Below are positions 1 to 52,793 of a DNA stretch of 52,793 nt, piece by piece. The position numbers and the translations under genes are program-made. Source of the stretch: Thermoplasmata archaeon (GTDB lineage: Archaea > Thermoplasmatota > Thermoplasmata > RBG-16-68-12); the NCBI GenBank assembly GCA_036395115.1, contig DASWDU010000047.1, forward strand, positions 1 through 52,793. The letters are read 5' to 3'. Each line of letters opens with the position of its first letter. Within the stretch, counting starts at the first letter, position 1. The notes under the pieces were generated by a model, which saw nothing but the letters and a program-made list of their open reading frames with translations, made no database searches and was not told the origin of the DNA.

Positions 1-2
1 AG

Positions 3-140
3 AAGCTCTTCCGGATGGGGGAGTTCTTCGACAAAGTCATCCTGATCACCCATCTCGCCGAAGTCGCCGACAAGTTCCCGGGCCGGATCCGCGTGACGAT
101 GTCCCCCAGCCAGGAGTCGCGGGTGGAAGTCCTCGCATGA
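3..140 (+). CDS. rad50: Rad50/SMC-like ATPase, C-terminal end (partial)
   Basis: Only the last 45 residues are present; the 5' part lies outside the window. The visible protein reads through a VILITH stretch followed by a helix and an IRVTM...RVEV strand. This matches the end of Rad50, where the equivalent VILVSHDEEL segment is the D-loop/switch histidine region of the ABC ATPase head. Rad50 works with Mre11 in end processing of double-strand breaks. Its usual archaeal partners NurA and HerA are encoded downstream on the same strand from 3048, which supports Rad50 over a general SMC protein. The short length leaves room for doubt. Confidence 0.7.
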   Translation, partial: KLFRMGEFFDKVILITHLAEVADKFPGRIRVTMSPSQESRVEVLA

Positions 141-340
141 GCCCTTTGATCAGGCAGGTGGAGACCGGAAGCACTAGGAGTGGGACAGAGGCTAAAGACA
201 GGTTCACTCGAAGCGGCGTCACAATCCAGGGAGAAGATCCGCGCTCGACCAGAGTCGATTCAATCCCCTGCCTGGCTTGCCTTCATAGGCCACAATCTAC
301 TCTCGCCCCACTCTCAACGCACGGGTGTGCCATGAGGATG

Positions 341-1438
341 TCAAAGATGCGCGCCGCGTAGCTCAGCGAGGGCCACCAGGACAACGACAACCGAAACTGC
401 GGCCATGATGGAAAACGGAGTGAGACTGAGACTGTCGTAAGTGGCGACCCCTGCAACTAGGAAGAACGCGTAACCAACGAGCACTAACGCCGACAGGCGT
501 TTTCGCCTGATTTCTTCTTCAACGCCTCGGGGACTGGCCACGTGAGAGCTACCGATGTCCTTTCCATTCTCCCGTGAGAAGAGAACGAAGCCTGCTTGAA
601 TAAGCTGGGCACAGCTGATCGCCACGAACCAGCTGAGGAAGAGCGTCGTCTTCACTGCACTGGTGAGGTCCGGGCCACGCCCTGCCTGGGGAGCGACGAG
701 CACCCAACCCACGAAGGCAATCCCGAGAACGACGCTGACCACCAAGAGTCTCTTGACCAGCACGGCAGTTTCGCTCCACACCTGCTCTTCGACAAACGGA
801 TGACCTTTTTCGCCCCCGGCATAATCGGCTTGCGTTGACGGTATTTGAAGCGTGGGGGAAGGACCGCGTTGGACGGAGAACGCGAGCCAGCGACCACGAA
901 GGGATCTCCTGGCCCCGACTTGGACCCACAGCGTGATCTTGCGCGTGCGTTCGAGCGCGAACGTGCCGAGTATCAACCCTCCTATCTGCCCCCACATCAA
1001 CCAAAATAACTCCTCTTCCGACGTCAAGGCGTATCCTTCAGCAGCGAATCGGACTGCAATCCCAGTGCCGAGGACCATTATTACCAGCCGCACGCCCATG
1101 CTCGGTTTCAGTTGAAAGACTCCGGCGGAGCGACACCGGACTTCGATCTGTGCGGCGTTAAAGTAGGCGAAAAGACCGGCGCCAAGCACCGAGGTCGACA
1201 GAACGGACACCGAGCCAACGAAACCGAACGTCCAATGTGAGAGCCGTACGACAATGAGAATCCAGAAGCCGAGAGAGACCAGACCCGCTCCCAGAACACC
1301 CCCGGCGAACTCAGACAAGGCCCGGCGCTCTCGGACGGGCGGACGTTCAAGAGTTGGCCCGGCTCCCTTCGTGGTATCTCTTCGGTGCCGGTGCTCGACC
1401 TGGCCTATCATTGATTGGACTTCCATACCTGTTCGCAT
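341..1438 (-). CDS. Multi-pass membrane protein of the RHS cassette, large paralogue
   Basis: The predicted protein is about 365 residues with roughly eight hydrophobic segments and no recognised enzyme motif. Its C-terminal half (about residues 225-360) resembles the whole of the 156-residue membrane protein encoded at 2040-2510. Both have a FVxWVL segment, a long LFL helix, and then K/R-LSAL followed by a hydrophobic stretch. It is the last gene of a minus-strand cassette, just after the RHS-core gene that ends at 1468. Several in-frame ATGs lie between 1489 and 1411; 1438 was chosen because it avoids overlap with the RHS gene. An immunity or transport role is possible but is inferred only from position. 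Confidence 0.6.
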   Translation of the reverse strand: MRTGMEVQSMIGQVEHRHRRDTTKGAGPTLERPPVRERRALSEFAGGVLGAGLVSLGFWILIVVRLSHWTFGFVGSVSVLSTSVLGAGLFAYFNAAQIEVRCRSAGVFQLKPSMGVRLVIMVLGTGIAVRFAAEGYALTSEEELFWLMWGQIGGLILGTFALERTRKITLWVQVGARRSLRGRWLAFSVQRGPSPTLQIPSTQADYAGGEKGHPFVEEQVWSETAVLVKRLLVVSVVLGIAFVGWVLVAPQAGRGPDLTSAVKTTLFLSWFVAISCAQLIQAGFVLFSRENGKDIGSSHVASPRGVEEEIRRKRLSALVLVGYAFFLVAGVATYDSLSLTPFSIMAAVSVVVVLVALAELRGAHL

Positions 1439-1467
1439 TCCCGCGCCATGATTCCTCGGTGAGCATC

Positions 1468-2043
1468 CTAGCGAACGCGTGTGGAGCACAGCTTGATGTC
1501 AATCGCGAGTTCCGCAAGCAAACACAATCCGCAACCTGCCAAAAGACGCTTGTCTTTGGTGGAAACAGCCCCCGCGCATGCCGCCGTGCACAAGTTGCAG
1601 AGTCCCGGGGGAGTCCTCTCAAGGCATAGAAGGGTCAAGCCGAGGAAGAGTTCTGAAGCTGCTGGAACAGCGATGCCCAGTACAAATAGCAGGCACGCAC
1701 AGTTCTGGCCAAATTTGCTCCTGACGCAGTCCCAGTTCGTCGTGTAGATTGGGGAGTACCAAACCGGATCGAAACCCACTCCGCCGCTCACGTAGCTGTC
1801 GCTCCCTCCCCCGTCGAAGAGGCGACTCGGCAGCCGTCCGCTCGGGTCGATCCGATTGGCCGGGTTGTTGCCGACGTACGCGTAGCGGTTGTAGCCGCCG
1901 CAGAGCCCTGCCGAATCGGACGACGTGAACCGACCCGCCGAAGGATCGTAGTACCGGGTGCGGTAGTACATCAGGGCGGCTTCGTTTTCCCGCGACGTGA
2001 AGCCGTACGTGTTCGAGGCGCCGCATCCGCTTGACGACTTCAT
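1468..2043 (-). CDS. Short RHS-repeat core protein with Cys-rich C-terminal tip
   Basis: The first about 70 residues are a recognisable RHS-associated core. They contain YGFTSRE, then MYYRTRYYDPSAGRF, then NRYAYVGNNPANRIDPSG. The core is followed by about 120 residues with about ten cysteines and two or three hydrophobic stretches. In typical RHS polymorphic toxins the sequence after DPxG is the variable toxin tip, and the full proteins exceed 1000 residues. Here only the core end and the tip remain. The ATG at 2043 overlaps the stop of the upstream membrane gene as ATGA, which suggests a translationally coupled gene rather than random debris. The toxin role is inference. It could also be a decaying remnant. 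Confidence 0.75.
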   Translation of the reverse strand: MKSSSGCGASNTYGFTSRENEAALMYYRTRYYDPSAGRFTSSDSAGLCGGYNRYAYVGNNPANRIDPSGRLPSRLFDGGGSDSYVSGGVGFDPVWYSPIYTTNWDCVRSKFGQNCACLLFVLGIAVPAASELFLGLTLLCLERTPPGLCNLCTAACAGAVSTKDKRLLAGCGLCLLAELAIDIKLCSTRVR

Positions 2044-2510
2044 GTCCCCTCCTGCTGGTCGCGCAATCGCTGTCGTCGTGTAAGCCTGAGGCCCAGAATC
2101 ACGAATGAAAGTACGATACTGGCATTTGCAATCCACACTAACCCAACACTAAGGTGGAGGACATTCATTGTGGACACATACATGCCGGTCAAGAGGCCGT
2201 ACATAAGCAAAGTCAGCGCCGAGAGCTTTTCGCGGTAAGACTTCTCCGCCCGAGACTCTGGCCCGACAGCCTCAATCCCGTAACTACTCTCGGTTGTGCC
2301 GAATATCTTGTCCAAAACGCCCCACGAAATAAGACCCGCGAGGTTCGTCAAGGCAAATTCAATCAAGAACAGGATCGGACCGATTCCGGACCAGATGTTA
2401 GAGGGTTCTACCGACCCGGGGATGTAGAGGACCCAAGCGACGAACGGGATCCACAACAGGATAATTGCCAAAAGGAGCTGCTCAACGAGCGACCTCCCTC
2501 GTTTCTTCAT
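2040..2510 (-). CDS. Four-helix membrane protein of the RHS cassette, small paralogue
   Basis: This is a 156-residue protein with four predicted transmembrane helices (about residues 10-30, 44-65, 97-117 and 122-142) and a basic C-terminus. It aligns with the C-terminal half of the membrane protein at 341-1438, so the two are paralogues that bracket the RHS-core gene. Its start codon directly follows the stop codon of the upstream winged-helix gene (2511), and its own stop overlaps the RHS start as ATGA. The three genes are therefore very likely one operon. No family was recognised. A membrane immunity protein is one reading of the context. Confidence 0.65.
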   Translation of the reverse strand: MKKRGRSLVEQLLLAIILLWIPFVAWVLYIPGSVEPSNIWSGIGPILFLIEFALTNLAGLISWGVLDKIFGTTESSYGIEAVGPESRAEKSYREKLSALTLLMYGLLTGMYVSTMNVLHLSVGLVWIANASIVLSFVILGLRLTRRQRLRDQQEGT

Positions 2511-2714
2511 CTACGAACCCTCATTCGTTCCTCTGGGAATTCCGGTCATATCGCCCCACCTCGCGGTTCGCAATCGTTTGCCCTGAAGGCCGAGGTGCTT
2601 CTCGAGCCCGTACGGCGTCGCGGGCTTCCCGTCTTTCCAAGTGTAGTGGAGCTTCCTCAGCACTTCGGCGATGATCTCAACCTTTAATCGGCGGCGGTCG
2701 GAGGATTCCCCCAT
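2511..2714 (-). CDS. Small winged-helix-like protein, possible cassette regulator
   Basis: The protein has 67 residues. It begins with a helix (KVEIIAEVLRKL) and has a second helix pattern (TPYGLEKHLGL) like the start of archaeal winged-helix regulators that read 'EIIAEIL...'. It seems shorter than a full winged-helix domain and ends in a Gly/Thr-rich tail. The start ATG at 2714 has a GGAGGT ribosome-binding site (2726-2721 on the minus strand) with seven bases of spacing. It is the first gene of the operon that continues into the membrane protein, with no gap. DNA binding is a guess from the helix pattern. Confidence 0.5.
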   Translation of the reverse strand: MGESSDRRRLKVEIIAEVLRKLHYTWKDGKPATPYGLEKHLGLQGKRLRTARWGDMTGIPRGTNEGS

Positions 2715-3047
2715 ATTCCAACCTCCGAAATATATCTAGAATGGTCATACTTAGGCCTTCCTCTCGCTTGTTCGATTCATTCCTTTCCGCGGAATCGTAG
2801 ATGCGCCATCTGGAGTTCAGGACTAGCAAGGATCATGATACCGCTCCCATCGCGCCATCTGGCCCATTCTTCCCGCGAGAACAGCCCAACCTGCACACCA
2901 TGGCGGTGTGTGCGCGTTCACCCTCCTGCTAGGCAGGCTAAAATACCGCATGCGACCCCATACCATATGGAGGTCGCGGTGCTTGCGGCAGGATGGCGGG
3001 GCCCCATGCGGCTTCATGAGCCGCCATGGCACCGGGGCAATGCTCGT
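2715..3047. other. Intergenic region between the RHS cassette and nurA
   Basis: These 333 bases hold no convincing gene. The left end carries the ribosome-binding site of the minus-strand cassette and an AT-rich block (2728-2740) that may belong to its promoter. The right part has an AT-rich stretch near 2937-2946 that could be a TATA box for nurA, although this would leave a leader of about 80 bases. Base composition rises back to the chromosomal GC level across this region, which fits the edge of an inserted cassette. No direct or inverted repeat marking an attachment site was found. Confidence 0.4.
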
Positions 3048-4079
3048 ATGAGCTACGTGGACGACATGCGCCGGGAGCTCGAACTACTCGTGAAGCACCA
3101 CCGGGACGTGCCGCTCCCGCCGGAGGAAGGGCCAGGCTTCCAGGTTTTCCGCCCGGCCGACACAGCCCGCGACATGATCGCCGTCGACGGCTCGTACTCG
3201 TTCCTCCTGAATCTCTCGAGCTGGTGGCTCGCCCTCATCTCCGTCGGCCTGTTGCGGTACGCCTTCGACGGACGGGCGTTCCGACGGACCGACTGGCGGC
3301 TCGTGCAGCGGATGGTCGGCGTCTCGACCTTCGAGGATTTCGTCGCGAAGCAGGACGACTTGCATCGCTCGCTCTTCGAATTCACGAAGGAACGGCGGGA
3401 GGAGCAGCCCCGGGACATGGTGAACGAATACCGACGGCTCATCGAAGGGCAGACGGCGATCACGTTCGCGGACGACGTGGAAGGGTGCATCGTCGCCGTG
3501 GACGGCACATTGTCGGAGTTCCCGAAGCAGTTCACCTTCATGGAGCGTCTCGTGGCCCTGTGCGAAAAGCGTGGCCACGTGCTCGTCGGAATCTCGAAGG
3601 ACAGCCAGCTCCATTCCTTCGGACACGTCCTGACGGATGAGGACCTCATGGCCCGATGCCAGGACCGCCTCCCGCCGGGCGCCCTCGCATACGCCCGCGC
3701 ACCGAAAGCCTCCGAGGCCGCGAAGGAGGGCCTCCTCTACGGCGACATCTATTACGCCAGGCTCCATCCCCAGGCGAGGAAGTGGTTCCGCGTGGACGTC
3801 GGCACGTTCCGCGACGATCCGAACTTCGTGTTCGGGCATCTGGCCCCGTACGCCCGGAGCCTCCTGTCCGTCGGGTACCCGCTCCCGCTCATCGAGGCGC
3901 ATCGGATGGCCGTGACCGTGCGGCAGCTCAAGCCCCTGTACGAAGAGGCCGTCCTCAAGGCAGCCTTGCGGATGGGGCTCGACGCCCGCACGGTGCTCGA
4001 CGGCCTCACAGAGGTGGAGGGCCGCCGGCGGAGCGCGTTCCACGAATACCTCGACAAGGTTGCGAGGGACCTGCGATGA
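3048..4079 (+). CDS. nurA: NurA 5'-3' nuclease
   Basis: This 343-residue protein shows the two NurA signatures: AVDGSYS near residues 45-51, whose Asp binds the catalytic metal, and VAVDGTLSEF near residues 150-159. NurA is the nuclease that, with the HerA translocase, resects DNA ends for homologous recombination in archaea. Its stop overlaps the start of herA by ATGA at 4076-4079, so the two are translationally coupled. The reading frame extends upstream to 2835, but that extension (Pro/His/Cys-rich) looks non-coding. The ATG at 3048 gives a normal NurA N-terminus. Confidence 0.9.
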   Translation: MSYVDDMRRELELLVKHHRDVPLPPEEGPGFQVFRPADTARDMIAVDGSYSFLLNLSSWWLALISVGLLRYAFDGRAFRRTDWRLVQRMVGVSTFEDFVAKQDDLHRSLFEFTKERREEQPRDMVNEYRRLIEGQTAITFADDVEGCIVAVDGTLSEFPKQFTFMERLVALCEKRGHVLVGISKDSQLHSFGHVLTDEDLMARCQDRLPPGALAYARAPKASEAAKEGLLYGDIYYARLHPQARKWFRVDVGTFRDDPNFVFGHLAPYARSLLSVGYPLPLIEAHRMAVTVRQLKPLYEEAVLKAALRMGLDARTVLDGLTEVEGRRRSAFHEYLDKVARDLR

Positions 4080-5632
4080 AGATCGGGGAGATCGTCGCCG
4101 CGTCCGTGATCGACGGGCTGATCGCGAAGCTCGAGCTGCACAACCCGGAGGAGCTGCGGATCGCCTATCCCGTGATCGTCGAGGGCGCGCGGTACGACTT
4201 CTACTGCCTCGTCGAGGACGTGATCAACGAGCCGAGCGACATCGCGGACCAGCTCGCCGGCTCCGCGATCGGCGACGTCGTCGTGCCGCGGCCGGAGACC
4301 CACGAAGGGTACGGCGGCCCGATCTTCTACAGCAAGGCGAAGCTCCGGATGATCCAGCTCATCGAGCGGGAGACGAAGAAACTGAGCGAGCCGCAGACGA
4401 TCCCGCCGTACTTCTCGGCGTGCCGCCACGCCGCCCGCGAGGACGTCGAGCGGATCTACGAGTTCTCCGAGACGTCCTCGACGCTCGGAACGATCACGGG
4501 CGTCGAGCCCTTCTACGTGCAGATGGACATGGCGAAGCTCGTCGAGAAGCCCTTCGCGATCTTCGGCCGCACGGGCACGGGCAAGTCGATCCTCAACAAG
4601 CTCGTGTGCCTCGGCATCCTCGGGAAGACGCCGGCGTCCGTGCTCATCTTCGACATGCACTCGGAGTACGGCATGTTCAGCGCGACGGACAACACGGAAG
4701 GCCTGAAGTTCTTCTTCCCGGGGAAGGTCGAGATCTTCTCCCTCGACCCGAAGAACAAGGAGGCGAAGCCGTTCGTCCTCGATCCGCGGGAGATCACGCC
4801 GGAAGACCTGATCGTCGCGTTGCAGGACTTCACGCCGGCCATGGTCGACACGCTGTACGAGATCAACAAGACGCGCGGCGGCGCGGACCTGATCTCCGCG
4901 ATCCGCGAGGCGACGATGGAGATGCTCGGCCAGGAGCGGACGCACGAGATGTCCCTCCAGGGGCTCAAGCGCCGCATCGGACGGCTCGACCGCCTGCCGT
5001 TCCTCCGCGACACGAAGGAGGGCCAGCGCGACGCGTTCCACCACATCCTCGCCGCCATCCGCGATGGCAAGAGCGTCGTCCTCGACTTCGGGGACTACGG
5101 GACGGAGCAGATGGTCTACCTGTTCGTCGCGAACGTCCTGTCGCGCCGGCTGTTCGACCTGTACACGGAGCGCAACGAGGAATACCCGCGTCTCGTCCTG
5201 TTCCTAGAAGAGGCGCACAAGTTCCTCGATCCGAACATCGCGCCGTTCGCGCCGACGTTCAGCCGGCTCGCGCGGGAGACGCGGAAGTTCAACCTCATCC
5301 TCGCCCTCGTGGACCAGAGGCCGGTGCGCATCTCCGACGAGGTCCGGAGTCAGCTCGCGAACCGCCTCGTCATGTCGCTCAAGGAGCCGTCCGACGTCGA
5401 GGCGGCCCTCGCCGGCGTGCCGGACAAGAAGATGTGGGAGAACATCATCGCGAAGCTGCCGTTGCGGACCGTCGCGGTGATCGGGGACGCGATCCGCATC
5501 CCGACCGTGATCGACGTGCTGCCGTACGACGACCTCAGCGTGCGGGAGCATCTCCTGGGGCCCAGCGTCATCGACGCCGGCAAGCTACGGAAGATCGCGA
5601 AGCGCGCCGACGACGTCTTCGGCCGCGGGTAG
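4076..5632 (+). CDS. herA: HerA-type DNA translocase/helicase
   Basis: The 518-residue protein has an N-terminal HAS-barrel-like region (about 1-110) followed by a RecA/FtsK-type motor domain. Visible motifs are Walker A GRTGTGKS (about 164-171), a strand with FDMHSEYG (about 192-199) typical of HerA, and Walker B LVLFLEEAHKF (about 372-383) with the catalytic Glu pair. HerA forms a hexameric pump that drives DNA into NurA. The gene starts inside the nurA stop codon (ATGA). A T-rich run just after the gene (5661-5666) may serve as its terminator and also lies in the next gene's TATA box. Confidence 0.93.
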   Translation: MKIGEIVAASVIDGLIAKLELHNPEELRIAYPVIVEGARYDFYCLVEDVINEPSDIADQLAGSAIGDVVVPRPETHEGYGGPIFYSKAKLRMIQLIERETKKLSEPQTIPPYFSACRHAAREDVERIYEFSETSSTLGTITGVEPFYVQMDMAKLVEKPFAIFGRTGTGKSILNKLVCLGILGKTPASVLIFDMHSEYGMFSATDNTEGLKFFFPGKVEIFSLDPKNKEAKPFVLDPREITPEDLIVALQDFTPAMVDTLYEINKTRGGADLISAIREATMEMLGQERTHEMSLQGLKRRIGRLDRLPFLRDTKEGQRDAFHHILAAIRDGKSVVLDFGDYGTEQMVYLFVANVLSRRLFDLYTERNEEYPRLVLFLEEAHKFLDPNIAPFAPTFSRLARETRKFNLILALVDQRPVRISDEVRSQLANRLVMSLKEPSDVEAALAGVPDKKMWENIIAKLPLRTVAVIGDAIRIPTVIDVLPYDDLSVREHLLGPSVIDAGKLRKIAKRADDVFGRG

Positions 5633-5661
5633 ACATCGGCCGAGAGAACGCCCGCGGTGTC

Positions 5662-5669
5662 TTTTTATA
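5662..5669 (+). promoter_or_regulatory. TATA box, leaderless promoter of the membrane protein at 5692
   Basis: The run TTTTTATA is centred 26 bases before the GTG at 5692. This is the spacing expected when transcription starts at the start codon. The spacing decides the GTG start, as no ribosome-binding site is present. Confidence 0.6.
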
Positions 5670-5691
5670 GGGCGATCCGAATCGTTTCGAC

Positions 5692-6309
5692 GTGGCTGCC
5701 TTCGACGTGCCTCTCGTCTCCGGCGAAGCCGCTGTGATCATCGGCATCATCCTCGTGATCGTCGGCCTCGCGCTCGCGTTCTGGGGCCATGGGATCTGGT
5801 CGAGCGTCATGTCCCTGATCGGCGCCCTGTTAGGGAGCGCCGTGGGATTCCTATTCGGGACGGGGTTCGGCGTGGTCGCCGCGCTGCTCCTCGCGCTCGT
5901 CGGCGCGATCATCGGGTCGATCTTATTCACGAAGCTCGTGAAGGTGGCGCTCGCCTTCGTCGTCGGACTCCTCGCGGGCGCGGCGGTGTACGCACTCCTC
6001 CGTGGCCAGGCCACATTCACCCCAGGCCAAATGGACCCGCCGCTCATCGCCGCCCTGCTCGTCCTGGTCGTCGTGTTCGGGATCTCGTATTACTTCATCG
6101 ACGACTTGATCGGCATCATCACGGCGGCACTCGGAGGGCTGCTCCTCGCGGGCGGCCTATACTTCCTCCAGGGCCCCGGAAGCGGTACGACGTCGGCCCT
6201 CGCCGGGCTCGGGGTGTTCGTCCTCGGGGCGGCCACGCAGACGGCGACGATCCGTCGCCGGAAGCGCGCGCGGGCGGCGGCCACGGCTTCCCCGCCTCCT
6301 CCTCCGTGA
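5692..6309 (+). CDS. Multi-pass membrane protein (DUF4203/TMEM198-like)
   Basis: This 205-residue protein has about seven Gly/Ala/Leu-rich membrane helices, many with GxxxG spacing, and a short basic, Pro-rich C-terminal tail (RRRKRAR then PPPPP). The repeated helices with small residues resemble the DUF4203/TMEM198 fold, whose function is unknown in archaea. The GTG start is supported by the TATA box at 5662-5669. It is convergent with the winged-helix gene that ends at 6323. The family assignment rests on the helix pattern only. Confidence 0.6.
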   Translation: MAAFDVPLVSGEAAVIIGIILVIVGLALAFWGHGIWSSVMSLIGALLGSAVGFLFGTGFGVVAALLLALVGAIIGSILFTKLVKVALAFVVGLLAGAAVYALLRGQATFTPGQMDPPLIAALLVLVVVFGISYYFIDDLIGIITAALGGLLLAGGLYFLQGPGSGTTSALAGLGVFVLGAATQTATIRRRKRARAAATASPPPPP

Positions 6310-6322
6310 GCCGTCCGACGAC

Positions 6323-6601
6323 TCAGGTCCCCGGCATTCGCCCTTGGACGACCTCGGAAATCCACTGCACGATCTTGCGGTAGGCGTCCTGCCCTTTTTC
6401 TGTTAGGCCGACGCGGACGTGGCCGTCGGCGGAGTCCTCGAGATACACGAGCTCCCGATCCTGCATCCAACCCAGGTACCGAGAGAAGATGTCGTAGTTG
6501 ACGTTCGAGGCGACTTGCAAGTGCGTGCGGAGCATCGGACCGTTCGACCCCCACAGCCGATCGAGGATTCGAGCGACGACGTAGAGGTCGGGGCGGTCCA
6601 T
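6323..6601 (-). CDS. Winged-helix DNA-binding protein
   Basis: This is a 92-residue single-domain protein with the order helix (ARILDRLW), helix (LRTHLQVASNV), recognition helix (DIFSRYLGWMQDRELV), wing (VYLEDS...RVGLT) and a final helix (EKGQDAYRKIVQWI). The LTEKGQ motif is the usual end of archaeal MarR/ArnR-type winged helices. It lies 12 bases downstream of the membrane protein gene at 6614-7777, and a purine-rich GGTGAGG before the ATG at 6601 favours this start over the ATG at 6610. It may regulate its own operon. The target is unknown. Confidence 0.7.
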   Translation of the reverse strand: MDRPDLYVVARILDRLWGSNGPMLRTHLQVASNVNYDIFSRYLGWMQDRELVYLEDSADGHVRVGLTEKGQDAYRKIVQWISEVVQGRMPGT

Positions 6602-6613
6602 GGCCGGCATCCC

Positions 6614-7777
6614 TCACCCCGAAAGGATCCGCCACAGCTCCGCTTCAATCGTCTCGCGGCGCTTCTCCCAATCCCGTCGGTCTCGCTCGTCCTGCCCCCG
6701 AACCTCGCGGATCCATGAACGCACGAACCATAGACCGCCGAGGCCGAGGAGGGCACCGAAGCCCCCGAGGAACGCCCGCCACTCCAGGGGTAGCGGCGTA
6801 ACGATCGCCAACATGGAAAGCATCACCGCGCCGTACGCGAAGACGAACATCGCGAGGCCCGCGACGGGATCGTGCCAGAACCGACGGCGCCGACGAATCT
6901 CCCTCCAGTACGGCGAACGAAGAGCCGCCCGGAGGAGAAGTTCGAGGCCGCCTCGCGGCTCTCCCGACGGGGGGGCGCTAATCGCCTCCGCGGCCCAAAG
7001 GGCCCGGTAGAACGACGCATCTTGCTCGAGCTCCGCCGCGCGCCCCGAGGTCCCCTCGTGCACGAGCCACAAACCGAGCGCCGCGCCTGCACCGGATACC
7101 GCGGTGGCGATGATCGCGGCGGACGCCATCGCATCTGACGACAGGGGCACGTAGAGCGCGAAAGTCACGAACAGGATCGCCCAGAGGACGACGGCGGCGA
7201 GGAGCACGAGCCCGATTGCGTTCTGACCGGCCTCCCTCTCGTACTCGAGCGCCTCCGAGGAGAGGCGCTGGGCCTCGCTGAGTCCTTCGATGAGGAGCGA
7301 TCGCACGTCCGCCGGAGGGAGCATTCCCAAGGGGGGTAGGGCCGAGAGGAGCGGCGCCACTCGGGATCGAGCGAACCGGCGCGCCCGGAAGTGAATGAGC
7401 AGCGCGACGACGATCGAGGCGATCGCGACGTAGCCGATCAGCGCGAGGATGAGGACCAGAGCCCATCCCTTGGTCGTCGCGTCCACTTCGTACCGAATTT
7501 CCGAGCCCCCCTCCCAGGTTTCGCGGATGTGGAGCTTGAGGGCGGCGAGGGAATCGAATTTCACGCGGAGGACGTCCTTCGCAAATTCGACCGGATAGCC
7601 GGTGGCACGAATCCGATATGCGAGGTCTCGCCGCACCGCATGCGGGGGTGCGGGGACCGTGGCGAGGAGCGGTTTCCGAAGGAACAAGACGACGAGCACC
7701 CCGAGGAAGAGGATCGGGCCGCCAAAGATCAGGAAAAAGACCGGATCGATCAATGCCGTGGCATCCTTCGAGACCAT
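6614..7777 (-). CDS. Large membrane protein of unknown function
   Basis: The protein has about 387 residues. An N-terminal helix (about 10-32) is followed by a soluble stretch, a second helix (about 107-130), a helical cytoplasmic segment rich in Arg/Glu, two helices near 190-240, and two more near 310-355. It ends in a charged helix (RDRRDWEKRRETIEAELW). No enzyme motif was seen. The frame remains open to a GTG at 7810, but the ATG at 7777 places the palindrome at 7800-7818 upstream of the start. It is followed by the winged-helix gene on the same strand. Confidence 0.6.
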   Translation of the reverse strand: MVSKDATALIDPVFFLIFGGPILFLGVLVVLFLRKPLLATVPAPPHAVRRDLAYRIRATGYPVEFAKDVLRVKFDSLAALKLHIRETWEGGSEIRYEVDATTKGWALVLILALIGYVAIASIVVALLIHFRARRFARSRVAPLLSALPPLGMLPPADVRSLLIEGLSEAQRLSSEALEYEREAGQNAIGLVLLAAVVLWAILFVTFALYVPLSSDAMASAAIIATAVSGAGAALGLWLVHEGTSGRAAELEQDASFYRALWAAEAISAPPSGEPRGGLELLLRAALRSPYWREIRRRRRFWHDPVAGLAMFVFAYGAVMLSMLAIVTPLPLEWRAFLGGFGALLGLGGLWFVRSWIREVRGQDERDRRDWEKRRETIEAELWRILSG

Positions 7778-7799
7778 CGTCCCCGGGCGGCTTGAGAGT

Positions 7800-7818
7800 A
7801 ACTCCGCCACGCGGAGTT
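7800..7818. promoter_or_regulatory. Palindrome in the divergent promoter region
   Basis: A perfect inverted repeat AACTCCGC-CAC-GCGGAGTT lies 23-41 bases upstream of the ATG at 7777. It is in the spacer before the divergent gene whose TATA box is at 7857-7864. Its position suits an operator for the minus-strand gene, possibly for the winged-helix protein at 6323-6601. This is inference. Confidence 0.4.
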
Positions 7819-7856
7819 CCCCGTAGCACTTTCACCCACCTCCCCGCCGCCCCGGA

Positions 7857-7864
7857 CTTTATAT
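7857..7864 (+). promoter_or_regulatory. TATA box upstream of the RecA-fold gene
   Basis: CTTTATAT is a good archaeal TATA box. The expected transcription start is near 7887. A GGGGAGG ribosome-binding-like run follows at 7886-7892, but the first normal in-frame start is the GTG at 7927. An ATC codon at 7900 has ideal spacing to that run, so the true start is uncertain. Confidence 0.45.
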
Positions 7865-7926
7865 CGCCATCCCCATCGAATCCCCGGGGAGGATTCGCGA
7901 TCGCGCTCGCCGCACAGACCATCGTC

Positions 7927-8694
7927 GTGCCGGAGGCTCGCGTCGCGGCGCGTCCGGCCCTCACGACCCTCGTTCCCACCCTGGACCGGATCCTCGGTCC
8001 GTTCGAGCGGGGCAAGATTACCCTGGTCGACAGCGGCTCCAACTTCGTGTTCCACCTCACGACCCTCCTCTGCGTCCGCGCGGTCATGGAGGGCCACGAA
8101 GTCGTCTTCCTCGACGGCGGGAACTCCGTGGACCCGCACGGGATGGTGGCCCTCGGGAAACGCGTCGGGCTGACGCGGGAGGAAGTCCTGCCCCGCGTGC
8201 ACGTGGCCCGGGCGTTCACGTGCCATCAGATGACGACGTTAATATTGGATATGCTGGATAAAAAAATGGGAGAGACCCGGGCGGGGATGGCGGTCCTCGC
8301 GTGCCTGCCGGAGATGTACCTCGACGAGGACGTCGAGGTGGGCGAGGCCCACCAGCTGTTCCAGCGGTCCGTGCGGGCGATCCGGCGCACCGTCGCGGAA
8401 CGGGACGTCGTCGGCTTGGTGACGAACGCCGGCCTCGCAAAGCTCCACCGGCGCAAGTCGATCCGGCGGGAGCTGTACGAAGGCGCGGACCGGATCGTGC
8501 GGATCGCGCACGGGAAAGGCGGCGTCCTCATCCACCGGCTCGACACGGGGACGTCGGAATGGTACGCGTCCGTGCCGCCGGACCAGACGACCCTGGACGA
8601 CTTCGATTCCGCGCAGCCACGGATCCTCGGCTTCCGGGAGACCGGAGGCTGGCGAGGGATTCGCGAAGGCGGCTACCTGCGCTTCGGATGGTGA
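7927..8694 (+). CDS. RadA/RadB-like RecA-fold protein lacking a P-loop
   Basis: The 255-residue protein follows the RadB layout. It opens with LDRILGPFERGKITLV, the strand that normally precedes Walker A, and later has a GLVTNAG segment like the VVVTNQ of RadA/RadB. It ends with a segment containing HRLDTG. Where a P-loop GxxGxGKT should follow, the sequence is DSGSNFVFHL, with no Lys or Thr. The Walker B strand (AVLACLPEM) lacks its Asp. It is therefore predicted not to hydrolyse ATP and may be a structural RadA partner. The GTG start is the first standard in-frame codon after the TATA box at 7857. Confidence 0.6.
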   Translation: MPEARVAARPALTTLVPTLDRILGPFERGKITLVDSGSNFVFHLTTLLCVRAVMEGHEVVFLDGGNSVDPHGMVALGKRVGLTREEVLPRVHVARAFTCHQMTTLILDMLDKKMGETRAGMAVLACLPEMYLDEDVEVGEAHQLFQRSVRAIRRTVAERDVVGLVTNAGLAKLHRRKSIRRELYEGADRIVRIAHGKGGVLIHRLDTGTSEWYASVPPDQTTLDDFDSAQPRILGFRETGGWRGIREGGYLRFGW

Positions 8695-8725
8695 CCTCGC
8701 GCTCGTCCGGGACGTCCGGCGCGCA

Positions 8726-8734
8726 GGTAAATAC
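8726..8734 (+). promoter_or_regulatory. TATA box, leaderless promoter of the VOC gene
   Basis: GGTAAATAC is centred about 26 bases before the ATG pair at 8756/8759. This fits a leaderless transcript and supports a start at one of these two ATGs. Confidence 0.55.
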
Positions 8735-8755
8735 CGGCCGCCCGGTGCCGCGGGC

Positions 8756-9166
8756 ATGATGCGGCTCCTCTACGCGGGAATTCGAGTCCGAGACCTCGAA
8801 CGATCCGTTCGGTTCTACCGGCAGGTCTTGGGCATGCGGGTGTCGCGGAGAGGGACGATGAGCCACGGCGGCATCTGGGTCGAACTCAAGAGCCCGGGAT
8901 CGCCCCAGCGGCTCGAACTGAACTGGTATCCCCCGGGTTCGCGGTTCCACACGCGGTATCGGAAAGGGGAGGAACTCGACCATCTCGCGTTTCGGGTCAC
9001 GAATGTGGAACGCACGTTCCGGGAAGTCACCGCGAACGGAGCCCGGCCGGAGGTCCCGCCGTTCCGGGAGTCGAGGTACGCCTTCGCCTTCGTGAGCGAC
9101 CCCGACGGAATCTGGATCGAACTGCTCGGGCGGGTGCGCGAGTCGCGGAGCAAGGATCCCGAGTGA
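8756..9166 (+). CDS. VOC (glyoxalase/bleomycin-resistance fold) metalloprotein
   Basis: This 136-residue single-domain protein has the full VOC pattern: GIRVRDLERSVRFYRQVLGM at the start, LELNWYP in the middle, LDHLAFRV, and the terminal DPDGIWIEL. The family binds a divalent metal through His/Glu residues and includes glyoxalase I. The conserved Glu of WIEL and the His of DHLAF are present. Its substrate cannot be told from sequence. A paralogue lies at 51577-51963. The start is supported by the TATA box at 8726-8734. Confidence 0.85.
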   Translation: MMRLLYAGIRVRDLERSVRFYRQVLGMRVSRRGTMSHGGIWVELKSPGSPQRLELNWYPPGSRFHTRYRKGEELDHLAFRVTNVERTFREVTANGARPEVPPFRESRYAFAFVSDPDGIWIELLGRVRESRSKDPE

Positions 9167-9170
9167 AAGC

Positions 9171-9782
9171 TCACACGATCTGGGTCACCGCGGACCAGAC
9201 GAGCCACGCAGCGAAGGCGACGAGGCTGACGATCGAGAAGACTAGGACGCGGTGGTAGGCCCGCGCGAACCGACGCTGCGCCTCCCGCACCGCGAGGGGG
9301 AACGCCGTGATCCAGAGGACGAGGCCGCCGTAGAAGCCCACCAGCACGGGGGGACCGAGCTGATTGATCAGGACGAGGCCGGCGGTCAGCCACCAGAGGA
9401 TCGGGTAGGGGCTCGTGATGTTCACGGAGAGCCCGGGCACGTAGGATCTCGCGCGTTCCTCCGGTCGCGGCTCGAGGATCGCCTCCGTCCGGCGCCACGC
9501 GCGGCCGGCCATCCAGGCGAAGTACGCCATCACGGCGGCGCCGATCAGCGCGACGAACGGCACGTACGGTTCCAAGACGGAGACGGCGGAGCGGGCAAGG
9601 ACCGCCAACGTCAGGAAGACCGTGTCCGCGGTCGTCGCGCCGAGACCGACGAGGAAGCCGGCGCGCCACGAGCGCGTGACCGTGCAGGAGGCGATAATCG
9701 CGTTCACGGGACCCGGGGGCGCGGCGAGGGAGAGGCCTATCGCGACGCCGGCGCCGATCGCGACGAGGACGTCGAGGACCAC
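9171..9782 (-). CDS. LysE/RhtB-type amino-acid exporter
   Basis: The 203-residue membrane protein has six helices and begins with the LysE signature: GLSLAAPPGPVNAIIAS, then RAGFLVGLGATTADTVFL. The family exports amino acids or related metabolites, and the substrate here is not known. The GTG at 9782 was chosen because an AT-rich TTTCAAAG element lies about 24 bases upstream and the upstream frame is not membrane-like. It is convergent with the VOC gene, with four bases between the stops. Confidence 0.85.
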   Translation of the reverse strand: MVLDVLVAIGAGVAIGLSLAAPPGPVNAIIASCTVTRSWRAGFLVGLGATTADTVFLTLAVLARSAVSVLEPYVPFVALIGAAVMAYFAWMAGRAWRRTEAILEPRPEERARSYVPGLSVNITSPYPILWWLTAGLVLINQLGPPVLVGFYGGLVLWITAFPLAVREAQRRFARAYHRVLVFSIVSLVAFAAWLVWSAVTQIV

Positions 9783-9861
9783 GCGGACGCATGGCAGCTT
9801 CCCCTTTGAAACCGCGGACTCCGAACGCCTCCGAAGGACGGACGGCCTGCTTCGGGCAAGC

Positions 9862-9869
9862 CTTATACC
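9862..9869 (+). promoter_or_regulatory. TATA box, leaderless promoter at 9891
   Basis: CTTATACC is centred 25 bases before the GTG at 9891. The spacing matches that of the other leaderless genes here and decides the GTG start. Confidence 0.6.
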
Positions 9870-9890
9870 GGCCGCCACTTTCGTCGGCGC

Positions 9891-10628
9891 GTGCGAATCG
9901 GCGGCTCGACGTACAGCCGCGAGCCGTTCCCGAAACAGGTCGCGGAACTGCGGGAGTCGGGATTCGACTATGCGGAGCTCGACCTGACGTGGGTCTCCCT
10001 GGATCCGGCGGCGCTTCAAGATGCGGCGGAGGACCTCGCGGAGAAGATTCCGCTGGAGACGGCGCACCTGCCGCCGTCCCGCTTCCACCAAGCCGACCTC
10101 GCTCGGTTCGTCGGGTTCATCGACGCCCTCGCGCCGATCGGCACGCGCATCTTCAACGCGCACTTCATGGAGGCCCGGTCCGCCCCGAGGACGTCCCCGG
10201 AGGCGAAGACCTCGTGGTTCGCGGACCTCGTGAAGGCGGCGGCGGACCGCGGCGTCGCGGTGACTCTCGAGAACGTCGACGAGCCCCCCGACGTCCTTCG
10301 CAAGGCCCTCGACGCGATCCCCGACTTGCGGTACTGCCTCGACGTCGGGCATGCGCACCTCGACAAGCGGGCCGACGGCGGTCGGACGTACCTCGCGGCG
10401 CTCGGCGACCGCCTAGCGCTGGCCCACATCCACGACAACCACGGCGGCCACGGCGAGGTGGGGGACGAGCACCTGCCGTTCGGCCAGGGAGGAATCGACG
10501 TGGAGCGGGACGTCAAGGCGCTGAAGGCGCGCGGGTACGATGGGCCCGCGACCCTCGAGATCTTCAAGGGGACGCCGGACGACCGACGGGCGTGCCTCCG
10601 GAAGATGCGCCGGTGGACGAGGGAGTAG
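9891..10628 (+). CDS. Xylose-isomerase-like TIM-barrel protein (AP endonuclease 2 family)
   Basis: The 245-residue protein has the TIM-barrel pattern of the AP endonuclease IV / sugar isomerase superfamily. It begins RIGGSTYSREPF. Metal-binding residues are visible as ETAHLP (about 58-63), NAHF (about 85-88), TLENVD (about 119-124), CLDVGHAHLD (about 147-156), HIHDNHG (about 181-187) and TLEIF (about 226-230). These are the usual Glu/His/Asp zinc ligands. It may be a sugar-phosphate isomerase/epimerase or a DNA endonuclease. At 245 residues it is slightly short for Nfo. It is convergent with the DUF835 gene. Confidence 0.75.
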   Translation: MRIGGSTYSREPFPKQVAELRESGFDYAELDLTWVSLDPAALQDAAEDLAEKIPLETAHLPPSRFHQADLARFVGFIDALAPIGTRIFNAHFMEARSAPRTSPEAKTSWFADLVKAAADRGVAVTLENVDEPPDVLRKALDAIPDLRYCLDVGHAHLDKRADGGRTYLAALGDRLALAHIHDNHGGHGEVGDEHLPFGQGGIDVERDVKALKARGYDGPATLEIFKGTPDDRRACLRKMRRWTRE

Positions 10629-10655
10629 GGCGAACCTGCGTGAGGCGGCCCCGGC

Positions 10656-12752
10656 TCAGGTGATCCGGACAACCTCGATCTGCTGCGCGAGCTGCTTGAG
10701 CTCCCGACCCTGCAGGACCTCCGGCGGCATCGCGACCAGGAGGATCTGTTGCCCCTTGGCAACCTGTTCGACGACTTCCCGGAGGAACGCCAAGACGGAC
10801 GGGAAATCGTTGCCCTCGACCAAGTCCTTCAGGCAATCGATGAGGACGACCCCGACGGGGTTCGACCGGAGGAAGTCCCGGACGTCCGAAGCCATGGCGT
10901 CCAAGGAGGTCGCGAGGACCAAGCCGCTCCTCGTGCCCCGATTGTCTCCGAGCCAGACGGTCTTCGTGTGCGGCAGCTTGAAGGCCCGTTGGACGTCCAT
11001 CGGGTTCCGGCGGGTGAGGACCAGGCCCGACCGGCCCATCCGGGTCACGTGCTCGAGTGCCCGCATCCCCGCGGCGGGTTTCTGCTCGTCCACGAGGTAC
11101 GCGCCTCCCGGCCGGAGATCGCGCACCGAGATCGCGGGATCCGGCGGAGGCGTCCCGCCTTTCGCGAGCAGGCCTCCGAGGGAGGGAAGCCGGCCGGCGC
11201 GCGGGGCCTCGGCGGCGGCCGGGCCGGCGTCGGACGAGGTCTTTCGCCGTCGGACGACGAAGAACAGGAACAGGGCGACGGCCGCGATCCCCGCGACGGC
11301 GCCTCCGACGACGAGGACCGTCGGCAGGACCACGGCGGCGTCGGTCGTCGAGACCCGAACGACCTCGAGGGTGAGGGTCGCCGCCACCGGGCTGGCGGGA
11401 TCTCGGTCCCGGAACTCGATGCGGACCGTCCCGTTGAGGATCTCGTCGGGGAGCAAGGCCGCGCTGTGCATCTCGTTGATCGCCGTGAAGACGGAAGTCA
11501 TCTTCAGGCCCCACGCACCTGCGGTGAAGTTCCAGACGAACACGTCGAAGTTCTCGCCGCCCGCGGTGACGTTCCCCTCGACGTCCAGCGCCGGACTCCC
11601 ACCGCCGACGCCGGTCACGGTTTGGACGACGTCGAGGTGGTAGGCGACCACCGTCGTCACGACGTCCACGTAGTCGAGCCACAAATCGGACGGGGCGACG
11701 TCGGACCCGAGCGCGTCGACGAACCGGATGGACACGTTCCCGGCGTCGAACTCGCTGGCCGCCAGGGCGTACGTCAGGACCTGGTCCACCGTGCCGGTCA
11801 GGGTCAGCCGCGGCGTCCAGACGGACGGCGGCGTCAAGACCTGGACCGAGACGCTCTCGTCGGAGACGTGACCCCTCAACCGGAGATTGTGCTGCGGGCC
11901 CGTGGCGACCCCGGTCCAGTCGTACCGCAGCGCCAATTCGTAGACGAGCGGCTGGTACGTCGCCCGGACGGCGTTCGCATCGAGGTCGATCGTCTCGGGC
12001 GAGCCTTGCGGGCTGTGCGTGATGCTCGTGGCGATGTTTGCCCCGAAATCCGACGGGGTCCACGGGTGACCCGCGCAGGTCGTGAAATCCAGGAATGTGT
12101 AGGCGTTTGGATCCGTGCCGGGCAGGCTGCCCGTCGTCTGCGCGGGACACCAGCCCACGCCGCCATCCCAGGAGATCGTGATCGTGAGACGGTCGTTCCC
12201 CGGATCGAAGGCTTCGTATCCGACCTCGACGCGGGTGATCGAGGAAGCCGCCGGGACGCTGAAGCCGAAGCCCTGGAAGACGCCGGCGTCGCCGCCCGCT
12301 GACGAAGACGCGTAGGCGCCGTCGGACGCCATGCCGTTGGCACAGGCCGTCCACGTGCAGCTGGGGTCCGTTGCGGTCGGGTTGCTCTCGACGACGACCG
12401 GGAGGGCCGTCGCCTCGCGATACTGGACGTAGACGCCGTCGGAGCTTTGCACGTCCGCCGGGAAAGTCCCCGCGATCCGGGACCCCTGGCTCAGGTTTTC
12501 GATCGAAGGATAGGCGAGGGGATCCGGGGCGACGTCGGCTTCGCGCATCGTCTCGCGCAGGCCATCCTCGGCCTGCACGCCCGCCGGTCCGTCCGTGGTC
12601 CCGGCGAGGACCTGTTCCCCCGAGACCGAGAACGCGGCCGCCCTCGCGGGCGGAGCGGAGAGCAGGACGGCGGCCAGCGTCAGGATGACGAGCGTGGCGC
12701 TCGCCCGTCCGCGCGAGGACGGGGCCGGAGCTTCCGCCGCCTTCGATGGCAT
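10656..12752 (-). CDS. Secreted/membrane-anchored surface protein with cytoplasmic DUF835 domain
   Basis: The protein has 698 residues. An N-terminal signal peptide (about 15-40, LVILTLAAVLLSAPPARA) is followed by about 430 residues of beta-rich extracellular sequence with several Cys and Thr/Ser-rich strands. One transmembrane helix lies near 470-500 with an RRRK stop-transfer. A C-terminal DUF835 domain (about 545-695) contains GGAYLVDE, GLVLTRRNP, and a Walker-B-like VGVVLIDCLKDLVEGN. DUF835 is common in Euryarchaeota, often fused to sensor domains. The architecture suggests an envelope receptor that signals inward. The ATG at 12752 gives a proper signal peptide; the longer frame does not. 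Confidence 0.75.
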   Translation of the reverse strand: MPSKAAEAPAPSSRGRASATLVILTLAAVLLSAPPARAAAFSVSGEQVLAGTTDGPAGVQAEDGLRETMREADVAPDPLAYPSIENLSQGSRIAGTFPADVQSSDGVYVQYREATALPVVVESNPTATDPSCTWTACANGMASDGAYASSSAGGDAGVFQGFGFSVPAASSITRVEVGYEAFDPGNDRLTITISWDGGVGWCPAQTTGSLPGTDPNAYTFLDFTTCAGHPWTPSDFGANIATSITHSPQGSPETIDLDANAVRATYQPLVYELALRYDWTGVATGPQHNLRLRGHVSDESVSVQVLTPPSVWTPRLTLTGTVDQVLTYALAASEFDAGNVSIRFVDALGSDVAPSDLWLDYVDVVTTVVAYHLDVVQTVTGVGGGSPALDVEGNVTAGGENFDVFVWNFTAGAWGLKMTSVFTAINEMHSAALLPDEILNGTVRIEFRDRDPASPVAATLTLEVVRVSTTDAAVVLPTVLVVGGAVAGIAAVALFLFFVVRRRKTSSDAGPAAAEAPRAGRLPSLGGLLAKGGTPPPDPAISVRDLRPGGAYLVDEQKPAAGMRALEHVTRMGRSGLVLTRRNPMDVQRAFKLPHTKTVWLGDNRGTRSGLVLATSLDAMASDVRDFLRSNPVGVVLIDCLKDLVEGNDFPSVLAFLREVVEQVAKGQQILLVAMPPEVLQGRELKQLAQQIEVVRIT

Positions 12753-12906
12753 GGGAACCCGTGGGTTCCTTCGAGGCGGTCCGGACCCGCTTAAGGATTC
12801 GGCCGTGACTATCAGCCGTGCAACCATGCCATGGGGCGGCGAGTAGTTTCGGTCATCCCCTCCCCGCTCGTTCTTAGGGGCGGCCGTCCTGGCACGCCGG
12901 GGACGC

Positions 12907-13188
12907 ATGGGCCGCACGATCCCGACGTACCGGCTGCACCTCGAGTCAATCCTGAACGACTGGATGGACTACCGCCGCGCGCTGCGCGAGAAAGACCGCG
13001 AGGCGTTCGACCGCCTGCTGAACAAATCGAGGCAGCACGCGAGCGCCGCGAGCTACTGCGCCCACATCGATCCGTCGATCCTCGCGATCCTGTCGATCCT
13101 CCTCGAGATGGAGCGGGAGATCGAGGCCCTTCGAAAGTGGGAATCTTCTTCAGGGATGGGCGAATCGCGGCCTCATGCGGATCCGTGA
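12907..13188 (+). CDS. Small conserved archaeal protein beginning MGRTIPTYR
   Basis: This is a 93-residue helical protein. The N-terminus MGRTIPTYR and the helix YRRALREKDREAFDRLL resemble a small uncharacterised family also found in haloarchaea (MGRTVP...FRRALRREDREA). A further helix (ILAILSILLEMEREIEALR) makes up most of the rest. No catalytic motif was seen. It overlaps the following GNAT gene by 14 bases, so the two are probably co-transcribed. Confidence 0.7.
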   Translation: MGRTIPTYRLHLESILNDWMDYRRALREKDREAFDRLLNKSRQHASAASYCAHIDPSILAILSILLEMEREIEALRKWESSSGMGESRPHADP

Positions 13189-13681
13189 TGCGACGCCGGC
13201 AGACCGGGTCGCCCTCGAGCGCATCGCGCGGGAGTCGTTCGACGGCGTCCGCGCCCTCCTGGCGGTGCGGGGTTTGCGGCGCGCGCGGCCCCTCGTCGTC
13301 GCGGAGGAGGGCGGGACCTTGGTCGGCTTCCTCGAGGGACGGCTGCTGCGCGGCCGGACGCGGATCGGGCACGTGTACGCCGTCGCCGTCGACCCTCGCA
13401 TGAGGCGACGCGGCATCGGGCGCCGGCTCGTCGGCGAGGCGCTGCGGCGCTTCGATGCGGGAGGCGCCAAGCGCATCGTCGCGTCGGTGCCTCGGGACCA
13501 CGAGCCCTCCCGGTCCCTGTTCGCGGCGTCGGGATTCCGCGAGGCGCCCCGCGAGGCCCTGTGGCGCCTGTACCGGTGGCGTGCGTTCCGGATCCGCCTG
13601 CGGATGATCCTCGCGCCCCACGAGGTCTTCCTCGTGCGCACTTTCACCGACCCCTCCCCCGCATCGGCTCAAGGCGCCTGA
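13175..13681 (+). CDS. GNAT N-acetyltransferase
   Basis: This 168-residue protein has the GNAT fold. MRIRDATPADRVALERIA begins the domain, VYAVAVDPRMRRRGIGRRLV is the acetyl-CoA binding motif A with the R/Q-x-x-G-x-G/A pattern, and SLFAASGFRE is motif B. The substrate is unknown and could be a protein N-terminus or a small amine. The last 40 residues are hydrophobic/basic and may contact a partner. It overlaps the preceding small gene and runs into the polymerase gene. Confidence 0.85.
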   Translation: MRIRDATPADRVALERIARESFDGVRALLAVRGLRRARPLVVAEEGGTLVGFLEGRLLRGRTRIGHVYAVAVDPRMRRRGIGRRLVGEALRRFDAGGAKRIVASVPRDHEPSRSLFAASGFREAPREALWRLYRWRAFRIRLRMILAPHEVFLVRTFTDPSPASAQGA

Positions 13682-13686
13682 GACGC

Positions 13687-15393
13687 CTGTCGTGGACCTC
13701 CGGGGGAGACGCGACGCACGGGTGGATCATCGACGCCTATGGGGACTACGACCGCGATTCGATGGTCCTCTGGCTCTGGAACGAGCACGGGGCGCACCGG
13801 ATCGAGGACGCGCGGTCATGGCCGACGTTCTTCCTGCACGCGCCGCCGGGCGAGCTGCCCGCGATCCGACGACGGATCGAGATCCTCGACGGCGTGCGGG
13901 AGGTCCGCGAGGTCTCGCGGCGGATCGCCCTCGAGGACGACGAGCCGAAGCCCGTCCTGGAGATCGTGCCGCGGCACTACCGCGACATCCGCAATCTCGC
14001 GCACATCTTCGACTCGAACGGCGGGTACGTGGACCATCGGCTGTTCAACGTGGACCTGCGGTTCAGCCAGCGGTATGCGATGGAGCACGACATCTTCCCG
14101 ATGGGGCTCGTGCGCTACGCGAACGGCACGTGGACCGCGGAGGAAGAGCACTTCGCCCTCGACTACCCGCTGCCGCCGCTGAAGAAATCGCTGCTCGACG
14201 TTCACGTGGACAATCCGGCGGGCATCCCGCGGATGCAAGACAAACTCCTCGGGGCGCGCCTCGACGATGCGGACATCGACGGATCCGAGGAGTCGATCCT
14301 GCGCGGCATCGATGAGACCGTGCGTTCGAAGGATCCGGACATCCTCATGACGGATGGTGGCGACGCATTCACGATGCCGTACTTAGCGCGAAAGTCGGCG
14401 GAACTCGGCGTGTCGATGCAACTCGGACGGGATGCGGACAAGTTCGCGGAGCGCAAGGGGAAATCGTACTTCACGTATGGGAAGATTGTCTACAAGCCGG
14501 GCCAGTACATCTTGCGTGGTCGTCTGCATCTGGATCGCGGGCACTTCGCGTATCGGGAGAGCGACTTCGCGGGCCTCGCGGAATTGTCGCGGTTGTCCAC
14601 GTTGACGCCACAGGAGCAGGCACGACTCACTCCGGGAACCGCCATCACCGCCATGCAAGTCACACAGGCGTACAAGGACGACTGCTTGGTCCTCTGGAAG
14701 AAAAACAGACCCGAGGAGTTCAAGACCGCAGAGGATCTCGTGCGCGGGGATCGCGGCGGGTTCATCTTCGAACCCGAGGTCGGATTGCACGAAGGGCTCT
14801 ACGAACTCGATTTCTACGCGCTATATCCAAACATCATGATGAAGTTCAACATCTCGCCGGAGACGCTGGGTTGCGCATGCTGTGAGCTAGACGGGCGAAC
14901 GGTACCGGAACTGAAGTACCACCTCTGCACACGCCGCGTCGGGCTGATTCCAAGGGTCCTGAAGCCCGTGCTGGAGCGGCGCCGGTATTACAAGAAGATG
15001 AAGAAGGAACCGGGACCCTTGGAGGAGGTTTACCGTGGCAGGGACACGATTCTCAAGTGGCTCCTAGTCACAACATTTCGGTTATACCGGATACAAGAAC
15101 GCCCGCTTCGGCCGCATCGAGTGCCACGAGGCCATCAACGCTTACGCGCGCGACATCCTCGTTCGCACGATGGAGATCGCGGAGTCACACCGCTACGAGG
15201 TCGTCCACGGCATCGTCGATTCGGTCTGGCTGCGGGCCAAGCCCGACGCGGAGGACATCCGCAAGGTGCAGGACCTCATCGCGGGGTCCACGGGCCTCCC
15301 GATCGAACTCGAGGGCCGCTACAAGTGGGTCGTCTTCCTGCCGTGCAAGACGACGGGCGTCGGTGCCCTGAACCGCTACTATGGACTTCTTGA
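13687..15393 (+). CDS. Family-B DNA polymerase-like protein, N-terminal part before frameshift
   Basis: This part holds the N-terminal domain (THGWIIDAYGDY), an exonuclease-like domain and motif A (DFYALYPNIM, near 14803-14832). The usual Exo I Asp-Ile-Glu is replaced by a LLDVHVD stretch, and Exo II reads DPDILMTDGGDAF, so proofreading is doubtful. The frame fails near 15076-15078: KWLLVTTF should continue as GYTGYKNARFG, but an extra T in the run TTT shifts it, and the frame ends at 15393. No ATG, GTG or TTG was found at the natural start. CTG at 13687 or a GTG at 13561 deep inside the GNAT gene are the candidates, so the 5' end is uncertain. Confidence 0.75.
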   Translation: MSWTSGGDATHGWIIDAYGDYDRDSMVLWLWNEHGAHRIEDARSWPTFFLHAPPGELPAIRRRIEILDGVREVREVSRRIALEDDEPKPVLEIVPRHYRDIRNLAHIFDSNGGYVDHRLFNVDLRFSQRYAMEHDIFPMGLVRYANGTWTAEEEHFALDYPLPPLKKSLLDVHVDNPAGIPRMQDKLLGARLDDADIDGSEESILRGIDETVRSKDPDILMTDGGDAFTMPYLARKSAELGVSMQLGRDADKFAERKGKSYFTYGKIVYKPGQYILRGRLHLDRGHFAYRESDFAGLAELSRLSTLTPQEQARLTPGTAITAMQVTQAYKDDCLVLWKKNRPEEFKTAEDLVRGDRGGFIFEPEVGLHEGLYELDFYALYPNIMMKFNISPETLGCACCELDGRTVPELKYHLCTRRVGLIPRVLKPVLERRRYYKKMKKEPGPLEEVYRGRDTILKWLLVTTFRLYRIQERPLRPHRVPRGHQRLRARHPRSHDGDRGVTPLRGRPRHRRFGLAAGQARRGGHPQGAGPHRGVHGPPDRTRGPLQVGRLPAVQDDGRRCPEPLLWTS

Positions 15394-16069
15394 CCACGAT
15401 GAGTTCAAGCTTCGCGGCATCGAGCTGCGCAAGCACGACACCCCGGAGTTCATCAACATCTGCCAGGAGGCCATGCTCGGAGAGCTGAGCCTCGCGTCGA
15501 ACGCCGCGGAGTTCCGCGAGCGCATCCCGAAGGCCGTCGACATCCTCCGGTGGACCGCGAAATGCGTCCTCGACCGCGCGATCCCCGTGCACCAGTTCAT
15601 CCTCACGAAGAACATCTCGCGCGCCCTCCCAGAGTACGTCGTCCTCACCGCCACCGCGGCGGCCCTGAAGCAGATGGAGAAGCGCGGCTTCACGGTCGAG
15701 CCGGGCGAGTCGATCCGGTACGTCCTCCTGAACGCCCGCGCCCGCGACTCCGAGCGAAAGGTGCGCGTCGCGGAGTTCCTCCAGGGGGACGAGGAGCCGG
15801 ACGCATGGGAGTACATCCGCCTCCTGTGCCGATCCGGACAGACGCTCCTCGCGCCGTTCGGGTACACGGAGGAAAGGCTGGCCGCGATGTGCAAGGATCT
15901 CTCCGAGGTCTCGATTACAAACATTCCCGAACGAGCGATCGCGATCCAGGAGGACTACAAGTCTCAGGGGGAGAGCCGCAGCCGCGCCCGCGGCGGGGTC
16001 GGATACAAGAAGCCGTGGCGGATCGAAATGGACGAAGCGAAGCCCGGTGAAATTCCGGACGAGTTGTGA
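15077..16069 (+). CDS. Family-B DNA polymerase-like protein, C-terminal part after frameshift
   Basis: Read in the +1-shifted frame from 15077, the polymerase continues without a gap: FGYTGYKNARFGRIECHEAI completes motif B. The palm motif C follows as HGIVDSVWL and then a thumb region, ending at 16069. The standard motif C is YGDTDS; here the first catalytic Asp is missing (I-V-D). This resembles the divergent PolB2-type archaeal paralogues, thought to be inactive or altered. The first in-frame ATG in this part is at 15170, after motif B, so translation from it alone would not give a whole polymerase. With one base removed the total would be about 790 residues, normal for PolB. Confidence 0.75.
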   Translation, partial: FGYTGYKNARFGRIECHEAINAYARDILVRTMEIAESHRYEVVHGIVDSVWLRAKPDAEDIRKVQDLIAGSTGLPIELEGRYKWVVFLPCKTTGVGALNRYYGLLDHDEFKLRGIELRKHDTPEFINICQEAMLGELSLASNAAEFRERIPKAVDILRWTAKCVLDRAIPVHQFILTKNISRALPEYVVLTATAAALKQMEKRGFTVEPGESIRYVLLNARARDSERKVRVAEFLQGDEEPDAWEYIRLLCRSGQTLLAPFGYTEERLAAMCKDLSEVSITNIPERAIAIQEDYKSQGESRSRARGGVGYKKPWRIEMDEAKPGEIPDEL

Positions 16070-16083
16070 TCCTGCGTCCCTGC

Positions 16084-16308
16084 TCACTCGACGGGGAACG
16101 GCTCTTCCGTCAGGCCCTCCGCCGCGGCGACGAGCTTCGTCACGCGCTGCTCGGAATCCACGAGGATCGCGTGGCAGCGTCGGTACAAGGCGAGCCCTTC
16201 CTCGAAGACGGCGAGCGCCCGGTCGAGCGGCAGATCGCCGCGGGACAGCGCGTCCACCGTGGCCTCGAGGGCCGCGAGGGATTCCTCGAACGTCGGTCCA
16301 TCGGTCAT
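16084..16308 (-). CDS. xseB: Exonuclease VII small subunit
   Basis: The protein has 74 residues with the XseB helical hairpin: FEESLAALEATVDALSRGDL, then LDRALAVFEEGLALYRRC. XseB binds the large subunit XseA to form exonuclease VII, which cuts single-stranded DNA from both ends. Its ATG overlaps the xseA stop (ATGA, 16308-16305), so it is the second gene of the operon. This enzyme is typical of bacteria and patchy in archaea, which suggests ancient acquisition. Confidence 0.9.
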   Translation of the reverse strand: MTDGPTFEESLAALEATVDALSRGDLPLDRALAVFEEGLALYRRCHAILVDSEQRVTKLVAAAEGLTEEPFPVE

Positions 16309-17540
16309 GGTGCCTCCTCCGGATTGACGCGAACATGAATCCGGCCGTCCTGGAAGCGCACCGCAAGGGCGTCTCCCGAATCGACCTCGGCGGCGCGCGC
16401 GACGACGTGCCCGTCTTCCCGCTCCGCGATCGCGTAGCCGCGCTGCAACGTCGCGAGGGGACTGAGCACGTCGAGTCGGCGGCCGAGGGCGTCGAGCCGG
16501 TCCCGATGCCGGGAGAGCTCGCGCGGGGCGACGGCCGACAACGCGGCATGCGAACGTTCGAGCAGGACACGGTTCGCCTCGACGCCGCGGCGCAGGGCGC
16601 GGGGCGACATCCGCTCTCCGAATCCGGTAACGCGTCCGCGGGCCGCGCCGAGGATCTCCCGGATCTCCTGGAGGAGACGGTGGCCCGCGTCGTTCACCCG
16701 CGCCGTCAGTTCGACCGAATCTGGAGAGACGATCTCCGCGGCCGCGCTCGGCGTCGGCGCGCGCACGTCCGCGACGAAGTCCACGATTGTGACGTCGGTC
16801 TCGTGGCCGATCGCGCTGACGACGGGCACGCGGCACGTCGCGACGGCCCGGGCGAGGCCTTCGTCGTTGAAGCACCACAGGTCCTCGAGGGATCCGCCGC
16901 CGCGCGCGACGATAACGACGTCGACGCGGTCCGCGACGAACGCGAGCGCCCGTCGTAGGCTCGCCGGCGCCTCCGGGCCTTGGACGAGCGCGGGCGCCAC
17001 GATGACGTGCGCCAGGGGATAACGCCGGCGGAGGATCGTCACGATGTCGTGCACGACCGCGCCAATCTCCGACGTGACGACGCCGATCCGTTGCGGGAAC
17101 GCCGGGAGGGGACGCTTCCGGGCCGAGTCGAACAGCCCTTCGGCCGCGAGCTTCTTGCGCGTCCGCTGGTAGGCGGCCCAGAACGCTCCGACGCCGGCCG
17201 GGGTCGCGGCGTGGACGAGCAGCTGGACGGTCCCGCGGCGCGGGAAGACGTCCACGTCGCCCGACACGACGAGGTCCATGCCGTCCTCGAGGTCGAAGCC
17301 GAGCCCTGCGGCGTCGTCCCGGAAGAGGACGCACGCGAGCTGCGACGTCGCGTCTTTCAGGCTGAAGAAGACGTGGCCCGCGGGCGCGCGCTGGAAATTG
17401 CTGACCTCGCCGCGCACCAGGATCCGCGAGAGGATCGGGTTCGCGTGGACCGTCTCGCGAATCAGGCGAGCGAGCTGCGTGACCGTGAGGGCGGGCGGCA
17501 GCCCCGGACGCGTCTCGTACGTGACGGCGATCGGATCCAT
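16305..17540 (-). CDS. xseA: Exonuclease VII large subunit
   Basis: The protein has 411 residues. It has an N-terminal OB-fold (about 15-110, containing ILVRGEVSNFQ and GHVFFSLKD), then the catalytic domain with IGVVTSEIGAVVHDI, VARGGGSLEDLWCFNDE and SAIGHETDVTIVDFVAD, and a C-terminal coiled region ending LQRGYAI. These are the XseA signatures. Translation is coupled to xseB. A palindrome lies between its TATA-like element (near 17568-17575) and the start. At slightly over 400 residues the length is close to bacterial XseA. Confidence 0.93.
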   Translation of the reverse strand: MDPIAVTYETRPGLPPALTVTQLARLIRETVHANPILSRILVRGEVSNFQRAPAGHVFFSLKDATSQLACVLFRDDAAGLGFDLEDGMDLVVSGDVDVFPRRGTVQLLVHAATPAGVGAFWAAYQRTRKKLAAEGLFDSARKRPLPAFPQRIGVVTSEIGAVVHDIVTILRRRYPLAHVIVAPALVQGPEAPASLRRALAFVADRVDVVIVARGGGSLEDLWCFNDEGLARAVATCRVPVVSAIGHETDVTIVDFVADVRAPTPSAAAEIVSPDSVELTARVNDAGHRLLQEIREILGAARGRVTGFGERMSPRALRRGVEANRVLLERSHAALSAVAPRELSRHRDRLDALGRRLDVLSPLATLQRGYAIAEREDGHVVARAAEVDSGDALAVRFQDGRIHVRVNPEEAP

Positions 17541-17546
17541 GATCCC

Positions 17547-17564
17547 CCGGCCGATTACGGCCGG
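17547..17564. promoter_or_regulatory. Palindrome at the xseA promoter
   Basis: CCGGCC-GATTAC-GGCCGG lies between the AT-rich TGATATGC element (minus strand, near 17568-17575) and the xseA ATG at 17540. It would cover the predicted transcription start, so it could be an operator. No regulator is known for it. Confidence 0.35.
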
Positions 17565-17619
17565 AAAGGCATATCAAGTCGAAAGGGGGAGAGGTGGCCG
17601 AAAGTGCGCCGTTCCGCCA

Positions 17620-17826
17620 TCAATGCCGGAGCGAGAGGATCCGACAGGAGGCGCAGCGGAACCCGTCCAGGTACACGTTCCCGCCCGCGTTCGTGCCCTT
17701 GATCCGCTCTCCGCCGAGGCCCAGGACGGTCTTCTTCGTCGTCCATTTCGCGCCGTCGATGAAGCTCTCCGTGCGAAGATAGCCGGACTCCATCGGGCGT
17801 CCGCATTGCGGACAGTTCACACACAT
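17620..17826 (-). CDS. Small zinc-ribbon protein
   Basis: This 68-residue protein has two CxxC knuckles, CPQCG (about 5-9) and CASC (about 59-62), joined by a beta-rich stretch with ESGYLRTES and KWTTKK. This layout fits small DUF6487-like zinc-ribbon proteins found in many prokaryotes. The function is unknown. The start ATG at 17826 lies about 25 bases after an AT-rich box (near 17846-17853), which fits a leaderless transcript. Confidence 0.65.
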   Translation of the reverse strand: MCVNCPQCGRPMESGYLRTESFIDGAKWTTKKTVLGLGGERIKGTNAGGNVYLDGFRCASCRILSLRH

Positions 17827-17875
17827 GCATCGGCGGAATCGCGTAAGGACCTTTGTCCCGTCCACCGGACGAGGC

Positions 17876-18415
17876 CTAGCGCGCCGCGAGGAGATCCTTC
17901 GCGCCGAGGAGCGCGTGGAGTCGCACGCCGATCTCCGCGAGCAGGATCCGGCCTCCCTCCTCCCGGTCGACGACGCACACACAATCCTCGACGGCCGCGC
18001 CGTGCCCGCGCACCCGCTCGATCGCGGCCCGCAGCGTGCCACCCGTCGTGACGACGTCTTCGACGAACAGGACGCGCTCGCCCTTCCCGAGGTCCCCTTC
18101 GACGTCGTGCTTCGTCCCGTGCTCCTTCGGCGCCTTGCGCACCATGAGGTACGGCTTGCCGCTCGCCAGGCTGACGGCGGCGGCAATCGGCACCGCGCCG
18201 AGCTCGACGCCCGCGATCCGATCCGCCGTGCGGGCATACGGCGCCATGGCGTCCGCGATTGCGCGCAGGAGGTCCGGACGCGTGATCGCCTTCTTGATGT
18301 CGACGTAGTATGAGGACGTCTTGCCGGACGCCAGGGTGAAGGTCCCGAGCTGCAGCGCGCCGGACGCCTTCAGCGCCGCGACGAGTGCCACGCGGTCGAT
18401 CTCACCAGGGTTCAT
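17876..18415 (-). CDS. pyrE: Orotate phosphoribosyltransferase
   Basis: The 179-residue protein transfers the phosphoribosyl group of PRPP to orotate in pyrimidine synthesis. The PRPP-binding signature VLFVEDVVTTGGTL is at about 115-128. The N-terminal FTLASGKTSSYYVD and the flexible-loop KEHGTK are typical of PyrE. It overlaps the end of carS by 14 bases and is probably co-transcribed with it. The length is normal for archaeal PyrE. Confidence 0.95.
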   Translation of the reverse strand: MNPGEIDRVALVAALKASGALQLGTFTLASGKTSSYYVDIKKAITRPDLLRAIADAMAPYARTADRIAGVELGAVPIAAAVSLASGKPYLMVRKAPKEHGTKHDVEGDLGKGERVLFVEDVVTTGGTLRAAIERVRGHGAAVEDCVCVVDREEGGRILLAEIGVRLHALLGAKDLLAAR

Positions 18416-18962
18416 GTTTCTTCCCGATCCGGTATCCGACGACGTTCACGGCCCGATGAAGCGCCGGCGTAATGACGATGATGGCGAGGAGGCCGAGGAG
18501 CGCGTCGCCGGAGAAGAACCTCGGCACCGACCATGTGGGAATCGCGAGGCTCAGCAGGAGACCGCCGACGACGAAGTCGTACTGGTCGAGGCCCGGGGCC
18601 TTCGCGCCGCGCGGCAGGTGCCTGCGTCGCTTGATGAACGCACCAACGAGGTCGCCGAGCAGCGCGCCGAATGCGAGGAGCGCGGATGCGACGAACGCAT
18701 CGGCGTACGGTCCGAACGACCAACGCGATTCCGGCGCAAGGGCGTTGAATGGAACCGCCAGCACGAGGCCGAGCAGCGCGCCTGACGAGGTCCCGCCGAG
18801 GAGGCCGCGCCATGTCTTCCCGTCGCCGAAGAGTCTCTCGCCGTCGCGCAGCGTCCGCCCGAAGTCGATTGGCGTGCCGCCGCCGAAGACCACGGCCATG
18901 GGGTTCGCGACGTACGCGGGGAGGAAGAACCAGAGCGCCTGCGCGATCGCCTCGAGCGCCAT
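18402..18962 (-). CDS. carS: CDP-archaeol synthase
   Basis: This 186-residue membrane protein has about five helices and the CarS signatures: PAYVANPMAVVFGGGTPIDFG at the start, GDGKTWRG, and FGALLGDLVGAFIKRR with PGLDQYDF. CarS activates unsaturated archaeol phosphate with CTP, a late step in archaeal membrane lipid synthesis. The ATG at 18962 lies 28 bases from a TATA box at 18986-18994, so the transcript is likely leaderless. pyrE follows with a short overlap. Confidence 0.93.
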   Translation of the reverse strand: MALEAIAQALWFFLPAYVANPMAVVFGGGTPIDFGRTLRDGERLFGDGKTWRGLLGGTSSGALLGLVLAVPFNALAPESRWSFGPYADAFVASALLAFGALLGDLVGAFIKRRRHLPRGAKAPGLDQYDFVVGGLLLSLAIPTWSVPRFFSGDALLGLLAIIVITPALHRAVNVVGYRIGKKHEPW

Positions 18963-18985
18963 CGGGGCGCGGAAGGGACGACACC

Positions 18986-18994
18986 AGATATAGG
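18986..18994 (-). promoter_or_regulatory. TATA box of carS-pyrE
   Basis: On the minus strand the element CTATATCT is centred about 28 bases before the carS ATG at 18962. This supports a leaderless start. Confidence 0.55.
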
Positions 18995-19031
18995 TAATCC
19001 CATGGCGCGCCGCGGGTGGCCTTTCCTCCAC

Positions 19032-19051
19032 CTACCTCTGTTTAGAGGTAG
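19032..19051. promoter_or_regulatory. Palindrome CTACCTCT-N4-AGAGGTAG, copy 1
   Basis: A perfect inverted repeat with eight-base arms and a GTTT spacer. A second copy with spacer GTTC is at 19325-19346, and the two bracket the small gene at 19084-19311. This copy also lies upstream of the carS promoter. The pair looks like binding sites for one dimeric regulator. Confidence 0.55.
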
Positions 19052-19083
19052 AAATCCGCGGAGCGGCGCATCGTGCAGTGGTC

Positions 19084-19311
19084 TCACGCGGTCCGTTCGA
19101 GCCGCGCGATCCGAGCGGCGAGGTCGGACTGCACCTTCCGGTGGTAGGCGATGAGCTTCTTCGCGGCCTCCCGACGCGACCCGGCTCCGCGCGCCGGTCC
19201 GACGTACTCCTCGCGCCTCTCGCTTCGGCCGTCGCGCCGCTCGTAGTGCCAGAAATACAGGTACTCGTTCCCATCGATCCGTCGCACGCGGAGACCACAG
19301 CCGACCCGCAT
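19084..19311 (-). CDS. Small basic YLYFWHYE-motif protein, palindrome-associated
   Basis: The protein has 75 residues. The core GCGLRVRRIDGNEYLYFWHYE and a later YVGPAR, followed by an Arg/Lys-rich helix, match the protein at 42603-42845 (GCGLTTKEI, YLYFWHYE, YLGSAR). No named family was recognised; the beta-strand then helix layout resembles the arm-type DNA-binding domain at the start of some integrases. Palindromes lie 14-35 bases upstream of its ATG (19325-19346) and just downstream (19032-19051). A self-regulating DNA-binding protein is the simplest inference. Confidence 0.6.
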   Translation of the reverse strand: MRVGCGLRVRRIDGNEYLYFWHYERRDGRSERREEYVGPARGAGSRREAAKKLIAYHRKVQSDLAARIARLERTA

Positions 19312-19324
19312 CCGGGACCTCCGT

Positions 19325-19346
19325 TCTACCTCTGTTCAGAGGTAGA
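19325..19346. promoter_or_regulatory. Palindrome TCTACCTCT-N4-AGAGGTAGA, copy 2
   Basis: A perfect inverted repeat with nine-base arms and a GTTC spacer. It covers positions -14 to -35 relative to the start of the small gene at 19311, where its TATA box would be expected. Occupation by a protein would block transcription of that gene. Confidence 0.6.
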
Positions 19347-19458
19347 TGTGGACGGGAGGGATGAACCTTCCGGTGGGGTGCGCGAACGCCTCTTTTCGGG
19401 AGTGATAATCTCCGCAACACCCCTTTATAGCGAGAGCCGGCTCGCTCGCGGGCCGTCC

Positions 19459-20160
19459 ATGGACCGTCTCAAGACGTACGTCGAAGGGTTCGACGACGCC
19501 CTCGGCGGCGGCATCCCCCGCGGGTCCGTCGTGCTCGTCGCCGGCACCCCGGGCACGATGAAGACCGCGCTGACCTTCTCGATCCTTTACGAGAACGTCA
19601 GGGCGGGCTCGAAGGCGCTGTACATCTCCCTCGAGGAGAGCCAGGAGGACCTCCGGGCGGCGATGACGGACCTCGGGATGACCGGCCTGGACGACATGGA
19701 GCTGTACGTCCTCGACATCGGCCGGATCCGGCTCGAGCACAAGGACGAGGAGCTGTCGAAGAACTGGCTCGACGTGCTGCAGAAGTACATCGACCAGCGC
19801 GTCCGCGTCAACGGGTTCGACCTCGTCGCCGTCGACAGCCTTGCGGCTTTGTACAGCCTGAGCCACCTCGCGAACCCGCGGCGCGACTTGTTCCACTTCT
19901 TCGGGTTCCTCAAGGCCCTCAAGGCCACGTGCTTCCTGATCTCCGACGTCCCGTCCGGGTCGAACGGCAAGCTCACGGCGTTCGAGGAGGAGTTCCTCGC
20001 CGACGGCATCCTGTCTCTGCGCCACGTCGAGAGGGGCGAGGCGGACGTGCAGCTGCGCCTGCGGTGCGTCAAGATGCGGCGGGCGCGGCACGAGCACGGC
20101 TACTACGCGCTGACGCGGGACGACGGCCGCTTCCGGGTCGCCCGGGCGACGTCACAGTGA
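19459..20160 (+). CDS. KaiC-like RecA-fold ATPase, single domain (1)
   Basis: The 233-residue protein has one KaiC/GvpD-type domain. GFDDALGGGIPRGS leads into the P-loop GTPGTMKT (about 29-36). Next come YISLEES with the catalytic carboxylates, Walker B LVAVDSLAALYSL, and FLADGILSLRHVERG near the end. Such single-domain proteins are abundant in Euryarchaeota and are linked to signalling, not to a circadian clock. It is paralogous to the genes at 21070 and 23754. A TATA box (CTTTATA, 19423-19429) lies about 33 bases upstream of the ATG. The 3' end overlaps the convergent gene at 20152 by nine bases. Confidence 0.85.
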   Translation: MDRLKTYVEGFDDALGGGIPRGSVVLVAGTPGTMKTALTFSILYENVRAGSKALYISLEESQEDLRAAMTDLGMTGLDDMELYVLDIGRIRLEHKDEELSKNWLDVLQKYIDQRVRVNGFDLVAVDSLAALYSLSHLANPRRDLFHFFGFLKALKATCFLISDVPSGSNGKLTAFEEEFLADGILSLRHVERGEADVQLRLRCVKMRRARHEHGYYALTRDDGRFRVARATSQ

Positions 20161-20922
20161 CGTCTTCTGGAGGAGCCGGAGGAGCGCCTCGGCGTACTTG
20201 CCCGCGAGCGTCTCGTTGCCGAACGTCTTCGTCGCCGCGGCCTTGTTCTCCTCGATCGCCTCGACCGTCTTCTCGAGGACCGCCACGACGTCCTTCCCGG
20301 GGGCGCGCCGGAACAGCGCGGCAATCGATGCTTCCGCGCCGACCATCACGACGAGCCGGCCGACCGGCAGGTGCAAGACGTACGTTCCTTTCGAGCGCCG
20401 CCCCGACTCCCGCCGGACCATGTCGGCGACTTCCGGTTGGTCGAGATAGGCGGTCGCGCCGGCCTTCGCCAAGACGTCGCGGCCCCGCCGCAAGATGACG
20501 AGGGCGAGCGCGTTCGACTCCTGGTCCCGCGCGAGATCGGACCAGAACGCCGCCTGGAGGGACAGCGACCGCAGACGCCGACGGAGGGCGGCCATCGCCT
20601 CCCGGTCTTGGGTCCGCGCCAGCTCCCGGAGCGCCGCCTCGAACTCCTTCGCCTCCCTCGGATGCAGCAGGTGCCGGAACGTCTGGAACTCCTGGCTCAG
20701 TGCGTCGAGCTCGGTCGAGGCGCGCGGCCGCGGGGCCTCCGGCATCGGGATCTCGGGGGACCCATCATCGGCGGACAAGGCAGGGATCTCCTGTTCGATC
20801 AGCTCGACCGCATCGGCCAAGCTCTTGTCGGGATGGCGGAGCATCGCCTCCGTGACGATCTTGCCGTGACCCTTCAACTCCCAGCGGAGCAGCTTGAGGG
20901 CCGCCTCGTCCCGCTTGGCCAT
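20152..20922 (-). CDS. Uncharacterised soluble protein next to KaiC-like genes
   Basis: The protein has about 256 residues. The N-terminal 45 residues are helical (LLRWELKGHGKIVTEAML). A long Arg/Glu-rich helical middle (about 75-150) follows. The last 100 residues alternate strands and helices (TYVLHLPVGRLVVMVGAEAS, then DVVAVLEKTVEAIEENK), somewhat like a roadblock or longin fold. No catalytic motif was seen. It sits between two KaiC-like genes, converging on the first and divergent from the second, so a partner role in that signalling system is possible but only by position. Confidence 0.6.
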   Translation of the reverse strand: MAKRDEAALKLLRWELKGHGKIVTEAMLRHPDKSLADAVELIEQEIPALSADDGSPEIPMPEAPRPRASTELDALSQEFQTFRHLLHPREAKEFEAALRELARTQDREAMAALRRRLRSLSLQAAFWSDLARDQESNALALVILRRGRDVLAKAGATAYLDQPEVADMVRRESGRRSKGTYVLHLPVGRLVVMVGAEASIAALFRRAPGKDVVAVLEKTVEAIEENKAAATKTFGNETLAGKYAEALLRLLQKTSL

Positions 20923-21037
20923 CCCTTCACGCGCGGTCTGCAACGCCCCCGGGCTACAAAAGCATTCCTTCCGCGCAGGCGGGAGATTCCATGTTTGTCA
21001 CAATTGAATATCTCCCTCGATAACGAGGACGCCAGGG

Positions 21038-21046
21038 CTTTATAAC
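21038..21046 (+). promoter_or_regulatory. TATA box of the second KaiC-like gene
   Basis: CTTTATAAC is centred 28 bases before the ATG at 21070, so the transcript is likely leaderless. Confidence 0.6.
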
Positions 21047-21069
21047 GTGTATCTCGTCGTGCGGATGCA

Positions 21070-21789
21070 ATGGACGTAGAGGTCCCTATTCTCGAGACGT
21101 ATGTCGACGGGTTGGACCGTGCACTCGGCGGCGGCATCCCGATTGGGAGCACGATCCTCGTGGCCGGTACGCCGGGCACGATGAAGACGTCGCTCATCCT
21201 GTGGATGATGCACGAGAACGCCCGGCTGAAAGGCACCAAGTCGCTCTACGTCAGCCTGGAGCAAGACATGGACAGCCTGCGGGCCGGGGCGCACCGGATG
21301 GGGATGAAGGGCCTCCACGAGTCGACGGTCTACATCCTGGACATGGGCCAGCTGCGGCGGGGCCTGCACCGCGCCGAGTCGTCGAAAGACTGGTTCACGA
21401 TCCTCCTCGAGATCATCAAGGAGGCGGTCAACTCGAGCGGATACCAGGTCCTCGCGCTCGACAGCCTCGAGGCGCTCTACGCCCTCTCGGAGATCAAGAC
21501 GCCCCGGAGGGAGATGTTCCACTTCCTCGGATCCCTGAAGGAACTCGGCTTGACGACGTTCCTGATCTCCGAGACGCCGTTCGGCTCGGGGCGGCTCGCG
21601 CAGTGGGGGGAAGACTTCCTCGCGGACGGCATCCTCAACCTGCGGCAGGTCGAGGTCGGGGAGACGGAGGTCCAGTTGCGCCTGCGGTGCGTCAAAATGC
21701 GGTGGATGAACCACGACCACGACGCGCTCGCGCTGAACCACGACGGGCAGAAATTCTTCGTCACCCACGTGATCTCCAAGAAGAAGTAG
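21070..21789 (+). CDS. KaiC-like RecA-fold ATPase, single domain (2)
   Basis: This 239-residue paralogue of the protein at 19459 has P-loop GTPGTMKT (about 33-40), Walker B VLALDSLEALYAL, and DFLADGILNLRQVEVG. The carboxylate pair after the second strand reads SLEQD, so the second catalytic Glu is Gln. This may slow hydrolysis. The end is basic (ISKKK). It is divergent from the gene at 20152-20922 and has its own TATA box. Confidence 0.85.
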   Translation: MDVEVPILETYVDGLDRALGGGIPIGSTILVAGTPGTMKTSLILWMMHENARLKGTKSLYVSLEQDMDSLRAGAHRMGMKGLHESTVYILDMGQLRRGLHRAESSKDWFTILLEIIKEAVNSSGYQVLALDSLEALYALSEIKTPRREMFHFLGSLKELGLTTFLISETPFGSGRLAQWGEDFLADGILNLRQVEVGETEVQLRLRCVKMRWMNHDHDALALNHDGQKFFVTHVISKKK

Positions 21790-21795
21790 CCGGCG

Positions 21796-22650
21796 TCAGA
21801 CCGGGTTGATGGGCGGCGCCGTCGGCGGCGCGGGGGGAGCGGAAGTTGGAACGGTCGGCGGCGCCGGGACCTCGCCTCGGTCGATCCGCCTCCACGCGAG
21901 GTAGTACGCCGCGGCGTACAGGACCGCCGGGACGACGCTCAGGAGGGACAGCCCCATTCCCGCCCCGCCCACCGCGTCCCCGAGTTCCGCCGAGTCGACC
22001 GTGCCCGTCGTGACGATCTCGTGCGCGACCTGCGAGGCGAGGGTCGGGACGAGCGGGAGGGTCGCCGCGAGGACCGCGATCTGCACGCCGACGGTCGCCC
22101 CGTAAGCGGCCCAGAGGACGACGCGACCCTCCGTCTTCTGCAACGCGTACGTGAAGAACACGGACGCGAGCCCGCTGACGAACGAGCCGGCGGCCGCCAC
22201 GATCAGGAGGTTCGTGAACGCGTTGCCCAGGAGAAGTGTAAGCTGCGCCTCGGTCATCCCGGGCCGCACCTCCCCCACGGCGACGACGAGGATGACGACC
22301 GCGCCGATGACAGCGGTCGCGAGCCCGACGCAAAAGAGGACGACCGACACGACCACTTTGCGGCGATGCGCCGTCCCGAACGCCTTCCGGCCGACGATGA
22401 CGAGGATCGCGCCGATCAGCGTGAGAATCCCTCCGATCGCCCCGAGGAGCGTGACCGGGATCCACGACAGCAGCACGCCGGCCAGGAGCACGAGGACGCC
22501 GGACTTCGTCCGGTCAATCTGCGTTCGACGTGCGGCCTCCCATGGCGGGGGGCCGACTGCGGATGGCGCGATCGCGCCGCAGTTCTCGCAGTACGTCCAG
22601 CCGGGCTCGTTCTCGAACCCGCATATCGGACAGGGAATCGACGCCGACAC
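21796..22650 (-). CDS. Zinc-ribbon multi-pass membrane protein
   Basis: The protein has about 284 residues. A zinc ribbon with CPICG and CENCG knuckles (about 6-24) is followed by six or so membrane helices in three pairs and a Pro-rich tail (PAPPTVP...PPTAPP). The GTG at 22650 puts the ribbon at the N-terminus; the frame stays open to an ATG at 22689. Archaeal proteins of this layout are common and uncharacterised. It converges on the second KaiC-like gene with six bases between stops. Confidence 0.65.
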   Translation of the reverse strand: MSASIPCPICGFENEPGWTYCENCGAIAPSAVGPPPWEAARRTQIDRTKSGVLVLLAGVLLSWIPVTLLGAIGGILTLIGAILVIVGRKAFGTAHRRKVVVSVVLFCVGLATAVIGAVVILVVAVGEVRPGMTEAQLTLLLGNAFTNLLIVAAAGSFVSGLASVFFTYALQKTEGRVVLWAAYGATVGVQIAVLAATLPLVPTLASQVAHEIVTTGTVDSAELGDAVGGAGMGLSLLSVVPAVLYAAAYYLAWRRIDRGEVPAPPTVPTSAPPAPPTAPPINPV

Positions 22651-22744
22651 CGCTCCCGCCGCGCGGGACGGATGGCCCGGCTCCCGCAAAACCCTTTCGT
22701 GCGCAGGGAAAGGTTTTCAACGCGGACCGGCCTCGGATGGCGTC

Positions 22745-23158
22745 ATGGAGAGTCCGGGGAGGGTCGATCGGTGGATCGCCTTCGAGCTGGGCCGGCTGAA
22801 CGCCGGTCTCGTCGTCGAGAAGAAGAGCCTCGCCCGGCTCCTCGGCGAAGCGAATCCCGCGTGCCGCACCCGGGAGGGGGATGAGCACCCGTTCGACCGC
22901 GCGGCGCTCGACCGCCTCGCGGCCGTCCTCACGCGGGACGAGGCAAACGCGTTGCGCCTCCCGATCACGTTCCTCGTTTCCGGCGACTTGGACGATAGCG
23001 CGATCCTGACGGACGCGCTCGCCGCGAAAGCGCTGCGGGCGGTCGAGACGTTCGAACGGGCCTTCCCGTTCCGCGAGGGGCGGATGATCGTGCCCCATTC
23101 GCTCGCCCTGGACGTCGTGCGCCGCCACGGCGGGACGGTGCAGCTCGCGTTCGGCTAA
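22745..23158 (+). CDS. UPF0216 family protein
   Basis: This 137-residue protein matches the archaeal UPF0216 (DUF61) pattern: VDRWIAFELGRLNAGLVVE at the N-terminus, HPFDRAALDRLA, LRLPITFL, and GRMIVPHSLALDVVRR near the end. The function is unknown; the family is nearly restricted to archaea. The ATG at 22745 lies about 28 bases after an AT-rich box (GGTTTTCAA, 22713-22721). The gene overlaps the convergent gene at 23155 by four bases. Confidence 0.85.
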   Translation: MESPGRVDRWIAFELGRLNAGLVVEKKSLARLLGEANPACRTREGDEHPFDRAALDRLAAVLTRDEANALRLPITFLVSGDLDDSAILTDALAAKALRAVETFERAFPFREGRMIVPHSLALDVVRRHGGTVQLAFG

Positions 23159-23592
23159 GGCCCTTTCGGAGGCCCCGGCTTCTCCTTGCGGGATGCCCAG
23201 AAGTCCTCGGGCACGTCGTCGTAGATGGACCCCATCTTCTCGGCCTCTTCCTTCGCCTTCTGCGCCTCGACGAGCTCGGCGATCCGGTCCTTCCGGAACA
23301 TCCAGTAGTGGATCCGCCACTCCCGGCCGTCGTAGAGGGTCGTCTCCTCCCGCTCCGTCGTCAGGATGCCGGAATCCTCGAGCATGTAGAACGCGTCCCG
23401 GTCTTCCGGCTCGAGGACGTTGTCGATGATCCGCTCCGAGTACCCGAAGAAGTTGAGGACGTGCTGGGCCATCGCGCGGGCCTCCTCCTCCTTCATGCCG
23501 GTCCGGTCGATCGAGTTCTTGATCGCCCGCGTGAGGTCGTCGACGGTCAGTGTGCCCGCAGGGCCTCTTTCCGACTTCGTCTTGATGGCCAT
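23155..23592 (-). CDS. DUF6015-like archaeal protein
   Basis: The 145-residue soluble protein contains LTVDDLTRAIKNSIDRTGM, ARAMAQHVLNFFGYSERIIDNVL, and REETTLYDGREWRIHYW. This looks like a family found mostly in Thermoplasmata, with a helical N-terminal half and a winged-helix-like C-terminal half (MLEDSGILTTEREE...WRIHYWMF). A DNA- or RNA-binding role is plausible. The family number is from memory and less certain than the match itself. Confidence 0.7.
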   Translation of the reverse strand: MAIKTKSERGPAGTLTVDDLTRAIKNSIDRTGMKEEEARAMAQHVLNFFGYSERIIDNVLEPEDRDAFYMLEDSGILTTEREETTLYDGREWRIHYWMFRKDRIAELVEAQKAKEEAEKMGSIYDDVPEDFWASRKEKPGPPKGP

Positions 23593-23753
23593 GGGTCGCC
23601 TCGACCGCGCTTATGGGAAGTCCACCCTATTTAAGGATTCTGCGCCGCCGCTGCCCATTGATTCTCACGCACGGTATCGAATCTGAGAACGGGACGTCGA
23701 CGGGCCGGAGCCGCCAAAAGATTAACGCGCGCGGCCCTCATATCGTATGCGGG

Positions 23754-24635
23754 ATGGTGCACGGTGTGGACGTGGAGTGGGTGCAGACGGGGCAGGGCGG
23801 GGGCGTTTCGAAACAACCGGAGGAACTCGAGGGGGAGCTGAAAGAACTCCGGGACGAGGTTCGCCGGCTCCGCGAGCAGGTCGCCGCGTTCGCGTCCGCG
23901 ACGAAAGGACTTGCCCGGGGGGACGAGCGCCTGCCGACGTTCGTCGGGCGCGTCGACGCATCCTTGGAGGGCGGGGTCCCGAAAGGCGCCGTGATCGCGA
24001 TCACCGGCCCGGGCGGCTCGATGAAGACGTCGCTCGCCCTGTACATCCTCGCCCGGAACCGCGCCGCGGGTCGCCGCGGGGTCTACGTGACCGTCGAGGA
24101 GAGCCGGGAGTCGATCTTGCGGACGATGCGCCACCTCGGCCTCGAGACGGACGAAGACTTCATCGTCGACATCTCCCGCCTCCGCGTCGAACGCGAGGGC
24201 GCGGAAGAGATCCGCGACTGGCTCCGCGTCCTCCGGGACTTCCTCGTGCGCCGGAACCAGCGGGAGCCGATTTCCCTCGTCGTCATCGACACGCTCGACG
24301 TTCTCGCGTCGATGGCCCATCTGACGGACGTTCGGAACGAACTGTTCCACTTCTTCCACTTCCTCCGGTCGATGAGCGTCACGACCTACGTCGTCGCGGA
24401 GGTGGACCCGGTGCGGCCCGGCGTCGCGCACGACGTGATCTTCCTCGCCGACGGGGTGTTCGAGTTGCGGTTCAGCGGCGCGGGCGAAGGGAAGGTCCAG
24501 CTCCTCTTCCGCTGCGTGAAGATGCGCCACACGAACCACTCCCGGGACTACTTCGTGCTCCGGTACGACAAAGGCTTCGCGGCTCGGCCGTTCGAGACGG
24601 CGAAGCCGTCGCGGTGGGGCCGCGGGCGCGGATGA
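23754..24635 (+). CDS. KaiC-like RecA-fold ATPase with N-terminal coiled coil (3)
   Basis: This 293-residue protein has a coiled coil (about 22-52, LEGELKELRDEVRRLREQV), then a KaiC-like domain with P-loop GPGGSMKTS (about 83-91), YVTVEES, Walker B LVVIDTLDVLA, and FLADGVFELRF. The tail is basic (RWGRGRG). The coiled coil suggests a fixed partner or oligomer. It converges on sepF with three bases between stops. The ATG at 23754 follows an AT-rich AAAAGATTAA element at 23716-23725. It is the third single-domain KaiC-like gene within 5.2 kb. Confidence 0.85.
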   Translation: MVHGVDVEWVQTGQGGGVSKQPEELEGELKELRDEVRRLREQVAAFASATKGLARGDERLPTFVGRVDASLEGGVPKGAVIAITGPGGSMKTSLALYILARNRAAGRRGVYVTVEESRESILRTMRHLGLETDEDFIVDISRLRVEREGAEEIRDWLRVLRDFLVRRNQREPISLVVIDTLDVLASMAHLTDVRNELFHFFHFLRSMSVTTYVVAEVDPVRPGVAHDVIFLADGVFELRFSGAGEGKVQLLFRCVKMRHTNHSRDYFVLRYDKGFAARPFETAKPSRWGRGRG

Positions 24636-24638
24636 AGA

Positions 24639-25022
24639 TCAGAACGCGCCCTTGATCTTCGCGCGGTCGATCTTGATCCCGGCGGGCGTCGCCATGAGGA
24701 TGTTCTTCCCCACGACGGCGACGTCGCCGCCGCAGTCGCGGACGGCGCTCTTCAGCTCCGCCGTTATCCGCTTCAGCGCGAGCTCGTCGCTCGCGAGGCT
24801 CGTGTAGTCGATGAGCAGGATGTTCCCGTTGTACACGTGCGTCGTCAGGTCGCCGACGTCCTCGTAGCGGTAGACCTCCGCGACCTTGACCAGGTGTTCG
24901 ACGGGCTCACCCAGCGCTCCGCCCTCGCCTTCGAAGCTCAGCTCGGCCAAGTCGATGTATGTATCCGCCTCCGCGGCACCGCCTTCGGCCAGTCGTCTAA
25001 ATGGCTTTTTGATAAAGGCCAT
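24639..25022 (-). CDS. sepF: SepF-like cell-division protein
   Basis: This 127-residue protein has the SepF pattern: an N-terminal membrane-targeting helix (MAFIKKPFRRLAEG), then VKVAEVYRYEDVGDL, a GNILLIDYTSL strand, and GGDVAVVGKNILMATPAGIKI. Archaeal SepF anchors FtsZ to the membrane at the division site. The start ATG is preceded by a GGGATG-like purine run and an AT-rich TTTAAATT promoter near 25061-25068. FtsZ is not encoded in the window. Confidence 0.88.
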   Translation of the reverse strand: MAFIKKPFRRLAEGGAAEADTYIDLAELSFEGEGGALGEPVEHLVKVAEVYRYEDVGDLTTHVYNGNILLIDYTSLASDELALKRITAELKSAVRDCGGDVAVVGKNILMATPAGIKIDRAKIKGAF

Positions 25023-25211
25023 CCTACATCCCTTCTGCGCCGCCCCATAGTCGTGCCCACGAATTTAAATGTATCGCGGGGACGTCTTCGATGTGACAAC
25101 GGGAGGCAGGAATTATCGATATAATCATAAGATAACCATGACCTTCCCTGCCACGGAGAGGTCCGGGGTCATAACGTTTAAGAAGGAAATGCCTCTGTCG
25201 ACTTCCCGCCC

Positions 25212-26156
25212 ATGGCCTACGACGTCATCGTGGTCGGCGGCGGTCCCTCCGGGCTCACGGCCGGCGTGTACGCCCGGACCCGGAAGCTCTCGACGCTCAT
25301 CTTGGAGGCGCAGGCGACGGGGGGCCAGCTCGAATGGCTCTATCCGACGAAGTCCGTCTACGACTATCCGAGCTACATCGCAATCGAGGGGGGCGAACTC
25401 GGGCAGCTGTTCGTGCTGCATTCGCGGGAGAGCGGGGCGGAGATGCGGGCGGAAGAAGTCGTGGACATCCAACGCCAGCCGTCCGGTTTCAGGGTCGTGA
25501 CCCGCCAGGGGAACACCTACGAGGCCCGCACGATCATCCTCGCGATGGGGATGGGGCTCTTCGAGCCGAAACGGCTCGGCGTCCCCGGCGAGGCCGAACT
25601 CGAGGGGGCCGGCGTCGCGTCGCGCGTCCGGGACTGGCGCGAGTACAAGGACAAGCGGGTGCTCGTCGTCGGCGGCGGCGACAGCGCGCTCGAGATCGCG
25701 TTGGAGATCGTCGCGACCGCGAAGGAGGTGCTGCTGGTCCACCGCCGCGCGGAGTTCCGGGCGATGGAGAAGAACGTCGAGGCCGTCTTGGCGAGCCCGG
25801 TCCAAGTGCTCATCGACTCCGAGGTGACGAGCATCGAGGGACGCGACAAGGTCGAACGCGCGGTCGTGTACGACAACCGCACCCTGAAGAAGAAAGTCCT
25901 CGACGTCGACGCGGTGATCGTGAACATCGGCTTCGAGCCCAAGATAACGCCGCTCCCGAAATGGGGGATCGCCTTGGAGGGCGAGCGGCTGATCAAGGTC
26001 CGCGCAGACATGTCGACCTCGGTGCCCGGCATCTACGCGTGCGGGGACATCGTCTCATATCCGGGCAAAGACAAGCGGATCGTCACGGGATGCGGCGAGG
26101 CCGTGACCGCCGTGATGTCCGTGTACAAGTACCTCAAGCAGCCGTACTGGGCGTGA
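25212..26156 (+). CDS. Thioredoxin-reductase-like ferredoxin/flavodoxin NADP+ reductase
   Basis: The 314-residue flavoprotein has an N-terminal FAD-binding GGGPSGLTAG (about 9-18), a central NAD(P)-binding GGGDSALE with HRR (which favours NADPH), and a C-terminal GIYACGDI. The redox-active CxxC of thioredoxin reductase is absent; at that place the chain reads VRDWREYKDK. This is the layout of the YumC-type ferredoxin-NADP+ reductases, which reduce ferredoxin or flavodoxin directly. An AT-rich promoter (CGTTTAAG) is centred about 33 bases upstream of the ATG. The 3' end overlaps the convergent HAD gene. Confidence 0.88.
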   Translation: MAYDVIVVGGGPSGLTAGVYARTRKLSTLILEAQATGGQLEWLYPTKSVYDYPSYIAIEGGELGQLFVLHSRESGAEMRAEEVVDIQRQPSGFRVVTRQGNTYEARTIILAMGMGLFEPKRLGVPGEAELEGAGVASRVRDWREYKDKRVLVVGGGDSALEIALEIVATAKEVLLVHRRAEFRAMEKNVEAVLASPVQVLIDSEVTSIEGRDKVERAVVYDNRTLKKKVLDVDAVIVNIGFEPKITPLPKWGIALEGERLIKVRADMSTSVPGIYACGDIVSYPGKDKRIVTGCGEAVTAVMSVYKYLKQPYWA

Positions 26157-26799
26157 GGGCCCGCAAGAGCGGCGGGAGCGAGTCCGGCGTCTCGATGAGG
26201 TGGTCCACGCCCGCGGCCTCGAGGCTCGCCCGCGTCCCGTAACCCCAGGTCACGCCGACCGTCCGGGCGCCGGCCGCCTTCCCCGCGCGCACGTCGGCCT
26301 CCGTGTCGCCGACGACGACGCACTCCTCCGACGTCACCCCGAGCCTCGCGGCGGCCCGGAGGACAGAATCCGGCGCGGGCTTCTTCCGGGCGACGGAATC
26401 TCCGCCGAGGACGACGCCGAAGGACGCGAACAAGCCCGTGACGCGCAACGCTTCGACCGCCGTGTCGGTGCGCTTGTTCGTGACGATGCCAAGACGCCAC
26501 AATGTCAAGGACGCCAGCATCTCCGCGATCCGTGGGTACGGCCGCATGCCCTGCCGCACCGACGCGGCCTCGATCCGCTGGAACGCTCGGACCGCGCCCG
26601 CGAGCTCCTCGCCGGCCAAGGCGCACCGCTCCGCGTAGATCGTCTCGATCGGGGTACCGATCCATTGGGCCGCCACCGCACCGGGGAGGCCGGTCTTCCG
26701 GATCGCGGCGAGGCCGCCGTCGAACGCCGCCACCCACGCGTCCCGCGTGTCGAGGAGCGTCCCGTCGATGTCGAACAGAACGGCGCGCACCGGGCGCAC
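26134..26799 (-). CDS. HAD-family phosphatase (phosphoglycolate phosphatase-like)
   Basis: The protein has 221 residues. The HAD motifs are all present: motif I VLFDIDGTLLD (about 6-16), motif II GIVTNK, motif III Lys in RKKPAPDS, and motif IV VVVGDTEADVRAG. A helical cap (about 20-85) makes it a subclass IA phosphatase, like phosphoglycolate phosphatase. The substrate is not certain. The GTG at 26799 directly follows the stop of the PUA gene (26801), so the two are in one operon. Confidence 0.85.
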   Translation of the reverse strand: MRPVRAVLFDIDGTLLDTRDAWVAAFDGGLAAIRKTGLPGAVAAQWIGTPIETIYAERCALAGEELAGAVRAFQRIEAASVRQGMRPYPRIAEMLASLTLWRLGIVTNKRTDTAVEALRVTGLFASFGVVLGGDSVARKKPAPDSVLRAAARLGVTSEECVVVGDTEADVRAGKAAGARTVGVTWGYGTRASLEAAGVDHLIETPDSLPPLLRALTPSTAA

Positions 26800-26800
26800 G

Positions 26801-27301
26801 TCAGGCCTCCTCCTCCCCGAGCCGCCAGATCTCGTCCCCGACGTGGTGGATGGTCTCAATCGCCTTGCCTTTCTCCTCCCGCGCCATCGTCGGCCCATCC
26901 ATCCGAGCCCGGCCGACGGCGAGGGGCCGGCGGTTCTTCTCGTCCTGCACCCAGACAATGTCGCCCTCCCGGATCGACGGATCCGCGTCGACGATCCCGG
27001 GCGCCATCACGTCGGCGCCGTTGTAGATGAACCGGACGGCGCCCATGTCGACCGTCACGGCGCGTTTCGTGCCGGGGAACGCGAGAAGGCCCCGGACCGT
27101 CGGCACGATGCCCTTGTCGAGCAGAAGTGCAAACGCCTCGTTGTCCCGCAGCAGGAGCCGGTGCGGGCCCGCTTCCGCCTCGTCGATCGGAGCGTCGTCC
27201 GCGGGCACCGCCATCCCGAACTCCGAGGCGAGCCGCGCGGTCCAGTCGGTCGCCTCCTTTCGGCGGAGCCGAGAACGCCGCCGAATCTTCAGCGCGACCA
27301 T
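26801..27301 (-). CDS. PUA-domain RNA-binding protein (archaeal MCT-1/Tma20-like)
   Basis: The 166-residue protein has an N-terminal basic segment (KIRRRSRLRRKEA) and a small alpha-beta domain. A PUA domain (about 75-160) contains RAVTVDMGAVRFIYNGADVM, GIVDADPSIREGDIVWV, and PLAVGRA. The layout resembles archaeal proteins related to eukaryotic MCT-1/Tma20, which act on the ribosome. The role in archaea is not well defined. The HAD gene follows immediately. Confidence 0.82.
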   Translation of the reverse strand: MVALKIRRRSRLRRKEATDWTARLASEFGMAVPADDAPIDEAEAGPHRLLLRDNEAFALLLDKGIVPTVRGLLAFPGTKRAVTVDMGAVRFIYNGADVMAPGIVDADPSIREGDIVWVQDEKNRRPLAVGRARMDGPTMAREEKGKAIETIHHVGDEIWRLGEEEA

Positions 27302-27372
27302 CGGATCTCCGGGAAGCCCGGGAGGCAGATAACCCTTCTCCGGTGATATCTATCCATGTACGTGAATCAAAA

Positions 27373-29526
27373 TCAGTCCATCGCGACGGCTTCGGATTGA
27401 AGGCGGATCGCTCGGGTGTGGGAGGGATCGAGCCGCAAGGCGTGGTCGAGCATCCTCGACGCGCGGACCCCCTGCCCTTGCGCGCGCCACGCGATCGCCG
27501 CGTCGCACCAAGCGTCGGCGTCCGCCGGATTGAGGCCCAACGCGGCGTCGTACGCCGCGATCGCCTCCTTTGGTCGACCGAGCTCCAAGAGCTGGCGCCC
27601 CTTCCGGCGATACGCGACGTCGCGGCCGTCCGTCGCGGTGCGGATCACAGTGTCGCAATCGGCGAGCGCTTCCTCCGTCCGGCCGAGCGCCGCGTGCAGG
27701 TCCGCCCGGAGCAGGTGCGGCTCCGCCTCGGACCCTCCGACCGCCGCCAGCGCCGCCAGGGCCTCATCGAGACGGCCGAGCGACTGCAAGGCGCGAGCCC
27801 GCTCGATGGAGGCGTCCGGTCCCCCGCCCAGTTCGACGGCGCGCCGCAAGAGGTCGACCGCGTCCGACGTGCGGCCAAGGGCGCGGGTCGCGCGGCCTGC
27901 CGCCAACCACCCGCGCGGATCCTGCGGATGCTTCGCGCGCGCCTCGTCCGCCGGCACGAGCGCGTCCGCCGCCCGCCCCGTCGAAAGGAGGAGGCCCGCC
28001 AACCGCGCGAGGGCGTCGACGCCGGCGCCTCGCGCCGCGGCCGCGGAATACGCCTCGATCGCCTCCTCGGTCCGCTCGAGGTCTTCGAGCAGCCGGCCTT
28101 CGCCGTACCACAGCTCGGCGTTATCCGGCTCGAGGTCGAGGGACCCTCGGAAGCACCGAAGCGCCTCGTCGTAGCACCGTTCCGCCTCGAGCGCGTTCCC
28201 CATCTCTTCGAGGATCGCCCCTCGGAAGACCCACGCCTCGTCGTACTCGCCGCTCAAGATGAGGGCGTTGTTCAGCGCGTCCCGTGCCTCCTCGAGGCGG
28301 CCGAGATGGTGGAGCGCCTCCGCCTTCGCCATCCACGCGTGGTCGTAGTTCGGGTTCAGCTCGAGGCTCTGGCCGATCAGCTCGAGCCCCTCCTCGTGGC
28401 GACCGAGCGAGTCCAGCGCGTGGCCTTTCGCGTAGAGCGCGTAGTCGAAGTCCGGCTTGATCTCGAGGCTCTTGTCGTGGTACGTCAGCGATTCCGCATG
28501 GCGGCCCATCTTGTTCAGCGCGTTCCCGATGTTGTTCCACGCGATCTCGTACTTCGGGTTCACGTCGAGCGCCTTCTCGAAGTACGGGACCGATGCCTCG
28601 TACCGCCCGAGGTTGTACAGCGCGTTCCCCAAGTTGTTCCACAGGACCTCGTCCCCCGCGTCGAGGGCGAGCGCCTTCTCGTACGCCGCGACGGCCTCCT
28701 CGAGGCGGTTGATCCCGTGGAACGTGTAGCCCTTGTTGTACCACGCCTGCTTGTACGCCGGGTTGATGGCGAGCGCGCGGTCGTAGCATGAGAGCGCCTC
28801 CTCGTGGATCCCGAGCATGAAGAACGTGAAGCCCTTGTTGTTCCACGCCGCTTCGTTCGTCGGATCGACGGCGATCGCACGATCGTACGCCTCGACGGCC
28901 TCCTCGTACCGCTCGAGTGCGTACAGGGAGTCCCCGAGCCCCGTCCATGCCGCGCCGTCGTCCGGATTCAGGGAGGTCGCGGCCTTGTACGCCTCGATCG
29001 CGTCGTCGAGCTTGTTGAGCTCCGCGAGGAGCTGCCCCTTCCGCGCCCATGCGACCGCGTTCGCGGTGTCGGTGCGCACGAGCGCGTCGTAGGCGAGCAG
29101 CGCTTCTTTCGTCCGGCCGAGGCGGGCGAGCACGAGCGCCTTGTCGTACATCGCGTCCGGATAGTCCGCCTTGATGGCGAGCGCGCGGTCGTATGCCGAG
29201 AGCGCCTCCTCGAACCCGCCGAGCTGGGCATGTGCGTTCCCGAGGTTGTACGCCGCGATCTCGTACGCCGGGTCGACGCGCAACGCACGCGTGTACGCAT
29301 GGATCGCGTCCCCGTGCCGGCCAAGGCCGTCGAGCGCGACGCCTCGGTTGTTCCACAGGACTTGGTCTTCGTACCCGAGGGCGACCGCGCGATCGTAGCA
29401 CTCGAGGGCGACCGCGAATTCGCGCGCGTCCGCGTGTGCGTTGCCTCGGAGGAACTCCGCCTCGCCCCGGGCCACGTCTTGTGTCGGGGAGAGGGCGGCC
29501 AGCGCGAAGGCCAGGGGGAGGGCCAT
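27373..29526 (-). CDS. Long TPR-repeat protein
   Basis: This 717-residue protein is almost entirely tetratricopeptide repeats, about 18 to 20 copies of 34 residues. Each has the pattern W-x-N-x-G-x(3)-L/G-x-x-E-E-A-x-x-x-Y-D-x-A-L-x-x-x-P. An N-terminal hydrophobic segment (MALPLAFALAALSP) could be a signal peptide. The central copies are most regular; the last six are degenerate and Ala/Arg-rich. TPR solenoids bind partner proteins; the partner is unknown. A TATA-like CTTAAAT lies about 31 bases upstream, divergent from egsA. Confidence 0.85.
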   Translation of the reverse strand: MALPLAFALAALSPTQDVARGEAEFLRGNAHADAREFAVALECYDRAVALGYEDQVLWNNRGVALDGLGRHGDAIHAYTRALRVDPAYEIAAYNLGNAHAQLGGFEEALSAYDRALAIKADYPDAMYDKALVLARLGRTKEALLAYDALVRTDTANAVAWARKGQLLAELNKLDDAIEAYKAATSLNPDDGAAWTGLGDSLYALERYEEAVEAYDRAIAVDPTNEAAWNNKGFTFFMLGIHEEALSCYDRALAINPAYKQAWYNKGYTFHGINRLEEAVAAYEKALALDAGDEVLWNNLGNALYNLGRYEASVPYFEKALDVNPKYEIAWNNIGNALNKMGRHAESLTYHDKSLEIKPDFDYALYAKGHALDSLGRHEEGLELIGQSLELNPNYDHAWMAKAEALHHLGRLEEARDALNNALILSGEYDEAWVFRGAILEEMGNALEAERCYDEALRCFRGSLDLEPDNAELWYGEGRLLEDLERTEEAIEAYSAAAARGAGVDALARLAGLLLSTGRAADALVPADEARAKHPQDPRGWLAAGRATRALGRTSDAVDLLRRAVELGGGPDASIERARALQSLGRLDEALAALAAVGGSEAEPHLLRADLHAALGRTEEALADCDTVIRTATDGRDVAYRRKGRQLLELGRPKEAIAAYDAALGLNPADADAWCDAAIAWRAQGQGVRASRMLDHALRLDPSHTRAIRLQSEAVAMD

Positions 29527-29654
29527 CGGCGACGCATCAGCCCCCGGGCCGATTTAAGCGTTCCGCGGTTACGGTCAGGGATGAGAGCATCCGTGGACCC
29601 GGGTCGTCGGCTTTAAGTAGAGACGCCTCCTTGGAGAGCGTTCGGGGCGACCGC

Positions 29655-30731
29655 GTGTCGACGATAGACGTGGAATCCTTCTCCAAGACGAAGGCGATGG
29701 AGCTGCCCCGGAACGTCGTCGTCGGACACGACGCGGTCCATCAAGTCGGCGAGGTGTGCCAGTCCCTCAAGCTCGGGAAGCGCGCGCTGATCGTCGCGGA
29801 CGAGACGACGATGAAGATCGCCGGCGCGATTGTCGAGAAAGAACTCGGGGCGCGCAAAATCAAGACGGCGGTGTTTCTGATCCCCGACGCGACGACGGCG
29901 GAGGTCCGCGAGGCGGAGGAGAAGATCCGCAAGGGGACGTTCGACTTCGCCCTCGGCGTCGGCGGCGGCCGGTCGATCGACGTGGCGAAGTGCGCGTCCT
30001 ACAACGCGGGCGTGCCGTTCGTCAGCGTGCCGACGGCCGCGAGCCACGACGGCGTCGTGTCGTCGCGCGCCTCGATCCTGAAGGACGGGGAGAAGGTGAG
30101 CCTCGCGGCGCAGACGCCGATCGCCGTGATCATGGACACCGCGATCATCGCGGAATCCCCGTTCCGCCTCATGGCAGCGGGGTGCGGGGACATCATCTCG
30201 AACCTCGTCGCGGTGAAGGATTGGGCGCTCGCGCGGAACCTGCGGAACGAGTACTACTCGTCGTACGCGGCCGCGCTGAGCGAGCTCGCCGCACGCCTCA
30301 TCATCGAGAACGCGTCGACGATCAAGCCGCGGCTCGAGGAGAGCGCGTGGTTCGTCTGCAAGGCCCTCGTGTCGAGCGGGGTCGCGATGTCGATCGCCGG
30401 TTCCTCCCGCCCGGCCAGCGGGAGCGAGCACAAGTTCTCCCATGCCCTCGACCAGCTCGCGAAGAAGCCCGCGCTGCACGGCGAGCAGTGCGGCGTCGGC
30501 ACGATCATGATGATGTACCTCCACGGAGGGAAGTGGGAGGAGGTCCGCGAAGCGCTCTTGGCGATCGGCGCTCCGACGACCGCGCGGTCGCTCGGGGTGA
30601 CGGACGACGAGGTCCTCCAGGCGCTCGTGCACGCGCACGAGGTCAACAAGGAACGGTACACGATCCTCGGGGACGAGGGCCTCACCGCCGAAGCGGCGGA
30701 ACGCCTCGCGAAGATTACGAAGGTCATCTGA
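29655..30731 (+). CDS. egsA: sn-Glycerol-1-phosphate dehydrogenase
   Basis: The 358-residue enzyme reduces dihydroxyacetone phosphate to sn-glycerol-1-phosphate, the backbone of archaeal lipids. Visible features are the N-terminal LPRNVVVGHDA, the NAD(P)-binding GVGGGRSIDVAKC (about 98-110), VPTAASHDGVVS, and metal ligands Asp in AAGCGDIISN and His in SEHKFSHALD and ALHGEQCGVG. The GTG at 29655 was chosen from homology; the CTTTAAG box at 29611-29617 would give a leader of about 15 bases. It is divergent from the TPR gene and convergent with the RIO kinase gene. Confidence 0.95.
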   Translation: MSTIDVESFSKTKAMELPRNVVVGHDAVHQVGEVCQSLKLGKRALIVADETTMKIAGAIVEKELGARKIKTAVFLIPDATTAEVREAEEKIRKGTFDFALGVGGGRSIDVAKCASYNAGVPFVSVPTAASHDGVVSSRASILKDGEKVSLAAQTPIAVIMDTAIIAESPFRLMAAGCGDIISNLVAVKDWALARNLRNEYYSSYAAALSELAARLIIENASTIKPRLEESAWFVCKALVSSGVAMSIAGSSRPASGSEHKFSHALDQLAKKPALHGEQCGVGTIMMMYLHGGKWEEVREALLAIGAPTTARSLGVTDDEVLQALVHAHEVNKERYTILGDEGLTAEAAERLAKITKVI

Positions 30732-30741
30732 GTGAAGTCCG

Positions 30742-31497
30742 CTACCTCTCGCTCGAATCGCCCTCGAGGACCTTGAACCGGTCGAGCGATGCGACGATGC
30801 CGGCCGCGATGCGCTCGACGTCAATCGAGAGATCGTACCTCCGGAAGTACGCCTGCAGCGCGCTCAGTCCGTGGATGAGGGCGTCTCGCGCCCTCGTGAG
30901 TCGAACCCAGGGCGCCTCCCCCGTCCGATCCACTCGGATCGCAGCCGAAAAATCAATGAACCATGAACGTCCGGCGTGCACGAGGATGTTGTACGCGCTC
31001 AGGTCCGAATGCACAATCCCCGCGCGGCCGAGCGCGGCGACGCCTTCGAGGACCGCCGTCAAGAACGGCTCGGGCGAATCGAGCTCTACATCGTGCAGGC
31101 GGGGGGCCGGGCCGTCGTCGTCACCAAGATACCGCATTGACAGGAGGTTCTCGACGCGCCGGGCCGGGGCGGGGACCGGGGCGCCTCCTTTCCAGGCCTG
31201 CCGCATCATCTCGAACTCGTGCGCCGCGAGCCACGACATCGTGTCGACTTTGATCGGACGGCCGCCGCGGTGGGACGTTCGGTAGAGCCGATACGCCTTC
31301 ACCGCAAGCGGCGCGCCGTTGTACGCGCACAGGTACACGTCCGCCTCCTTGCCCGCGCTGATCATGCGGAGGACGTCCGTCGCAAGGCCCGCGTCGAGGA
31401 TGGCGTCGGCGGTCCCGCGGTAGCCGCGCTCGCGCAACTCGATCGTCCCGTGATCGATTCGCCATTGGACGCTCGCGTCGAGCGGATCGTTCGACAT
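30742..31497 (-). CDS. RIO-family protein kinase
   Basis: The 251-residue protein is a RIO1-type kinase. Motifs are ISAGKEADVYLC (RIO nucleotide-binding loop, about 46-57), the invariant Lys in AVKAYRLYRTS, IVHSDLSAYNIL (catalytic loop), and FIDFSAA in place of DFG. The full-length RIO kinases act in ribosome small-subunit maturation. Here the N-terminal part is short and there is no extra domain. It converges on egsA with 10 bases between stops. Confidence 0.88.
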   Translation of the reverse strand: MSNDPLDASVQWRIDHGTIELRERGYRGTADAILDAGLATDVLRMISAGKEADVYLCAYNGAPLAVKAYRLYRTSHRGGRPIKVDTMSWLAAHEFEMMRQAWKGGAPVPAPARRVENLLSMRYLGDDDGPAPRLHDVELDSPEPFLTAVLEGVAALGRAGIVHSDLSAYNILVHAGRSWFIDFSAAIRVDRTGEAPWVRLTRARDALIHGLSALQAYFRRYDLSIDVERIAAGIVASLDRFKVLEGDSSER

Positions 31498-31763
31498 TCG
31501 TTTCTATTTCGTTGGTCATGGTGGCATTCGCAAGGCGCGCACACGAACGCCGGTCGCCGTGACGGGGATCACGCGGCTCCCGGCGCATTCGGGAAAACGG
31601 AATCGGACATCATCGCCGGGAACCTCCTGGTCGCACGGACCGGCGCCGTCCATGGAGCTCCGCCGCATCAACCTATCGGAATGGAAGTCCGGCGTCGAAC
31701 GTCCGGTTCGTCGACGGGACCCTTAAGCCGAGGGCAGCCGTTGTCTCCTCGGAGGCCGCCGTC

Positions 31764-32198
31764 GTGGTCCAGATCACGCTTGTCGGCGAGAGGCAGGCGG
31801 TTGTGGGCCACGAATTCGTGTACCGCGGACCGCAGCCGGCGTGCAGGCCGTGCAAGGTCCGTGCGGCGTGCCTGAACCAGGACGTCGGACGCCGCTATCG
31901 CATCACGCAGGTTCGCGACGTCGCGCATCCGTGCCTCCTGAACGAGGAGCTCGCTCGAGTCGTCGAGGTCGAGCCCACCTCCCCGGAGTGCAGCGTGGCC
32001 GCACGGACCGCGGTCGAGGGCGCCGTCCTCGCCTACAAGAAAATCGTGTGCGCCAACGCCGCGTGCCCGAACTTCCGGACGTGCCATCCGATCGGCATCG
32101 AGCCGGGAACTCGGATCCGCATCCTCGAGGCGGGACGGGAACTTGATTGCCCCCTCGGATATTCGATTGTCCCCGCGAAGGTCGCGTACGCGGATTGA
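31764..32198 (+). CDS. UPF0179 family Cys-rich protein
   Basis: This 144-residue protein has the archaeal UPF0179 pattern: ITLVGERQAVVGHEFVYRGP, then CRPCKVRAACLN, a helix-strand segment, and CANAACPNFRTCHP near the end, then YSIVPAKVAYAD. About eight cysteines are in CxxC-like pairs and could bind Fe-S or zinc. The function is unknown. The GTG start is standard for the family. The 266 bases upstream (31498-31763) contain no gene that could be supported. Confidence 0.85.
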   Translation: MVQITLVGERQAVVGHEFVYRGPQPACRPCKVRAACLNQDVGRRYRITQVRDVAHPCLLNEELARVVEVEPTSPECSVAARTAVEGAVLAYKKIVCANAACPNFRTCHPIGIEPGTRIRILEAGRELDCPLGYSIVPAKVAYAD

Positions 32199-32208
32199 GG
32201 CGAGTCCC

Positions 32209-32607
32209 GTGAAAGCATCCCTTCCCCGCCGCATGACGCTGCACGCGATCGAGGCGGCCGTCCTGACGCGCGGCTACCGGCCGAAACGGGAGACGTTCGA
32301 CCTCGTCGCGTTCAAGGCGCTGTACAACGGAAAGCGGTTCCACATGCGCCTCGAGACGCACGGCCTCGAGCGGGTCCCGAAAGGCTCCGAAATCGACTTG
32401 CACGTCGACTTCATGCGCGAGCTGAAGAGACACCACGGCTCCGAGGCGGAGTCGGAGGAGATCGCGGTCGAGATGGCGGAACTCCTCGGCGCCTTGAAGG
32501 AACAGGACCCGGAGCGCGCGAAGCCGAGGGTCCGCTGTCCGGAGTGCGGGAAGGAGTTCGGCCAAGAGGCGTTCCGTGCGCACCGGACGATCATCCACGG
32601 CCGCTAG
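32209..32607 (+). CDS. Small protein with C-terminal C2H2-like zinc finger
   Basis: The protein has 132 residues. The first 70 form an alpha-beta domain (LTRGYRPKRETFDLVAFKAL). A charged helix follows, and the last 25 residues are a C2H2-type finger: CPECGKEF followed by AHRTIIH. The gene is on the same strand as UPF0179 and starts 10 bases after it, so co-transcription is likely. A GTG at 32209 is used; an ATG at 32233 is an alternative. It overlaps the convergent GNAT gene by four bases. Confidence 0.7.
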   Translation: MKASLPRRMTLHAIEAAVLTRGYRPKRETFDLVAFKALYNGKRFHMRLETHGLERVPKGSEIDLHVDFMRELKRHHGSEAESEEIAVEMAELLGALKEQDPERAKPRVRCPECGKEFGQEAFRAHRTIIHGR

Positions 32608-33047
32608 ACGATGTCCTTCCCGTACACCGTGCGGCCAGCCGTCCGAAAGCCCAACGACTTCCAGAAGGCCGCCGCGGCCGCGTTCGTCGGCGTGACCTCG
32701 AGATCGATCCGCTCGACGCGCATCGCCTTCGCTTCATCCAGGAGTCGGGTCGCGAGGGCTCGGCCGACGCCTTTCCGCCGCATCGCCGGGTCGACGAAAA
32801 AGTCGTTGACCACCAGGAGACGTCCGTGCTCCGCAGACGGAGAGTAGACCGCCAAGGCGACCCCCACGACCGCCCGCTTCTCCCGGGCGACGAGCAGCAC
32901 CCCGCCAACGCGGTTTCGCAGGACCTGCTCGACGCCCCACGTGATCCGCTCCGGACGCGGCTTCACGCCCTCGGAGGTGATGTAGGCCGCGATCAGGCGC
33001 TCGACGTCCGCGCGGTCCGTCGGATTCGCGCGCTCGATGAGGACCAT
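32604..33047 (-). CDS. GNAT N-acetyltransferase (second)
   Basis: This 147-residue protein has the complete GNAT core: IERANPTDRADVERLI, GVLLVAREKRAVVGVALAV, the acetyl-CoA site NDFFVDPAMRRKGVGRALA, and FWKSLGFRTAG. The FFVDPAMRRKGVG signature is clear. The substrate is unknown. An AT-rich GCTTATG box is about 30 bases upstream, which fits a leaderless transcript. Confidence 0.88.
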   Translation of the reverse strand: MVLIERANPTDRADVERLIAAYITSEGVKPRPERITWGVEQVLRNRVGGVLLVAREKRAVVGVALAVYSPSAEHGRLLVVNDFFVDPAMRRKGVGRALATRLLDEAKAMRVERIDLEVTPTNAAAAAFWKSLGFRTAGRTVYGKDIV

Positions 33048-33107
33048 CGCGCGCCGGGCACAGCCGCGCGGGACATAAGCGTTTGGGCGCTCGCATCCGG
33101 AGAGCCG

Positions 33108-33611
33108 CTAGCGATGGGCCGTCCGCGCTGAGTGGGATCCGATAGCGGCTCGCCGAATCGCGCGGCCGATCCGGGTCCTCTCCGCCTTCGACCGCACGAA
33201 GGATGCCTCTCGTGAATCGATCGGTCGACCCACGAAGGGATCCGCCTGGAACCGCGGATACAGGTGGACGTGGAGATGCGGAATCGTGTTCCCGTGAATC
33301 TCGTAGTTCATCTTGACGGGCGCGAGGAGGTCCGCGAGGGCCTTCGAGACGAGCAGGACATCCTGCCAGAATGCGAACCCGGCCGCGACCGGCAATTCGA
33401 ACGGTTCGACGACGTGACGCTTAGAGACGACGGCGACGTACCCGGGCAACGCGGCCCTTGGCGGGGCGCTGACCCAGGCCGAAGACAGGACGGCGACGAC
33501 ATCGAGGGGCCGACCTCGCCGACAGATCGGACAGTCCGCCTTCTTCCGACCGACGGATGAGAGACCTCCGCCCCGTCGTGTCGGCTCTTCTCTGGCCTCG
33601 TCCAGTTGCAT
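33108..33611 (-). CDS. HIT-family nucleotide hydrolase
   Basis: This 167-residue protein has the histidine triad IPHLHVHLYPRF (about 108-119) and a CPICRRG start of the HIT domain. HIT proteins hydrolyse nucleoside phosphoramidates or dinucleoside polyphosphates. It follows moeA with three bases between, so it is the third gene of the moaB-moeA-HIT operon. A role in molybdopterin-nucleotide chemistry is conceivable but not shown. Confidence 0.88.
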   Translation of the reverse strand: MQLDEAREEPTRRGGGLSSVGRKKADCPICRRGRPLDVVAVLSSAWVSAPPRAALPGYVAVVSKRHVVEPFELPVAAGFAFWQDVLLVSKALADLLAPVKMNYEIHGNTIPHLHVHLYPRFQADPFVGRPIDSREASFVRSKAERTRIGRAIRRAAIGSHSARTAHR

Positions 33612-33614
33612 CCC

Positions 33615-34802
33615 TCAGAAGAGGACGACTCGGACAATCTCACCCTTCTCGATCCGGTCGACATCCGCGGGAATCTCGACGTAGCCGTCCGCATGGGCCA
33701 TCGATGTGATCGCGCCGCTCTCCTTGTACGCCGGCACCGCCTGTCCGTCGACGATGCGGACGGTGTGGAACTCGAGGCGACCGATCTTCGAGGCGAGTCG
33801 CATTGCCAACGGCACCTCGATCACGGTTTCCCGCGCGGGCGGCAATCGCGCGATGCGACGGAGCATCGGGGCGAGGAGCACGTAGCCGTTCGACAAGCAC
33901 GAGGTCGGGTTCCCGGGGAGCCCCAGGACCGCCGTCCCATCCACGAGGCCGAGGGCGGTCGGCCGCCCGGGCTTCACCGCGATCCCATGGAACACCAGAT
34001 CGCCCATCGATTCGAGGGCCTCGGCAACGAGGTCTTTCTCGCCCACGGACGAGCCGCCCGAGACGACGACGAGATCGTTTCCGGCCGCTTTCTTCAGCGC
34101 GGTCCGAAGCGTCGCCAGCCGGTCGGGCGCGCGCCCCTCCAGCTTCGGTTCCCCGCCATTTTCCCGAACGACGCCGGCGATTGTGTGCGAGTTGACGTCG
34201 TACACCTGGCCCGCTCGAAGCGACCGACCGAGCGGGACGACCTCGTCGCCCGTGACGAGGATCGAGACGCGTGGCTTCGCGTACAGGCGGACCCTCGCAT
34301 GGCCGATCGCCGCCAGTGCGCCGATTTTCGCGGGGGTGAGGACCTCTCCGGCGTGGACGACGGTGGATCCGCGTTCGACGTCGCTTCCCCGGCGCGAGAC
34401 GTTCTCCCCCGGTTCGACCGATTCGCGCACGGTCACGCGATCCCCATCTCGCTCCGTGTCCTCGATCATCACGACGGCGTCCGCACCCCCTGGCATCGTC
34501 GTACCCGTGGCCACCTTCGTGCATCGGCCCGCGCTCACGACGGCGCGGGGCACGCCATCCGCATGGTGGGTCTCGATGCACCGGAGCGCAACGGGGTGGG
34601 CCGTCCCGGCACGGACCGAATCCTGCGCCCGGACCGCGTATCCATCCATCGCCGCGCGATCGGCAAGGGGCACGTCAATCGCCGAGCGCACATCCTCCGC
34701 GACGACTCGCCGCAACGCGTCAGCGAGTGGCGGCGTCTCGGTGCGCTCGATCGGCCGCACGAGATCCACCGCAATCCGAATCGCTTCGTCCAGGGAAATC
34801 AA
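33615..34802 (-). CDS. moeA: Molybdopterin molybdenumtransferase MoeA
   Basis: The protein has about 395 residues with the MoeA domains in order. An N-terminal domain has DRAAMDGYAV and GTTMPGGADAVVMIE. The MoCF-binding domain has ILVTGDEVV, DLVVVSGGSSVGEKD, and VKPGRPTALG with LGLPGNPTSC. The last domain ends with ITSMAHADGYVEIP. MoeA inserts molybdate into molybdopterin. No ATG fits: the TTG at 34802 or a CTG at 34811 are the candidates, so the start is uncertain. It is co-oriented with moaB (56-base gap). Confidence 0.93.
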   Translation of the reverse strand: MISLDEAIRIAVDLVRPIERTETPPLADALRRVVAEDVRSAIDVPLADRAAMDGYAVRAQDSVRAGTAHPVALRCIETHHADGVPRAVVSAGRCTKVATGTTMPGGADAVVMIEDTERDGDRVTVRESVEPGENVSRRGSDVERGSTVVHAGEVLTPAKIGALAAIGHARVRLYAKPRVSILVTGDEVVPLGRSLRAGQVYDVNSHTIAGVVRENGGEPKLEGRAPDRLATLRTALKKAAGNDLVVVSGGSSVGEKDLVAEALESMGDLVFHGIAVKPGRPTALGLVDGTAVLGLPGNPTSCLSNGYVLLAPMLRRIARLPPARETVIEVPLAMRLASKIGRLEFHTVRIVDGQAVPAYKESGAITSMAHADGYVEIPADVDRIEKGEIVRVVLF

Positions 34803-34858
34803 CGCCTTCAGCGGTCGCGCGGCATGGCCCGCGTGGCTTTCGTGATCGTGAGCTCGCT

Positions 34859-35359
34859 TCAACGCTCCATCACCCCGACCGCATGCCCGAGCTCCGGGAG
34901 GATGAGCTTCTCGATTGCGAGACGACACGCGTCCGGGGAACCGGGGAGACAGAACACGAGCCGGCCGTGGTAGACGCCGGCGACGGCACCGGAGAGCATC
35001 GCGGCGCTTCCGATTGCCTGGTATGACAGCGAGCGGAACAGCTCGCCGAATCCGGGCAACGTCTTGTCGAACGTCGAGAGGAGAGTGGGGATCGTCACGT
35101 CGCGCTTCCCGAGCCCCGTCCCGCCGTTCGTCAGGATGGCATCGCAAGTCCACGACGCTTGCTCGACCGCATCGAGGATCGGCTTCGCTTCGTCCCTGAC
35201 GACGACGTAGAAGAGGACCGAGTGACCGGCGCGGAGCAGGAGGTCTCGGATGAGTCTCCCGGACTCGTCCGTCTCCGTGGTCCGGCTGTCGGACACCGTC
35301 ACGATGCCGCACTTCACGGAGGCCGGCGCGTGTTCTTTGTGCTTCGCGGGGACCGCCAT
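34859..35359 (-). CDS. moaB: Molybdopterin adenylyltransferase (MoaB/MogA family)
   Basis: The 166-residue protein contains the MoCF-binding fold: VKCGIVTVSDSRTTETDESG, CDAILTNGGTGLGKRDVT, and LVFCLPGSPDACRLAIEK. The TNGGTG and DVT elements bind the pterin. It activates molybdopterin with ATP for MoeA. The ATG at 35359 gives a proper N-terminus. A TATA-like CTTTAGA is about 35 bases upstream, and a palindrome of the type also found near moaD lies just beyond it (35412-35431). Confidence 0.9.
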   Translation of the reverse strand: MAVPAKHKEHAPASVKCGIVTVSDSRTTETDESGRLIRDLLLRAGHSVLFYVVVRDEAKPILDAVEQASWTCDAILTNGGTGLGKRDVTIPTLLSTFDKTLPGFGELFRSLSYQAIGSAAMLSGAVAGVYHGRLVFCLPGSPDACRLAIEKLILPELGHAVGVMER

Positions 35360-35411
35360 GGACAGGATGCGCTGAGAAGACCGGCGACGGTCTAAAGGTT
35401 GGCCTTCCAAA

Positions 35412-35431
35412 TTAACCTTGAACAAGGTTAA
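35412..35431. promoter_or_regulatory. Palindrome TTAACCTTG-AA-CAAGGTTAA upstream of moaB
   Basis: This is a perfect inverted repeat with nine-base arms. It lies about 15 bases upstream of the TATA-like box of moaB. Its arms nearly equal those of the palindrome at 42855-42874, which precedes the gene just upstream of moaD. The shared site suggests joint regulation of the molybdopterin genes. Confidence 0.6.
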
Positions 35432-35471
35432 CTCTTCGGAGCGGCGGGGAGGACGGCACGGCCCGCCCGGA

Positions 35472-37097
35472 CTAGGCCGCGAGCCGGAGGAACGGCGCGA
35501 CGCGGTCGGCCACCGCGGGATCGTCGAGGGAGGCGGCGAAGGCCGGCAACGAGGCAAACGGCCTCGCTCGAACGATGCGCGCGGCGCGCTTCGCCCCGAT
35601 GCCCGGGAGGGCGGAGATCGCCGCGAGGGGCGCGCGGTTCACGTCGAGTGGGTACTCGACGGCCGTCAGCGAGCGTTGGCCGTGGCTCGTGACGCGTACG
35701 TCGACGAACCGGTTGAGCGGCGCGTCGTAGGGCAGCCCGACGAGGATCGGATACGTCCCGATCTGCCGGCCGTAGGCCACGTGGCCATCTTGCAACTCCA
35801 GGAAGATGTCCCGAAGGACCGTCCCTTCCGGGACGACCCGTTGCAGCATCTCGTGATCGATTCCGGTCCGCACGGCCTCCTTGAATCGCCGGAATTCGCG
35901 ATACAGTCCCGTCGGCTCGAACTCCCGGCGCACGGGCCGCACCTGGCGGATGTTGATCCGTCGAACCCAGAGGTCCTCCTCGAGGAGCCGCTTCAGGAAG
36001 GCGAGGTTCAGCTCGAACGTCTTCTTCGTCTCGCCGTCGAGGCCCGCGACGAAGTTCAGGCCGGGCAGGAGACGCGGCATGCCGTTCTCGCCGCGCTCCC
36101 GGCCCACCGCGTTCACCATGCGGATCGCCTCGAGGCATCCGTCCGCATCGATGTTCAGGTTGTTCGCCTCCGTGACGCGGGGATCGGCCGACTCGAGGCC
36201 GAACGACAGAAGCGTGCCGGGGGTTGAAAGGCGCACGAGGTCTCGCATCGACTCGATCGCCTCCTCCGGATGCGCGATCATCATCGCGGGATCGCCGTTG
36301 TCCGTGTGCAGCACCTTCAGGTCCGGCGCGGCGGCGCGAATTCCCTCGAGCAGCCGTCGAATCGCACCCACGTTGATCTGCGGTGTCGGCGAGGATCCGA
36401 GTCCGATCGCCTGATAGCTGAAGAAATCCGCCTGGCCTCCGAGGCGGAAGTTCACCGCGCCGAGTTCGGCGAGGCGGCGGACCTCCGCGACGACGCCATC
36501 GACGGGACGGAACTTCGGCTTGCCGTACATCGGCTCGATGCAGAACGAGCAGCCCTTGTTGACGTACCGGACGCACCCTTTGGACGTATCGAGCTCGACC
36601 GTCAGCGGCTCCGGGAAGTCCGGGTGGGCTCGGATCACGTCCGCCCCGAGGAGCGCCCAGCGGTCCCATTCCTCCACGGTGCGGTCGCGGTGGGTCCACT
36701 CGCCGGTCCGCAGCCAATCGAAGACCGCCGTGTCGATGTCGCGCAACGCCACCCAGTCGAACGGCTCGACGAGCGCCTCATCGTAGTAGCGAAACCGTGC
36801 GAGCGGGCCGCCGAAGACGCGCGGTCCTTCGAACGCTCTCGCGTGTCGGACGATCTCCCGCTCGCTGATGGGCAAGCTGCGGAGGTATTTGCCCGGCACG
36901 ATCGGCCCCGAGAGGACGACGAGCAAATCGCCTCTCGGCGAGGCGCCCGCGCGGACCCGATCGATCGTGACGTATTCCCAGTCGTGCCCGGCGTCGTGGA
37001 CGGCGCCTGCGACGTATCTCGGGTACGGCGAGATGTACGGCGGCACGCCGAAGTTCGAGGGCTCGTCGACGTAGCCGTCGAGGATCACGACCTTCAT
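35472..37097 (-). CDS. Radical SAM protein with C-terminal helix-hairpin-helix
   Basis: This 541-residue enzyme has an N-terminal B12-binding-like Rossmann region (about 1-150). The radical SAM core follows, with the cluster motif GCVRYVNKGCSFC (about 182-194), whose spacing CX7CX2C is longer than the usual CX3CX2C. Other core motifs are LGGQADFF and SFGLESADPRV. The C-terminal 60 residues hold HhH motifs (ISALPGIGAKRAARIVRARP). Archaeal proteins of this type are conserved, but their reaction is unknown; the HhH suggests a DNA or RNA substrate. The ATG at 37097 is 30 bases from a CTTAAGT box. Confidence 0.88.
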   Translation of the reverse strand: MKVVILDGYVDEPSNFGVPPYISPYPRYVAGAVHDAGHDWEYVTIDRVRAGASPRGDLLVVLSGPIVPGKYLRSLPISEREIVRHARAFEGPRVFGGPLARFRYYDEALVEPFDWVALRDIDTAVFDWLRTGEWTHRDRTVEEWDRWALLGADVIRAHPDFPEPLTVELDTSKGCVRYVNKGCSFCIEPMYGKPKFRPVDGVVAEVRRLAELGAVNFRLGGQADFFSYQAIGLGSSPTPQINVGAIRRLLEGIRAAAPDLKVLHTDNGDPAMMIAHPEEAIESMRDLVRLSTPGTLLSFGLESADPRVTEANNLNIDADGCLEAIRMVNAVGRERGENGMPRLLPGLNFVAGLDGETKKTFELNLAFLKRLLEEDLWVRRINIRQVRPVRREFEPTGLYREFRRFKEAVRTGIDHEMLQRVVPEGTVLRDIFLELQDGHVAYGRQIGTYPILVGLPYDAPLNRFVDVRVTSHGQRSLTAVEYPLDVNRAPLAAISALPGIGAKRAARIVRARPFASLPAFAASLDDPAVADRVAPFLRLAA

Positions 37098-37292
37098 GGA
37101 GGCTTTGCCATTCCCGTTGGCGTACTTAAGGCTGAACTCGGCCTTCCGGGCCCGTCTCCCGGCGAAGCAGAGGCCGGCGCCCGTCGCCGCCATCGGACCG
37201 CTTGGAACCCCCGCAAAAACTGTTCCAATATGACGAAGTACCCACCGACCCACCTATCACGTCCTCGCCGGCAGTGACTTCTCGCGTTCGCT

Positions 37293-39041
37293 GTGGGAGA
37301 GGAGGGGAGCTTCACGTCTCTACGAGAGAAACTACGATTCGGCAATCGAAGCGTGGGCAAGGGCATACCGATCGCAGGAATGGCGGGCCTCATTGCGGTG
37401 GCCCTTGTGGTGGCCGCCCTCGCCACGCCGCCACCGTCGCCGGCCGTCGACTCGAGCCTGTTCGAACTCGGTCCCGTGCAGGGCGCGGACATCGTGTGCG
37501 CGGCCCCGGATCCACCGCCGGACTGGGGATGTATCTTCGACGCGAACGGGAACGCCGTGAACCTGTTCGGGGGCGACGTCGCCGCCTTCTTGAAGGACGA
37601 TCAGTCCCAAAGCGGGGCCTCGGACCGAACGACGTTCTCCGGCGCGGGCGGTTCGAACAAGAACAACGATCCCATCAAGAAATGGCACTGGGACGCCGGC
37701 AATGTGCCCGCGAAGGACGACTTCTCGAACGCCTACGCGTGGGCGACCGTGAACGCGGACGGGCACCTCATCGTCTATTCAGGCTTCGAGCGGATCGACG
37801 CGTCCGGCGACAGCCACGTCGACATCGAGTTCTTCCAGGCGAGGGTCGCGTTGGATGAAGCACTCCCGTGCGACGATCCCGGCGCGGACCCGACCCCGTG
37901 CAATTTCGTCGGGACTCGGACGGTCGGAGACATCATCGTCTCGATGGACTTCACGATCGGCGGCGATTTCGGATCCTTGTCGATCCGGGAGTGGGATGGC
38001 TCCACGTACGTCGAGATCGGCTCGCTGGGCGCCGAGGGATGCAACGCCGCGGACACGATCTGCGGATTCAACAATGGCGGCGACATCAACGGCGGCCCAT
38101 GGCCGAACTACGACCGGCACGGGAACGAAATCACGAACCTGCCGAAGAACGCCTTCACGGAGTTCGGGATCGACATCACCGCGGTGGCCCGGGAAACCCC
38201 GTGCATCTCCGTCGTGATGGGGAAGACGCGGAGCTCGCAGTCGTTCACCGCCGAGCTGAAGGACTTCGCGCCGCCGACCGCGTTCCCCGTCTGCAGCCTC
38301 ACCTGGCACAAGGTCGACAACAAGGCCCAGCCGTTCGGCGGGGCCACGTTTGAGCTGTGCCGGACCCACGACTACGTCAACGGCCAGTTCGTCGACATCC
38401 GGGACGTCTGCGTGACCGTCGTCGACAACACCGACGGCGACTTGGACGCCGGCGACGTGGACATGGACGGCGCGCCGGGAGAGTTCCAGGTCAGCGTCAC
38501 CGTCCTCGGGAGATACACGCTCCGCGAGACGGTCGCGCCGCCCGGCTACGGCCTCGATCCGGACACCGTGACGGTCGACTTCATCGGCACGGCCCTGCAC
38601 GTCGACGTCGGGGAGGCGTTCGTGGACGAGCGACCGATCCTGAAGCTGACGGAGTTCGGGTACACGAACACGCCGACGGGAACGCCGACCGGGGGCGTTG
38701 TCTCCGGGACGACCGTGTACACGGTCACGCTGAAGAACTTCGGTGGCGCGACCGGGCTCGTGTCCGGCACGCTGACCGTGACCGTGTCGAATGCGGGAGG
38801 CGGGACCTTCAGCTGTTCCGGGAGCGGGGTGTCCGGCTGCACGCTGACGTTCTCCGGGGTCTCCTTGGCCCCGGGAGCGGAGGCGACGTTCAGCCTGACG
38901 CTCGTGTACAGCGACATGGCCGACGGCGCCGTAGTTTCCGCGAGCCTGTCCGCGTCGTACACGACGCCGCCCGACACGACGGTGGTCCGGGTGCCGTCCG
39001 GGGTCCCCGCGACGATCTCCTTCACCGTACAGGCGGACTGA
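37293..39041 (+). CDS. Secreted surface protein with SpaA/prealbumin-like domain
   Basis: This 582-residue protein has a hydrophobic signal segment (about 27-46) and a beta-rich N-terminal domain (about 50-330) with Asp/Asn/Gly-rich strands. A prealbumin-like domain (about 344-450, GGATFELC...GRYTLRETVAPPGYGLDPDTV) is the pattern seen in SpaA-type pilin domains. A final domain (about 455-580) is Thr/Ser/Gly-rich. There is no C-terminal membrane helix, so it is probably released or bound to another surface protein. The start is the GTG at 37293. It ends before a strong terminator (39054-39084). Confidence 0.7.
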   Translation: MGEEGSFTSLREKLRFGNRSVGKGIPIAGMAGLIAVALVVAALATPPPSPAVDSSLFELGPVQGADIVCAAPDPPPDWGCIFDANGNAVNLFGGDVAAFLKDDQSQSGASDRTTFSGAGGSNKNNDPIKKWHWDAGNVPAKDDFSNAYAWATVNADGHLIVYSGFERIDASGDSHVDIEFFQARVALDEALPCDDPGADPTPCNFVGTRTVGDIIVSMDFTIGGDFGSLSIREWDGSTYVEIGSLGAEGCNAADTICGFNNGGDINGGPWPNYDRHGNEITNLPKNAFTEFGIDITAVARETPCISVVMGKTRSSQSFTAELKDFAPPTAFPVCSLTWHKVDNKAQPFGGATFELCRTHDYVNGQFVDIRDVCVTVVDNTDGDLDAGDVDMDGAPGEFQVSVTVLGRYTLRETVAPPGYGLDPDTVTVDFIGTALHVDVGEAFVDERPILKLTEFGYTNTPTGTPTGGVVSGTTVYTVTLKNFGGATGLVSGTLTVTVSNAGGGTFSCSGSGVSGCTLTFSGVSLAPGAEATFSLTLVYSDMADGAVVSASLSASYTTPPDTTVVRVPSGVPATISFTVQAD

Positions 39042-39053
39042 GTCCGAAACGAA

Positions 39054-39084
39054 AGGGCGCGCGACGCGCGCCCTCTTTCCCCTT
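39054..39084 (+). terminator. Hairpin terminator after the surface protein gene
   Basis: AGGGCGCGC and GCGCGCCCT form a perfect nine-base stem with a three-base loop (39054-39074), followed by a C/T-rich run CTTTCCCCTTTT. It starts 13 bases after the stop codon. Being symmetrical, it could also stop transcripts from the convergent gene at 39175-39429. Confidence 0.6.
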
Positions 39085-39174
39085 TTGAACCCGGCGTGTC
39101 CAGTCGTCGAGGGCTTCGACGGGACGCGTCTTGGACGCGGACGGCCCTCGGGTCCGTTCGGTTCGCGTCCCGGA

Positions 39175-39429
39175 CTACTTGCTGCCCCACCGGCCGATGA
39201 CGATGATGAGGCCAATCATCACAAGCGTCAGAACGAGCGCAGTCACAAGATAGCCAACCCATCCGATCGGTGTGATCGTCTGAAACGTCGTGTCGACTCC
39301 CGCCACCTTGAGCCCGCCCGTTACCACGTTGTTCCACAACAGTGCGATCACGAACCCGAAGGCGGCCGCCAACGAGGTCGAAATCGTCTTTCGCACTTCC
39401 GACATTGAGACTTTTCGTTCCTCCGCCAT
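39175..39429 (-). CDS. Small membrane protein (DUF5654-like)
   Basis: This 84-residue protein has two membrane helices, the first in TISTSLAAAFGFVIALLWNN and the second after WVGYLVTALVLTLV, separated by a short loop. The pattern with ALLWNNVV resembles the small archaeal DUF5654 family. The function is unknown. It lies upstream of the surface protein terminator on the opposite strand and 41 bases downstream of moaC on the same strand. Confidence 0.7.
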   Translation of the reverse strand: MAEERKVSMSEVRKTISTSLAAAFGFVIALLWNNVVTGGLKVAGVDTTFQTITPIGWVGYLVTALVLTLVMIGLIIVIGRWGSK

Positions 39430-39470
39430 GGTGGATCCCCGGCCCCGGATTGGTGGGGGGAATCTAAGGC

Positions 39471-39923
39471 CTACGGTCTCGCCTTCCGATCGCCCTTCTC
39501 CTTCGACACGACGCGGACGTCCTCGATCCGTGCCGTCGGATACTGCCCGCCGCGGTCCTTCTCGAGTGACTTCACCATGTCCCATACGGTCAGCAGCGCG
39601 ACCGCGACGCCGTAAAGGGCTTCCATCTCCACGCCGGTTTTGTACGTCGCCTCGACGGTCGTCGTCGCGGTGATCCGATCGCCTCGCACGTCGAACGTCA
39701 CGCCCGCCGCGGTGATTGGAATTGGATGGGTGTGAGGGAGGACCTGCCATACGGTCTTCATCGCCTGGATCGCGGCAATCTCCGCGGCCGCGATCGGATC
39801 GCCCTTCTCGACACGGCGAGCCCGGACCGCGCGGATCGTCGCGGGCTTGAGTCGAATCGAACCGGAGGCCACGGCCCGCCGGCGCACATCCGGCTTTCCC
39901 CCGATGTCGACCATCTTCGCCAT
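39471..39923 (-). CDS. moaC: Cyclic pyranopterin monophosphate synthase
   Basis: The 150-residue enzyme makes the cyclic pterin intermediate of molybdopterin. The signatures are MVDIGGKPDVRRRAVASG, VLPHTHPIPI with the catalytic His, and KTGVEMEALYGVAVALLTVWDMVKSLEK, in which the Lys and Glu residues are catalytic. A TTTAT box lies about 29 bases upstream of its ATG, so the transcript is likely leaderless. MoaA, the partner enzyme, is not in the window. Confidence 0.95.
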   Translation of the reverse strand: MAKMVDIGGKPDVRRRAVASGSIRLKPATIRAVRARRVEKGDPIAAAEIAAIQAMKTVWQVLPHTHPIPITAAGVTFDVRGDRITATTTVEATYKTGVEMEALYGVAVALLTVWDMVKSLEKDRGGQYPTARIEDVRVVSKEKGDRKARP

Positions 39924-39996
39924 TGCGCGGCGCGACGGGGGCGATGGACCATAAACGTTGGCGAGTTCGAGATCCGGGCCTCTTGCGGTCCGCGGC

Positions 39997-40096
39997 GTTT
40001 GTCAACGTGCCGCTCCGCTGGCCCCGCGCGTTCGGGCCGGCCACGCGTGCGTGAGCCTTTGTCAACCGCCGCACGTCGGACGTGGCAAGGATTAAC
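39997..40096 (+). promoter_or_regulatory. Double TTTGTCAAC motif and promoter of the first small secreted gene
   Basis: GTTTGTCAAC (39997-40006) and CTTTGTCAACC (40057-40067) are 60 bases apart. The second is followed by CGTCGGACG and an AAGGATTAAC box (40087-40096). The same order occurs before the paralogous gene at 41475. The predicted start of transcription is near 40118, giving a leader of about 30 bases. Confidence 0.5.
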
Positions 40097-40148
40097 TACG
40101 ATCCCGCCGGCTCCCGACCGTCGCGCGCCCGCAAGGGCGCCGCACGGG

Positions 40149-40460
40149 ATGGGAAACATGCGGAAGCTGTTGCGAATCGTGGGAGTGACCGTAGCCGTCG
40201 CGATGGTCGCCGTCGTCGTGGCGGTCCTGCTCCGACCAACGAACGGACCGGCGACGACCGCCGTCGTGGACCAACCGAACCCGACGACACCGACGCCGAC
40301 GGAGCGGCCGGGTCACGGGCACCATGCGCACGATGCGCACTGCCTGAAGGCGAGCCATCACACCCCGGACCACGCGCGGGCCCATGGGGCGCACGGGCAT
40401 CGGCACCACGCCCACGCGGCTTGCGCGGCCTCCGTCATCGCGGAGCTCGTGCGCCTCTGA
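40149..40460 (+). CDS. Small secreted His-rich protein with Cys-x26-Cys
   Basis: The protein has 103 residues. An N-terminal membrane helix (about 9-28, VGVTVAVAMVAVVVAVLL) is followed by a Thr/Pro-rich linker and a His-rich C-terminal domain with two cysteines exactly 26 residues apart. It has 17 to 18 His in about 40 residues, which suggests metal binding. It aligns without gaps to the protein at 41475-41816 across the Cys-x26-Cys unit (shared P-x-x-A-R-x-x-G-A and AAC). No known family was recognised. The promoter is described at 39997-40096. Confidence 0.65.
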   Translation: MGNMRKLLRIVGVTVAVAMVAVVVAVLLRPTNGPATTAVVDQPNPTTPTPTERPGHGHHAHDAHCLKASHHTPDHARAHGAHGHRHHAHAACAASVIAELVRL

Positions 40461-40579
40461 GCGCCGGGCTCTCGGGATCCTTACCCCGCCAGGGGGCGCG
40501 GCGCGGGGCCGTCGAGGCCCCGGGCCCTATTCGCGTCGGCCGCGTCCTAGGTTTGCGAACCCGGCCGACGTTACGGAAC

Positions 40580-41137
40580 TCAGGTAGGGTTTTCCCCAGC
40601 TCGTTGGAGAACCTCTCGAAGGTGGTCGGATTGATCGCTAGACGGGCCTTCGAGCCCGGTAATCACGAGCGTCGTGAGAGGCTGAAGGCGAGGGTTCAGA
40701 CCCGCACGAGAGCCGGGAACTCCCGGCATCAGCCAAATGCGGATGCCGCGATCGAGTTCGACTGAAACCTGCGTGTTTCGGAGCCAACGGGACTTAGGGT
40801 GCGAGCGGGTGGGTCGTACGCCAAGGCCCGCTTCACGCACCGCGGTCTGGATTTGTGGAAGGAGCTCCTCGAGACGCCGCGGGAGGCGAATCCACCATGC
40901 ACCCCGCCATCCCGAGTTAGGACCTGTGAAGTACAGCAATAGGCCGAGAGGGATTCCAGCGAGAGCTAGAACAAGGAGCGGGACCAGCCACAACCGGCCT
41001 CCAAGCTCGTAACTCACCGCTGTCGCGAGGAGAAGAAATCCCGTAATCAGAATCGCCGCTAGGGACATGCGTCGAGCGGCCATCGGATTGTTGTACCGCC
41101 ACCTCGACATCCCAAACCTTGCGCCAGGGACGGTCAC
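40580..41137 (-). CDS. Small membrane protein of unknown function
   Basis: The protein has about 185 residues. Two adjacent membrane helices (about 25-75: LAAILITGFLLLATAVSY, then LWLVPLLVLALAGIPLGLLLYF) are followed by a soluble domain with RRLEELLPQIQTAVREAGL, WLRNTQVSVELDRGIRIWLMP. No family was recognised. The frame is open to 41203; the GTG at 41137 lies about 33 bases after a GCTTATCC box, and an ATG at 41110 is also possible. It lies between the two small secreted paralogues on the opposite strand. Confidence 0.5.
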   Translation of the reverse strand: MTVPGARFGMSRWRYNNPMAARRMSLAAILITGFLLLATAVSYELGGRLWLVPLLVLALAGIPLGLLLYFTGPNSGWRGAWWIRLPRRLEELLPQIQTAVREAGLGVRPTRSHPKSRWLRNTQVSVELDRGIRIWLMPGVPGSRAGLNPRLQPLTTLVITGLEGPSSDQSDHLREVLQRAGENPT

Positions 41138-41208
41138 TTCGGTCCTTCCGTGAACGTCCGTTGTCCGGATAAGCATCAGCCTCCCCACATGATGATTCGG
41201 CACAGCTC

Positions 41209-41311
41209 CTTTGTCAACCGGACCGCGCCCGTCTGACGCAGATTCTGAGGTGCGTCACACGCGCGCGCGAGGACGTTGTCAAGTCGCGGCGTCGGACGCG
41301 AAAACCGTTAT
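41209..41311 (+). promoter_or_regulatory. Double TTGTCAA motif and promoter of the second small secreted gene
   Basis: CTTTGTCAACCG (41209-41220) and GTTGTCAAG (41276-41284) are 65 bases apart. The second is followed by GGCGTCGGACGCG and an ACCGTTATG box (41303-41311). The block from TTGTCAA to GTCGGACG matches the one before the gene at 40149 with about 80% identity. The leader would be about 140 bases long. Confidence 0.5.
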
Positions 41312-41474
41312 GTACCATGGCCGGGCCTTTCGACGGCCGCGTGCGGAATGGGATGCACGTGCACGAAGGGATGGGACGGATGATCGCTACGCGGTCTTCG
41401 GACAGCGAGTCCTTTCAGCCCGGCATCGCGACCTGCGCGACACGAAACCCCAAGGAGAACAAAGAGGTGAACAC

Positions 41475-41816
41475 ATGACACGGCGAAAGCTAGCAGTGGC
41501 CGTGATCCTGGCTGTGACCGTGGTGGGGGCCTTTGCGGCCTACGCCTTGCGGCCGACCGCGACGTCGACGAACGTCGCGGTGAACGAGCCGAACTCGGAC
41601 ACCGGGAACACGGGAACGGGCGACGGCACGACGCCGAGTACTCCGCCGACACCGCCTCCTACGAGGGCGAGCGAAGGGCCGAAGCACGCGATGTGCGTCC
41701 ACATGAACGACCACATCCCGGAGCAGGCCCGGACCCGCGGCGCGAACTGGTATCGGTTCTACGACCAGGCGGCGTGCAGCGCGACCAACGCGCTCGCGAG
41801 CCTGATCTCCTTCTAG
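41475..41816 (+). CDS. Small secreted protein with Cys-x26-Cys, second paralogue
   Basis: This 113-residue protein has an N-terminal membrane helix (about 5-24), a long Thr/Pro/Gly linker (about 30-62), and a C-terminal unit with two cysteines 26 residues apart. It matches the protein at 40149 in spacing and at P-x-x-A-R-x-x-G-A and AAC, but lacks the His-rich stretch and instead has WYRFYD. A strong ribosome-binding site AGAGGTGA (41463-41470) precedes the ATG at 41475. The leader of about 140 bases is long for this genome. No known family was recognised. Confidence 0.65.
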   Translation: MTRRKLAVAVILAVTVVGAFAAYALRPTATSTNVAVNEPNSDTGNTGTGDGTTPSTPPTPPPTRASEGPKHAMCVHMNDHIPEQARTRGANWYRFYDQAACSATNALASLISF

Positions 41817-41904
41817 GCCGAACGCAGGGCGGAAACCTCTTTCCCCCTCACGGGGGATCGTGGCGCGGGGTCGACGCGACCCCGGCCGAATTTCCCAGGC
41901 CACC

Positions 41905-42315
41905 CTAGGTCCGGCGCTTCCGGCGGGACGGCGGCCGCCCCGGAGCCGCGGACGATTCGGTCTTCCAGATCGGGACGATCCGCTTGACCTCGTCCATCGC
42001 CCACGCGCAGGCGGCGAACGCCGCGCCCCGATGGGCGGCGGAGCACGCGATGACCACGGAGTCGTCGCCGACCGGCACGCGGCCGACCCGATGGACAATC
42101 GACATCTCGAGGACGCCGAACTTCGACTTCGCTCGATCGGCGAGGGCTGCGAGTGCTTTCTCGGCCATCGGCTCATAGACCTCGTAGTCCAGCGCGCGGA
42201 CGCCGGCGTCGGCCCGCACGGTCCCGAGGAACACGACGACGGCGCCGGCGTCGGCCCGGCGGACGCGGTCCACGACCGACGCCACGTCGATGCGAGACCG
42301 TTGGACCGCGATCAC
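41905..42315 (-). CDS. moaE: Molybdopterin synthase catalytic subunit
   Basis: The 136-residue protein transfers sulfur from MoaD thiocarboxylate to the pterin. MoaE features visible are AGAVVVFLGTVRAD, LDYEVYEPMAEKALAALA, IVHRVGRVPVGDDSVVIAC, and AHRGAAFAACAWAMDEVK, then VPIWKTE. The catalytic Lys is in the last motif. The GTG start overlaps the moaD stop as GTGA (42315-42312). The C-terminus is basic (RPPSRRKRRT). Confidence 0.95.
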   Translation of the reverse strand: MIAVQRSRIDVASVVDRVRRADAGAVVVFLGTVRADAGVRALDYEVYEPMAEKALAALADRAKSKFGVLEMSIVHRVGRVPVGDDSVVIACSAAHRGAAFAACAWAMDEVKRIVPIWKTESSAAPGRPPSRRKRRT

Positions 42316-42563
42316 GTCCCGCCCCCGCTGACGGGCGGCATGACGGCGACCTCGTCGCCGTCGTGCAAGACGACGTCCGGGGAGGCGTAGCTCAGGTTCA
42401 CCGCGAGGAGCATCGCCTCCGTGTGGCCGGCGAGCCGCGGGTACGTCCCCACGAGGGCGTCGACGAGGTCCCGGAGCCGCGCGCCTTCCGGGAGGGTCCA
42501 GGGGAGCGCGCCTTCGCCGGCGATCTCGCGGTACGTCGCGAAGAGCCGGACCCGCACGCGCAC
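42312..42563 (-). CDS. moaD: Molybdopterin synthase sulfur-carrier subunit MoaD
   Basis: This 83-residue beta-grasp protein begins RVRVRLFATYREIAG and ends AVMPPVSGGGT. MoaD and other sulfur carriers normally end in Gly-Gly, which becomes the thiocarboxylate. Here the chain runs on to Gly-Thr, because the stop lies two codons later and overlaps moaE. Processing or a different end would be needed. The GTG at 42563 is 28 bases from a TATA box (42588-42595), so the transcript is leaderless. Confidence 0.85.
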   Translation of the reverse strand: MRVRVRLFATYREIAGEGALPWTLPEGARLRDLVDALVGTYPRLAGHTEAMLLAVNLSYASPDVVLHDGDEVAVMPPVSGGGT

Positions 42564-42587
42564 CGCCCGATGCGATGACCGCCGCGC

Positions 42588-42595
42588 GTATAAGG
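42588..42595 (-). promoter_or_regulatory. TATA box of moaD-moaE
   Basis: On the minus strand CCTTATAC is centred 28 bases before the GTG at 42563. It decides the GTG start among the three GTG/CGC repeats at the N-terminus. Confidence 0.6.
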
Positions 42596-42602
42596 CCCTC
42601 GT

Positions 42603-42845
42603 CTACGGCGGAGGGAGCCGCGCGAGGATCTCCGCCCGCCGGCGCCGCACCTCCGCGCCGAGCCGATCAAGGTAGGCGTCGAGGGCCTCGACGAGCCGCT
42701 GCCGCGCCGCCTCGGACCGGGCGGAGCCGAGGTATCGGAACACCTGGACCCGTCGGCCGCCCCGGTCCTCGTAGTGCCAGAAGTAGAGGTAGGGCCGACC
42801 GCGAATCTCCTTCGTCGTCAGGCCACAGCCGAGCTGCACGCCCAC
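42603..42845 (-). CDS. Small YLYFWHYE-motif protein upstream of moaDE
   Basis: This 80-residue protein is a paralogue of the one at 19084-19311: GCGLTTKEIRGRPYLYFWHYE, YLGSARSEAARQRL, and an Arg-rich helix (LGAEVRRRRAEILARL). The conserved strand/turn/helix layout is like a small DNA-binding domain. The gene is on the same strand as moaD, 39 bases upstream of it. A palindrome overlaps its own promoter (42855-42874). This suggests a regulator of moaDE and, through the matching palindrome at 35412, of moaB. The GTG start is the only option. Confidence 0.6.
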   Translation of the reverse strand: MGVQLGCGLTTKEIRGRPYLYFWHYEDRGGRRVQVFRYLGSARSEAARQRLVEALDAYLDRLGAEVRRRRAEILARLPPP

Positions 42846-42854
42846 CGGGATGGC

Positions 42855-42874
42855 TTAACCTTACTTAGGGTTAA
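42855..42874. promoter_or_regulatory. Palindrome TTAACC-N8-GGTTAA at the YLYFWHYE gene promoter
   Basis: The sequence TTAACCTTACTTAGGGTTAA spans -10 to -29 from the GTG at 42845, where a TATA box would sit. It shares TTAACCTT and GGTTAA with the palindrome upstream of moaB (35412-35431). It is likely an operator for a self-repressing protein. Confidence 0.6.
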
Positions 42875-42904
42875 CAGGACCGCCCGGACGATCGGGAGGC
42901 GAGT

Positions 42905-42937
42905 GGCCCCCCCACCCCACGATTTCCGCTGGAAACC
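42905..42937 (-). repeat. Single-arm copy of a GC-rich repeat upstream of hflX
   Basis: Read on the minus strand this piece is GGTTTCCAGCGGAAATCGTG followed by a G-run. It matches, with a few differences, 45746-45781 inside gcvT, which reads GGTTCCACCGGAAATCGAGG and then GTGGGGG. Two copies this similar in 33 bases suggest an interspersed element. Confidence 0.45.
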
Positions 42938-42968
42938 CTTTTGGGGCCCTGGGGTGTTCTGAGAGCCG

Positions 42969-44216
42969 TTGGACGTCCTCCTGGTCTCCCTCACCCCTGC
43001 GGTCGAGGAGATCACGGCGCTCCTCGCCTCCGCCGGTCACCGCATCGTCGAGACAATCGTCCAGCGGCGGGACCGCCCGGACGGCCGCACCTTCGTCGGT
43101 CGGGGGAAGCTCGACGAAATCCGACAGCGCGTCGAGACGGGCGGCGTCGACGTCGTGGTGTTCAACGGCGAGCTGCGTCCGACGATGCATCACATCCTCG
43201 AGCGGGACCTCGGCGTCGAGTGCTACGACCGCCTGCGGGTCCTCCTTGAGCTGTTCGCGCAGCGCGCCACGAGCCGGGAAGGCAAGCTGCAGGTCGAACT
43301 CGCGCTGCTGCAGTATGAGGTCCCCCTGCTGCGCGAGTGGATTCACGAAACGGACATCGGCGAGCGACCCGGCTTCATGGCCGGCGGCGCTCAGCGGGTC
43401 GACGCGTACTACGAGACGGTCAAGCGGCGAATCAAGAGGATCCGCGACGAGCTCGGGACGATCCGACGCGAGCGCGACGTGCGGCGGGCCGTGCGCAAGG
43501 ATCGCGGATACCACCTCGTCGCCCTCGCCGGATACGCGAACGCGGGCAAGTCGTCCCTGCTGAATGCCCTGACGGACGAGCACGTCCTCGTCGAAGACCG
43601 AATGTTCTCGACGCTCGCGACGACGACCCGGAGCCTCGTCGGGACCCGCAAGCGGATCCTGCTCACGGACACGATCGGTTTCGTCGACGGGGTTCCGTTC
43701 TGGATGGTCGAGGCGTTCAACGCGACGTTCGAGGAAATCCTCCGGGCGGACCTGATCCTCCTGCTCATCGACGCGGTCGACTCGGACGATGAGATCCGCC
43801 GGAAGGTGCGCCTCGCGGCCCGGACCCTCTTCCCGAACGTGTCCGCCGACGTCGTCGTGCCGATCCTGACGAAGACGGACCTCTTGCCGGAGGCGACGGC
43901 GATGGCGAGAGCCCGGCTCCTCGCGGAATCGGAGTTCCACCGGGCCGCGCTCCCGATCTCCGTGCGGACGGGCCAGGGCCTCCCGGAGCTCCGAGCCGCG
44001 ATCCATCGGGCGTTCGTCTATCCAATCGAACTGCACCTGGTCTTGGTCCAGGACGCCGGCGCGGGCGGGAAACTCCACTGGCTGTACGAGCACACGGAGG
44101 TCGTGTCGGCGGACCACCGCGGGGACCGAATCGATGTCGTCGTCCGGTGCCGGCCTCGGGACCGCGTGACCGCGGAGTCGCTCGGGCGGGTCGTGCTCGC
44201 CCGCGCCGTCGGGTGA
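42969..44216 (+). CDS. hflX: HflX-type ribosome-associated GTPase
   Basis: The 415-residue protein has the HflX N-terminal domain (FVGRGKLDEIRQRV, VVVFNGELRPTMHHILE, VELALLQYEVPLLR), then a coiled segment (about 150-180). The GTPase domain has G1 GYANAGKSSLLN (about 187-198), G2 FSTLATTTRSL, G3 DTIGFVD, and G4 TKTD. HflX splits stalled ribosomes. The TTG at 42969 is about 26 bases after an AAACCCTTTT box, which favours a leaderless start. No hfq or hflKC genes are nearby. Confidence 0.93.
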   Translation: MDVLLVSLTPAVEEITALLASAGHRIVETIVQRRDRPDGRTFVGRGKLDEIRQRVETGGVDVVVFNGELRPTMHHILERDLGVECYDRLRVLLELFAQRATSREGKLQVELALLQYEVPLLREWIHETDIGERPGFMAGGAQRVDAYYETVKRRIKRIRDELGTIRRERDVRRAVRKDRGYHLVALAGYANAGKSSLLNALTDEHVLVEDRMFSTLATTTRSLVGTRKRILLTDTIGFVDGVPFWMVEAFNATFEEILRADLILLLIDAVDSDDEIRRKVRLAARTLFPNVSADVVVPILTKTDLLPEATAMARARLLAESEFHRAALPISVRTGQGLPELRAAIHRAFVYPIELHLVLVQDAGAGGKLHWLYEHTEVVSADHRGDRIDVVVRCRPRDRVTAESLGRVVLARAVG

Positions 44217-44594
44217 TTAACCGCGGATTCGGAACTCTCGCTTCTTCTCGAGAAACCGTCGCTCGTACGCGGACGGCAGGTGATCGTACGTCAGCTCCTC
44301 GAGGCGCTTCATGTTCTTCACGAAAGCCTCCTTGGACGTCGTCGTGACGAGCCGTTCGAACTCCCGCTCCTTCCGGATCGTGTCGACGAAGTAGAAGCCC
44401 CCGCCCAGGATCGCGAGCAGGCCGAAGAACGCCTCCCAGACGACGTACGGGCCGACGGTCTGGTGGATCGACTTCAGCCAGTCCGGGCTCTGCGTCGGGA
44501 TGAGGTACTGCGTGAAGGACAGGACGACGCCGAGGACCCCGAGGGCGAAGACGAGCGTGCTCAACTCGTAGCGCAGCTCGCGGAAAAGGCCCAT
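44217..44594 (-). CDS. Small membrane protein (possibly DUF3198)
   Basis: This 125-residue protein has two membrane helices (about 10-32, LVFALGVLGVVLSFTQYL, and about 53-72, VVWEAFFGLLAILGGGFYF). A charged C-terminal domain follows (LVTTTSKEAFVKNMKRLEELTYDHL, EKKREF). The layout is like DUF3198, a small membrane family of Thermoplasmata, though this identification is tentative. The ATG at 44594 is chosen because an AGCTTATG box is centred about 32 bases upstream; the longer frame begins at 44624. It converges on hflX. Confidence 0.65.
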   Translation of the reverse strand: MGLFRELRYELSTLVFALGVLGVVLSFTQYLIPTQSPDWLKSIHQTVGPYVVWEAFFGLLAILGGGFYFVDTIRKEREFERLVTTTSKEAFVKNMKRLEELTYDHLPSAYERRFLEKKREFRIRG

Positions 44595-45188
44595 GGTGGC
44601 CGTCGGCATGAGGGGGCCGTGCATAAGCTTTGCCGGGAGGGGTTCTGTAACGTTGGGGTTACGGACAACCGCGACCGCAGCGTCACTCCACTCCGCATCC
44701 GCTCCTCCCGTGCGCCTCTGGCAGCGCCAGATCGGTCGCGGAGGGGACTCATCGCATCACAGCGGAGGGCACCGGGGTGGAACCGTACACCCCTTGGCCT
44801 CCTCGTCGGAGGCCGGGTTCATTGGTGGGCCCACGAATGGGCCGTCGCTCCTCCGAGATGCGACGCCATCGTCGCACCCCGGGCCCGTCAGTGTTCTGCG
44901 CAGGGCGCGTCATGCCGGCCGGGCCACTCGACGGTGGTCTTCCACCGGAGGTTTCGGTGGCCTATCCTGGACTAGCCGTATCCATGGACGTATCGGGAGG
45001 GGGTCGGTGAAAGTGAATAAACGGACGGAGTTGCAATCGATTAATCTCTGGCGCGCCGGGACGTCCGGGGCGCGGATCCGCGATGCGGTCGTCAACCGCG
45101 CGCGGAATTCTGCTCTAGGTGACCGCTCGCGTTGTGACAGGGCCCCGGGAGGGAAGGCTTTCATCCGTCCCACGCCATCGGGAGGCGG
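44595..45188. other. Hairpin-rich intergenic region upstream of gcvT
   Basis: These 594 bases hold no supportable gene but have a row of perfect hairpins: 44717-44731 (TCTGGC stem), 44774-44793 (GGGGTG), 44796-44814 (GGCCTCC, seven bases), 44828-44843 (GGCCCA with CGAA loop), 44860-44875 (GCGACG). At 44932-44960 CGGTGG can pair with CCACCG on its right, and that CCACCG can instead pair with a second CGGTGG, giving two exclusive hairpins. An unknown structured RNA or leader of gcvT is possible. Nothing matching the glycine riboswitch, SRP RNA or RNase P RNA was recognised. Confidence 0.35.
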
Positions 45189-46376
45189 ATGGCGCTGCGG
45201 ACGCCGCTATACGAGGCGCACCGGGACGCCGGCGCGCGCCTCATCGAGTTCGGCGGATGGGAGATGCCGCTGCAGTACTCCGGCATCGTGGACGAGCACC
45301 TCACGGTCCGCCGGGCCGTCGGCCTCTTCGACGTCAGCCACATGGGCAAGCTGTTCGTCAAGGGCGAAGCCGCGCACACCGCGCTCAATCGGCTCAGCGC
45401 GAACGCCCTCCCGACGACGCCGGGTCGGGCGCGGTACACGCATCTGCTGCGGGACGACGGCACGATCCTCGACGACGTCATCGTGACGTGCCTCGCCCCG
45501 GACCGATACTTCGTCGTGTGCAACGCGGGGCCTCGCCCGGCCGTCGTGGAGTGGCTGCGCGCGCGCCTCTCCGGCGTGAGGCTCGACGACAGCACCGAGC
45601 GGATGCTCTGCCTCGCGCTGCAAGGCCCGCGTGCGCCGCAGTTGCTGCAGCGCTTCACGTCCGTCGACCTCGCGGCGATCCGGTCGTTTGGCGCCGCAGC
45701 GATCGACTTCGTGCCGCCGGCGCCGTGGGGGTCCCGGCCCCGAGCGGTTCCACCGGAAATCGAGGGGTGGGGGTCCCGGCCGTCGGACGGCCCCGCCAAT
45801 GGGGCGCGCGGGGACCCGTCCGTTTCCGCTGGACGGGCCGCCTTCCTGGTGACGCGGACCGGCTACACGGGCGAGGCGGGGTTCGAGCTCTTCCCGACCG
45901 CCGCTGAGGGTGCCTGGGTCTGGTCGTCCCTCCTGTCCGCGGGCGCCGACGTGGGCCTGAAGCCGATCGGGCTGGGCGCGCGGGACACGCTGCGGCTCGA
46001 GAAAGGGTACCTGCTCTCGGGGCAGGACTTCGACGGCCGGCAGACGCCCCTCGAGGTGAACAGCGCCTGGCTCGTCAAATGGGACCGACCCTTCGTGGGC
46101 CGCGAAGCGCTCGAGGCGCAACGGACGCGGGACGACTACCCACGGCTCGTCGGGGTGCGCATGGAGGATCGCGGGATTCCGCGGCACGACTTCGCGGTCG
46201 TTTCCGGTGGATCGCCGATCGGCCGGGTCACGAGCGGGACGAGGTCGCCGAGCCTGCGCGTGGGGATCGCGCTCGCGTCCGTCGATCGCGATCACGCCGC
46301 GCCAGAAACACGCCTCGAGGTCGACATCCGCGGGACGCCGCATCCGGCGAGGGTCGTACCCCTTCCCTTCCTGTGA
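45189..46376 (+). CDS. gcvT: Aminomethyltransferase (glycine cleavage T protein) with inserted segment
   Basis: The 395-residue protein has GcvT motifs: FGGWEMPLQYSGIVDEH, VGLFDVSHMGKLFVKG, TGYTGEAGFELF, LGARDTLRLEKGYLLSGQDFDG, and GRVTSGTRSPSLRVGIAL. It transfers the methylene group to tetrahydrofolate in glycine breakdown. Residues about 179-216 (GSRPRAVPPEIEG...GDPSVSAGRA) are an extra segment between VPPAP and AAFLVTRTGYTG. They match a palindromic DNA element at 45749-45833. Without it the length would be normal (about 357). GGGAGG lies just before the ATG at 45189. The GcvH and GcvP partners are not in the window. Confidence 0.92.
   Translation: MALRTPLYEAHRDAGARLIEFGGWEMPLQYSGIVDEHLTVRRAVGLFDVSHMGKLFVKGEAAHTALNRLSANALPTTPGRARYTHLLRDDGTILDDVIVTCLAPDRYFVVCNAGPRPAVVEWLRARLSGVRLDDSTERMLCLALQGPRAPQLLQRFTSVDLAAIRSFGAAAIDFVPPAPWGSRPRAVPPEIEGWGSRPSDGPANGARGDPSVSAGRAAFLVTRTGYTGEAGFELFPTAAEGAWVWSSLLSAGADVGLKPIGLGARDTLRLEKGYLLSGQDFDGRQTPLEVNSAWLVKWDRPFVGREALEAQRTRDDYPRLVGVRMEDRGIPRHDFAVVSGGSPIGRVTSGTRSPSLRVGIALASVDRDHAAPETRLEVDIRGTPHPARVVPLPFL
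45749..45833. repeat. Palindromic element inserted in frame in gcvT
   Basis: The element is bounded by TCCACCGGAAATCG (45749-45762) and CGTTTCCGCTGGA (45821-45833), which are inverted repeats with one mismatch. Inside is a perfect palindrome GGCCGTC-G-GACGGCC. A GGGGTCCCGGCC run occurs at its middle and again just before it. One arm recurs upstream of hflX (42905-42937). It is read through in frame, so gcvT remains open. It resembles protein-coding palindromic elements known in Rickettsia, though here by analogy only. Confidence 0.5.
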
Positions 46377-46446
46377 ACGCGCCTAGGGCGGGGCCTCTTT
46401 CACCGCCCCCCTCGCTAGCTTCATATCGAGCGGGACTGTAAGGAAC

Positions 46447-46490
46447 GTTGGTAACAGATGTGGTAACAGCTATCGCTACTGTTGGTAACA
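46447..46490 (+). promoter_or_regulatory. Three TGGTAACA repeats upstream of nrdJ
   Basis: The core TGGTAACA occurs at 46449-46456, 46461-46468 and 46483-46490; the first and third are extended to GTTGGTAACA. The spacings of 12 and 22 bases are close to one and two helical turns. They end about 15 bases before the TATA box at 46505-46514. They look like binding sites for a regulator of ribonucleotide reductase. Confidence 0.55.
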
Positions 46491-46504
46491 TACGTGGTTC
46501 AAAA

Positions 46505-46514
46505 AGTAATATAC
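46505..46514 (+). promoter_or_regulatory. TATA box of nrdJ
   Basis: AGTAATATAC is a strong AT-rich element. The expected transcription start near 46537 leaves a leader of about 68 bases. Just before the ATG, GGGG-AGGGTTT-CCCC (46590-46604) could fold and hide the ribosome-binding site. Confidence 0.55.
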
Positions 46515-46604
46515 CCCGTGGCATCCTTGCGCGCGCTCACCCCCAGGGATGGTATCCCCGAGTAGACTACACGGCGTCCGGTCCCGCGAGGGGAGGGTTT
46601 CCCC

Positions 46605-49600
46605 ATGGAAGAAGTCAAGGTTTCTGAGTCGAAAGCCATCGAGATTGTCGCGGGCGAGCCGGATCCGAAGCTGACCGAGAACGCGCTCCGCGTTCTTCAG
46701 AAACGGTACTTGAAGAAAGACGAAAAGGGCCGCGTCACTGAGACGCCGAGAGAGCTCTTCGCGCGGGTCGCATGGAACCTTGCGCAAGCGGAGCGGCTGT
46801 ATGGCGCGGACGACGCGAAAGTCGGGGAGACCGCGAAAGGTTTCTATCGCCTGATGGCGAATCTCGACTTCCTCCCGAACAGCCCCACGCTGATGAACGC
46901 AGGGCTCGAGTTGCAGTTGCTCTCGGCCTGTTTCGTCCTCCCGGTGGATGACAGCCTCGTCGGAATCTTCGAGGCGTTGAAACAACAGGCTCTGATCCAC
47001 CAAGCTGGCGGGGGAACCGGTTTTGCCTTCTCCAGGCTTCGGCCGAAGGGCGACTTCGTGAAATCGACGATGGGGGTGGCCTCCGGCCCCGTTTCCTTCA
47101 TGAAGATTTTCGACTCGGCGACTCAAACAGTCAAGCAGGGAGGATGCATCTCCGTGGACAGCCTCCTCCGAACGTCAGAGGGACTCAAGCCGCTCGGGAG
47201 ACTCCTGAACAGCCCACCCCTCGGCGAGAACTTCACTCGCGATCGGGTCTTCGATGGAACCGGCTTCTCGCACGCGCTCGTGGCGCAGGACAATGGTCCG
47301 GCGGAGATTTTCTCCGTCGAGACAGAACTCGGTCTCCGGATCGGCGCGACCTACAACCACGCATTTGCCGTCGTCGACGAGAACGGCGAGGTCGTATGGC
47401 GGGAAGCGCAAGATCTCCGAGAGGGCGACTGGCTCGTCATCGTGAAAGGAGGGCACCTCGGGTTCAATCGGTCCCTACCGCCGCTCGGCCCCCAGCACCC
47501 GAACGCTACCCGAATCCGCGTCCCCTCCGAGATGAACGAGGATCTTGCGGAGCTCCTTGGGCTGTACATGGCGGACGGTTGCACCAGTTCCGGCGGGCGC
47601 TTCATCATCACCATCGGGACTGTGGATATCGAGGTCGTGGATCGCATCCGGATCCTCATGGAGAGGAACTTCGGACTCGCCCCGAACCAGATCAAGGAAG
47701 GCGAGGGAGGCGGCTATGTCGACATCCAGTTTCAGTCGCGCGATCTCCTTCGATGGATGGAACGGTTGGGCTGGGTGAAGGGGTATTCCCCGAACGCGTT
47801 CATCCCGGCAGAAGTACTGGGTGGGTCGGCCGACACCGCCCGCGCGTTTCTCCGAGGTCTATTCGAAGGGGACGGCCACATTCACTCGGGAAGCGGGTAT
47901 CCGTGTTTCTCGACCACGTCGGAGCGCCTTGCAATCGAGGCGCAGCAGCTCCTCCTATCCTTGGGGATTGTCGCCCGGCGCGGAGCGATCGCGAGTAGCC
48001 GCCACAATTCCCTCGGCCACCGCCCAGTGCACACGCTCACGATTGTTGACGAGGACAGCGTGCGGACATTCGCGGGGGAAATCGGGTTCGTCTCGGACCG
48101 GAAGCAGGACCACTTGGAACTTGGCCCAAGACCGAAGGTCAACACCTCCGACATCATACCAAACCAGGGCGCGGTCCTGCGGTCGTTGTACACTTTCGTT
48201 GGACGAGGGAGCGGACCCGGCCGTTCTCGGCGTGGCGCCGACCGGAGGCTGTACCGGGCCCTCATGCACTACATCAGCGAGGGACACGCGCGGGCGCTCC
48301 CCCGGAAGCGCCTCCTCGCGTTGATGAAACGGTTCCCGGTGATCGCGGCGAACGACCACCTCCGACAGATGGTGAATCCCTCGCGAGTGTACACTCGCGT
48401 AACTGGCATTCGGCGGGATCACGCGCCGACTGCCGACCTCGAGGTCCCCGGTCCCGCCAGTTTCGTGGCGAACGGCATCCTCGTTCACAACAAGAGGCGG
48501 GGGGCCAACATGGGCATCCTTCGCATCGACCACCCCGATATCCTGGGGTTCATCACTTGCAAGGACCGGACTACAGAAATCACGAATTTTAACATTTCCG
48601 TGGCGATCACGGACAAGTTCATGGAGGCCCTGATGACCGGCACGAAGTACGACCTCGTGAACCCGCGGGACAAGACGGTCGTCGGTCAGCTCGATGCCCG
48701 CGAGGTCCTCGACAAGATTGCGTTCCAAGCATGGAAGAACGGGGAGCCGGGACTCTTCTTCATCGACGAGAACAACCGCCGACAGCCCACGCCGAACGTC
48801 GGAGACATGGAGGCCACGAACCCGTGCGTGACGGGCGACACGCTCGTGTCGACGGAGCGGGGACTCATTCCGATTGCGGACCTCGCGGAACGCTATCCGA
48901 ACGGTGGGATCTCCCTCGTTACGGATCGTCGAGTGCCTGCCGAGGTCGTCACGGAATCGAACGGCATGTTGCTCGCGAGCCGCGACGAGGCGGAACGGGG
49001 AACGCGGCTTGGACCAATGGTGGCCGCTTGGAAGACCGGCGTGAAGCCGGTCTGGCGGATTGCGACGAAGTCCGGGTTTGAGCTCTCGGCGACGGCGGAC
49101 CACAAGGTCCTCACGACGCAAGGATGGATTCCGATCGAAGACCTCATGCCAGAGGTTCACAAGTTGCTGATCCAGTCGGGTGAAGGGAACTTCCCCGGGG
49201 ATCGACATCTTCCATTCGAGCCAGCGAATGTTCACGTCGGCAGGAACGGAAAGACGACAATCCTCAATCTCCCGACCGAATGGTCCCGAGAACTCGGCCT
49301 CGTGCTCGGCTGGCTAGTGGGAGACGGATGGTTGCGGTCCGGCGACAAGAACTGCCGCGTCGGGTTCACGTTCGCGAACAGCGACGCGCCGATGTTTGCC
49401 ACCCTGCGACCGATCCTGAACCGCTGGTATGGTCGCGAGATTCGCGGAGTCAAGCGGGAGAATGGAGTCTACCATCTCTCATACCACTCGCGGTTCTTCG
49501 TCGAATTCTTCGAGAAACTGGGAGTGAAATCGGTTGATGGTGCAGAGAAGGAAGTCCCCCGATCCTTGTTCACTGCTCCCCGCGAAGCCGTGGTTGGATT

Positions 49601-51557
49601 CCTCCAAGCCCTGTTTACCGCAGATGGCACTGTGAGGGATCATCGCAACTGCAACAGCTCTGGAATTGCCTTGACATCGAAGAGCCGCGGACTCCTGCAA
49701 GGTGTGCAGCTCCTTCTCCTTGCTCTCGGAATCCGCTCCCGGATACTGGATCGGAGTCGTGCGCCGCGAGTAGCATTGTTCGAATATCTAGCGAAAGACG
49801 GGAAGCGCCGAGAGTATGGCTCGGATGGTGTGTTGTGCGAACTGTTCATTTTCGGGGAGTCGAGGCGGCGCTTCGAACAGTCCGTTGGCTTTCTCGATGA
49901 GAAGCAAGCGCAGCTCTCTCACGTCCGATACCCGCGGTTTTACGAGACCAAGTTCGAAGACATTCTATCTGGGAAGCAACTCGTGGGGGATCGCCAGGTT
50001 TTCGATCTCACGGAAGCTGCTTCTCACTCGATGATCTGCAATGGGATCGTCGTTCGACAGTGCGGCGAACAGCCGCTCTTGCCCTACGAATCGTGCAACC
50101 TCGGATCCATCGACCTGCAGCGACACATGAAACACAACGCACGGGGGAAGTGGGAGCTCGACTGGAAGAAGCTTGAGCGCTCAATCCGCACATCGGTCCG
50201 CATGCTCGACGATGTCATCGACATGAACGCCTACCCGGTCAAGGAGATTGAGGAAATGACGAAGGCCACCCGCAAGATCGGCCTTGGCGTCATGGGCTTC
50301 GCGCGCATGCTGTTCATGCTCGAGGTCCCTTACGACTCCAAAGAGGGAGTCGAATGGGGCCGCAAGATCATGCAATCTATTCAGGAAACAGGATATAATG
50401 AGAGTGCGAAGCTCGCCGAGGAACGCGGCGTATACCCGGCGTGGGAGGGAAGCCGCCACGAGGGGAAGGGGCTGCGCCTCCGCAATTCGTACGTCACGAC
50501 GGTCGCTCCGACGGGTACCCTCTCGATGATCGCGGACACCTCTGGCGGCTGTGAGCCCGAGTTCAGCCTGATATGGTACAAGCGGGTCATGGACGGCGAG
50601 GAGCTCCCGTACTTCCTCGACTACTTCGAAGAGGTCGCGAAGCGCGAGGGCTTCTGGCGGGAGGATCTCGTGAAGAAGATTCTCGACAACCACGGATCCC
50701 CGCGAGGCCTCAGGGATGTCCCCGAGAAGTGGCAGCGGGTCTTCGCCGTGGCCCACGACGTCGCGCCGGAGTGGCACGTGCGGATGCAGGCCGCGTTCCA
50801 GGACTACTGTGATGCCGCGGTGAGCAAAACGATCAACATGCCGCGGGAGGCGACCGTCGAGGACGTTAAGAAGGCGTATCTCCTGGCGTACGAGTTGCAC
50901 TGTAAGGGCATCACGGTGTACCGCGACGGTTCCCGAGAGGACCAAGTCCTGAACATCGGCGTCGCCGAATCGGAGAAGCCGAAAGAGGTCCGCGTCGAGG
51001 TCCCGGCGGAGCCCGTCGCCCTGCGGCCCCGCGCCCGCCCCGACGTGATCACGGGCCGCACGCAGAAGATCCTCACCGGATACGGCGCCCTGTACGTCAC
51101 GGTCAACGAGGACGAGAAGGGCCTGTTCGAGGTCTTCGCGCAGATCGGCCGTGGGGGCGGCTACACCGCTTCCTTCACGGAAGGGATCGCGCGGCTCGTG
51201 TCCCTGTGCCTGCGGTCCGGCGTGCCGGTCGACGAGATCATCGACCAGCTCGAAGGCATCCGCAGCCCGCGGATCGCCGTCGACCACGGCGAGCGCGTGT
51301 ACTCGATCCCCGACGCGATTGCGAAGGCGATCAAGCGGCACATGGGAATGCACAAGGTCGGGGTGCAGCAGGCCGTCGAGACGTTCGACGAACTCGGCGG
51401 AGCCGTCGAGACCGATGTCGAGCTGGAGAAGGAGTCGCGCGACGCGGCCGAGTTGCTGCGGAAAGGCTTGAACCCGGAATGCCCGGAGTGCGGCAAGCCC
51501 CTCGTATTCGAGGAAGGCTGCGTGAAGTGCCACTCGTGCGGCTACTCCGAGTGTTGA
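46605..51557 (+). CDS. nrdJ: Adenosylcobalamin-dependent ribonucleotide reductase with two inteins
   Basis: The 1650-residue precursor is a class II reductase of about 789 residues plus inteins of 449 and 412. The host has FLPNSPTLMNAG, SACFVLPVDDS with the first redox Cys, KRRGANMGIL, the active-site NPCGEQPLLPYESCNLGS, and the phosphate-binding VTTVAPTGTLSMIADTSGGCEPEF. It ends with a zinc ribbon CPECG...CVKCHSCGYSEC. It reduces ribonucleotides to deoxyribonucleotides with B12. Intein 1 (47145-48491) splits KQGG/KRRGANMG. Intein 2 (48825-50060) sits directly before the active-site Cys of NPCGEQ. Both must be removed for activity. Confidence 0.95.
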   Translation: MEEVKVSESKAIEIVAGEPDPKLTENALRVLQKRYLKKDEKGRVTETPRELFARVAWNLAQAERLYGADDAKVGETAKGFYRLMANLDFLPNSPTLMNAGLELQLLSACFVLPVDDSLVGIFEALKQQALIHQAGGGTGFAFSRLRPKGDFVKSTMGVASGPVSFMKIFDSATQTVKQGGCISVDSLLRTSEGLKPLGRLLNSPPLGENFTRDRVFDGTGFSHALVAQDNGPAEIFSVETELGLRIGATYNHAFAVVDENGEVVWREAQDLREGDWLVIVKGGHLGFNRSLPPLGPQHPNATRIRVPSEMNEDLAELLGLYMADGCTSSGGRFIITIGTVDIEVVDRIRILMERNFGLAPNQIKEGEGGGYVDIQFQSRDLLRWMERLGWVKGYSPNAFIPAEVLGGSADTARAFLRGLFEGDGHIHSGSGYPCFSTTSERLAIEAQQLLLSLGIVARRGAIASSRHNSLGHRPVHTLTIVDEDSVRTFAGEIGFVSDRKQDHLELGPRPKVNTSDIIPNQGAVLRSLYTFVGRGSGPGRSRRGADRRLYRALMHYISEGHARALPRKRLLALMKRFPVIAANDHLRQMVNPSRVYTRVTGIRRDHAPTADLEVPGPASFVANGILVHNKRRGANMGILRIDHPDILGFITCKDRTTEITNFNISVAITDKFMEALMTGTKYDLVNPRDKTVVGQLDAREVLDKIAFQAWKNGEPGLFFIDENNRRQPTPNVGDMEATNPCVTGDTLVSTERGLIPIADLAERYPNGGISLVTDRRVPAEVVTESNGMLLASRDEAERGTRLGPMVAAWKTGVKPVWRIATKSGFELSATADHKVLTTQGWIPIEDLMPEVHKLLIQSGEGNFPGDRHLPFEPANVHVGRNGKTTILNLPTEWSRELGLVLGWLVGDGWLRSGDKNCRVGFTFANSDAPMFATLRPILNRWYGREIRGVKRENGVYHLSYHSRFFVEFFEKLGVKSVDGAEKEVPRSLFTAPREAVVGFLQALFTADGTVRDHRNCNSSGIALTSKSRGLLQGVQLLLLALGIRSRILDRSRAPRVALFEYLAKDGKRREYGSDGVLCELFIFGESRRRFEQSVGFLDEKQAQLSHVRYPRFYETKFEDILSGKQLVGDRQVFDLTEAASHSMICNGIVVRQCGEQPLLPYESCNLGSIDLQRHMKHNARGKWELDWKKLERSIRTSVRMLDDVIDMNAYPVKEIEEMTKATRKIGLGVMGFARMLFMLEVPYDSKEGVEWGRKIMQSIQETGYNESAKLAEERGVYPAWEGSRHEGKGLRLRNSYVTTVAPTGTLSMIADTSGGCEPEFSLIWYKRVMDGEELPYFLDYFEEVAKREGFWREDLVKKILDNHGSPRGLRDVPEKWQRVFAVAHDVAPEWHVRMQAAFQDYCDAAVSKTINMPREATVEDVKKAYLLAYELHCKGITVYRDGSREDQVLNIGVAESEKPKEVRVEVPAEPVALRPRARPDVITGRTQKILTGYGALYVTVNEDEKGLFEVFAQIGRGGGYTASFTEGIARLVSLCLRSGVPVDEIIDQLEGIRSPRIAVDHGERVYSIPDAIAKAIKRHMGMHKVGVQQAVETFDELGGAVETDVELEKESRDAAELLRKGLNPECPECGKPLVFEEGCVKCHSCGYSEC
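47145..48491 (+). mobile_element. Intein 1 of nrdJ with LAGLIDADG endonuclease; +1 residue is Lys
   Basis: The 449-residue intein begins CISVDSLLR (block A), has ATYNHAFAV (block B, with T-x-x-H), the two endonuclease motifs LLGLYMADG and FLRGLFEGDG, and ends FVANGILVHN (blocks F and G). The His-Asn end is canonical. The next extein residue is Lys (HN then KRRGANMG), where splicing normally needs Cys, Ser or Thr. The host motif around it is intact. The endonuclease looks complete, so it may still be mobile. Confidence 0.85.
48825..50060 (+). mobile_element. Intein 2 of nrdJ with LAGLIDADG endonuclease; ends Arg-Gln
   Basis: The 412-residue intein begins CVTGDTLVSTE (block A), has ATADHKVLTT (block B), endonuclease motifs LVLGWLVGDGWL and GFLQALFTADGTV, and ends SMICNGIVVRQ. 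The usual His-Asn end is replaced by Arg-Gln. The +1 residue is Cys, which is also the radical-bearing active-site Cys of the reductase. Inteins ending in Gln are known, for example in an iridovirus reductase. The lack of the penultimate His is less common. Confidence 0.88.
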
Positions 51558-51576
51558 ACGCGGGGCTCGGCGGGGA

Positions 51577-51963
51577 CTATTCCTGCAACAGCTCGATCCA
51601 GATTCCGTTCGGGTCGCGAACGTAGGCCTCGCTCCAATCTCCGATCGAATACGGCTCGACGACGATCTCCACGCCCTTCTTTCGGATGTCCTCGACGGTC
51701 GCCACAACGTCCTCGACCTCGAAAGCGAGGTGATCGAGATCTTCGCCGTTCGCGTACGGGGCCCAGAACCGGCTGCCTTCCGAGTAGAAGTTGAGCTCGA
51801 GTTCCTGCTCCGAACCCGGACTTCGTAGGGTCGCGACTTCGCCGTTCGTCGGAGCGGTCGCCAGACGCTCGACGAGCGTCATCCCGAGGACCCCGGTGTA
51901 GAACCGGATGGATTCGTCCATGTCTCTGACCCGGATGCCCGTGTACAAGAACCGGAACGGCAA
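51577..51963 (-). CDS. VOC (glyoxalase-fold) metalloprotein, second paralogue
   Basis: This 128-residue VOC protein has FLYTGIRVRDMDESIRFYTG, VLGMTLVERL, LELNFYSEGSRF, DLDHLAFEVEDV, and RDPNGIWIELLQ. The metal-binding His and Glu are present as DHLAF and WIEL. It is close to the protein at 8756-9166 (shared GIRVRD, VLGM, SPGS, DHLAF and GIWIELL). A TTG at 51963 is the best start: a GTTATGAAC box lies about 34 bases upstream. The longer frame to 52413 is not protein-like. Confidence 0.85.
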   Translation of the reverse strand: MPFRFLYTGIRVRDMDESIRFYTGVLGMTLVERLATAPTNGEVATLRSPGSEQELELNFYSEGSRFWAPYANGEDLDHLAFEVEDVVATVEDIRKKGVEIVVEPYSIGDWSEAYVRDPNGIWIELLQE

Positions 51964-52063
51964 GAGGCCACCGAGGGCGGAATGAGCAAGGCGTTCATAA
52001 CGAATGGGAACGTGCCGCTCACGTTCCAAAAGGGCCAAGTCCCACGGACGCCTGCATGACGGC

Positions 52064-52793
52064 ATGCCGTGGGTCCTGTTCATCTCCCCGATGGACGCGG
52101 AGCGCCGCGACGTCGCCAGCCGCAAGGCCCTGGGTGCCTTCGAGCCCATGATGCTCGAGGATCTCCCCGAAGGCGAGCGGGACGCGGTCTGGGCGACGGC
52201 GGACGTCATCGTCACGATGGGCTTCCCCCGGGAGTTCCCGCCGGACTTCCGGACGAAGGCGCCCCAGGTGCGCTTGATCCAATCGCTCGTCGCCGGCGTC
52301 GACCACCTGCCGTTCGATCGGTTCCCGGCGGGCGCCATCGTCTGCGGGAACGCGGGGGCGTACAACGTCTCGGTCGCGGAGCACGCGATGGCGCTCCTCC
52401 TCGCGGCGGCCAAGGACGTCCCGGCGCGGACGGACGAGATCCGGCGGGGCGTCTTCCGTCAGGGCGTCACGAACAAAGGCCTCGCGGGGTCGACCGTCCT
52501 GATCGTCGGGATGGGCGGGATCGGCACCGAGATCGCGCGGCGCTGCAAGGCGTTCGACATGCGCGTGGTCGGGGTCACGCGGACGCGCCGCTCAGACGCC
52601 GGCGCGGCGGACGCGACGGTGACGATCGAAGGCCTGTCGAACGAACTGCCCTCCGCGGACGTCGTGGTCCTCGCCTTGCCCCTGACCCGCGCGACGCACG
52701 GCCTCGTGGACCGCCGCTTCCTCGCGTCGATGAAGGAGGACGCGATCCTCGTGAACATCGCCCGGGGCAAGCTCATCGTCGAGGACGACCTGT
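52064..52793 (+). CDS. D-2-hydroxyacid dehydrogenase family protein (partial)
   Basis: The first 243 residues are present; the 3' end lies beyond the window. It begins MPWVLFISPMDAERRD. The substrate half contains LIQSLVAGVDHLPF and NAGAYNVSVAEHAMALLLA. The NAD-binding half has VLIVGMGGIGTEIARRC (about 145-161) and VLALPLTRATHGLVDRRFL, then ILVNIARGKLIVEDDL. These are the motifs of phosphoglycerate, glyoxylate and related dehydrogenases. The catalytic His and Glu would lie after the break. It is divergent from the VOC gene. Confidence 0.88.
   Translation, partial: MPWVLFISPMDAERRDVASRKALGAFEPMMLEDLPEGERDAVWATADVIVTMGFPREFPPDFRTKAPQVRLIQSLVAGVDHLPFDRFPAGAIVCGNAGAYNVSVAEHAMALLLAAAKDVPARTDEIRRGVFRQGVTNKGLAGSTVLIVGMGGIGTEIARRCKAFDMRVVGVTRTRRSDAGAADATVTIEGLSNELPSADVVVLALPLTRATHGLVDRRFLASMKEDAILVNIARGKLIVEDDL

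Follow-up and report, generated by a model that had tools for sequence, protein, structure and literature searches.

A lineage-restricted family of small, probably palindrome-binding autoregulatory proteins in Thermoplasmata, with a moa-type member that appears to be a global regulator

Small proteins encoded by one order of Thermoplasmata appear, from sequence comparison, to form a previously undescribed, lineage-restricted family of probable palindrome-binding autoregulators. Two members of the family are encoded in a 52,793-nucleotide contig of a Thermoplasmata archaeon (DASWDU010000047.1, assembly GCA_036395115.1; hereafter the window), one of which, the moa-type (class A) member, adjoins molybdopterin genes (Table 1). 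In the explanation that we favor with considerable confidence, the members are self-repressors acting through palindromes and the moa-type member would also be a global regulator, most likely an activator. This explanation draws on the family, its subfamily-specific palindromes and conserved promoter sites, all read from sequence, and on a modeled fold, from which we infer binding, dimerization and regulation.

Table 1. Features of the window discussed in the text (feature, position, strand, basis or remark).
Feature	Position	Strand	Basis or remark
moeA (Pfam MoeA)	33615..34775	-	3' of moaB
moaB (Pfam MoCF_biosynth)	34859..35359	-	Pfam match
BRE/TATA-like element AACCTTTAGAC	35390..35400	-	11 bp downstream of moaB operator
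Target operator (putative) TTAACCTTGAACAAGGTTAA, 5' of moaB	35412..35431		pattern search
moaE (Pfam MoaE)	41905..42315	-	same strand as moaD and regulator
moaD (ThiS family, Pfam)	42312..42563	-	39 bp 3' of regulator gene
Small regulator gene, moa-type (class A) subfamily	42603..42839	-	ORF and homologue alignment
Regulator's own operator (putative), TTAACCTTACTTAGGGTTAA; TTAACCCTAAGTAAGGTTAA on - strand	42855..42874		pattern search
hflX-like GTPase	42969..44216	+	divergent from regulator across common operator
Second copy of class E operator, 3' of gene	19033..19050		about 71 bp before CarS-like gene
Second family member (class E subfamily)	19084..19311	-	paralogue and profile searches
Own operator (putative) of class E member, TACCTCTGTTCAGAGGTA	19327..19344		differs from moa-type palindrome

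The reading frame of the moa-type gene is open across 42603-42845 and its product has 80 aa; GTG 42839 (V/M-Q-L-G-C-G) is more likely than 42845 to be the start because homologues open with M-Q-[IV]-G-C-G in the alignment. The initial annotation had linked this gene to two similar palindromes, and both palindromes and the gene are real. They are the sole two of their kind in the window, as it had stated: TTAACC-N8-GGTTAA finds no third with 3 mismatches allowed, and an exact TTAACCTT-N(0-8)-AAGGTTAA occurred in 0/100 shuffles. Their placement at molybdopterin genes is correct for moaB-moeA and for regulator-moaDE, but the second site is shared with hflX, from which the regulator diverges, the palindrome lying between the two genes in a layout kept across the genus. 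The adjoining moaD is probably co-transcribed with the regulator gene, and the same adjacency is seen in L024, L106, L109, L111, L112 and L147. The operator at moaB is kept in at least 5 genomes, and its BRE/TATA-like element is kept in the moaB promoters of other species. Elsewhere in the window, 46605-51557 holds a ribonucleotide-reductase-like ORF of 1650 aa with seeming intein-like insertions, as judged by eye.

The small protein has 8 paralogues within its own 2.40-Mb genome and more than 100 homologues, all from one Thermoplasmata order. A profile search of 300 genomes from the class found members in 28, every one in that order, and a scan of genome contigs matched solely Thermoplasmata or Euryarchaeota metagenome-assembled genomes (MAGs), many with depth-tagged, soil-type sample names. 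Ca. Angelarchaeales (RBG-16-68-12), a clade of order rank, has been described from soils of this kind (PMC9038741); it is probably the order that holds the family, and would include the source genome.

In the family alignment, G-C-G close to the N-terminus and Y-x-Y-F-W are among the invariant residues. The fold predicted by AlphaFold2 (mean pLDDT 93) is beta-beta-beta-long alpha, with a three-stranded antiparallel beta sheet and a long C-terminal helix. Sequence searches of Pfam, NCBIfam and PDB gave no convincing match, and neither these nor a fold search found a recognized DNA-binding domain, which counts against the favored explanation; the best PDB sequence match, to a designed protein of helical repeats at E 0.003, aligns the C-terminal helix alone, and Foldseek against two libraries returned no significant solved or viral structure (best E among the PDB matches listed, 0.1). 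No description of the family was found in the open-access literature. Viral origin was rejected, as there was no phage match; one viral-contig match (L294, 28% identity), which has neither the YxYFW motif nor a palindrome, was taken as chance.

The modeled beta-beta-beta-alpha order is that of the AP2/ERF and integrase arm-binding beta-sheet domains. The small protein resembles these also in having its class-specific residues on strands 1 and 3, and differs in its long helix; no integrase arm-type or AP2 domain was matched in Pfam or among the Foldseek matches listed (best E 0.1). For DUF6788 (PF20586), a similar stretch, PYLYKYWWE..GR..AYVG, is present in one protein (L293). In an hhalign comparison of single sequences, A1 against one DUF6788 protein gave a probability of 1.2% and P 0.04, DUF6788 had no match in the source genome, and a plasmid search returned a single distant homologue, not enough to build a profile from. 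DUF6788 was therefore set aside as a remote relative, the stretch being suggestive but not significant with one sequence.

Palindromes upstream of the small genes are shared across the family and follow its subdivisions. A palindrome lies within the last 100 bp upstream in 92% of 107 distinct members; dinucleotide shuffles give 6%, and a set of 385 other upstream regions 16%. Counting against the favored explanation, it is degenerate or missing in L019, L110, L125, L131, L181 and L186. The comparison nevertheless lends strong support to the core of the initial annotation, namely that small, apparently autoregulated proteins linked to palindromes make up a new family. About ten 22-bp palindrome types share a common outline, among them GTTAACCTTAAGTAAGGTTAAC, GTTATAGTTAAATAACTATAAC, GTTATCGTTAAATAACGATAAC, TATACCTCTACTTAGAGGTATA, TCTACCTCTGAACAGAGGTAGA, GTTACCCTTAAGTAAGGGTAAC and GTTATCTATAAGTATAGATAAC. 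Across a tree of 103 proteins, built from few columns and with many unresolved forks, palindrome type changes 10 times when classes D and E are pooled, against a minimum of 8 and a shuffled mean of 52.9. Within each class the palindrome sits at an almost fixed distance ahead of the start codon. Class D genes keep an identical palindrome type in several different neighborhoods, so the palindrome travels with the protein and not with the place. Together the sequence patterns make a strong statistical case for a link between protein and operator.

Residues at positions 7, 8 and 34 are uniform within a class and vary from class to class, with a weaker pattern at 10 and 32; all of them map to strands 1 and 3 in the model. 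With some ten independent classes to compare, the pattern is a hint that residues of these two strands may determine specificity. A TTTCGCACACCCC-like stretch also recurs 5' of the own-gene operators in L020, L021, L022 and L040.

Sites of the moa-type (TTAACC) palindrome were located with the pattern TTAACCTT-N4-AAGGTTAA at no more than 1 mismatch, yielding 8 sites in the source genome (2.4 Mb) and 120 across 19 genus genomes (about 2-16 per genome), with 0 matches for a reversed-pattern control. Two of the 8 lie at moaB-moeA and regulator-moaDE (the latter shared with hflX), and the eighth, at the regulator gene, has one mismatch; Ku-ligD, mutY, dph6 and a KaiC-like ATPase are among the other genes with sites in the source genome. 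Clustering of the genes adjoining these sites across genomes revealed recurrent orthologous targets: KaiC-like ATPases, hflX (via the regulator's own site), pterin-4a-carbinolamine dehydratase, mutY, D-aminoacylase, dph6, moaB, Ku (Ku-ligD), creatininase, enoyl-CoA hydratase, a UbiX-like flavoprotein, and a gene that we take to be cyclic-2,3-diphosphoglycerate synthetase-like (cPGS-like), a fragment of which has no Pfam match. The site at C5:143376 (TTAACCCCGAACCGGGTTAA) was excluded from the regulon because its arms differ. The palindrome is thus non-random in the genome, as the initial annotation required of it, and marks about a dozen conserved promoters. Most conserved sites fall outside the molybdopterin pathway, and the specificity for that pathway first proposed does not hold; moaB-moeA and moaDE appear to be genuine, yet minority, targets.

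Among genomes of the order, sites occur in 19/19 that have the TTAACC-type protein and in 7/18 that do not, 5 of these 7 being less than 90% complete. The co-occurrence (Fisher p 4e-5, with kinship of the genomes ignored) is supportive evidence and is taken no further because the genomes are related. A neighboring genus (G083, G129, G207) carries other members of the family but lacks both the class A protein and the sites. Two further observations count against the favored explanation: the incomplete genus genomes G134, G187, G195 and G203 have sites with no class A protein detected, and target sites have centers AAAC, GAAC and GAAT as opposed to AAGT at most own-gene sites. The distribution of its sites suggests that the moa-type member controls genes for DNA repair, cofactors and metabolism as well as the molybdopterin genes, and it is best seen as a candidate global regulator.

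The position of the sites suggests how such control may be exerted. In the promoters of moaB, dph6, Ku and pterin dehydratase, the palindrome is followed after 8-20 bp, mostly 10-15, by a BRE/TATA-like block (AACCTTTAGAC, AAGCCTTTT, AAATCGTTAAG); the spacing is 21-29 bp for the cPGS-like gene, and at other targets the block is farther away or was not found by the simple pattern used. At the regulator's own gene, 14-15 bp separate the near edge of the palindrome from the start codon, too few for a separate core promoter to fit. Activators in archaea tend to occupy sites upstream of the BRE, and repressors tend to cover the promoter or sit downstream of it (PMC5512572); from this pattern, together with the site positions, we infer self-repression and target activation. 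The small protein would be a single-domain, sequence-specific DNA-binding regulator, probably a dimer, each subfamily recognizing its own ~22-bp palindrome and acting as a repressor of its own gene from a position over or next to the core promoter. In addition, the moa-type member would run a global regulon, most likely activating its targets from sites that in most cases precede a BRE/TATA-like element, and might sense a signal, for example via the invariant Cys of the GCG motif. EarA of Methanococcus maripaludis and Ptr2 of M. jannaschii, activators that bind just upstream of BRE/TATA (PMC5512572), are alike in the position of their sites at target promoters, but the small protein has no Pfam match, and the sites described here are palindromes of 20-22 bp, with a different one for each paralogue.

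Some classes carry an additional operator. Classes C, D, E, G and K often have one copy at each gene end, the 3' copy being present in 31/34 of class D, 9/13 of class C and 6/10 of class E, and in none of classes A and B. The class D copy overlaps the stop codon, mostly T-S-T-stop (e.g. CAT ACC TCT ACT TAG, HTST-stop, in L114, L129, L138, L148 and others). Several class C copies (L060, L061, L065, L067 and others) lie between convergent regulator and RNase Z-like genes, and so are not promoter sites for the neighbor. The 3' operators of classes C, D and E are unaccounted for by simple promoter repression and count against the favored explanation; looping might connect the two operators. In distant members from other families of the order, 2-4 operators lie upstream at intervals of about 60-140 bp (e.g. 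L081-L085). In the window, the class E member (19033-19344 with its operators) adjoins a CarS-like gene on one side; on the other, a KaiC/RadA-like ATPase gene near 19459 (+) runs divergently from it. At L271 (G000:C25:66792) a lone class D operator is flanked by thiolase and radical-SAM-like genes; in other species this place holds an operator-gene-operator cassette.

Four other explanations were weighed. That the moa-type protein is a dedicated regulator of the molybdopterin pathway agrees with the 2/8 sites at moaB-moeA and regulator-moaDE in the source genome, the moaB sites kept in at least 5 genomes, the moaD adjacency in several, and the frequency of pterin-4a-carbinolamine dehydratase as a target among relatives. 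Most conserved sites are nevertheless at unrelated genes, including Ku-ligD, mutY, dph6, creatininase and KaiC-like ATPases, and also D-aminoacylase, cPGS-like, enoyl-CoA hydratase and UbiX-like genes; because the sites are not restricted to molybdopterin genes, a molybdopterin-only reading is contradicted and we judge it quite improbable. The small genes could instead be mobile or selfish cassettes encoding a domesticated transposase-like DNA-binding domain, the palindromes being REPIN- or MITE-like element ends. Operator copies at both gene ends, the class D cassettes found at several locations (with a lone operator at one in the source genome) and the short DUF6788-like stretch would fit, and REP/REPIN sequences with their RAYT proteins likewise pair a protein gene with its own palindrome, at times on both sides. 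The small protein, at 80 aa, has by contrast no nuclease or other catalytic domain; its palindromes are few (8 in 2.4 Mb) and at conserved promoters, unlike the many dispersed intergenic copies of REP/REPIN. Isolated 20-bp sites occupy orthologous promoters, several at near-constant spacing from the BRE/TATA-like element, the 3' copy is missing from classes A and B, and the DUF6788 comparison is not significant, so that a cassette origin also seems a poor prospect.

A separate, unlinked regulator might bind the palindromes, with the small proteins being ordinary regulon members, since the small proteins are themselves putative binders. About ten palindromes are each linked to one protein clade, however, and the class D palindrome stays 5' of its gene at several locations, a pattern for which one outside regulator cannot account; this makes such an arrangement very improbable. 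Finally, control could operate at the RNA level, with the palindrome forming a hairpin within the transcript's 5' leader: the class D own site ends 4-7 bases ahead of the start codon and could be partly transcribed. At many targets the palindrome is upstream of the BRE/TATA-like element and would therefore not be transcribed there, against the hairpin reading, whose chance we regard as close to negligible.

The favored explanation, a family of self-repressors with a moa-type global regulator, may extend to a more specific one, to which we would give somewhat less than an even chance: that the proteins constitute a new order-specific type of DNA-binding domain, comprising about ten parallel regulators whose distinct palindromes are read mainly by two strands, with some genes clamped between operators. 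If true, this would be an archaeal transcription-factor family missed by current domain libraries. Its members, more than 100 in number and with about ten specificities, would offer a natural protein-operator series from which a recognition code may be readable, and would provide a concrete regulon for a soil and sediment Thermoplasmata order known here from metagenome-assembled genomes alone.
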